IMG/VR virus record: IMGVR_UViG_3300008459_000181
Coordinates: 1 to 34,310 of that record
Direction: 5' to 3' (one strand)
Length of the DNA stretch: 34,310 bases
Origin: a virus
The notes beneath the pieces were generated by a model that saw only the letters and a program-made list of their open reading frames with translations, had not been told where the DNA came from and searched no databases. Below, piece by piece: positions 1 through 34,310 of the stretch. The position numbers and the translations under genes were made by a program. Positions within the stretch are counted from its first letter, which is position 1; each line of letters opens with the position of its first letter.

Positions 1-2
1 AG

Positions 3-245
3 GTAAGAAGGGATGCTTTGGCCTTATCAAGATCAAATGCACCTCCAGCCTCTGTCTTGGATACGGAGTTTGATGAATCTGAAGATTCAGATGAATATGA
101 GTCCGATGAAGATAGTCAGTATGGTGAACCAGATATTCCACTCTCAAGGAGCAGTCAGGATTTAAAAGTGGCTAAACTTAAAAGGCTATATAATGAGTCA
201 CCCACCCTGAGAAAAAGTGGAGTCAGTGTTAGGAGAGTGACTTGA
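3..245 (+). CDS. C-terminal part of an unknown acidic protein (gene cut by the window edge)
   Basis: The reading frame is open from the left edge and ends with TGA at 243-245, so this is the 3' end of a gene that begins upstream. A TTG at 18 is only an internal codon and there is no reason to treat it as the start. The visible 80 residues contain a very acidic stretch (DESEDSDEYESDEDSQ) followed by a basic, serine-containing tail ending in RRVT. This is probably a low-complexity, disordered C-terminus. No family is recognised. Its stop codon overlaps the TTG start of the next gene by four bases (TTGA), which suggests translational coupling. Confidence 0.6.
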   Translation, partial: VRRDALALSRSNAPPASVLDTEFDESEDSDEYESDEDSQYGEPDIPLSRSSQDLKVAKLKRLYNESPTLRKSGVSVRRVT

Positions 246-565
246 TAAGGGCCATTGCCAATAAGAGATTAGATTTATCAAATGATGAATTTGAATATTA
301 TAAAATATTATTGGAAAAATATGGAGCTGATTCATTTAGATCTTTGTTTGATACTGACCAAAATGGTATAATCATATCGGTCTCTCCACCATTAGATGGT
401 CAAACACCCATGGCAGTTATATTTTATATGTTAAACGTTATGTTTACCCAAAGAATGCGACTTCTAGATCTAAAGATATCAAAATTTGATGAGCTAGAGA
501 AAAAGGTTGACCAGGTTGCAGGGATGGCTAACCTATTGGAGAGGAGGATGGATGGCAAAAATTAA
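242..565 (+). CDS. Small hypothetical protein, TTG start
   Basis: This 107-residue protein is not recognised. The TTG start at 242 is preferred because AGGAG at 231-235 sits at a good distance, and the TTGA overlap with the previous stop is typical of coupled phage genes. The middle is hydrophobic (around PMAVIFYMLNVMF, residues 57-69). The C-terminal 35 residues look like an amphipathic helix or short coiled coil (LKISKFDELEKKVDQVAG). Its last codons carry the GAGGAGG ribosome binding site of the next gene. By position it may act with the recombination genes just downstream, but nothing in the protein itself shows this. Confidence 0.65.
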   Translation: MIRAIANKRLDLSNDEFEYYKILLEKYGADSFRSLFDTDQNGIIISVSPPLDGQTPMAVIFYMLNVMFTQRMRLLDLKISKFDELEKKVDQVAGMANLLERRMDGKN

Positions 566-1103
566 AGAACTTCTGAGCCTAGAGGGCTTCTCTCCAGAAG
601 AGATTGATCTTTCTCCATTGGAAAAAATAACAGAGATGTTACCATCTAATGGCATTATTGATCTTAATATTGCAGAGCAGGGTCTAATAACAACTCTAGA
701 GGGTCAGAATTTCTGCCAAGAAAAAACTGCCTTACTAGATAGATATATTGGCCTTTTTGAAACAAAGAAAAATAAAGCTTGGTCAAATGCTGCCTTAAAC
801 AAGGCAAAGGATGAAGGGCATAAAACTGCAAAGGATAAAGAATGGTTTGCCCAAGCAGATGATGAGTATATTGAAATATGCAATAAGTTAACGATGGCTA
901 AGGCTACTAAGAAATGGTTTGAGAATAAAGCAAATTATTTTTTTGGATGGCACTACACCTTCAAAACCTTCCTGAGAAGGGATTACCCAATTGAAAAATC
1001 AAGTAATGTAACTTTTGGAGCTTATGATTTTGAAGATAAAGATCTTTCTCTAACTTCAAATTCTAACATAGAAGTTGATTCTGATGATGTAGAGTGGGAA
1101 TAA
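552..1103 (+). CDS. Possible UvsY-like recombination mediator
   Basis: The 183-residue protein is read from ATG 552, which follows GAGGAGG at 541-547. An upstream in-frame TTG at 507 is rejected because it lacks such a site and would add sequence lying inside the preceding gene. The protein is helical and Lys/Glu-rich. Residues about 115-155 (ADDEYIEICNKLTMAKATKK, then a Trp/Phe-rich stretch and FKTFLRRD) have the order of features seen in the C-terminal half of phage T4 UvsY: a helical pair that ends in a short basic Lys-Thr-x-Leu-Arg-Arg element. UvsY loads the recombinase onto DNA coated with single-stranded DNA-binding protein. The next gene encodes such a binding protein, and a RecA-family recombinase lies 3 kb downstream. 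The C-terminus is acidic (SDDVEWE). The similarity is weak and the call rests partly on context. Confidence 0.4.
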   Translation: MAKIKELLSLEGFSPEEIDLSPLEKITEMLPSNGIIDLNIAEQGLITTLEGQNFCQEKTALLDRYIGLFETKKNKAWSNAALNKAKDEGHKTAKDKEWFAQADDEYIEICNKLTMAKATKKWFENKANYFFGWHYTFKTFLRRDYPIEKSSNVTFGAYDFEDKDLSLTSNSNIEVDSDDVEWE

Positions 1104-1186
1104 CCTAACTTCGGATAAAGTCCGCATTGTGCGGCAAATTCCACAATAAAACATTCCACAGTAAAAAATAACATAAGGAGCAAAAA
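1104..1186 (+). promoter_or_regulatory. Structured leader of the single-stranded DNA-binding protein gene
   Basis: The gap holds several mutually exclusive pairings: CGGA 1112-1115 with TCCG 1121-1124, CCGCA 1122-1126 with TGCGG 1130-1134, and ATTGTG 1126-1131 with CACAAT 1142-1147. After these comes an A-rich, apparently unstructured stretch up to AAGGAG (1174-1179) and the ATG at 1187. This layout resembles the T4 gene 32 mRNA leader, where gp32 binds a folded 5' element and then spreads over an unstructured A/U-rich run to block its own translation. Such autoregulation here is inferred, not shown. A promoter may also lie here, but I could not fix a convincing one. Confidence 0.4.
1138..1167 (+). 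repeat. 15-bp tandem direct repeat upstream of the ssDNA-binding protein gene
   Basis: ATTCCACAATAAAAC (1138-1152) is followed immediately by ATTCCACAGTAAAAA (1153-1167), with 13 of 15 positions identical. The repeat occupies the A-rich part of the leader just before the ribosome binding site. It could be a repeated protein-binding element in DNA or mRNA. Confidence 0.6.
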
Positions 1187-1798
1187 ATGGTTTTCGGCGA
1201 AGTAGATTGGAATTCAGCAGATTCTTCAAGTGGCAAGTCTGATTTTATGAAGCTTGAGGAGGGAGAGAATACAGTTAGAATTATGAGTAATCCTATTCAG
1301 TTCTACATCCACTGGTGTAACGGTCCAGACGGAAGCAAGCGTAAGTTTAACAGCCCAATAGATGATGCAGCTATGGTTCGACGTTTGGAGGACTCTGGTT
1401 TTAAGCGTACAGCCAGATGGTTCATCAAGGTACTTGATCGTCGTGACAATCAGTTCAAGGCATTAGAGATTGGTCCACAGGTCTTTAACGGCATCAAGTC
1501 TCTCTACACCAATAAGAGATGGGGAAAGGTAACTGGTTATGACATTACTATTACTAGGGCCCCAAAGGGAACTCAGCCACTATACAGCGTTACACCAAAT
1601 CCACATGAGCCTCTTCCAAGTGATCTGAAGACTAAGTTCCAAGACTTTAACGACAGAATCAATCTAGAGAAGATTATTGCACCAGCAGCTTCATCTGAGA
1701 TTTCAGAATACATGAGATGGACTGATGCAAAGACTGCCACCAAGCAGGCTCCAGCCAAGGCAAAGGGTGATGATTTTGACTTTGAATTTGAAGAATAA
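1187..1798 (+). CDS. Single-stranded DNA-binding protein, T4 gp32-like
   Basis: The protein of 203 residues is expected to coat single-stranded DNA during replication and recombination. Features consistent with gp32-like phage proteins are an N-terminal segment leading to KLEEGENTVRIMSNP (about 23-37), a central OB-fold-like region rich in basic and aromatic residues (RRLEDSGFKRTARWFIKVLDRR, then YTNKRWGKVTGYDITITRAP), an Ala/Lys linker, and a strongly acidic tail ending DDFDFEFEE. In gp32 such a tail recruits partner proteins. I do not see the gp32 Cys/His zinc site, so this is the shorter, zinc-free type. Codons end in C more often than in neighbouring genes, fitting high expression. It has its own structured leader and is followed by a strong terminator, so it can be made as a separate abundant message. 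Confidence 0.75.
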   Translation: MVFGEVDWNSADSSSGKSDFMKLEEGENTVRIMSNPIQFYIHWCNGPDGSKRKFNSPIDDAAMVRRLEDSGFKRTARWFIKVLDRRDNQFKALEIGPQVFNGIKSLYTNKRWGKVTGYDITITRAPKGTQPLYSVTPNPHEPLPSDLKTKFQDFNDRINLEKIIAPAASSEISEYMRWTDAKTATKQAPAKAKGDDFDFEFEE

Positions 1799-1819
1799 AA
1801 TTTCACTTTAGGGTGAAAC

Positions 1820-1857
1820 AAACCCCTGCATGGAGTAAAATTCATGCAGGGGTTTTT
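1820..1857 (+). terminator. Intrinsic terminator after the ssDNA-binding protein gene; its stem also contains the next ribosome binding site
   Basis: A perfect 13-bp stem pairs AAACCCCTGCATG (1820-1832) with CATGCAGGGGTTT (1843-1855) around a 10-base loop, with a short T run at its 3' edge (1853-1857). A smaller hairpin, TTTCAC 1801-1806 with GTGAAA 1813-1818, stands just before it. The right arm holds AGGGG (1848-1852), five bases before the ATG of the resolvase gene at 1858, so the same structure would hide that start site when folded. Confidence 0.85.
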
Positions 1858-2409
1858 ATGTATAAAACATTATCTTTAGATATTTCATCCACGACTATTG
1901 GCTGGGCCTTGATTGGCAACTCTGATGACAAAATTACTATCATAGAGCATGGTCACCTAAAGCCTGTTAAATCTGATTTATCTCTTGCAAATAGGGCTTT
2001 AAGATCTCAAGTTTTAATTAAAAATTTAATTAAAAAATATAATCCAGATAAAATTGCAATAGAGGATTATGTTACCAAGTTCTCTAGAGGAAAAAGTACA
2101 GCAAGAACAATTGTAGTTTTATCTGTTTTTAACGAAGCCATGAGCATGGCCTGTATAGAAGAAAAGAAAGTTGATCCAGATAAAATAGCGGTTATAAGTA
2201 TTAGAAGTTTACTTTCAAAATCTTTTGATCAAAAAATATCTTCAAAAGAAGAGTGTTTTGATTTCATCAAAACCATTCCATCATTTTCTGTTAAATATAA
2301 TAAGAACCAACAAGTAAAAAAAGAAACTTTTGACGAAGCAGATGCTGTAGCTGTGGGTATCTCTTCTATTATTAGGAGTAATAATGGCAAAAAATTTATC
2401 TTACAATAA
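1858..2409 (+). CDS. RuvC-like Holliday junction resolvase / crossover junction endonuclease
   Basis: The protein of 183 residues is predicted to cut branched DNA (Holliday junctions or replication/packaging intermediates). The RuvC-type RNase H fold is shown by an N-terminal strand with the first acidic residue (LSLDISSTTIGWALI, D8), a second strand with an acidic residue (KIAIEDYV, E69), and a C-terminal helix with two acids (TFDEADAVAVG, D159 and D162). These would form the metal-binding active site. The length is near that of bacterial RuvC. ATG 1858 is chosen over GTG 1813 because the latter would translate the terminator hairpin. Its last 26 bases overlap the chaperonin gene, so the two are likely co-translated. 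Confidence 0.8.
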   Translation: MYKTLSLDISSTTIGWALIGNSDDKITIIEHGHLKPVKSDLSLANRALRSQVLIKNLIKKYNPDKIAIEDYVTKFSRGKSTARTIVVLSVFNEAMSMACIEEKKVDPDKIAVISIRSLLSKSFDQKISSKEECFDFIKTIPSFSVKYNKNQQVKKETFDEADAVAVGISSIIRSNNGKKFILQ

Positions 2410-4030
2410 AGAAGCTAGAGCAAAGTTGCAAGCAGGAGTTGATAAGCTTGCAAAGACTGTTGCAGTAACGATGGGGCCTCAGGGAAAAAATGTTATTCTA
2501 CAAAAATTTGTAGGAAATCCAGTCATAACCAAGGACGGAGTCTCTGTGGCTAGAGAGATTGTTCTGTCAGATCCTATAGAAAATCTAGCCTGTCAGCTTG
2601 TCAAGGAAGCCGCCGGAAGGACTGCTGATATGGCAGGTGATGGCACTACTACTGCTACCGTTTTGACTCATGAAATCTTTTCTAGAGGTAATGAGCTGAT
2701 AAGCGAGAATTACAACCCACTTCATCTAAAGAGAGGTCTAGAGTGGGCAAGAGATCAGGTAATTGAGGGTTTAAATAAAATTGCAACACCAATTACAGAT
2801 TTTAATTCTTTAAAAAATATTGCTACAATTTCCTCAAATAATGACCAAGAAATGGGCGGACTAATTGCAGAAGCATTTGAAAAAGTTGGGTTTACTGGAA
2901 CGGTAACTGCAGAGGCTTGCCCAGGAAATACATCTTATGTAAGAGTTACAGATGGAATAGAATATAAGAAAGGCTATATCACATCAAACTTTATTGTAGA
3001 TGGTGGATCTGATATTGTATTGCAAAACTGTGCAATTATAATTACAACTCAAGAAATTACCTCATTAACTAGTGGTTGGATCAATATTTTAAATGAGCTA
3101 AGTGAATCACAAACTCCAATACTGTTAATTTGCAAGTCCTTAAAGCAAGAAGCTTTGGCAACTTTAGTTGCCAATAATAAAATTGGAAGGCTAAAATGTG
3201 TTGCAACAGAGCTTCCACCATATGCTAGAAATAATTCTGAATGGTTGGATGATCTCTCCATTCTTTTGGGAACCAAAATTGTTGGATCAGAATTTGGATT
3301 AGAGCCACAGGACTTAAAGAAATCAGATTTAGGATTTGCAAAAAGAGTTACAGTTGGAAAGTATGATACAAAAATTTTAGAGAGCAAGAAAAATACAGAA
3401 AGATTAGATTCTAAAATGGCAATTTACAAGGAAGATATTCAGAAGCTGTTAGGAGATACTGACAGGCTTGATATTAAGAAAAGAATGGAATACTTAACTA
3501 ATAAGGCCGCTGTTATTGTGGTTGGATACAACACAGAGCTAGAGCTAAGGGAGAAGGGTGATAGGCTAGACGATGCCCTTGGAGCCACTAGGGCCGCTAT
3601 AGAGGAGGGGTACGTCCCAGGTGGTGGTTTTGCACTATACCGTGCCGCTGAAATGGTGGACTTGAAAAAAGCTCCACACGAAATAAGGGAGGCCGCACAG
3701 GTTCTCCTAGAATCTTGCTCTAGACCTTTGAAGCAAATTGTAACCAATGCTTTTTGTGATCCAGAAGATATCATACAAGAAGCATCAGAATACCGAGGTA
3801 CACTAATTGGGTTTAATGCTTCTAATTGTGAGTGGGAGGATTTAGTTGCGGCTGGAGTTATAGATCCTAAAAAAGTTACAAGAACAGCACTAGAAAACTC
3901 GACAAGCATTGCCCTCCTGCTTATAAATACTGAAGCGGTTGTTTCCGATGAACCAGAGAAACCATCTGGTTGGCAACCACCAGCAGGGTGGAGACCACCT
4001 GAGTCTTCAAACTTAAATCATAAATATTAG
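2384..4030 (+). CDS. groEL: GroEL-type 60-kDa chaperonin
   Basis: The 548-residue protein is as long as E. coli GroEL. It would form a ring-shaped ATP-driven folding chamber for phage or host proteins in the cytoplasm. Equatorial signatures are present: VTMGPQGKNV (28-37), ITKDGVSVARE with D51 (E. coli Asp52), AGDGTTTATVL with D86 (Asp87), and DDALGATRAAIEEG with D397 (Asp398, needed for ATP hydrolysis) followed by VPGGG. The apical domain keeps QEALATLVANN. The start is fixed by AGGAG (2373-2377) before ATG 2384. The usual C-terminal Gly-Gly-Met repeats are replaced by a Trp/Pro tail (PSGWQPPAGWRPPE). No groES is visible in the window, so it may use host GroES or work alone, as proposed for some jumbo-phage chaperonins. 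Confidence 0.95.
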   Translation: MAKNLSYNKEARAKLQAGVDKLAKTVAVTMGPQGKNVILQKFVGNPVITKDGVSVAREIVLSDPIENLACQLVKEAAGRTADMAGDGTTTATVLTHEIFSRGNELISENYNPLHLKRGLEWARDQVIEGLNKIATPITDFNSLKNIATISSNNDQEMGGLIAEAFEKVGFTGTVTAEACPGNTSYVRVTDGIEYKKGYITSNFIVDGGSDIVLQNCAIIITTQEITSLTSGWINILNELSESQTPILLICKSLKQEALATLVANNKIGRLKCVATELPPYARNNSEWLDDLSILLGTKIVGSEFGLEPQDLKKSDLGFAKRVTVGKYDTKILESKKNTERLDSKMAIYKEDIQKLLGDTDRLDIKKRMEYLTNKAAVIVVGYNTELELREKGDRLDDALGATRAAIEEGYVPGGGFALYRAAEMVDLKKAPHEIREAAQVLLESCSRPLKQIVTNAFCDPEDIIQEASEYRGTLIGFNASNCEWEDLVAAGVIDPKKVTRTALENSTSIALLLINTEAVVSDEPEKPSGWQPPAGWRPPESSNLNHKY

Positions 4031-4038
4031 GAGATAAA

Positions 4039-5244
4039 ATGGCAAAAGCTGAAGAGAAATTGATGTCAGAAACAGAGGCATGGAAACAACTAGAAGAGCT
4101 ATTTGGATCAGACTCAGTTGTGAGACCAGATGAAGTAATCAAGACCGATATAATCAGATCAACAACCCCAGCCTTAGATAGAGCACTAGGTGTTGGTGGT
4201 TGGCCTCGCGGAAGACTGATTCAGTTGGCTGGAGCACCTAGCTCTGGAAAGACTCTTCTTGCCCTACTTGCCATTGCCGAATGGCAGTCAGAGCATCCAG
4301 ATAATTGTGCGGCATTCTTAGACGCAGAGTTTACCTATAGCGCTGAGTGGGCTGCAAAATTTGGTGTTGATAACGATAGAATTTATCTAATCAAGAGTAA
4401 TGAAGCTGCCAAGATTTTTGGAGGATTAGTTGGAAGGGTAAAAAAGAATGCTGTTACTGGAAAGCTGACAAAAATTCCTGGACTTTTTGATATGATTTCT
4501 TCTGGTCAAACTATTTCTTATACTCACCCAGAAACCAAAAAGAAGGTAAATTTAAATTGTGGAAGAATGGGCGTAATAGTTCTAGATTCAATTGCGAATC
4601 TTCAGGTTCCACAAGAAGTTGAGGCAGAGGTTGGAAAGTCTCTTATGGCGGCGGTAGCTAGATTTCTAACTGTTGAGCTAAAGAAGCTAACACCTGGAAT
4701 TGCAAAGGCTAATGTAGCCATGATTGGAATTAACCAGGTTAGAGTTAATCCTGGTCAAATGTTTGGAAACCCAGAGGATACACCAGGCGGTAAAGCACTC
4801 AAACACGCCTGCTCCATCATGGTAGAGGTTGGTCCTATGTCTGGTGCTGATAATCTTATTTTAGACTCTAGAGAGGAAAAGCAGGGTCATAAAATTAGAG
4901 CAAAAATAACTAAGAATAAATTAGCTGCACCCTTCAAGGTTGCTGAATTCTTTGTTGATTTTAGATCAGGTGTTGTAAGAAAGGGTGAAGAGCTATTAGA
5001 GTTAGGCGTAAAACTTGCTATGTTTGAGAGGCCAAACAATAGAAGTTACATTATAAATGGTGAAAAACTTAGCTCTAGAGATTCTGCAATCGAATATTGT
5101 GATAAAAATAAAGATTTAATTGAGGCATCAATTAGAGACTATTACCTATCTGGGGCAGACTCCTCCTCTGATATGTCAGAGGCCGTAGAGCAAGGAGATA
5201 CAGATAATCCATTTGATGACGAAATAGAGGGAGAAATTGTATGA
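4039..5244 (+). CDS. RecA/UvsX-family recombinase
   Basis: This is a 401-residue strand-exchange ATPase for phage recombination, repair and recombination-dependent replication. Walker A is GAPSSGKT (65-72). The catalytic acid segment is FLDAEFTY (E97, like E96 of RecA FIDAEHALD). Walker B is VIVLDSIANL, around residue 185. The DNA-binding loop and allosteric region appear as NQVRVNPGQMFGNPEDTPGG, then KALKHACSI. The C-terminal tail is highly acidic (DTDNPFDDEIEGEIV), as in RecA and many SSB-interacting proteins. ATTAGGAGATAAAATG sets the start. It overlaps the next gene by ATGA at 5241-5244. Partner proteins nearby are the candidate mediator, the ssDNA-binding protein and the resolvase. Confidence 0.9.
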   Translation: MAKAEEKLMSETEAWKQLEELFGSDSVVRPDEVIKTDIIRSTTPALDRALGVGGWPRGRLIQLAGAPSSGKTLLALLAIAEWQSEHPDNCAAFLDAEFTYSAEWAAKFGVDNDRIYLIKSNEAAKIFGGLVGRVKKNAVTGKLTKIPGLFDMISSGQTISYTHPETKKKVNLNCGRMGVIVLDSIANLQVPQEVEAEVGKSLMAAVARFLTVELKKLTPGIAKANVAMIGINQVRVNPGQMFGNPEDTPGGKALKHACSIMVEVGPMSGADNLILDSREEKQGHKIRAKITKNKLAAPFKVAEFFVDFRSGVVRKGEELLELGVKLAMFERPNNRSYIINGEKLSSRDSAIEYCDKNKDLIEASIRDYYLSGADSSSDMSEAVEQGDTDNPFDDEIEGEIV

Positions 5245-5603
5245 TACTAAGATGTAACCCAGGGTGTAAACTCAGCGATGGCACAACAGATGGATCATTA
5301 GACTTGGAGACAAATGAGGCCGTCTGTAATACATGTGGTGAAAATTTAAAAGGAATTTCTAGTTTTGCAAAAATTTCCATGAAAAACATAGGAGATGTAA
5401 AAAAGACTAATAAAAAGAAAGCCTTTGTTTTTCCTTGCAAAACATGTAATAAAAATGTAGAAGCAGAGGTGACTGCTGGAAAAGTTTCTGGAAAGGGCTG
5501 TAGCCATGGAGGATGTTTAATCAACATTACTGAATTTATGGTTAAAATGATCCAAGAAAATCAAGGCTCTGATTTTGAGGGAAATAAAGTAAATGCAGAA
5601 TAA
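5241..5603 (+). CDS. Double zinc-ribbon protein, possible separate zinc module of the primase
   Basis: This 120-residue protein has two cysteine clusters. The first is C5-x3-C9, then C29-x2-C32 (19 residues between pairs). The second is C66-x2-C69, then C87, H89 and C92. The spacing of the first resembles a DnaG/CHC2-type or ribbon zinc domain. It overlaps the recombinase gene by ATGA at its start and the primase gene by 11 bases at its end. The primase lacks the zinc-binding domain normally fused to its N-terminus, so this protein may supply DNA template recognition in trans. That role is inferred from position and cysteines only. A general DNA- or protein-binding zinc ribbon is the alternative. 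Confidence 0.6.
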   Translation: MILRCNPGCKLSDGTTDGSLDLETNEAVCNTCGENLKGISSFAKISMKNIGDVKKTNKKKAFVFPCKTCNKNVEAEVTAGKVSGKGCSHGGCLINITEFMVKMIQENQGSDFEGNKVNAE

Positions 5604-6357
5604 AGAACCTGAAATTTCTAAGCTAGTAGATATTTGTCATTCTAATTTAGAAAATTCAGAAAAATGCTTTTCATATTTAAGAAAAAATAGAAGGCTAAGT
5701 CTTGAGTTAATTAAGAAGTATAGGCTAGGATATTTTCCTCAAAATATCTCAAAACTAATTCAACATGTTGATGAAGAAGCTCTGATTAATACTAATATTA
5801 TTTCTAGCTACAAAAGCAGTGATTTTGCAAATTATTTCTATTTAGTTATTCCACTAATAAATGAGTATGGAGATTCTGTTGGAATTAGCGGAAGAGCACT
5901 GGTTAATGACGAAGAAAGGTCTTATCTTGGAATTCCAAAATATAAAAATTCTTCTTTTAAAAAAGCAAATTTTTTATTTGGATTAAATTTTTCTAAAGAA
6001 AAAATATTAAATTCTAATAATGTTTATGTAGTTGAAGGTTACTTTGATCAAATTGCAATGACACAAAGAGGTCTTGATAATTCTGTAGCTATTTGTGGAA
6101 CTGCCTTCTCTCAGTATCATTTTTATAAATTATCAAAATACTGTGATAAAATTACTTTTATATTAGACTCAGACGAAGCTGGTCAGAAATCTGCAGAGCG
6201 TATATATTCAAAATTTTTAAACAAAGGTATAAAATTAAGATTTTTAAAAATTCCAAAACCATTCAAAGATGTTGATGAATACTTTGCTGACCCATCTAAA
6301 AATAAATCTTCGTTTTTAAAAGAATTTAAACAAATTATTCCAGAGGATTGGGGATGA
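5593..6357 (+). CDS. DnaG-type primase core (TOPRIM) without zinc domain
   Basis: The protein of 254 residues is predicted to synthesise RNA primers for lagging-strand synthesis. Residues 24-135 match the DnaG catalytic N-subdomain in order: YLRKNRRLSLELIKKYRLGY, a middle FYLVIPLINEYGDSVGISGR, then SYLGIPKYKNSSFKKANFLF. The TOPRIM part follows: VYVVEGYFDQIAM with E148, a GTAFS segment (169-173), FILDSDEAGQKSAERI with D192 and D194, and FKDVDEYF. DnaG normally has about 580 residues. Both the N-terminal zinc domain and the C-terminal helicase-binding domain are absent. It is downstream of, and overlaps, a zinc-ribbon gene, suggesting a split primase. The stop overlaps the next start as ATGA. 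Confidence 0.85.
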   Translation: MQNKEPEISKLVDICHSNLENSEKCFSYLRKNRRLSLELIKKYRLGYFPQNISKLIQHVDEEALINTNIISSYKSSDFANYFYLVIPLINEYGDSVGISGRALVNDEERSYLGIPKYKNSSFKKANFLFGLNFSKEKILNSNNVYVVEGYFDQIAMTQRGLDNSVAICGTAFSQYHFYKLSKYCDKITFILDSDEAGQKSAERIYSKFLNKGIKLRFLKIPKPFKDVDEYFADPSKNKSSFLKEFKQIIPEDWG

Positions 6358-6818
6358 AAAAAAAGAGCAAATCATATCAATATAAAATAGTCGAAGTTTC
6401 ATTTGACTATTCTAAGCTATCAAACTTTTCAGAAAATAGAGGAATTGGATCAATTCTTGCTGAAAATGCTTATAGCGATAAAATGTGTGATCTTAGAGAA
6501 AAGCTTTTAGAGGAACTCTACGAAGTTATTCATGGAAATGTCTTAACAGAACATCAGAAGAAAATACTCTTTATGAGACTAATGGGAAAGACTCAAAATG
6601 AGATTGCAACGCACTTAGGAATTACACAATCTGCTGTTCACAAGGCTATGCATGGAAATATTGATTATAAAAATCAGAAAAAAAGATATGGTGGTATAGT
6701 CAAGAAGCTAAAAAAAATATGCCTCAATGAACCAAAGATAAAAGATATTTTAGATGAAATGTCTAAGTCAAATAATTTAATAGATGATTCTCCTACTAAT
6801 TTCTTTGCAGAATTCTAA
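6354..6818 (+). CDS. Sigma region 4-like helix-turn-helix protein, possible late transcription regulator
   Basis: The protein has 154 residues. ATG 6354 is chosen for its ATGA overlap with the primase stop and the purine-rich GAGGATTGGGG before it. A TTG at 6348 is less likely. Residues 64-102 (LTEHQKKILFMRLMGKTQNE, IATHLGITQSAVHKAMHGN) fit a sigma-70 region 4 or LuxR-like helix-turn-helix: a helix after LT.HQ, then N-E-I-A-x-x-L-G-I-T-Q-S-A-V as the turn and recognition helix. The N-terminus is basic and the C-terminus helical. No region 2 for melting -10 DNA is visible, so a full sigma factor is unlikely. It is the last gene before the virion module, which would suit a late-gene activator. 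This role is inferred. Confidence 0.65.
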   Translation: MKKKSKSYQYKIVEVSFDYSKLSNFSENRGIGSILAENAYSDKMCDLREKLLEELYEVIHGNVLTEHQKKILFMRLMGKTQNEIATHLGITQSAVHKAMHGNIDYKNQKKRYGGIVKKLKKICLNEPKIKDILDEMSKSNNLIDDSPTNFFAEF

Positions 6819-6871
6819 ATATTGAAAAAAATTATCTATTAATAAAAAGAAACATTCTTGGAGATTCAAAG

Positions 6872-7336
6872 ATGAAAGAGTTAGATAATATCTTATTTGA
6901 TTTATATCAAAAAAGAGTAAAAGATGTAAGCAAGAAAAATAAGATAGCTCTTGATGAAGCGGTTGGTCTTAAGAAAGTTGCTTTTGATATTTATAAGATA
7001 ATGAATGATCAATATGATGACCTATGGAAGGTAGAAGATGGCTTCTTGGTGAGAAGCTCTGATCCAAAATACCAGGTAAAAGAAGGTGGCGATTGGTCTG
7101 CAGTATCAAGCTATGATGGAAAAATTGTAACTCTTGCCTATAAAAATGTTCCAGTCTGTAACTTTTCCTCAGAAGAATATGGTTTTTCTACTGATGATGT
7201 TTTTACCTTTAAAAGCGCATTATTAGATGAAGTAAAAGAAAATAATGATTTTTTAAAAAATGTCTTTAGTTCTCAAGCAAAATCAAAAAGAGAAGCTCTT
7301 CAAAACGTCTTTCCAGAGCTTAAAAAGTTTGTATAA
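6872..7336 (+). CDS. Hypothetical protein, first gene of the virion-side cluster
   Basis: The 154-residue protein is not recognised. It starts at ATG 6872 after TTGGAGATT and is separated from the putative regulator by a 53-base A/T-rich gap, the longest break in this part of the window. That gap could therefore hold a promoter. The N-terminal 60 residues look helical and Lys-rich. The centre (residues 55-95) has alternating hydrophobic residues suggesting strands (DGFLVRSSDPKYQV and DGKIVTLAYKNVPV). The C-terminus is helical again. Nine bases separate it from the next gene, which it probably serves with as part of one operon. Confidence 0.7.
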   Translation: MKELDNILFDLYQKRVKDVSKKNKIALDEAVGLKKVAFDIYKIMNDQYDDLWKVEDGFLVRSSDPKYQVKEGGDWSAVSSYDGKIVTLAYKNVPVCNFSSEEYGFSTDDVFTFKSALLDEVKENNDFLKNVFSSQAKSKREALQNVFPELKKFV

Positions 7337-7345
7337 GGAAATAAA

Positions 7346-8884
7346 ATGAAAGATATTAAAAATATAGCAAGAGAAGCAAAAAAAGCTTTAGACCAATTAC
7401 AAAATGGAAAAAGCTATCCAACTAGTTATGTTCTAGATAGACTTGAAAAGGCTGCTACTAGAAATTCTGGAGACTCAGTTATTGGACACTTCAGAGATGT
7501 CATTCAAAAGGTGGCAAAGAGCAATCAATTTGTAAATCAGTCACAGCTGACTAATCTCTACCATGAACTAGCTGGCCTAGGCGGTGGAAGAGATAGATTT
7601 AGAAGAGAGCTAGGCGATCTTATTTTTGACAAGACCACACCAGTAATTGAAAAGGATGCATCTAGTGCAAGAATCTCCTATGAAAACGGCCTCCTCCCAT
7701 TATACGGTGAGTCAGAAGCTTCAAAAGAATTTGAAGGAGTCTTTTCTCTTGATAAAAAATCTTTCTCTTCTTTATCTGATAATATTATAAAGAAAGCAGA
7801 AAAGTTTACAAAAGTACAATTAACAGCCCTAGGATGCTCTCCAACTGCTGTCACCGCAGTTCATCACAATGAGCATTTTATCCTATGCAAGGCATCAGTA
7901 GACACATCAGATCACACACAAGTTGATCTATCTATTCCCGTAAAAATTGCGGGAGGAATTCCCTCTATTCCAGATTCTTTTATTCAGGACAACAAAGTTG
8001 TTAGACTTAATAAAGAAAATTTGTATGTTCACTTAAAGGACAAGCAGAATTTCAAGAAGAAGGCATCAAGATCAGCTTTTGAGGGTCAGAGGGCTGCACA
8101 TGACTTTAAGATGGATACACCAGTTGTTCCTGTTGCGCTTGAAAAATTTGCAGAACTAGAAGATAGCCTCGTAGCTGCCACCTCCAAGTATTCAAAGGAG
8201 CAGATAGGCGTTGCCTCTAATGTGCTAGCCGTAGAACTTAAGGGTATGGGAGTTGTAAATCCACAGATTAGAGTTGCATCATCTGATAATAGATATTTAA
8301 ATCTAAAGGCAGAAATTCCAACCACAAACGGTAGAGTTGATATTTTGGTTCCAGTAGAGTTTTCTTCTGGAAGACCAATCATTCCAAACTCGTTTAATGT
8401 TGGTGGAACAATCTATAAGCTAAATTCTGACTCCATCAATGCTTTGGTTAAATCAGCTAAAAGATCTGGAATAGAGACCATATCTAGAGAAGCAGAATCT
8501 ATGGAAAGATTATCTCATGATCAGCTACTAGATAGAATGGTATCAGGAGTAAGCTCTGGTGATCTAAAGACTGCAGAGGATGCTTTAAAGGTAATTGAGT
8601 CAAAATTTGGAGGACAGATTTATATTTCTGCTCTAGATCAATTTTCAAAATTACTCAAGCATGCATCTAATTCTGATAAAAGAGACTCTCTAATTAAAGA
8701 AGCCTTAAGAAAGGGTGACTTAATTTGGGTTCCAACATCTGTTGAGCCATTCTGTCCAAAGCTAGGACTTCCTGCATCAAAAATTGACTTTGATGCCAAG
8801 GGAAGACCAACACCTCTTAGAAAGGCCATGAGAGAGGGAATTGAAGGAGCTTTAATTAGTACATCAAAGGTGGTATTGTCATAA
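7346..8884 (+). CDS. Hypothetical protein with an internally duplicated alpha/beta domain, probably virion-associated
   Basis: The protein has 512 residues and no recognised family. Two related segments are visible: residues about 142-231 and 274-369. The clearest match is VDLSIPVKIAGGIPSIPDSF (193-212) against VDILVPVEFSSGRPIIPNSF (331-350), each followed by a strand and KLN or RLNKEN. Each copy is preceded by a helix of the AEKFTKVQL or SKEQIGVASN kind, so the unit seems to be helix, strands, helix. The C-terminal 120 residues are helical and basic. Several K-x-A segments (QKVAKSN, KKKASRSA, LLKHASNS) resemble those in the head proteins downstream. The stop overlaps the next start as TAATG. 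Confidence 0.75.
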   Translation: MKDIKNIAREAKKALDQLQNGKSYPTSYVLDRLEKAATRNSGDSVIGHFRDVIQKVAKSNQFVNQSQLTNLYHELAGLGGGRDRFRRELGDLIFDKTTPVIEKDASSARISYENGLLPLYGESEASKEFEGVFSLDKKSFSSLSDNIIKKAEKFTKVQLTALGCSPTAVTAVHHNEHFILCKASVDTSDHTQVDLSIPVKIAGGIPSIPDSFIQDNKVVRLNKENLYVHLKDKQNFKKKASRSAFEGQRAAHDFKMDTPVVPVALEKFAELEDSLVAATSKYSKEQIGVASNVLAVELKGMGVVNPQIRVASSDNRYLNLKAEIPTTNGRVDILVPVEFSSGRPIIPNSFNVGGTIYKLNSDSINALVKSAKRSGIETISREAESMERLSHDQLLDRMVSGVSSGDLKTAEDALKVIESKFGGQIYISALDQFSKLLKHASNSDKRDSLIKEALRKGDLIWVPTSVEPFCPKLGLPASKIDFDAKGRPTPLRKAMREGIEGALISTSKVVLS

Positions 8885-9651
8885 TGAAAAAAAGAGCCCT
8901 TAAAGATCAACACGGATTATTTCAAAGCTTTCAGTCTAATGTAACCGACTATAATACTAGAGAGAGTTATTTAGAGCAACGTGGCGGCAAATATCAAGAT
9001 CCACAAAAATTATATGGGATTGGACCAGAGCATCCAGAGTCTTATCAGCCAAAAAATGAAAGACCTGGAAGCCTCTCTACAAGATATGTTCCTGGTAGAC
9101 CTGGAGTTCAGGCCCTTAGGGTTTCTACTGGAGTTTTTCAAGACCCACATACAAAAGAAACCTTTGATTATAATGAGGGATTTATAACACAAGATGGTAG
9201 AGTTTTTCGAGGTGGAACTGTTGACTTGCAGACTGATCTAGTCACTCTTGCAAATAGATTAGACAAATTAGGACTAGTAAAAGAAGCTTCCTTTCTAGAT
9301 TCCATCCTTCTAAAGGTGGCAGAGGAAATGGATCCTTACAAAGAGATGGCTAGAACTCTTATGAGAGGATCCTATTACGCTGCCTCAGAGTTTCAGCCAG
9401 AAGAACTATCTGGGCTAACCAGCAAACTAAGAGTTTCACTTACTAAAGACAAATGTCGAGAGATATTAGCATATCTAGACAACATACCCAGGCTTGAAGA
9501 TGAATCTGTAGGCTTAAATAAGATGCTTGAAGATGAAACTGTAGGCTTAGATAGGATGTCTCAAGAAGACTTTCTTGATGACGTAGGACACAATCCAGAA
9601 CTATCCAGGGATATACTGGCAGCCGCCATGAGCAGTGCTCCAAAAAGATAG
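8884..9651 (+). CDS. Hypothetical protein with an LDxxG helical motif and an 11-residue tandem repeat
   Basis: The 255-residue protein is not recognised. The first 110 residues are rich in Tyr, Pro, Gly and Gln and look extended (SYLEQRGGKYQDPQKLYGIG). Residues 121-147 form a helical motif, TLANRLDKLGLVKEASFLDS followed by ILLKVAE, which resembles a unit found twice in the gene at 26374. Residues 204-225 are an 11-residue tandem repeat, LEDESVGLNKM then LEDETVGLDRM. It begins by TAATG overlap with the previous gene and ends at a strong terminator, so it closes a transcription unit. Confidence 0.7.
   Translation: MKKRALKDQHGLFQSFQSNVTDYNTRESYLEQRGGKYQDPQKLYGIGPEHPESYQPKNERPGSLSTRYVPGRPGVQALRVSTGVFQDPHTKETFDYNEGFITQDGRVFRGGTVDLQTDLVTLANRLDKLGLVKEASFLDSILLKVAEEMDPYKEMARTLMRGSYYAASEFQPEELSGLTSKLRVSLTKDKCREILAYLDNIPRLEDESVGLNKMLEDETVGLDRMSQEDFLDDVGHNPELSRDILAAAMSSAPKR
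9493..9558 (+). repeat. 33-bp in-frame tandem duplication
   Basis: Bases 9493-9525 are repeated at 9526-9558 with a few substitutions and no length change, duplicating 11 codons (LEDESVGLNKM / LEDETVGLDRM). The near-identity at the DNA level suggests a recent slippage event. Confidence 0.85.
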
Positions 9652-9692
9652 ATAGCTTCATAAGATCTATTTTTTATGAAATAAAGTAAATT

Positions 9693-9731
9693 TGTTCATT
9701 TAGAGTACAATCTAAATGAGCATTTTTTTTT
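9693..9731 (+). terminator. Intrinsic terminator closing the 6872-9651 unit
   Basis: TGTTCATTTAGA (9693-9704) pairs with TCTAAATGAGCA (9711-9722) over 12 positions with one G-T pair and a 6-base loop. Nine T residues follow (9723-9731). A weaker hairpin (TTCATAA 9657-9663 with TTATGAA 9674-9680) lies upstream. The ribosome binding site GAGG of the next gene starts directly after the T run. Confidence 0.85.
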
Positions 9732-9739
9732 GAGGTAAC

Positions 9740-10432
9740 ATGAGTGCAAAAGTATTAAACCACCCAGACAAAGAAAGAATCATAGAGAAGTTATTGTCTG
9801 GAGAGTCTGTAAAAGAAATAGAGTCATGGCTAGAGAAGAAGTATCCAAGATCCAAAAGATTGCATATTTCTTATATGACTTTGCAAAAATTTAGAGCTGA
9901 AAATTTAAATATCAAAGGTGATGTTCTAGAGGATATAAAAAACAAAAAATCAGAAATTGACAAAAAGCATTTGGAGCTAGAAACTAAAATGATAGTTCAG
10001 AGCTCAAATGCCTATCAAAAGAAAATAGATGAAATTGCCTCATCAGAACTAGATGTTACTAGAAGACTATTAGAAATGGATAGGCTAGTTAACTCTAGAA
10101 TTGAATACTACTTTAATCTCCTAGAAACTGGTGGCTCTATAAAAGAGGATAGAATCTTTCTAGAATATGTAAACACAATGAAGAGTCTAATGCAAGATTG
10201 GAAGAAATATATTGAAGGAGTTGCTGATAAAAAAATAGAACATAATATTAATATTAATGTTGTTAATGAGCATGCAAGAGTTTTAAAAGAAACTATTTTA
10301 GAAATTTTAAGAGAGATGGATCCAAAGTTAATTCCAATTTTTGTAGATAAATTAAACTATAAAATGAGACAACTTGATGTATATCAAGATATAGATACAA
10401 GGAGACAGATAATCGATGTTGATGAACGGTAA
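9740..10432 (+). CDS. Candidate terminase small subunit
   Basis: The protein has 230 residues and three parts. First is an N-terminal helix-turn-helix-like segment (IIEKLLSGESVKEIESWLEK, about 14-33, then HISYMTLQKFRAENL). A long central charged coiled coil follows (residues 60-165). The C-terminal region begins HNININVVNEHARVLKETIL and continues EILREMDPKLIPIFVDKLNY. This arrangement of DNA-binding head, oligomerising coil and a C-terminal segment that could contact the large subunit is usual for small terminase subunits, which recognise the packaging site. The large subunit is 4.5 kb downstream, further than the common adjacent arrangement. A different DNA-binding virion protein remains possible. 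GAGG at 9732-9735 sets the start. Confidence 0.5.
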   Translation: MSAKVLNHPDKERIIEKLLSGESVKEIESWLEKKYPRSKRLHISYMTLQKFRAENLNIKGDVLEDIKNKKSEIDKKHLELETKMIVQSSNAYQKKIDEIASSELDVTRRLLEMDRLVNSRIEYYFNLLETGGSIKEDRIFLEYVNTMKSLMQDWKKYIEGVADKKIEHNININVVNEHARVLKETILEILREMDPKLIPIFVDKLNYKMRQLDVYQDIDTRRQIIDVDER

Positions 10433-10670
10433 AAAGATAAAATCATTTGAGTTATCTCATTTAGACAGTAGGATTTCTTTTTCAGAATGGATCAAGACAA
10501 ACTTAAGCAGCGAAATGATAAACTCTCAAAATGAAATATTTGAATCAAATAGATATTTAACATATCTAGATTATATTGAATCTCAGGTTAAAAAACAACC
10601 ATTAAAAGACAAGATGCAATGGTTTGAAAAAATAAAGAAATTAAGAGAAGAAAAAGAGAGAAAAAAATAA
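10416..10670 (+). CDS. Small basic hypothetical protein
   Basis: The protein has 84 residues, is Lys-rich and helical, and ends in a strongly basic tail (WFEKIKKLREEKERKK). It overlaps the previous gene by 17 bases. ATG 10416 follows AAGGAG at 10399-10404 with a slightly long spacing, and ATG 10422 is a possible alternative. Its stop overlaps the next start as TAATG (10668-10672). No family is recognised. Its size, charge and position beside a candidate small terminase would suit a nucleic acid-binding accessory factor, but nothing proves it. Confidence 0.65.
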   Translation: MLMNGKKIKSFELSHLDSRISFSEWIKTNLSSEMINSQNEIFESNRYLTYLDYIESQVKKQPLKDKMQWFEKIKKLREEKERKK

Positions 10671-12076
10671 TGTCTTTTAATACTTCTCAAAAATTATTGG
10701 CAAAAAAAGTTGCTAGAGAATTTGGAATTAAAGATATTTCTAAATTTTCTTATGGCAATTTAAATAATTTTGATGATGCATATTATTGGACTCTTTTAAA
10801 TCTTTTGGAAAAAAAACAAATAAAAAAAATTGCTTATCCAAATAATTCTAACGGCATTGATCTTGCTCCAGAGTATGACATAAAAAAATGGCTAGATATT
10901 GTTTATGCAATTCATCTAGAGTCAAGGACAACTAGTGAGCCTGTTTTAAAATTACTTGAAAAATATGCAGAAAAATTAGATAAAAATAACCAAGAAGATA
11001 CTAATTTTAAATTATGGTTTAAGTTTTATTATAATGGTGAAAACTTAAAATATGCCAAAGGAAATAATAATATGAAAAAAGAAGCTTTATATACTAGCAA
11101 TTTAGGTCAAACCCCAGGCTTATATGGACAAACAACCTGGGATCTTCCAGGTAGCAGCTTTGGTATGGCGGCAGCAAAAGGATCTGAGGATGCTGATGTG
11201 GCCCCAGATTTATCTGGCTCTAAAGATGATCAGCTAAGATCATGGAAACAAAGAGTAAATACTGCATGTAGAAGAATCGATAAGCTACTAAGAGAATCAG
11301 ATCATCTATCACCAGATGAATATCTAGAACTATCAAAATTATTATTAGACTTTAGTCATAAGGTTAGAGTGGTAAAGTTAGCATCTACAGCCCAAGATTT
11401 AACATATCAGTTTGCTAATTCTCTTAGAAAATATGCAAAAAATAGAGCATCAACATCTTTAATTAAAAATGCTTCAGATATACTTATAAAAACTGCTCAG
11501 GAAGCACAGCCACAGACTGAGCCAGAGGCGGCTTCACTAGAGACTCCTTCGGCAGCAGCTCAGACTACAACCCCTGTAGCTTCAGCTGAAGCAGAGCAGG
11601 CTGCTGCGCAAACACCAGCGGATGCCTTAAAGGCTAAGATTCCAGGACCAGATGATGTTGAACCAGCAGATATTAAAAATATAACTCCAATTCCAGGTCC
11701 AAAGGAAGGAGAGTATGACGGGTTTGTAGGTGATGTAAAGCTAGATGATGCTGCATCAAAATTAGACGAAGTGGCTGGAATGTTATCAGATAGAAGAATC
11801 ATCAGACTCTTAGCAGAGTTTGATATAATGTTGGATAAAATTGGCATTGCAGCAATGTTTCCTGAGTTAGCAGAAGCACAAAGCAAACTAATTGATGGAT
11901 ATTCTTATGCTCTAACTCGTGTTACAAAGATGATGGGTCAATTAGCAAATGCTAGAATGCTTCTAGAGGCCCAAGATAGTGGAGAGGTTTTGACCAAGGA
12001 TCAGGAGGCTGACGCAGAACCAAATGTTCCAACCTCTAATACTGATCAATCCTCAGCAGCAGAGGAAACAGAGTAA
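10670..12076 (+). CDS. Hypothetical virion-region protein with Ala/Gln/Pro-rich linker
   Basis: The 468-residue protein is not recognised. The N-terminal 130 residues are Lys/Asn-rich and helical (KKWLDIVYAIHLESRTTSEP). Residues around 140-165 are Gly/Thr-rich (LGQTPGLYGQTTWDLPGSSF). A helical part with several K-x-A sites (KLAST, RKYAK, KNASD, IKTAQE) leads to a low-complexity linker at about 280-335, rich in Ala, Gln, Thr and Pro. The C-terminal helical domain (about 355-440) is LDDAASKLDEVAGMLSDRRI with LLAEFDIMLDKIGIAAMFPE, and the tail is acidic. It starts by TAATG overlap. Linker plus helical ends would suit a structural or scaffold-associated protein. Confidence 0.7.
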   Translation: MSFNTSQKLLAKKVAREFGIKDISKFSYGNLNNFDDAYYWTLLNLLEKKQIKKIAYPNNSNGIDLAPEYDIKKWLDIVYAIHLESRTTSEPVLKLLEKYAEKLDKNNQEDTNFKLWFKFYYNGENLKYAKGNNNMKKEALYTSNLGQTPGLYGQTTWDLPGSSFGMAAAKGSEDADVAPDLSGSKDDQLRSWKQRVNTACRRIDKLLRESDHLSPDEYLELSKLLLDFSHKVRVVKLASTAQDLTYQFANSLRKYAKNRASTSLIKNASDILIKTAQEAQPQTEPEAASLETPSAAAQTTTPVASAEAEQAAAQTPADALKAKIPGPDDVEPADIKNITPIPGPKEGEYDGFVGDVKLDDAASKLDEVAGMLSDRRIIRLLAEFDIMLDKIGIAAMFPELAEAQSKLIDGYSYALTRVTKMMGQLANARMLLEAQDSGEVLTKDQEADAEPNVPTSNTDQSSAAEETE

Positions 12077-12095
12077 TTTATTTTGGAAAATAAAT
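12076..12095. promoter_or_regulatory. 20-bp palindrome over the start of the nucleotidyltransferase gene
   Basis: ATTTATTTTGGAAAATAAAT is a near-perfect inverted repeat (9-bp arms around GG) that runs from the last base of the previous stop codon into the ATG at 12094. As RNA it would give an 8-bp A/T hairpin with TGGA, the ribosome binding site, in the loop. As DNA it could be a dimer-binding operator. Either would affect the translation or transcription of the next gene. Confidence 0.4.
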
Positions 12096-12870
12096 GGACA
12101 TAGATTTAGCAAATAATATTAGAAATTTTTCAAAAGAAAATTACATAGATACCCCACTAATTGTGGGTGGTTATGTTAGAGACACTGCTTTTAGTATTGA
12201 AGACAAAATTGTTGATATAGATTTAACAACAAATAATTCTGATATAGCTAGACTAGCAATTGGCTTTGCATTGAAGAATAATTTTTATTATAAAATTTTT
12301 AATGATTTACATATAACAATTTATACTGATCAATATAAAAATCTTGATTTTTCAAGCAACTTCAATTCTAAAAAGGCTATAGAATTTTTTAAATCTACGC
12401 CATTTTCTGATAAAAAATTCTATGAAGTTATAAGTAGAGATTTTTCTATAAATACATTGCATAAATCTATGTTTAATGATAAAATTATTGATCCATTAGA
12501 TATCGGATTAAAAGATTGTGATAATAGAATTGTTAGAGCTGTATCTATTCCAGAGATTTGTTTTGGAGATGATGCTAGAAGAGCCTATCGAGCTGTTTCT
12601 ATTGCAACAAGATTAAATCTAAATATAGATGGTAAAATTATAGATTATATTAAAAATAATCATCATTTGTTTATGCCACTAAGTACTGGATCGGTATCTG
12701 AGACTTATATTACGTCTACCATAGACAAGGTAATTGGAACAAATGATGAATTATTATTAAACCTATTAATTGACACAAAATTGTTACCTTTTGTACCTTT
12801 AATAGGAAAGTTTAAAGATTTATTAATTTCTAAAAATATGATATCAATATATTTAGATTTAATAAAATAG
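12094..12870 (+). CDS. Short CCA-adding enzyme / poly(A) polymerase-family nucleotidyltransferase
   Basis: This 258-residue protein belongs to the class II tRNA nucleotidyltransferase/poly(A) polymerase superfamily. Motif A is present as VGGYVRD (24-30) with the metal-binding pair DID (41-43). The conserved RDFSINTL (115-122) follows, then DPLDIGLKDCDNRIVRAV (133-150) and the nucleotide-selecting helix DDARRAYRAVSIATRL (159-174). Family members usually have about 400 residues. Here the head and neck remain, but most of the body and tail that hold the tRNA acceptor end are missing. The enzyme could repair tRNA 3' ends during infection, add A residues to RNA, or modify another nucleic acid. No tRNA gene is visible in the window. 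It is flanked by head and packaging genes and has a palindrome over its start. Confidence 0.8.
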   Translation: MDIDLANNIRNFSKENYIDTPLIVGGYVRDTAFSIEDKIVDIDLTTNNSDIARLAIGFALKNNFYYKIFNDLHITIYTDQYKNLDFSSNFNSKKAIEFFKSTPFSDKKFYEVISRDFSINTLHKSMFNDKIIDPLDIGLKDCDNRIVRAVSIPEICFGDDARRAYRAVSIATRLNLNIDGKIIDYIKNNHHLFMPLSTGSVSETYITSTIDKVIGTNDELLLNLLIDTKLLPFVPLIGKFKDLLISKNMISIYLDLIK

Positions 12871-12906
12871 TTATACTAATAAAAATTTTTGTTCTAGGAG
12901 AGAGTC

Positions 12907-13332
12907 TTGATTAGGGGTTTACTTCATAAATGTCCATTTGGACTGCGAATACCAAACGGTTGTAAAAGTGCAGGCGGCATAGCAGAAGGTACAGAGGTTA
13001 CTGCCGTCAGCCTTATGACGGAAATTGATTGGAACTCTGATGACTCAGAAGACATCCTTAATGACAACTTAGATGCTTTAAATCAAGTAGAGTATCCCAA
13101 AAAATGTCCGTATGCCGACCAGTTATTTAAAGACTCTAATAAAGTTGATTGTAAATATAATGGTAAAAATATTAATTTTATATCAAATCAACTTCCATTA
13201 AATGGAAGTCCAGAATATCCATCGGTTACCATTGGTAATTCTTCAATACCAGGATTTAGTCAGCCTCCAGAGGATTATTCTGATAATAATAATCGTACAG
13301 TATATTATGGTATTTATTCTTTAATTGGATAG
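12907..13332 (+). CDS. Small Cys-containing protein, TTG start
   Basis: The 141-residue protein is not recognised. TTG 12907 is taken as start because AGGAG (12896-12900) is ideally placed, and an internal ATG at 13015 has no such site. Four cysteines occur as two pairs: KCPFGLRIPNGCKSAG (C9, C19) and KKCPYADQLF...VDCKY in the second half. They could bind a metal or form an iron-sulfur or zinc site that bridges the chain. The C-terminal half is Asn/Pro/Ser-rich and looks extended. It precedes a packaging/head gene series in which it probably takes part. Confidence 0.65.
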   Translation: MIRGLLHKCPFGLRIPNGCKSAGGIAEGTEVTAVSLMTEIDWNSDDSEDILNDNLDALNQVEYPKKCPYADQLFKDSNKVDCKYNGKNINFISNQLPLNGSPEYPSVTIGNSSIPGFSQPPEDYSDNNNRTVYYGIYSLIG

Positions 13333-13340
13333 GAGTTTTT

Positions 13341-14303
13341 ATGAGCAAATATGTAGCAAGTTATATTTATAAAGAAGCAGAAGAATTTTCACCAGAAAAT
13401 TTGTCTCTAGATTATGCTGCTAGTGACGAAAATGAAGATGTAGTTGTTACTACAGTCGAAGAAGCTTTCTCTTCCATGGTTGATGGTAAAGGTAGCTTTG
13501 GAGATATTGGAGAGAATTTAATTGAAATTGATGAAGAGTTAACTGAATTTGTAGAAGAACATGGTGATGAGAAAATATCAATTATCCCTGGATCAGAAGC
13601 TAGAGAGTCAGACTTTGAAGAGCCAGAAGAAGATGATGACGAGGGCGATTACGCTAATGACGGTAATATTAAAAAGTTCCTAGATTATATTAATGAAATA
13701 TATCCAACAAAGATTCCAAAGCACGATGGTACAACAACTCTTGGCTGTGAAAGAGCAAAGTCTTGGCTAGAAAGGCTTGATAAAGAAATCTCAACAGTGA
13801 TTAGAAAAGATCAAGATGGCCTCCTAGATATTAACTCTCTAGAGGAAGTTAGAACAAAAATTATGTCTGACGTAGCAAAATTGTCAAAGCATATTAATGT
13901 TTTAAAAAATAGATTTAAAGATGAGTCAAAGAAAAAAGCAAGTTTGGATGAGAACGGTATTCCATCATGGACTAACGGCTCTGGCGCAGAGATCGGATAT
14001 TCTGATTTAAGAAAAGAAGCTGCAACCCCAAGCAAGATGTTTATCTCCGTACCACCATTTGAAAGAGCTATCTCTGGCATCATGATTAACGCCCATGTCT
14101 CCGCAGGACATAGCATGGAAGAAGTTTACGATTATCTTTCAAATAAATATGCCATAACTCCAAGAGAAGAGTTGGCAATTATGCAGATTTGTATGGACAG
14201 CGGATTCCATATCTTTAAAGATAGAGGTACTTTTTCAGGAGATAAGAATTCTGAAAAAGATGGAAAGTTTGGTGTAGATTTTATTAAAAATTACTTTGCA
14301 TAG
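13341..14303 (+). CDS. Hypothetical protein with acidic central region
   Basis: The 320-residue protein is not recognised. The N-terminus (YVASYIYKEAEEFSPENLSL) contains a K-x-A motif. Residues about 55-105 are highly acidic (ESDFEEPEEDDDEGDY). A helical middle (GCERAKSWLERLDKEISTVI, then a second helix to residue 195) is followed by a Lys-rich KKKASLDENG segment. A compact C-terminal part runs MFISVPPFERAISGIMINAH and EVYDYLSNKYAITPREELAI. It starts after ATAGGAGTTTTTATG, eight bases from the previous stop. It lies in an uninterrupted series leading to the terminase, so a role in head or packaging is likely but not shown. Confidence 0.7.
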   Translation: MSKYVASYIYKEAEEFSPENLSLDYAASDENEDVVVTTVEEAFSSMVDGKGSFGDIGENLIEIDEELTEFVEEHGDEKISIIPGSEARESDFEEPEEDDDEGDYANDGNIKKFLDYINEIYPTKIPKHDGTTTLGCERAKSWLERLDKEISTVIRKDQDGLLDINSLEEVRTKIMSDVAKLSKHINVLKNRFKDESKKKASLDENGIPSWTNGSGAEIGYSDLRKEAATPSKMFISVPPFERAISGIMINAHVSAGHSMEEVYDYLSNKYAITPREELAIMQICMDSGFHIFKDRGTFSGDKNSEKDGKFGVDFIKNYFA

Positions 14304-14309
14304 GAAAAC

Positions 14310-14909
14310 ATGAAAATCACAAGACAAAATACATCAGAGTCTTATAACACTACAGTTGATTGGTTAAAAGATTTTGCAGAGACTTTGAATAAAGAAGCTA
14401 ACTTTATTGATAATTTTAAAAAAATAAAGAAAAAAGAATTTGGCTCTATTGAAGAAAAAATGGCAGATATTAGACAGAGAGTTGGCTTTGATATTATCAA
14501 GACCATGCAAGATGAGCCACAAAATATAAAGTCTGCAAATACAAAATGTGATCATGCTAAAGATGGTATGTCAGATAAAGAATGCAGCGTTTGTAAAGCA
14601 AAAAAAGTCTTAAGCGAAGATGGTATGAAGATTCTAAAAAACTTTGTAGAATATGCCATTGATTTTGGAAAATCAAGACCTGAAGTTAGCATAGAAGCAA
14701 TTTTACATGAGTGTAAAAGAGATCCATCTTTAAAGTTTGATAAAATAGAAAAAAATATCAATCAAAAAGCTTTAAGACAAATGTTGAAAACAAAATTATC
14801 TAAATATAGAAAGTCAAATGAGAATGAAGTAAAATATGTTTTAGATGAGACTTCTAGTTCCGCCATTCAACCAGATATGGCTGACTACGTACTTCATGCC
14901 ATGCCGTAA
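14310..14909 (+). CDS. Hypothetical protein with small zinc-knuckle-like motif
   Basis: The 199-residue protein is mostly helical and basic. A compact Cys/His cluster, KCDHAKDGMSDKECSVCKAK (79-98), has C80, H82, C92 and C95, a spacing that could hold one zinc ion. The rest includes LKNFVEYAIDFGKSRPEVSI and a Lys-rich helix NQKALRQMLKTKLSKYRK, with a C-terminus ending ADYVLHAMP. It sits directly before the large terminase subunit (two bases between stop and start, no clear ribosome binding site for the terminase), so terminase translation is probably coupled to it. A packaging accessory role is a reasonable guess. Confidence 0.7.
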   Translation: MKITRQNTSESYNTTVDWLKDFAETLNKEANFIDNFKKIKKKEFGSIEEKMADIRQRVGFDIIKTMQDEPQNIKSANTKCDHAKDGMSDKECSVCKAKKVLSEDGMKILKNFVEYAIDFGKSRPEVSIEAILHECKRDPSLKFDKIEKNINQKALRQMLKTKLSKYRKSNENEVKYVLDETSSSAIQPDMADYVLHAMP

Positions 14910-14911
14910 TA

Positions 14912-16681
14912 ATGAAGAGAAAAGAAGAAGAGAAAATATTAGATCAATTAGCTAGTAGTTTTTTAGATTTTGATCCAGCAAACTTTGTACAACACAATCT
15001 AACGATAGATGGCACCGACTTTAACCTCCTAGAAACTGGTTGGAGATTTATGGTAGATATCTATCGTTATATTGCTTTGGAAGCAACTCAAAAAACTGGA
15101 AAGCCAGTAGTTATTAAAAAGGGTCGTCAGGTTGGTGCCACCATCATGGGTTCTGCCTTAGATCTTTACTTTACCAACAGTGGTCTCTTTACCAATCCAA
15201 ATATTAGGGTTGTTCATTTGTTTCCAGCCCTAGCTCAGGCAAAAAAGTTTTCACAAGATAAACTAGAAACAATGGTTAGAACTGCAAAAGAAGATTTTAT
15301 AAATAAAAATAAATTAAAATCTGATAATGCAGTCGATAACTTGACCATGAAACAATTCAAGACTGGAACTCTATGGGTAGAGTCTTTGGGTGCAGACGGA
15401 GATAGAATCCGTGGTATGACTGCAGACGTTGTTTTCTTTGACGAAATACAGGATATGTACGGTCATGCAGTTGGTAACGCCACTAAGGTGCTAACTGCTG
15501 CTAAATATGGTCCAATTGGCCAGGGTGTCCAGGTTTATTATGGTACACCAAAAGAAAGAAATAGCTACTTCTCAACAATCTGGGATATGTCAGATCAAAG
15601 ATATTATCACCTTGGCTGTATTAATTGTCATAAAACTTATCCATTTTATCTGCCAAATGATAATAGATGGATGTCAATTTGGTTACATGATAATATTGTT
15701 CAATGTCCATTATGTGGCACAAAGCAAAAGAAGGTTGAAGCAATTGAGATGGGAAAGTGGGTTCCCTCTAGAAATCCAGAGGAATGCAAATTTGCGGGAT
15801 TCCACATCAATCAGCTTTATATTCCTTACTTTGCAAAAGAAAATATTTTAAATTTAATGCCAGAGAAAAATCCATCTCAATCAGAAAGGCTATGGAACAA
15901 CGAAGTTGTAGGCGAGTTCTACTCTGATGCTGGTATGCCTCTAACAAAAGATGAGATTTACAATAAATGTAGAGATCAAGATAGAGAGTTTTCTGCAAAA
16001 ATAGAATCTGGTACAAAACCAGTTTATTTGGGGGTAGACTGGGGTGGAAAAGACGATGATCCAAATTCTACTGCAGGTCAATCATTTTCTTGCGTAGTCA
16101 TCCTTTCTGCTATGCCAGATGGAACTCTTCTTATTGAACATGCCCATAAATTAAGAAAAAATGATTTTAGTTATAAGAAAGAAACAATACAAGAAATGTA
16201 TAGAAGATTTGGTGTAAATAGGGGAGTTTCTGACTGGTTTTTTGGACAAGACGTTGTTCATGACTTGCAATATGTTTATCGAGATAAATTTTTAGGAGCA
16301 CAAGGAAGCGGAAGTTTAGTTAATTCTGTTAAATTTAGAGAAGATGAGTTAATAATTTCTTATAATAAAGATTTATTAATTGAAGAAATATTTGATCAAT
16401 TTAGAAAAGGTAGAATAAGATTTCCTTGGAAAAGCTATGAATATGTTGAGTGGTTAATAGATCATTGCACATCTATGGAAGTTAAAACAAAAATAGTCGG
16501 AGGTCAGCCAGTCAAAACATATTCAAAGGGTGGAATACCCAATGACGGATTGATGGCACTTATGTATGCTTATATGGCATATAAGTTTGATTTAACTAAA
16601 GGTTTCTCAATAAAACCTGGACACAAAACAGAGCATGAGTATCCTAGACCAGTATTAGCAAGATTGAATCGGAGATTTTAA
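14912..16681 (+). CDS. Terminase large subunit (packaging ATPase and nuclease), zinc-finger type
   Basis: This 589-residue motor pumps phage DNA into the prohead and cuts it. Walker A is KGRQVGAT (70-77), a form in which Arg replaces the usual first Gly/Ser environment as in many terminases. Walker B with catalytic Glu is VVFFDE (173-178). A coupling-type segment YYGTPKERNSYF follows at 209. Two Cys pairs, CINC (236-239) and CPLC (265-268), form a zinc finger between ATPase and nuclease domains, as in lambda gpA-like terminases. The nuclease domain has YLGVDWGGKDDD with D376, a middle Trp/Asp segment, and a late Asp in GGIPNDGLMAL. The portal gene follows two bases after the stop. The gene has no strong ribosome binding site and likely depends on the upstream gene's translation. 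Confidence 0.9.
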   Translation: MKRKEEEKILDQLASSFLDFDPANFVQHNLTIDGTDFNLLETGWRFMVDIYRYIALEATQKTGKPVVIKKGRQVGATIMGSALDLYFTNSGLFTNPNIRVVHLFPALAQAKKFSQDKLETMVRTAKEDFINKNKLKSDNAVDNLTMKQFKTGTLWVESLGADGDRIRGMTADVVFFDEIQDMYGHAVGNATKVLTAAKYGPIGQGVQVYYGTPKERNSYFSTIWDMSDQRYYHLGCINCHKTYPFYLPNDNRWMSIWLHDNIVQCPLCGTKQKKVEAIEMGKWVPSRNPEECKFAGFHINQLYIPYFAKENILNLMPEKNPSQSERLWNNEVVGEFYSDAGMPLTKDEIYNKCRDQDREFSAKIESGTKPVYLGVDWGGKDDDPNSTAGQSFSCVVILSAMPDGTLLIEHAHKLRKNDFSYKKETIQEMYRRFGVNRGVSDWFFGQDVVHDLQYVYRDKFLGAQGSGSLVNSVKFREDELIISYNKDLLIEEIFDQFRKGRIRFPWKSYEYVEWLIDHCTSMEVKTKIVGGQPVKTYSKGGIPNDGLMALMYAYMAYKFDLTKGFSIKPGHKTEHEYPRPVLARLNRRF

Positions 16682-16683
16682 AA

Positions 16684-18354
16684 ATGAGAAGAAATCCAGG
16701 TCAGCCACAAAACATTAGCAAAAATGCAGCTAGTACTCTCTCTGAGGTTAGAAGAGCTCAAATATCAGAGGCTGTTGATAAACAAACTGATGCAAAAACA
16801 GAATCAAGCTATTATTCATCAATAGCTCACAGCCCATCTTTTAAGCAGGGTGGTTTCAACAAAAAGGCCTCAATAACCTCGCCAATGCCTGGTCCGCAGA
16901 CCTCTTATAACAATGATAGACTAGCTCCAGAGGTCTATTCTCCATTATTTCAACTAGCAAATCTAAATCTTCCAAGAGATAGAGTTACAATGAACGCTTG
17001 GAATAGAGTATTTTATGATACTCATCCAATCGTTAGAAATGCCATTAATTTGCACTCTAGCTATCCTATTAGCAAGATTAATATTACATGTAAAAATAAA
17101 AAAGTTCAACAATTCTTTATGGAAATGGCTGAAAGAATTGATTTATATTCAGTTGTATATGGTGCAGCTCTTGAGTTCTGGAAGATGGGAGAGAGCTTCC
17201 CATATGCAGAGCTAGATGAAAGTATGGGTGTTTGGAATAGAATAACTATTCTTAATCCAGACTTTATTCATGTTAAGAAATCTATTATAGGAAATCACTC
17301 TCAAGTATCTTTAAGACCAGATGCTGGTTTGGTTAGAATGGTAAACTCTAACCTGCCAGCTGATGTTGCCATGAAGAAGTTCATTCCAGCACACATCATT
17401 GATTATGTTAAAAAGGGAATGAATATACCATTGGATGATTTCAATATTTCCCACCTTAAACTATTAAGTTCCCCATATGATATCAGAGGGACCTCAATTA
17501 TTGTCTCTATTTATAAAGATTTGATGCTTTATGATAAACTTAGAGAGTCAAAATTTGCTCAAGCAGATGGAATGATTAATCCATTAACCCTAGTAACTCT
17601 AGGTGGTGATGGAGACTATAGGGCAACTCAGTCAGATATTGAAGCCTTTAAACAAGTTTTAGAAGAAGCACAATATGATAAAGACTTTAAGATAGTAACC
17701 CATGCTGGTGTAAAAATAGAAAGAAGTGGTTATAGCGGTGCAACTATGGATATAGCTGCAGATATTACTCACATCGTAGAGAATATCTATGCAGGTCTAA
17801 TGACTCCAAAGGCATTAATGGACCAAGAATCGGCCACATATGCAAGCTCCTCTGTAGGTCTTGATGTCTTAAGACAAAGATATGATGTCTTTAGAAATAT
17901 GATTAAAAAATGGTTAGAAAGAAAAATCTTTGCCCCAATTTGTGAGTTACAGGATTTCTTTGAATATAAAGATGGTGAGAAGAGACTTCTAGTTCCCACA
18001 ATAGACTGGAACCATATGAACCTTTATGATATGAACGACTATGTACAGCAAATTAGTCAATTTGTTGGAAATAAACAGGTTTCCCTACAAACATTGCACA
18101 GAAGTTTGGGCCTTTCTTATGAAGAAGAAAGAAGAAGAATTAGAGAAGAAATGATTGACGATCAAGTTTTTGCAAAAGAACAGCAAATACTTGGAAATAT
18201 GAGACTTTCAGAAATTCAAGGACTAGATCCAACAAGAGGCATACCAGAGCCTCCAGAGGGTACTGCGGGCGCAGCTCCAGCAGATGCAGGAGGAGGATTG
18301 CCTGGAATGTCACCGCCAGCTGGAGGGGAGCCTCCAGGTGGTCCACCAGCTTAA
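16684..18354 (+). CDS. Portal protein
   Basis: The 556-residue protein is read as the dodecameric portal through which DNA enters and leaves the head. Position directly after the large terminase and the overall pattern support it: an N-terminal Ser/Lys-rich arm with NKKAS, then RMTMNAWNR-type entry into the clip/stem region (VTMNAWNRVFYDTHPIVRNA). Residues 150-165 are YGAALEFWKMGESFPYAEL. A stem/crown part contains DITHIVENIYAGLMTPKALM and a helical segment DVLRQRYDVFRNMIKKWLER. The C-terminus (about 515-556) is a Gly/Pro/Ala-rich flexible tail. GGAG at 16670-16673 sets the start. No internal gaps or frameshifts are seen. Confidence 0.8.
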   Translation: MRRNPGQPQNISKNAASTLSEVRRAQISEAVDKQTDAKTESSYYSSIAHSPSFKQGGFNKKASITSPMPGPQTSYNNDRLAPEVYSPLFQLANLNLPRDRVTMNAWNRVFYDTHPIVRNAINLHSSYPISKINITCKNKKVQQFFMEMAERIDLYSVVYGAALEFWKMGESFPYAELDESMGVWNRITILNPDFIHVKKSIIGNHSQVSLRPDAGLVRMVNSNLPADVAMKKFIPAHIIDYVKKGMNIPLDDFNISHLKLLSSPYDIRGTSIIVSIYKDLMLYDKLRESKFAQADGMINPLTLVTLGGDGDYRATQSDIEAFKQVLEEAQYDKDFKIVTHAGVKIERSGYSGATMDIAADITHIVENIYAGLMTPKALMDQESATYASSSVGLDVLRQRYDVFRNMIKKWLERKIFAPICELQDFFEYKDGEKRLLVPTIDWNHMNLYDMNDYVQQISQFVGNKQVSLQTLHRSLGLSYEEERRRIREEMIDDQVFAKEQQILGNMRLSEIQGLDPTRGIPEPPEGTAGAAPADAGGGLPGMSPPAGGEPPGGPPA

Positions 18355-18367
18355 GATAGGTGATCAT

Positions 18368-19816
18368 ATGAGAAGATATTTATTAAAACATGGACAGGCG
18401 GCAAGAGAAACTGATTTTACAGAAGCTGATTTTGCCACATCAATTCATCAGTTTATAAAAGGAATGAATGACTTCAGGTCAATAGGCCTGGTAAAAGGTG
18501 GGGCGCCAGACATATTATCTGGTGCAATTGGTTTTGTTACTTCAGTCATGATAGCAAAGCCTGGAGCTAACTATCTAGAGAGAGAGCTTGATCTTGGTAT
18601 TTCTGATTTAAAAGATAGAGACAAGTCCTCTTCAAGTATGAGTAATTCAAATATTTTATCTGCCTTTTCCTCTAGGGTTAGCAGCAAAGTGACAACAGCT
18701 TTTAGTAATTTTAATTCATTTATTAAATTTTCAGAAGCAATGCTACAAGATCAAGGTATTAAAGCTGATACAAATATTGTATCTAAGTATAAACAGCTAA
18801 AACATTTAATACTTAGAGCTGGAAGTAAAGATAAGGGTGTTAGCATAAATCTTCCAGATGGCTCAACAGCATCTCTTAAGACATTGCTATCGCAGTTGAT
18901 AGAAGATCTATCTTTGAGTTTAAATAAAATATCAGAATTATCTGGAGCAGATTTTTCTATTTTAAAGCAATTTTTAAATTTATCACCAATAGTTGGTACA
19001 AAACTAGAAGTAGATATTGATACCTTATCTGAAAAAAAATATGATCTTGATAAACTACCCCAAAATTTAGTACAAGTTTTGTCAAAAGTTTTGCGCGAAA
19101 TTAAAAACTTAGAATATCTAGTCCAAATATGTTCAGAGATATCTTCTAATTATAGTTCATCATCAGTTATAATTCCTGGATCCAATAGGTCTCAGGGTCC
19201 TTCTAGCCAAAATCAATCTCCAACTCCACAACTTACTAGTGCCGCAGCAACAATTGTAAGTATCATTCCAGGCAATAATTTTGCACAAGATACTCCAAGT
19301 TCTTTCAAGATTGTCAATCTAACTGGTTCATCATCACCGTCTATCTCTATTGGTGTAACTGGTAATTTTAAAAATCAATCTCAAACTGTTACTGCTCATG
19401 GCCTGTTTCTCGCTTTAAATGGAAATAGATCTATCTCAATAATAGATCCAGCCACCCTTAACAGTCCAACGCAAGAGCTCTTGACTGCCATAAACAGCAT
19501 CAGACAAATATTGTCTAATCAAAATTCGTCTGATGTGAGGCTCAGTATAAAAACTGACGCTAAAATATCAGGATATATTCTGACAATAATTATTTCTAAT
19601 AAGATTGCAAAAGAATTAATAAAACATCCCAATATTCCAATTATATCTTTTAGAGTTAATAATATGATATATAATGTAAAAACTGCATTTCATAAATATG
19701 AATACGAATCTAATTTTTCAAAAATATCATTTAATGTATCTGACTTAATTAATAATTCTTCTAATATTTCAAAGATAGATAGACAAAAAATATTAAGTAA
19801 ATTAAAAAATGAATAA
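18368..19816 (+). CDS. Unknown head-region protein, Ser/Asn-rich
   Basis: The 482-residue protein starts at ATG 18368 (AGG at 18358-18360). An in-frame ATG at 18284 would lie within the portal tail and is rejected. The N-terminus MRRYLLKHGQAARETDFTEA is followed by a moderately hydrophobic segment (PDILSGAIGFVTSVMIAKPG, about 46-65), helical stretches, and a Ser/Gln/Pro-rich linker near residues 290-320. A beta-rich C-terminal half follows, with repeated short strands (PSISIGVTGNFKNQSQTVTA, SGYILTIIISNKI). No family is recognised. It is between portal and protease genes, where neck, inner-body or head-completion proteins are usual. The last bases overlap the next gene by eight. Confidence 0.7.
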   Translation: MRRYLLKHGQAARETDFTEADFATSIHQFIKGMNDFRSIGLVKGGAPDILSGAIGFVTSVMIAKPGANYLERELDLGISDLKDRDKSSSSMSNSNILSAFSSRVSSKVTTAFSNFNSFIKFSEAMLQDQGIKADTNIVSKYKQLKHLILRAGSKDKGVSINLPDGSTASLKTLLSQLIEDLSLSLNKISELSGADFSILKQFLNLSPIVGTKLEVDIDTLSEKKYDLDKLPQNLVQVLSKVLREIKNLEYLVQICSEISSNYSSSSVIIPGSNRSQGPSSQNQSPTPQLTSAAATIVSIIPGNNFAQDTPSSFKIVNLTGSSSPSISIGVTGNFKNQSQTVTAHGLFLALNGNRSISIIDPATLNSPTQELLTAINSIRQILSNQNSSDVRLSIKTDAKISGYILTIIISNKIAKELIKHPNIPIISFRVNNMIYNVKTAFHKYEYESNFSKISFNVSDLINNSSNISKIDRQKILSKLKNE

Positions 19817-20336
19817 AAAATCATATATTTCAAAAAAAGATAAAAATTTAAAAAGCATAAAAAATATGCCTGTAATTAACTCACCTTCAGAAGAAGAGAC
19901 TGGGTCTAGAGGCTATATTCTTCCAGGAATATATAGTGGCCAACCTTTCATGAAAAATGAAGAAGGAGAGGGATCAATTACTTCAAGATTGGAAAAATAT
20001 AAAAATAAAAAAACACCATATAAAAAGTTAAAAGATTTAATGGTAGAGCTATCAGACAATCTTGATGAGAGTGGAGAGATTGCCCTTGCTAATTTTGGAG
20101 ATTTTTTAATTAAAAAAATAGCAGAAGCAGAAGAAGTAGACTATTCATATCAATTAAATCTCTTAATTAAAGCAATTAATAACTCTGACATTTTAGATAA
20201 AGATAAAAAAATATCAGAATTAGTTTTAAAATTTAATTCTTTTGTAAAAGAAAATTTTAAAACCTTGGGCGAAGTTAATGCAAAAATGCAGGGCTATCAA
20301 ATAGCCAGAGCAGAGGCAGAATCACATGTCAGATGA
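19809..20336 (+). CDS. Hypothetical protein, Lys-rich
   Basis: The 175-residue protein is not recognised. The N-terminus is strongly basic (MNKKSYISKKDKNLKSIKNM), followed by a Gly/Pro-containing part (GSRGYILPGIYSGQPFM) and a helical C-terminal two thirds (LKDLMVELSDNLDESGEIAL, IAEAEEVDYSYQLNLLIKAI). The start ATG overlaps the previous stop by eight bases and its own stop overlaps the next gene by 11 bases, so the three genes 18368-20625 behave as a coupled set. Confidence 0.7.
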   Translation: MNKKSYISKKDKNLKSIKNMPVINSPSEEETGSRGYILPGIYSGQPFMKNEEGEGSITSRLEKYKNKKTPYKKLKDLMVELSDNLDESGEIALANFGDFLIKKIAEAEEVDYSYQLNLLIKAINNSDILDKDKKISELVLKFNSFVKENFKTLGEVNAKMQGYQIARAEAESHVR

Positions 20337-20625
20337 TTTAATTAAGAAGGCACAAATACTTGAAAGAGATCCAGTTTATGTTGCAACTGAACTGAGCAAA
20401 ATTATAAAAATAATGCTCAGCAGAATGTCTCCAGAAGCACAATCAAGATCTTTTACAAACGTAAAAAACAAAATAGAGAAATTTAACGTTATTGAAATAT
20501 CTGGCAAAAAGAATCCTGGTGGTGCAGCAATTGGTGTTAGTCTTGGTCTTGTAAAGAATGTTTTAAATGGAAAAGATCCATATTTTATTAATGTAGTATT
20601 GCAAGAGCTTTCAAAGAGGTTATAA
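20326..20625 (+). CDS. Small helical hypothetical protein
   Basis: This 99-residue protein is mainly helical (MSDDLIKKAQILERDPVYVA, ELSKIIKIMLSRMSPEAQSR) with a Gly-rich turn KKNPGGAAIGVSLGLVKNVL near residue 67. It overlaps both neighbours: 11 bases with the gene before it and TAATG with the gene after it. The family is unknown. Genes of this size between portal and protease often encode head-tail connector or adaptor subunits, but no such signature is visible here. Confidence 0.65.
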   Translation: MSDDLIKKAQILERDPVYVATELSKIIKIMLSRMSPEAQSRSFTNVKNKIEKFNVIEISGKKNPGGAAIGVSLGLVKNVLNGKDPYFINVVLQELSKRL

Positions 20626-22742
20626 TGAGAAAATTATCTTGGCCATATATTGGCGATACAGAGAATCAAATGGGATCTATGAAAGATTTTGGAAACTACA
20701 GAGATTTTATGGAAGAAGGTCAGACAAGACTGGATTCTCTTACTCCAGAAAAGTTTACGGTACAAGAGACTGCGGCGCCAACTGCATCTATTTCTAGCGG
20801 TAGAAGATTTGTTCTCTCCAATGATCCAACGGAGTCAAATATGTTTTTTGATTTTATTTTTAACGATGAAAGCCTACCAGACAATTCAAATATTTTGGTC
20901 ATATCAGATGATATAGATAATATTGAGTCATGTGCTTCTTCAAAATATAATGTTTTTTGTTTATCAAAAAATTCTAAACTATTTAGTGATAAAATAGTTT
21001 GCGAAGCTGGTGATTCAAAATATTATAAATTTAATAAAAAATTTGATTCATTTTATATTAATGAGGAAAATTTTGATAATTTAAAATTATCATTTTTAAA
21101 TTTAAATGATCAATTAAAAAACATATCTTATGGATATATAGATACTAGTCTTTCAATTTCAGATATAAAAAAGGCAGCCGTCTATGGCGGTTTAAATATC
21201 ACAGAATTTAGAAATCTTTCAGACTCTTATTATAAGATATCATTTAATAATTTGCAAAATTCCAAAATTATTGGGGTCTTAGGTAAAGATGGAGATACTA
21301 AGGCGGCTTTTATTTGTGACGTTGCAGATTCACATGAAAAGAAAATTTCTGGCTTACAATCTTACTCTACTATAAGAAATAGCTTTGGGTTGCTTTTTCC
21401 TTATAAAAAAGCAACAGATGTTTCATTTCATATGGGAACTGTTTCTTATCCTATTGACATTATATTTTTGGATGAAAATTCCATAATAAAGAAAATAGAA
21501 AAAGATATTCAGCCTGGATCACCTGGTCTTTTTTCATGCTCTAATATTCAAAATGTTTTAGAGATTAAAGGTGGAATGTCAAGCCGATTAGGAATTGAGG
21601 TTGGTGATGCAATTTTTATGGACTCTGCAAAAGAGTTAGCACACTCTAATTCTCTTGAGAAAAAAACTGCAATAACAACTTCTAAATACCTTCCTTCTTC
21701 AATAAATAAATATGGATCTGTTTCCATAAAAGTTAATGGCAAAGACTCTATAGTCAAGCAGGCATCTTTTTACGATTTAAAAAATGTTGCTATTATTGAT
21801 TTAGATCAGTTTTTAAATTATGATGTTAAAATTCATAAAATAAATTCTTATGATTTTAATAACATTAGAAATGTTATAGCATCTAGTCCAAAGACTATAG
21901 ATAATAACTATAAGACTATATCTATTGCTAAATATGCTTCAGCAGATCTACCTGATCCATACTGCCTCCCATCTACCACTTCTTCTTTTTCTGAAGCATT
22001 TAATTTAAATGTAAAAAAATCTTTAGAAGAAATTTTAAAATTTAATGGTAAAATTGTTTTAGCAACAAAAAATGATTTTGATTGGGAAAAAATTGGATCT
22101 ATTTTAAATTTTAAATCTAAAATTTTGTTTAATAAAAATTTTCCAGAATTTGAGACATTAAGATATCATAGAAATGATGATCTTTATCATGCTGCAAGCA
22201 ATAGATTTAATGATACTAATTTGTATTTTTTAAATAAAAAAGCTGGAATTCCAATACCAAGTGAAGACGTAGAAAAGGCAAAAAAATCAGAAGATTTATT
22301 TAAAAAAACAAATAAAAATTTAGATGATTTATTAAAAAATTTAAAAAAGAATCTATCTGCATATCAAACTATTCAGTCTGATAAAGAGCGTATAAAAGGC
22401 AGTAAATATGAGTATAATGAATCTGTAAAAAGAAACACAGAATTATTAAAAAAAATATTAACTAATATTAAAGAAGCACTTAAAATTATGAATGAAATAA
22501 AAGATATCTCTAATACTATAGAAATTATAAGTGCCGTAGCAACCTCTACAGTGAGGGCCTCAAAAGTTGTTAAGGAGATTTTTGATTTAGTTGACTCAAT
22601 AGAGAATGATGATTTTATTACTCAGTTAACTCAAAAAACTGGCGAGGTAGAAAATATGTTTATAGACCTTCGTAATTCTAGTCAAAGAATGATTAGCTAC
22701 ATTAATACAGATATTTTGGGAGTTTTGGTAATTACTCCCTAA
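20625..22742 (+). CDS. Large head-region protein with an embedded DUF192 domain and C-terminal coiled coil
   Basis: The 705-residue protein has three parts. Residues about 60-215 have alternating strands and helices (SNILVISDDIDNIESCAS, KKFDSFYINEENFDNLKLSF) that may be a degenerate Rossmann or methyltransferase-like fold, without a clear cofactor motif. Residues about 225-332 match the DUF192 (COG1430) pattern: KISGLQSYSTI, then FGLLFPYKKATDVSFHMGTV, YPIDIIFLDENSIIKKI, and VLEIKGGMSSRLGIEVGDAI. These correspond to the family's GLM, GMLF, WMKNT, PLDIVFID and VLEL-G-x-x-x-x-G-I-x-x-GD elements. Residues 540-690 are Lys-rich coiled coil. DUF192 proteins are usually small, often exported or membrane-anchored, and their molecular role is unsettled. 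It starts by TAATG overlap, between portal and protease, so it may be part of the head or its inner body. Confidence 0.75.
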   Translation: MRKLSWPYIGDTENQMGSMKDFGNYRDFMEEGQTRLDSLTPEKFTVQETAAPTASISSGRRFVLSNDPTESNMFFDFIFNDESLPDNSNILVISDDIDNIESCASSKYNVFCLSKNSKLFSDKIVCEAGDSKYYKFNKKFDSFYINEENFDNLKLSFLNLNDQLKNISYGYIDTSLSISDIKKAAVYGGLNITEFRNLSDSYYKISFNNLQNSKIIGVLGKDGDTKAAFICDVADSHEKKISGLQSYSTIRNSFGLLFPYKKATDVSFHMGTVSYPIDIIFLDENSIIKKIEKDIQPGSPGLFSCSNIQNVLEIKGGMSSRLGIEVGDAIFMDSAKELAHSNSLEKKTAITTSKYLPSSINKYGSVSIKVNGKDSIVKQASFYDLKNVAIIDLDQFLNYDVKIHKINSYDFNNIRNVIASSPKTIDNNYKTISIAKYASADLPDPYCLPSTTSSFSEAFNLNVKKSLEEILKFNGKIVLATKNDFDWEKIGSILNFKSKILFNKNFPEFETLRYHRNDDLYHAASNRFNDTNLYFLNKKAGIPIPSEDVEKAKKSEDLFKKTNKNLDDLLKNLKKNLSAYQTIQSDKERIKGSKYEYNESVKRNTELLKKILTNIKEALKIMNEIKDISNTIEIISAVATSTVRASKVVKEIFDLVDSIENDDFITQLTQKTGEVENMFIDLRNSSQRMISYINTDILGVLVITP

Positions 22743-22751
22743 GGAGATGGT

Positions 22752-22937
22752 ATGTTTTATAAATTTGGTGATAACACAAAAACAAAAACTGTGATTAAAA
22801 AAAGTTCTATTGAAAATCATAAAGATCATGAGAATAATGAACCTACTGAAATTTATGATGAAAATGACAACACAAATAGAAGATCTGCTATAATGAACAA
22901 ATATACTGAAGAAGAGATTCAAGAAGAAAATAAGTAA
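22752..22937 (+). CDS. Small acidic/Asn-rich hypothetical protein
   Basis: The protein of 61 residues is highly polar (KDHENNEPTEIYDENDNTNR) and probably disordered. It is accepted as a gene because TAAGGAGATGGTATG places an excellent ribosome binding site before ATG 22752, and it fills the space between the 705-residue protein and the protease with the same orientation. The gap after it (22938-22998) holds a 7-bp hairpin, AATCTTT 22937-22943 with AAAGATT 22950-22956, without a T run, and A/T-rich sequence that could contain a promoter for the protease. Confidence 0.55.
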   Translation: MFYKFGDNTKTKTVIKKSSIENHKDHENNEPTEIYDENDNTNRRSAIMNKYTEEEIQEENK

Positions 22938-22998
22938 ATCTTTTTACACAAAGATTATAAAAATTAATAATGATAATAATGTTTATCTTGAGGTTTAA

Positions 22999-25900
22999 AT
23001 GTTAAAGAAAATTTGTTATTCAAATGAGCCAGGAATAAAAACAGAATCTTCTGAGAAAGTTTTGGCCTCACAAGAATTGGTTGATAGATTAAGTAAATTA
23101 GCTACAGATGTTCGTGCAATTGCACCAAAATCAGATGATTTTCTTTATTTCTCCATTATCTTTTTAAAGTCAGCAGAATCTGCCTATCTTGATGATAATG
23201 GTAATATAAAAAAGATGTCAAGTGGAGAAGATGCCTGGGGATTCTTTGATGAGAATTGGAAATGGCATGGAAATGTTTTACCGCACCGAAACAATAATAG
23301 AGATATCTTTCCAGAGTCACAGCTAAAAATTGCTGCAAAAAAATGGGTAGGAATGCCATTATGCAGGGATCACGAATCAAGCTCAGTTGATGGAATTAGA
23401 GGCATTATTTTGGATGCCCATTATGATGAAAAGTTCAAACAAGTAGTTGGGTTATGCGCACTAGATAAGGTTAATTATCCAGATCTAGCTAGAAAGGTAA
23501 CCACTGGATTAGTTAGATACGGATCAATGGGTACTGCCGTTGAAGTTTCTATTTGTAGTGACTGTGGAAACAAAGCCTCTACTCAAAAAGAGTACTGCTC
23601 TCACGTTTTAAATAAAACTGCACACGGAGAAATAAACGTTGGATTAAAACCAATAGAATACTCTCTTGTAGTTCAGCCAGCAGAACCAGGGGCAATACTT
23701 TTGAGATGCCTAGCTTCACTGGAAGAATATCGAAATGAATTTTCAAACTACGGTGTTGAGAATGTAGATGAGATGCTAGGAAGACTCAACGAAAAGCAAG
23801 CCTCTCATCTTGAGACTATTATGAAGACTGCCTGTGGAGAAAATGGGTGCAGCATTCCTCAGCGCAAAAAGATCATAACAAGCTTTTTATCAAATAATGG
23901 ACTTATCAAAGAATCGGACATTAAAGACTCATCTAGTCAAGGAAGCTCCGACATTAAAGCCTATGCCTATCATGATGCTGGAGCAGGTACAGAAAGATTT
24001 ACCAGTGGTGAGCCAGGAGTAGAGAATCAGCTCTTTGGAACAACCTCTCCACATTCCATCTTAGGAACCAAAAACCCAGAGGATAAACCAGACTTTGCAG
24101 CAGATGGCGATGTGCTTAAACCTGTAAAGGAAACCTCTTCCGCCCCGCTTACAACTGTGGCTGGCGTAAAAGATTCTGACAAACTATCAATTAACCAATT
24201 ATTGGAGGATATAATGAGTGAAACAAATCTTAAGAAAAGAGCAGAGCTCCGCAGACGTGTTGCCTATATGCAGGGCGGAGAGTCCGTAGATGACAAATCT
24301 TATCGTGAGCCATCTACTTTCAAATCAGACAGAATGTCTGAGACAGTTAGAAACACCCAAGACCGTCACCTTCTACAAGATGGCGATATGCAGAAGCTAA
24401 CAAGAGAAGACATGGCAGTCAAAGAGAAGCTTTCCAGAGCAGAGCTTAAAGACTCTAGACTTCGCAGAATTGCTTATATGCAGGGCGGCGAATCAGTAGA
24501 CGACAAGTCTTATCGTGAGCCATCAACTTTTAAGTCAGACAGAATGTCTGAGACAGTCAGAAATACACAAGATCGTCACCTTCTACAGGATGGTGACATG
24601 CAGAAGCTAACAAGAGAAGACTTAGCCCTCAAGGAGAAGCTTTCTAGAGCCTCAGCCAAGGGAGCTTCTATGCAAAAGGTTGCATATACTGGCCCATCTT
24701 TAACTACAAGATTTTCTGTAAAGAGAAATCCTAATGGCACCGTTAATAAAACAGGTTCTGTCTTTGAGGTCTTCTCTGGAAACAAAAGAGTAATTGCAGC
24801 TACTGCTGGTCAAATTTTTGGATCAGATCTTGGCAGCAATTGGGAATGGATTAAGAGCGAAGAGTATGGAAAAGAAGTCTGCAAACAGATTAGAGCTAGC
24901 GGACTACCATATGTTTCAGGTCTTCTAAAGTCTGCACAAGAAGCAACTGATGCAGGTGCAGCCCTACCCCCACCTCCCGATATGGGTGCTGCCGCCCCAG
25001 CTGACGCAGGAGCAGCCCTCCCACCTCCACCTGATATGGGTGCCGCTATGGAAGGCGGCGAGGCTCCAGAGGCTACAGGCGAGGAAATGGCAGATGCCGA
25101 AGAGAGCGAAGACAAGTCAGACGATCCAGCAGCCCAAATTGATGAAGAGCTTTCTGGCATTGAAACTGCAGTCTCTGCAATTAGAGATTTAGTAAATGAA
25201 CTAAAAGACAAGCAAGAAGCAGATGTTGATGTAAATGTATTTACAGGAAAGAAGAAAGACGGAGAAGAAGAGGATGCTGATAAACTAGCACTCTCAAGAC
25301 ATCTCTTTAGCGGTCTTAAGAAGGCCTACAGACAGCTCGATAGCTCTGCAGATGAACTTGCTATGGTCGCAGAAACCTATGAGAATATTTCAAAACTCTC
25401 TTCTTCTCAAAGAAGAGAGTTTGTAAAACTCGCTACAGAAGCAAGAAAGGACTCTGCTAGAATTCTAGGAGAAGCAACATCTTTGGTTAGAGTTGCAAAA
25501 ACATTCATTAATGCTGGCGGACTTAACAAGAAAGCTCAAATACACTTAGAGGATAAAATGAAAGATAATTATGTAGATTATGAAGAAGACCATGTGCTCG
25601 GGCCAGATCTGGATATGATAGATGATACAAGCTATGCAGATGATAATTCAGACATGTTAGAGCAAGCAGATCCCTCACAAGATCTCGTAAGAGAGGCCAT
25701 GAATATGAGAAGGTCTCGCAGAGAGGCTATCGTCAAGCAAGCAGAGGCAAATCTACTCTCAAAGAGAGCTGCCGCTAGAAATGCTCTTCTTAAGAAAGCA
25801 GAGGGAGAGGATTACGCAAAAGACAGGCATAAAAAGCACGAAAAGCCAGAGGAAGAGAAGGGTGATGACCTAGACGAAGGTGACAAGACTGATGACCTCA

Positions 25901-26364
25901 ATGATATGAGCGCACTCCACACCATGAAGGGAATGGAGATGGGAATGAGATCTCAGGAGAATATGCCATCTGGAATGAAGGCTGGACCACAAATGTCAGA
26001 TGAAATAAAAGCATTTGATGTTAGAGCCTCTGCACTAAATAGCAGAATGCAACAAAAGAAGGCAGAAGAGGAAAGAGAGTCTTATAGAATCAAGCTTCGT
26101 CGCGCTTATGATGTTGGAATGGAAATGCAGAGAAAGGGACTACTCCCACACACCAAGGTAGCTCTTGACAAGCAAGTTGACGACATTATGGCATTTGATG
26201 ATGGAGCCTTTGAGGCCTTCAAGCGCAGCATTGCCAATGCAAAGTCTGTTAGAAATGTCAAAATTGCTAGCGATCTCGGCGGCGTCAATGTAGGCGTAGA
26301 ATCAGAGTCTACAACTCAAAATGGTGCAATCACTGCTGACAGGCTTTTATCACTCTGGGACTAA
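22999..26364 (+). CDS. Capsid maturation protease fused to a long scaffold-like C-terminal region
   Basis: The protein has 1121 residues. The N-terminal 240 residues match phage capsid maturation (prohead) proteases. VGMPLCRDHESSSVDGIRG supplies a candidate catalytic H125. YGSMGTAVEVS supplies S176 in the position of the family's S-x-G motif. A Cys/His cluster C186-x2-C189-x10-C200-x-H202 (CSDCGNKASTQKEYCSH) is the kind seen in actinophage-type maturation proteases. The remainder is low-complexity and helical: two 70-residue tandem repeats (421-560), a domain around 563-650, a Pro/Ala linker with DAGAALPPPPDMGAA twice, coiled-coil and acidic segments (700-770), and a charged helical end. This is what a scaffold looks like. 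Strong ribosome binding sites precede in-frame ATGs at 24214 and 25558, so shorter scaffold-only products are likely. Confidence 0.8.
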   Translation: MLKKICYSNEPGIKTESSEKVLASQELVDRLSKLATDVRAIAPKSDDFLYFSIIFLKSAESAYLDDNGNIKKMSSGEDAWGFFDENWKWHGNVLPHRNNNRDIFPESQLKIAAKKWVGMPLCRDHESSSVDGIRGIILDAHYDEKFKQVVGLCALDKVNYPDLARKVTTGLVRYGSMGTAVEVSICSDCGNKASTQKEYCSHVLNKTAHGEINVGLKPIEYSLVVQPAEPGAILLRCLASLEEYRNEFSNYGVENVDEMLGRLNEKQASHLETIMKTACGENGCSIPQRKKIITSFLSNNGLIKESDIKDSSSQGSSDIKAYAYHDAGAGTERFTSGEPGVENQLFGTTSPHSILGTKNPEDKPDFAADGDVLKPVKETSSAPLTTVAGVKDSDKLSINQLLEDIMSETNLKKRAELRRRVAYMQGGESVDDKSYREPSTFKSDRMSETVRNTQDRHLLQDGDMQKLTREDMAVKEKLSRAELKDSRLRRIAYMQGGESVDDKSYREPSTFKSDRMSETVRNTQDRHLLQDGDMQKLTREDLALKEKLSRASAKGASMQKVAYTGPSLTTRFSVKRNPNGTVNKTGSVFEVFSGNKRVIAATAGQIFGSDLGSNWEWIKSEEYGKEVCKQIRASGLPYVSGLLKSAQEATDAGAALPPPPDMGAAAPADAGAALPPPPDMGAAMEGGEAPEATGEEMADAEESEDKSDDPAAQIDEELSGIETAVSAIRDLVNELKDKQEADVDVNVFTGKKKDGEEEDADKLALSRHLFSGLKKAYRQLDSSADELAMVAETYENISKLSSSQRREFVKLATEARKDSARILGEATSLVRVAKTFINAGGLNKKAQIHLEDKMKDNYVDYEEDHVLGPDLDMIDDTSYADDNSDMLEQADPSQDLVREAMNMRRSRREAIVKQAEANLLSKRAAARNALLKKAEGEDYAKDRHKKHEKPEEEKGDDLDEGDKTDDLNDMSALHTMKGMEMGMRSQENMPSGMKAGPQMSDEIKAFDVRASALNSRMQQKKAEEERESYRIKLRRAYDVGMEMQRKGLLPHTKVALDKQVDDIMAFDDGAFEAFKRSIANAKSVRNVKIASDLGGVNVGVESESTTQNGAITADRLLSLWD
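24204..24216 (+). promoter_or_regulatory. Strong internal ribosome binding site and in-frame ATG within the protease/scaffold gene
   Basis: GGAGG (24204-24208) stands five bases before ATG 24214, in frame with the long gene (codon 406). It is as strong as the best ribosome binding sites of true starts in this window. A second, weaker candidate is AGAGG 25548-25552 before ATG 25558 (codon 854), also in frame. Confidence 0.6.
24214..26364 (+). CDS. Predicted nested scaffolding protein made from the internal start
   Basis: Translation from ATG 24214 would give a 716-residue product (MSETNLKKRAELRRRVAYMQ...) identical to the protease's C-terminal part but without the catalytic domain. Phage lambda makes scaffold Nu3 from inside protease gene C in this way, and other phages do likewise. 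The start falls exactly at the junction between the protease-type region and the tandem-repeat region, and codons beyond it include more CGT/CGC and C-ending forms than before it, which fits higher expression. The product would fill the prohead core and then be cut by the protease. This is a prediction from sequence only. Confidence 0.55.
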   Translation: MSETNLKKRAELRRRVAYMQGGESVDDKSYREPSTFKSDRMSETVRNTQDRHLLQDGDMQKLTREDMAVKEKLSRAELKDSRLRRIAYMQGGESVDDKSYREPSTFKSDRMSETVRNTQDRHLLQDGDMQKLTREDLALKEKLSRASAKGASMQKVAYTGPSLTTRFSVKRNPNGTVNKTGSVFEVFSGNKRVIAATAGQIFGSDLGSNWEWIKSEEYGKEVCKQIRASGLPYVSGLLKSAQEATDAGAALPPPPDMGAAAPADAGAALPPPPDMGAAMEGGEAPEATGEEMADAEESEDKSDDPAAQIDEELSGIETAVSAIRDLVNELKDKQEADVDVNVFTGKKKDGEEEDADKLALSRHLFSGLKKAYRQLDSSADELAMVAETYENISKLSSSQRREFVKLATEARKDSARILGEATSLVRVAKTFINAGGLNKKAQIHLEDKMKDNYVDYEEDHVLGPDLDMIDDTSYADDNSDMLEQADPSQDLVREAMNMRRSRREAIVKQAEANLLSKRAAARNALLKKAEGEDYAKDRHKKHEKPEEEKGDDLDEGDKTDDLNDMSALHTMKGMEMGMRSQENMPSGMKAGPQMSDEIKAFDVRASALNSRMQQKKAEEERESYRIKLRRAYDVGMEMQRKGLLPHTKVALDKQVDDIMAFDDGAFEAFKRSIANAKSVRNVKIASDLGGVNVGVESESTTQNGAITADRLLSLWD
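24259..24678 (+). repeat. Two tandem 210-bp (70-codon) repeats in the scaffold region
   Basis: Copy 1 is 24259-24468 and copy 2 is 24469-24678, with no length difference. A third copy begins (VAYTGPS) but diverges at once. The first 53 codons of each copy encode almost the same peptide (VAYMQGGESVDDKSYREPST and so on), while the DNA differs at many third positions. The protein sequence has therefore been held constant since an old duplication. The last 17 codons of the copies differ. Confidence 0.9.
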
Positions 26365-26373
26365 GGAGCTAAC

Positions 26374-26952
26374 ATGAGAATCAGAACAAATGGAGATGCT
26401 ATTGCTCATGAGTTTCAGAAGCTCATGAACAAAAAGCCAGCTCTAAATAAAAAGGCCTCATCTTCAGGCGAGCCAGTGGATTCTGTTAGTGGGGGAGATA
26501 CAACGGTATTGCTAGAGAAAACAAACTCTATCAGCGATGAAATAAGTGATGCAGATTTTGAGGGGTTAGTTAATGGTCCATCAGATCCTAATGACGACAC
26601 CTTAATTGATAAACTTGATGAATCACTAGAAGGCTTATCTGATGAGTCTGAGATGACAGGTCCAGTAAAGATGGCTAGAAAAACCGAATCTTTTATTTCT
26701 CCAAGGGGAATTAAGGTTATGCATGGACTTGGTAAAATTGCCGCAAGTCTAAGATCAAAAGGTGAAAACTTTGCCGCCGATGTTGTTGAGGCTACTGCAA
26801 TGTCAATCAGTGGAGATCTAAAGAAAGAGGCTTCAGAAAAAAAATCTGTAATTAATCATCTAAATAAAGTAGCTTCAAAATTAGATAGAAATGGTGATAA
26901 GTTTGCAGGTGATTTAGTCAGAACTACAATTGATAATATTATTAAAAAATAG
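26374..26952 (+). CDS. Hypothetical protein with duplicated C-terminal helical motif
   Basis: The 192-residue protein starts after AAGGAGCTAACATG, nine bases from the protease/scaffold stop. The N-terminus contains LNKKASSSGEPVDSVSGG, then an acidic middle (residues 54-95). The C-terminal 75 residues carry a duplicated unit: GLGKIAASLRSKGENFAADV (118-137) and HLNKVASKLDRNGDKFAGDL (162-181), each followed by a short helix. The same pattern appears once in the gene at 8884. The family is unknown. Placement directly after the scaffold suggests a core or minor head protein. It is followed by a strong terminator. Confidence 0.7.
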   Translation: MRIRTNGDAIAHEFQKLMNKKPALNKKASSSGEPVDSVSGGDTTVLLEKTNSISDEISDADFEGLVNGPSDPNDDTLIDKLDESLEGLSDESEMTGPVKMARKTESFISPRGIKVMHGLGKIAASLRSKGENFAADVVEATAMSISGDLKKEASEKKSVINHLNKVASKLDRNGDKFAGDLVRTTIDNIIKK

Positions 26953-26991
26953 TTCTAATTAAAATATAATAGGAAGACCTATTAATAGTAT

Positions 26992-27026
26992 AATAAAGGG
27001 AAGAGAAATCTTCCCTTTATTTTTTT
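26992..27026 (+). terminator. Intrinsic terminator with GAAA tetraloop
   Basis: AATAAAGGGAAGA (26992-27004) pairs perfectly over 13 positions with TCTTCCCTTTATT (27009-27021), with a GAAA loop and a following T run (to 27026). A smaller hairpin (TAATAGG 26967-26973 with CCTATTA 26978-26984) lies just upstream. This separates the protease/scaffold unit from the following head genes. Confidence 0.9.
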
Positions 27027-27040
27027 GTTTATGAGGAAAA

Positions 27041-27733
27041 ATGCTAAAAGTAATACACAGTGGAAATGCAATGCCAATGAGTACTGCGGTCGATCCAACT
27101 GCAGAATTTCAGCCTGGCATGTTTGCACAGTTAGGTTTAATTGGAAATGATATAGTTGCAACAGTAAGTGATGGAACTGCCCCACTTGGAATTATAGATG
27201 ACGCTAGAACAACCTCCTTTACAAAATCACAAATAGATGAAATTATTTATATTCCTGTTAATGCTGTAGAAGTTGACTCAAATGGTCAAAAAGTTAATGC
27301 AGAAGAAGTTACTGGAGTATTAGAATTTCCAAATATTTTAGATAGCAGTTTTGTTAGTACAATTTCAGTTATATTAAATAAAGTTAACGGTATTATTTCT
27401 GTTCCAGTTGGAACCCCATTAAATCATGATTCAGATAGCGATGGAATTTTTGATAGTTTTAAAATTATAGTAAGTTATATTTATCGCGTTAGTGGAATAC
27501 CTGGAGATGATACCACAATCGGAAGTGGTAGAATTACAGTTCATTATCAAAGAGGTTTTTATGCTACTGATCAGTTTGATACAACTCAAATATATCCAAT
27601 TAATGCCACACTATATGTAGGAATAGACGGAAAATTAACAACTAGACAACCAACCGATTCTCACCCAGGTGTTGCAATTGTTACTGGTCCACCCACTTCT
27701 GCTATGGGTACTTTAGAATTCTTATTATTATAA
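27041..27733 (+). CDS. Beta-rich structural protein with a DxDxDG calcium-binding-like loop
   Basis: The 230-residue protein is predicted to be mostly beta. It opens with MLKVIHSGNAMPMSTAVDPT and a segment FQPGMFAQLGLIGNDIVATV. The end is TRQPTDSHPGVAIVTGPPTS then AMGTLEFLLL. The opening K-[VL]-x-x-x-G-x-x-x-P and the Gly before a strand recall the decoration-like protein encoded at 30913, so both may be capsid surface proteins. HDSDSDGIFDSFK (129-141) has D130, D132, D134, G135 and D138 in the spacing of a calcium-binding loop. GAGGAAAAATG sets the start, directly after a strong terminator, so it probably has its own promoter or relies on read-through. No exact family is recognised. Confidence 0.7.
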   Translation: MLKVIHSGNAMPMSTAVDPTAEFQPGMFAQLGLIGNDIVATVSDGTAPLGIIDDARTTSFTKSQIDEIIYIPVNAVEVDSNGQKVNAEEVTGVLEFPNILDSSFVSTISVILNKVNGIISVPVGTPLNHDSDSDGIFDSFKIIVSYIYRVSGIPGDDTTIGSGRITVHYQRGFYATDQFDTTQIYPINATLYVGIDGKLTTRQPTDSHPGVAIVTGPPTSAMGTLEFLLL

Positions 27734-27779
27734 TTTTTTTATATATACTAATTATATCTTAATATACAAAGGAAGAAAG

Positions 27780-28238
27780 ATGCCCAATTGGTCAAAAGAA
27801 GAAAAAAAGAATTATGATAAAAGTGAAGTTTTTCAAGAACTAGAAAAACTAACTATTGCCAATATTCATAGACTAGATATTCTTATGAAAAAAACTGCAA
27901 TAACAAATGGCATGAGCACAGAGGCTATTAAGGCTACTGATACTGCTTTAAAAGGTCTTGCTGACACAATGAGTCAAGTAAAAAGAGTCTCAGAAGAGGC
28001 TGGACTTGCAGCTGAGGACCAATTATCTGATGAATCTGAAGATGTTTCCCTAATGAGCGGTCTTTCCAAAGAAATGGCAAAAAAAATTACAAATGAAAGT
28101 TTAGACTCTCAAATTTCAGATACCGTAATAAATGAACTAATGGAGATGAAAGAAGCTGCCATTAAAGAGGGAAACATTAAATTAGCATATAAAATTGAAA
28201 GAACTCTAGATGAGATTCTTTCCGTGGAGACAATATGA
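27780..28238 (+). CDS. Small helical hypothetical protein
   Basis: The protein of 152 residues is almost entirely helical and highly charged (LEKLTIANIHRLDILMKKTA, SQVKRVSEEAGLAAEDQLSD, MEMKEAAIKEGNIKLAYKIE). It begins after AAAGGAAGAAAGATG, following a 46-base A/T-rich gap, and its stop overlaps the next start as ATGA (28235-28238). No family is recognised. Coupling with the large coiled-coil gene suggests the two proteins act together. Confidence 0.7.
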   Translation: MPNWSKEEKKNYDKSEVFQELEKLTIANIHRLDILMKKTAITNGMSTEAIKATDTALKGLADTMSQVKRVSEEAGLAAEDQLSDESEDVSLMSGLSKEMAKKITNESLDSQISDTVINELMEMKEAAIKEGNIKLAYKIERTLDEILSVETI

Positions 28239-30874
28239 AAATAGTTACTTCAAATAGATCTGATGTATTTAATGAGTATGTTAGAATTATCTCTAAATAT
28301 AATGAAAAAAATCTTGTAAAAGAAGCTACTGGATGGATGTCTAGCGCAAGATTGGTAGGAGAAGATGCGGGTTTAATTGCCAAAAAAAATCTCGATGAAT
28401 TAGCCGACCTTTCTTCAAAAGCTGGAGAAAGAGCGGCCTTGACAGAGGGCAGGCTTGCAGCAGCTGGTATAAAAAGTGAAAGTCATTTAAAGAAAATATT
28501 TGCTGACGCAAAAGATTTACTTGAAAATGAAAAATATTTAATTAGACAAAGCAATACCATACCACCTTCTGTTAGAAGGGCAACTGATGCTGAAAAAGAA
28601 TTAATAAAAAAACAATTAGAAAAGCAAGGATTGTCCTGGGGCTCTGAGCCTAAAGGGCCCGTTGCTGGATTTTCTCTTTTGGATGCAGAGGGGAGACCAC
28701 TAAAAATTGGAGTCGTAACTGTTTCAAATCCAGGAAAAGCAGTTGAATATTCAAAATATCTTAATGACGGTGTGTATTTTACAGAAAAAGAAGGTGTTGA
28801 ACTTAGAAAACTTCTTGGAGAATCCCTAGGAGCTCCACCTTCCGCACCAGGTGCAGCAAGAGCCGCTGGAGAAGGCGGGGAAGGAGCTGCTACAGGCGGG
28901 ACAAGGGCTGGGGATAGCGCTTTCCCGAGTGATTACGTTAGACAGACAGACATTGATGTAGTTGATGCAAGATTTCAGAAAGAAATAAAAGGAGTTGGAC
29001 AAGGAATTTCTGTAAATATTGCTGAAGTAAGATCACTAAAAAAGTCTACTCAAGAATCCATAGCTGCATTAGAAACAAACTTAAAGCAAGCTATGAAAGA
29101 AGGAAATACTGATGTAGTTGAAAAAATAACTGCACAATTAAACTCTAATTATAGCAAGTTAGATGATCTAATAAAAGAGGAAGTAAAAGCTTTAAGAGAA
29201 GCTACAACAGCAGAAATTCAGTCTTTAAAATCACAAATTGAAGCTATAGAAGCATCTGGTAAGGCTGGAGATGATAGAGTTATTTCAGAGCTAACAACCA
29301 AAATAAGTGAGACTGAAGCAAATTTAGCCTCTCAGCTTTCCAAATATGATGCAACAATACAAGATATTAATCAGAAAGCAGCCAAAATAGAAGCTTCAGC
29401 AGCAGAAGCTGCCAAGCTTAATGAGCAAACTGCAAAAGCATTATCAGAAACATCTCAAGCTTTAGCTAAGCAATCAGAAGAGCTATCTGCTCTTAGGAAG
29501 CAGCTTGAAGAGCTAAAGGCAAAAATAGGAGAGGCTGGCTCTCAAGCATCATCTGCTGCAGCAGGAGCTGGTGCTGGAGCCGCCGCAAAAGCTGGGTTCT
29601 TGCATAAGGCAAAGGGTGCTTTAATTGGAGCAATCAAGCTTGCGGCAGCAGTAGGCCTTGGATATTTGGCTTACAAGTGGATTACTGGAATGGGTAGTGG
29701 TTCAGGAGGAGCAGGCGGTGAGGGTGGTGACGGCGGCTCAGGTGGAGGCGGCGGTGGCAGCGAAGACCCCAGAAGAGCTGGAACCACAGGAGATGAAGAT
29801 GATGTCTTACTAGGTGGAGGAGATGATAGCGGTAGAGGCGCTGGTGGAAGAGATGGTAAACTTTCAGCTATATTAGATAATCCAAGATCAAGAAGGGATT
29901 TATTTGAGAGAATAGAAAGAATGAACCCAGAAGATGCAGCGGCTTTATTAGAAAGAATCAGGCTAAAGTACGGGGGAGCTGAAACTATAAAGCTAAAAAA
30001 TCCAGTAGTAGTCAATGGAGAGAGAATCACCTATGTCTTTCCAAAAAGATTTAGTGGCGGAGACTATGATTCAATAAGAAGAGATGCTACAATTCCATAC
30101 TTTACAGCTTTATATGCTGGAAGGCTTAAGAATGGCAACATGCTTGCTGGTGTAATAGAGAATGAGGCTGGTACCTCTGATGCTCAAAGAATTGCTAATC
30201 ATGCTTTTGGAAAAATTGCAGCAGAAGCACTTTTCTCTAGAACATTTTTCCAAAATAGAGGTTCAAGAGTTGGAAAAGGAAAAGGCAATCGTGGTTATTC
30301 AGAACTTGGAATAGCCGAATCTGGTGAGAGACCAATGACCAGAGAAGAAAGAAAGGCATTAAAGCAAAGAAGACTTAGAAATACTATTGAAAATGAAGCT
30401 AGTGACCAAGAGATTGATCCAATGAGTGCATTTGCCTCTGGTCAGCAAGAATATTTTAATAATATATCAAAAAATTCAAATATTTCTACTAATAAAACAA
30501 ATTCTTATGAATTTGCTAAAAAAGCAGATAAAATTTCAAATCGTTATTTTAAAGATGCCGTTGAGGATCTCCAGGATGACGAATTTATGAAAGCTTATTA
30601 CGCAGGTTTTTCAAAACTGCATAATCAGAAAGTAAAAAAACAAAAACCAGATTACGATAAACTTTATGATCTTCATGATGAGACTGGAGCGGATTTAATT
30701 CACAAAGCTCATCCAAAAGCTATCTCGGTAGCAGAAGCGATAGGAAATGGTGGTTTGGTTGAAAATGAGTCAGAAAAAAGCAAAGCAATGGAGGATGTAG
30801 CCTTCAGAGTTCCATCTGGAAATTATAGAGCCAGATATGCTTTCATTCAAAACGCATTAAAAAAGAAAAGCTAG
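28235..30874 (+). CDS. Large coiled-coil protein with a membrane-like helix and Gly-rich linker
   Basis: The 879-residue protein is not assigned to a family. From the N-terminus it has a helical part (1-135), a small compact domain (about 135-200), a Gly/Ala linker, and a long coiled coil at about 255-432. The coil contains repeated SLKSQIEAIEAS and LSKYDATIQDINQKAAKIEA patterns. An Ala/Gly stretch leads to one hydrophobic segment (GALIGAIKLAAAVGLGYLAYKW, about 461-482), which could cross a membrane. A Gly/Ser-rich linker follows (487-508), then an Asp/Gly part, and then a C-terminal domain with KNPVVVNGERITYVFPKRF and a Lys/Tyr-rich helical end. It precedes the decoration and capsid genes. 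It could be an internal head protein, a DNA-ejection protein or a virion membrane contact. Confidence 0.65.
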   Translation: MKIVTSNRSDVFNEYVRIISKYNEKNLVKEATGWMSSARLVGEDAGLIAKKNLDELADLSSKAGERAALTEGRLAAAGIKSESHLKKIFADAKDLLENEKYLIRQSNTIPPSVRRATDAEKELIKKQLEKQGLSWGSEPKGPVAGFSLLDAEGRPLKIGVVTVSNPGKAVEYSKYLNDGVYFTEKEGVELRKLLGESLGAPPSAPGAARAAGEGGEGAATGGTRAGDSAFPSDYVRQTDIDVVDARFQKEIKGVGQGISVNIAEVRSLKKSTQESIAALETNLKQAMKEGNTDVVEKITAQLNSNYSKLDDLIKEEVKALREATTAEIQSLKSQIEAIEASGKAGDDRVISELTTKISETEANLASQLSKYDATIQDINQKAAKIEASAAEAAKLNEQTAKALSETSQALAKQSEELSALRKQLEELKAKIGEAGSQASSAAAGAGAGAAAKAGFLHKAKGALIGAIKLAAAVGLGYLAYKWITGMGSGSGGAGGEGGDGGSGGGGGGSEDPRRAGTTGDEDDVLLGGGDDSGRGAGGRDGKLSAILDNPRSRRDLFERIERMNPEDAAALLERIRLKYGGAETIKLKNPVVVNGERITYVFPKRFSGGDYDSIRRDATIPYFTALYAGRLKNGNMLAGVIENEAGTSDAQRIANHAFGKIAAEALFSRTFFQNRGSRVGKGKGNRGYSELGIAESGERPMTREERKALKQRRLRNTIENEASDQEIDPMSAFASGQQEYFNNISKNSNISTNKTNSYEFAKKADKISNRYFKDAVEDLQDDEFMKAYYAGFSKLHNQKVKKQKPDYDKLYDLHDETGADLIHKAHPKAISVAEAIGNGGLVENESEKSKAMEDVAFRVPSGNYRARYAFIQNALKKKS

Positions 30875-30912
30875 TTTTAAGTTAAATAAATAATTATAAA
30901 GGAGATTAACAC

Positions 30913-31542
30913 ATGGCATTAAAATTATTACAGCCAGGTATGCAGCCAGCAGGTCAATTCGACCTTAAGGACGGCACCACACTTCATGGCGGTGAGTATG
31001 TAGAATTATCAACAGCTGGAACTGACTACGCAGCATCTGACGTATCCGCAGTAGGCCCATCTACTTATATGGAGCCAGGCATCAGAAGCCTACCAGGCGC
31101 CGTCAAATTTGGCGGTTTAGCTGACGAGGGAACCACTGGATACGGAACCTCATTTGGCACCATTATTGGAGCTACTGTTGGTCAGGGAACAGGATTTGGA
31201 TCACTTTCAACAACTGGCGTTGTTGTCGTAGGACCACAATCCTCCACTGGCTCTGGTAAGGTTACAGTTTGGCACGCCCCAGGCCTCTATGGTGTTTCAG
31301 GAGTTGCAGCAACTGGAGCTACAGTTGCCGCAGCACTCAGCACACTTGCTGTTAACGTTATCGTTGAAGCAGAGACAGCCACAGGCTACCTAGGCGCAGC
31401 AGGCGTCGGCGGTGGCGCAACTGTTGGCGTTACTGTTGGCGCAGTAAAAGACACCTCTCTTGTTTCTACCACTGCTACCGCAGCTGGAGAAACAGCAGAG
31501 ACTGAATTCTACGCTATCTACATGACCGCAATCAACGGCTAA
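30913..31542 (+). CDS. Capsid decoration-like protein, Ala/Gly/Thr-rich
   Basis: The 209-residue protein is rich in Gly, Ala, Thr and Val with almost no Lys or Cys (LKLLQPGMQPAGQFDLKDG, GGATVGVTVGAVKDTSLVST), a composition usual for phage head decoration or cement proteins that sit on the capsid surface. It lies 18 bases before the major capsid gene and shares its codon style, with many GCC, ACC, GGC and CTC codons unlike neighbours, as expected for very abundant virion proteins. AAAGGAGATTAACACATG gives a strong start. The sequence does not let me separate a decoration protein from another surface component. Confidence 0.65.
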   Translation: MALKLLQPGMQPAGQFDLKDGTTLHGGEYVELSTAGTDYAASDVSAVGPSTYMEPGIRSLPGAVKFGGLADEGTTGYGTSFGTIIGATVGQGTGFGSLSTTGVVVVGPQSSTGSGKVTVWHAPGLYGVSGVAATGATVAAALSTLAVNVIVEAETATGYLGAAGVGGGATVGVTVGAVKDTSLVSTTATAAGETAETEFYAIYMTAING

Positions 31543-31560
31543 TTTAAAAGGAGTATTAAA

Positions 31561-32592
31561 ATGTCAAATATATTCAATACCAATGGCGAAGTAAACGCCT
31601 CATCTGTTCAAGATGCCTTAGCCGCTATTGTTAAGTACGCAAGCATCATTGAAGATCTACAACCAAGCTCCTCAGCTCAAGCAATGGCTTCTTCATTAAA
31701 TGAAGACCAAAGAGATGAGATGATCAAGCAAGCACTCATGACCCAAGAGGGCAAGATTGCACTTGGTCAAGCTATGGCCAACCCAATCCGCAGAAACTTA
31801 GACTACCAAGGCGTTGCTAGAAAGGCCCTCGTTGTAGATCCTCTACCACAAGGCGCACTTCCAGTCTACGACCGTGATATCGACGTAGCTGCAGTAGTTA
31901 TCTCTTCTAACGGCACTGCCCCAGAGTCTCGTGTTTTCGGTGACCGCGTTACAATTCCAGAGTTTGAGATTGTTTCCAATCCAACTGTCAGAATTGCCGA
32001 AGTCAAGAGAAGAAGATTTAACGTTATTGACCGTGCCCAACAGAAGGCTCGCCAAGAGATTCAGGCCCAAGAAGATGCCAACGTCTTCGCAGCTCTCAAG
32101 TTCGCTGGTAGCAACGCTCTCGGCGGCGAAAACACCCCAGTAACCCTCGACCTCGGCGGTCCTACAGGCGGTGGTCCAGGTGGCGCTCTCACTAAGTCTG
32201 GTATGCTCGGACTCAAGAAGCAGATTGATCGTTGGGACTTAGTTACCTCTAAGTACTTCCTCAATATCAATCAATTTACCGACATCCTCGACTGGGAGTC
32301 TGCTGGTGTAGGTGGTGGTTCTCAGGTCGATCCAGTCACACAGAGAGAGCTTCTCCAGACTGGTCTCTATGGACACATCTTCGGTGCCGATATCATCGTC
32401 TCCAAGGTTGTTCCAGCTGGTGAAGCCTTCGCCTGTGCAGATCCAGAGTTCGTCGGTGTCATGCCAGTAAGACAGGACATCGAAGTTCTCCCTGCTGACG
32501 AGCCAAAACAACTTAAGCTCGGCTGGGTTGTCAACGAAATCATCGGCATCGGCATCGTTAACCCAAGAGGCGTTGCCTACGGTACTCTCTAG
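31561..32592 (+). CDS. Major capsid protein, HK97-like
   Basis: The 343-residue protein is the likely main shell protein. The first 88 residues are helical and charged (LAAIVKYASIIEDLQPSSSA, MIKQALMTQEGKIALGQAMA) and look like a delta domain that is removed during maturation. The segment RKALVVDPLPQGALPVYDRD (87-106) marks where the folded shell domain begins. A spine-helix-like ERNxxRAQQKARQEIQAQED portion follows (FNVIDRAQQKARQEIQAQED), then a Gly-rich loop, and then DVLPADEPKQL-like C-terminal strands (IEVLPADEPKQLKLGWVVNE). AAAAGGAGTATTAAAATG is among the best start sites here. C-ending codons dominate, which fits the most highly expressed gene of the window. A strong terminator follows. 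Confidence 0.85.
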   Translation: MSNIFNTNGEVNASSVQDALAAIVKYASIIEDLQPSSSAQAMASSLNEDQRDEMIKQALMTQEGKIALGQAMANPIRRNLDYQGVARKALVVDPLPQGALPVYDRDIDVAAVVISSNGTAPESRVFGDRVTIPEFEIVSNPTVRIAEVKRRRFNVIDRAQQKARQEIQAQEDANVFAALKFAGSNALGGENTPVTLDLGGPTGGGPGGALTKSGMLGLKKQIDRWDLVTSKYFLNINQFTDILDWESAGVGGGSQVDPVTQRELLQTGLYGHIFGADIIVSKVVPAGEAFACADPEFVGVMPVRQDIEVLPADEPKQLKLGWVVNEIIGIGIVNPRGVAYGTL

Positions 32593-32612
32593 TAGAGCCT
32601 GCTCCTAAGAGC

Positions 32613-32653
32613 AAATAAAGAAGCCAGGTCAAAAGCCTGGCTTCTTTATTTTT
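32613..32653 (+). terminator. Very strong intrinsic terminator after the major capsid gene
   Basis: AAATAAAGAAGCCAGG (32613-32628) pairs perfectly over 16 positions with CCTGGCTTCTTTATTT (32636-32651) around a 7-base loop, with further T residues. A 4-bp hairpin (GCTC 32601-32604 with GAGC 32609-32612) precedes it. This would stop transcription after the capsid gene. Confidence 0.95.
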
Positions 32654-32704
32654 ATATGGTAATATTTTAGTTGAATGTAGAAAATTACAACTATTGGAGC
32701 AGGT

Positions 32705-34310
32705 ATGATTGAATATAATCTCTATGATATATTTCCAGATTTAAAAAAAATTGATGAACAAATATTTAATTCTTATGATAATAAAAATCTTATTATTAAT
32801 TTAACAGAAAATCATAATCTTCCTCAAAATAGTTATAATATATATAATTTATTTTTAGAATATCAAAATGAATTATATAAAGTTTACAAAAATCTTTTAG
32901 AGCCAAAATTTATAATGTATAACTCTTTTGTTAAGAATTTTAATACATTTTTGCTAGAAATGGATAAATATGGAATAAAAACTTCTCCAATTAAAGATAC
33001 ATCTTTTCAAATTGATTATCTTTCAATGATTTCAAGAGTACCAAATGTTTCTTATATTATATTTTCTAATTTTTTTAATAAAATAGATTCTTCTGAATTA
33101 CAAAAAATTAATTTTATAGAAAAAGTTCTTTATACCATAAATGCTCTTAAAAATTATTCAAATACTAATCCAGATTTTGAAATAATAAATTTATCTGACC
33201 CTGATCAATTTGCAAATACAGTATTTGAATATTCTTCTTATGGCTCTCTTTTGGAATCTGTTAAAATTTATTTTCACTCAATTTTAAGTGGAAAATTAAA
33301 ATTAACATTAGATAGTGTATTGGCTGATATTGATCCATCTAGTTTCTTTTCAAGAATAACTTGTCCACTTCCACAATGGCCAAAAAATACTTATGCACCA
33401 ACTCTTGGCAAGAACTTTATTGCAGGATCTGTGATAGATTTATTGCCAGACTCTGAAGATAAAACTTCTTTATTATCTAATTTAAAAACTAATATAGTTT
33501 ATAAAAAATATCTAGATTTAAATGAAAGTAATAATCAGATTTTTTGGATATCAGAAAGTGCAATTAATGCAATTAAATCTTTTAGAGAAAATGTCCTGGG
33601 TGTTAGCTCGGATACAGTTGAGGTAAAGATAGGTGATGATTCTTCATTTATAGTAAATAAAAGCCTTGAAGGTTTTGATGATATTTTAAAAAGAAAAAAA
33701 ATAGACAAAGAAAATTTTATCGACTCTATATTTGGAGGGTATGGTATAAAACATTCTCTTTATAATTTATTTTCTAATTTAATTTTAGATCAAAATAATA
33801 TTTTTTATCCAAAAATAACAGAAATTTTTATTAAAAAAGTAAATGATATAAAAATAAAATATCAAAAAATATCAAGAATACCAGCGGAATCATTGGACAA
33901 AATTTTTCAAAATTTTTACGAAACCATTGAGAGTGATAAAACTGAGCAATTCTTACGATTATCTTGGATGCTTAGCGGAGAGTATGAAAATAGTTTTAAA
34001 TATAATAGAGCTATTATTCATTATTTATTAAATAAAGAAACAATTATAAAACGCAACTATAATCTTGATTATATTTCTTTATTAAAAGAATCTTTTAATT
34101 ATAATTTATTTTATGATAAATTAAAAGAAGAAATTTTATCATCAAATAATGGTGTTGATATAAGAAATATTATTGATATTCTTTTTGAAGAGACTAAATC
34201 TAATTTTTCTAATAAAATTTATCTTCATTATATTGAGAATGAAGAATATATAGATATCAATAGATATGTTTCTGATCAAATATTAACTATTCAAAATAAT
34301 TTTATTTCTA
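32705..34310 (+). CDS. Unknown Asn/Ile/Tyr-rich protein, cut by the right edge
   Basis: An uninterrupted frame runs from ATG 32705 to the window end, giving 535 codons with no stop. GGAG (32696-32699) stands five bases before the ATG. The protein opens MIEYNLYDIFPDLKKIDEQI and is extremely rich in Asn, Ile, Lys, Phe, Leu and Tyr, with almost only A- or T-ending codons. This is unlike the capsid gene just before it. One segment with Cys, Pro and Trp (SRITCPLPQWPKNTYAPTLG) stands out. No family is recognised. Position after the capsid gene would suit a head-completion, neck or tail protein. A 6-bp inverted repeat (TAGTTG 32668-32673, CAACTA 32688-32693) precedes the start, in a gap that may hold a promoter. 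Confidence 0.75.
   Translation, partial: MIEYNLYDIFPDLKKIDEQIFNSYDNKNLIINLTENHNLPQNSYNIYNLFLEYQNELYKVYKNLLEPKFIMYNSFVKNFNTFLLEMDKYGIKTSPIKDTSFQIDYLSMISRVPNVSYIIFSNFFNKIDSSELQKINFIEKVLYTINALKNYSNTNPDFEIINLSDPDQFANTVFEYSSYGSLLESVKIYFHSILSGKLKLTLDSVLADIDPSSFFSRITCPLPQWPKNTYAPTLGKNFIAGSVIDLLPDSEDKTSLLSNLKTNIVYKKYLDLNESNNQIFWISESAINAIKSFRENVLGVSSDTVEVKIGDDSSFIVNKSLEGFDDILKRKKIDKENFIDSIFGGYGIKHSLYNLFSNLILDQNNIFYPKITEIFIKKVNDIKIKYQKISRIPAESLDKIFQNFYETIESDKTEQFLRLSWMLSGEYENSFKYNRAIIHYLLNKETIIKRNYNLDYISLLKESFNYNLFYDKLKEEILSSNNGVDIRNIIDILFEETKSNFSNKIYLHYIENEEYIDINRYVSDQILTIQNNFIS

Follow-up and report, generated by a model that had tools for sequence, protein, structure and literature searches.

A single uninterrupted frame of 1121 codons, at positions 22,999–26,364 of the 34,310-base virus record analyzed here (the window), raises the question of whether a phage head gene yields one long protein or a nested pair of them. 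The frame belongs to a head module, all on the + strand, that also includes a portal protein (16,684–18,354; PHROG 16240, 3e-42) and a downstream partner, the major capsid protein (31,561–32,592; PHROG 2522, 5e-72; NF042927, 1.6e-56). Its product appears to be a protease-scaffold fusion of 1121 aa, in which a head-maturation-protease half (22,999–23,913), assigned from PHROG and hhalign matches, and a second conserved half are separated by a variable linker of gapped, low-identity columns (23,914–24,180). The second half coincides with a candidate nested coding sequence (24,214–26,364) for a putative scaffold/core protein of 716 aa, predicted to be mostly helical with a small beta domain. A preliminary description of the window had proposed such a nested scaffold start inside the capsid protease gene, together with a second internal site that would bring the nested products to three.

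Relatives were collected by scanning IMG/VR with the protein and with alignments, which gave 48 distinct homologues on contigs of up to ∼332 kb. All full-length close relatives keep the protease and the C-terminal part in one unbroken frame, and full-length fusion proteins without an intein measure roughly 1030–1230 residues, making 1121 a normal size for the family. The large-phage lineage that carries the fusion gene is known almost only from metagenomic sources, and a search of bacterial genomes returned no relatives of the gene. An Rfam search of positions 22,500–27,000 gave no match.

The N-terminal half matched PHROG 18299 (“head maturation protease,” 1.4e-13) and PHROG 2774 (4.3e-17), and was homologous to Bacillus phage G gp19 over residues 31–242 (hhalign E 1.9e-23), to the annotated head maturation protease of Burkholderia phage BcepSaruman (hhalign E 2.6e-15), and to the N-termini of actinophage proteins. 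Among 12 diverse homologues the candidate catalytic residues His125 (23,371–23,373) and Ser176 (in an SMG motif, 23,524–23,526) are invariant, and a candidate third catalytic residue, Glu220 (23,656–23,658), is nearly invariant as E or D. A zinc-ribbon-like insert of the form C..C...C.H (23,554–23,604) has invariant cysteines at C186, C189, and C200. By homology, zinc-ribbon insert and His/Ser pattern included, this half is a head maturation protease of the phage G gp19 type. Assignment to the HK97-type prohead proteases (MEROPS S78) was not supported, the hhalign probability to HK97 gp4 being 0.2–0.4%; Ser176 aligns with the MSVG motif of HK97 gp4, a motif likeness that is not significant, and Pfam S78_2 was matched by one member only, at E 0.083. 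The AF2 model of the protease half (pLDDT 45) was unusable, and a PDB sequence search with both halves of the protein produced no relevant match.

The distal half carries two tandem repeat copies (AYMQGG...EPSTFK...KEKLSRA; 24,253–24,462 and 24,463–24,672) and a C-terminal module common to phage G gp21 (26,083–26,241; BLASTP E 2e-8, 38% over 53 aa; hhalign E 1.2e-6). The AF2 model of the 716-residue product, of low confidence overall (mean pLDDT 60) and in its linkers, contains predicted helices at 305–338, 351–434, 487–539, and 595–640 in addition to the small beta domain; a Foldseek comparison of this model with gp21 returned a probability of 1.00 but an E of 0.05. Gene position, the helical prediction, and the local homology to gp21, a protein without a functional name, together suggest that the product is a scaffold. 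A possible cleavage motif, [hydrophobic]-K-x-A, is enriched in several products; it occurs seven times in the scaffold half (2.1 expected) and seven times in the product of 7,346–8,884 (1.4 expected), and is absent from the portal.

Within a conserved TGGAGGA (24,203–24,209), the internal Shine-Dalgarno (SD) sequence GGAGG occupies 24,204–24,208, five bases ahead of an in-frame ATG at 24,214–24,216 (codon 406) from which 716 residues remain, so that the coordinates, spacing, and remainder given in the preliminary description are all correct. The predicted anti-SD pairing of −9.3 kcal/mol (the unit for all SD values below) ranked first among the 179 in-frame internal ATGs in the window and surpassed all 28 gene starts tested there; the fusion gene’s own start at 22,999 reached −6.3. 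Accessibility of the SD at the internal start was mildly higher than background (0.52 vs. 0.46). The start was also said to fall exactly at the end of the protease; it does open the second conserved block, but the protease homology stops near residue 243, and residues roughly 300–395, a variable linker, lie between the end of that homology and the start.

Strength alone proves nothing, since some relatives have equally strong SD-like sites before internal ATGs that are not conserved (codon 692 in L111, codon 690 in L114). Two annotated nested starts served as controls: that of Mu Z (−7.4) ranked first among the internal starts of gene I, and that of lambda nu3, at only −2.7, ranked 11th of 33. 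Given the weak lambda site, SD strength is helpful rather than decisive, and conservation has to carry the argument.

At the homologous position, within one codon, 47 of the 48 unique relatives have an ATG (in one case a GTG) downstream of an SD scoring −6.0 or stronger, and in 45 of the 48 the value is −9.3 or stronger. The start codon is GTG in L028 and lies one codon downstream in L025. Relatives in which the peptide has changed retain a purine-rich SD (MGEIM with gggag in L135, KEEIM with agagg in L136, and SKEEKNM with aaggagg in L142). The sole relative without a strong site, L143, is among the most distant; it lacks GGAGG and has AAGGA (−5.6) before a plausible Met385. In the 45 sequences of standard form, the residue preceding the Glu of the SD is Leu, Val, or Met, exchanged at least 12 times on the tree and always encoded by TTG, GTG, or ATG, with TTG making up 13% of Leu codons and GTG 9% of Val codons across the family. 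That Glu is GAG in 45 of 45 aligned sequences, though GAA is the commoner codon (53%), and replacements of Asp by Glu and of Ile by Leu, Tyr, Phe, or Thr are tolerated with GGAGGA intact. Codons 402–404 form the gene-wide minimum of synonymous divergence, at 0.18–0.19 of expectation (rank 1 of 658–750 windows). This is how a start signal, and not a protein motif only, would be conserved, and by every available sequence test the internal start at ATG 24,214 is real.

The reported shift in codon use after this start, toward forms seen in the capsid gene, was borne out. Similarity to the codon use of the capsid gene and its neighbor rises from 0.53 before the internal start to 0.67 after it, the window maximum outside those two genes and level with the gene at 1,187. 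When 44 full-length relatives were scanned with a two-segment likelihood, the mean optimum came 6–11 codons past the start, and in 23 of the 44 the individual optimum fell within 25 codons of it; because relatives are not independent samples, nominal binomial values are only a guide. Permutation tests on 15 sequences gave a break larger than in any of 60 shuffles for the window, L001, L002, L021, L022, L026, and L028, though not for every sequence. Two parts translated at different rates would fit a synonymous-codon difference of this lasting kind, and cleavage alone would not cause it. A separate origin of the two halves could also yield a codon break, but one that should fade with time.

The second internal site proposed earlier did not hold up. 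A GAGG sits four bases ahead of the in-frame ATG at 25,558–25,560, with an SD of only −5.8, in a segment that is a variable acidic linker. The ATG is kept in L001 and L002, where the SD is gone, and L109 has no ATG; the SD and ATG pair was absent from every relative examined. We rejected this start because even the nearest relatives fail to conserve it, and a set of three nested products is very improbable.

We weighed the other readings of the locus against one another, and the nested pair is very probably the correct one: one mRNA would yield the protease-scaffold fusion in small amount and the free 716-residue scaffold in large amount, in the manner of lambda C/Nu3 and Mu I/Z. It might instead be supposed that the full-length protein alone is made and that autoproteolysis in the linker frees the scaffold half, the SD being a by-product of the peptide L/V/M-E-D-I-M. 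Capsid proteases commonly cut themselves free, and the peptide is well conserved, yet the nucleotides at the SD are more conserved than the protein, the Met has become Val as a GTG start in L028 and has moved by one codon in L025, and cleavage by itself leaves the synonymous-codon break seen in most relatives unexplained; we consider this account improbable. Harder still to credit is that the SD-like site acts as a ribosome pausing or frameshift signal, with termination of some ribosomes setting the protease:scaffold ratio. An ATG followed by A does create a +1 TGA in most relatives, and the +1 frame closes within three codons in 45 of 46 sequences (the stops lying 2–3 codons on), while the −1 frame usually closes within 16; such fast closure disfavors frameshifting into a second product. 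Residue 407, however, is N, S, or T, which is enough to account for the +1 stop; the +1 frame of one sequence runs on without a stop for 71 codons, and the start of L025 has no A after it. No conserved slippery codons were seen, the spacing is of the initiation type, and a start codon is retained even where it has moved or turned to GTG.

The remaining alternative accepts the internal start and differs on the fate of its product, which would be retained in the virion, either as an internal head protein or as one that is ejected. In its favor, numerous internal proteins are often packaged by large phages, the product is large and contains tandem repeats and a small beta domain, and the records examined assign no experimental role to its phage G and actinophage counterparts. 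Its fusion to a protease, its place before the capsid gene, its helices, and its presence in every relative fit a core or scaffold protein, and we regard a virion protein as unlikely. At sequence level, the nested scaffold start is strongly supported by its conservation in 47 of 48 relatives, the synonymous constraint, the codon break, and the existence of separate genes in phage G, and the third product falls away.

Under the nested arrangement, initiation at 22,999 would produce the 1121-residue chain of protease, linker, and scaffold, and initiation at 24,214 through the internal GGAGG would produce the 716-residue scaffold/core alone, in larger amount. The free scaffold would guide assembly of the capsid protein, and the common scaffold portion, by co-assembling, would draw the protease molecules, fewer in number, into the prohead. 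Once activated, the protease would digest itself along with the scaffold and other head proteins, and the resulting fragments would exit before DNA packaging. It is inferred that 24,214 is used in vivo, that the short product is made in excess and acts as a scaffold, and that the proteolytic cycle takes place; co-assembly and the short-form excess are modeled on lambda and Mu. The internal SD, stronger than that of the gene’s own start (−9.3 against −6.3), and the codon break bear on the excess indirectly.

The type of arrangement is already known; the open-access papers examined contained no description of this lineage, of a nested gene of this size, or of conservation to this depth. In lambda, the scaffold gene lies in frame at the 3′ end of the protease gene and shares its stop (C, 4,418–5,737; nu3, 5,132–5,737), a nested arrangement attributed to Shaw and Murialdo (1980), as cited in PMC8508860, which also places the protease and scaffold of both lambda and P2 in one gene. 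Lambda protease C, scaffold Nu3, and the portal form an initiator complex (PMC3224144). The two systems differ in that the lambda protease is annotated as S49, whereas the protease half here matches PHROG 18299/2774, a separation that rests on annotation, and in that the internal SD here is the strongest in the window, unlike the weak nu3 site (−2.7). The preliminary description had called the nested scaffold far larger than that of lambda, as it is: 716 residues against 201 for Nu3. Phage Mu likewise has a protease gene, I, with an annotated internal start for the scaffold Z, whose SD (−7.4) outdoes the one before gene I itself (−2.0); Z, however, has 183 residues, and the likeness to Mu drawn here is one of arrangement. 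The protease lineage of the fusion gene is apparently unrelated to that of lambda and Mu.

Bacillus phage G offers a view of the two halves apart. Its gp19 resembles the protease half and its gp21 the C-terminal module of the scaffold half, but the two are encoded separately, gp20 lies between them, and gp21 begins at a GTG of its own with an SD of −8.5. With a relative of the distal half standing as a gene by itself, the circumstantial case for independent translation here is strong. In BcepSaruman, the homologous protease gp85 is followed by a 568-aa gene, gp84, and then by the capsid cluster; there the two are distinct genes, and gp84 is comparable to the scaffold half in position. We found no account of a nested gene in the fusion-gene lineage in the open-access papers searched.

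More distant fusions occur in actinophages (Mycobacterium phages Alice, gp90, and Myrna, gp97; Rhodococcus phage E3, gp77; Gordonia phage Stormageddon, gp13), which likewise join a protease to a long C-terminal part and have a small gene next to them, with the capsid gene after it. Their C-terminal sequences can hardly be aligned with that of the fusion protein in the window, and their SDs are weaker or have rival sites; none of these named phages offers a candidate as clear as in the window’s family. An hhalign comparison of the scaffold half with the C-terminal part of Stormageddon gave no significant match; the first ∼20 residues past the start look alike in the two. Candidate nested starts in the distant fused homologues were GTG302 (SD −11.7) and ATG303 (−12.2) in L145/L146, ATG373 in L150 (−12.6), ATG647 in L151 (−11.8), and ATG449 in E3 (−8.0), and Alice- and Myrna-type phages have in common a site, AGGAACCGCCAACATG, with an SD of −5.6 to −6.0. 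A nested start was annotated in none of the records of distant fused actinophage relatives examined. As several distant fusions also hold other, stronger SD-like sites, nested starts there are a lead rather than a result. The chances are about even that the nested start is general across the phage G-like head-protease lineage (Ceeclamvirinae mycobacteriophages and other actinophages among its members), with switching between nested and separate forms but a scaffold that is always independently translated, and that the same solution was reached independently of lambda and Mu.

The records examined in this lineage annotate one long “protease” or “hypothetical” protein (that of Myrna is labeled a tape measure), and such annotations may accordingly lack the main head-assembly protein. 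The internal start would represent a conserved regulatory element for the protease:scaffold ratio in the heads of large phages. The nested form in the window’s family and the separate form in phage G make a natural comparison, through which the reason for keeping protease and scaffold in a common frame would become directly testable.

Immediately 3' of the internal start at 24214, the nested coding sequence of the putative scaffold in the window carries two tandem 70-residue repeats (24253-24672). Copies within one protein share a mean identity of 68% (87% in the window), above the 54% between orthologous copies compared across relatives, which suggests concerted evolution of the two repeats. 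In the sister relatives L145 and L146, distant homologues that are likewise fused, a candidate internal start comes directly after the short protease domain, at codon 302/303 in the ORF that gave the match at 6001; GTG and ATG are interchanged between the two, and a very strong Shine-Dalgarno sequence precedes each (-11.7 and -12.2 kcal/mol).

In one relative, L139, the protease half is split by a 370-residue intein with a LAGLIDADG homing-endonuclease domain (L139:4897-6009; Pfam Intein_splicing 5.6e-14, LAGLIDADG_3 5.4e-11), which adjoins the NNN-DIFPE motif immediately ahead of the candidate catalytic His. Judged by homology, Myrna gp97 (L037:4839-8474), labeled "tape measure" in its record, is a protease fusion located upstream of the major head protein.

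Within the head-gene region of the window, the protease gene is directly preceded by that for a 705-aa protein with a DUF192 domain in its middle (20625-22742; 5.9e-19). The window also encodes a GroEL-like chaperonin (2384-4030; Cpn60 9e-57) and has RecA-like, primase-like, sigma-like, and tRNA-nucleotidyltransferase-like genes.

The portal protein of the window (16684-18354) is without the hydrophobic-K-x-A motif, which is enriched in several head-region proteins, e.g., those encoded at 7346-8884, 24214-26364 (the putative scaffold), and 31561-32592 (the major capsid protein). This motif, lacking in the portal, might be the one recognized by the head protease.
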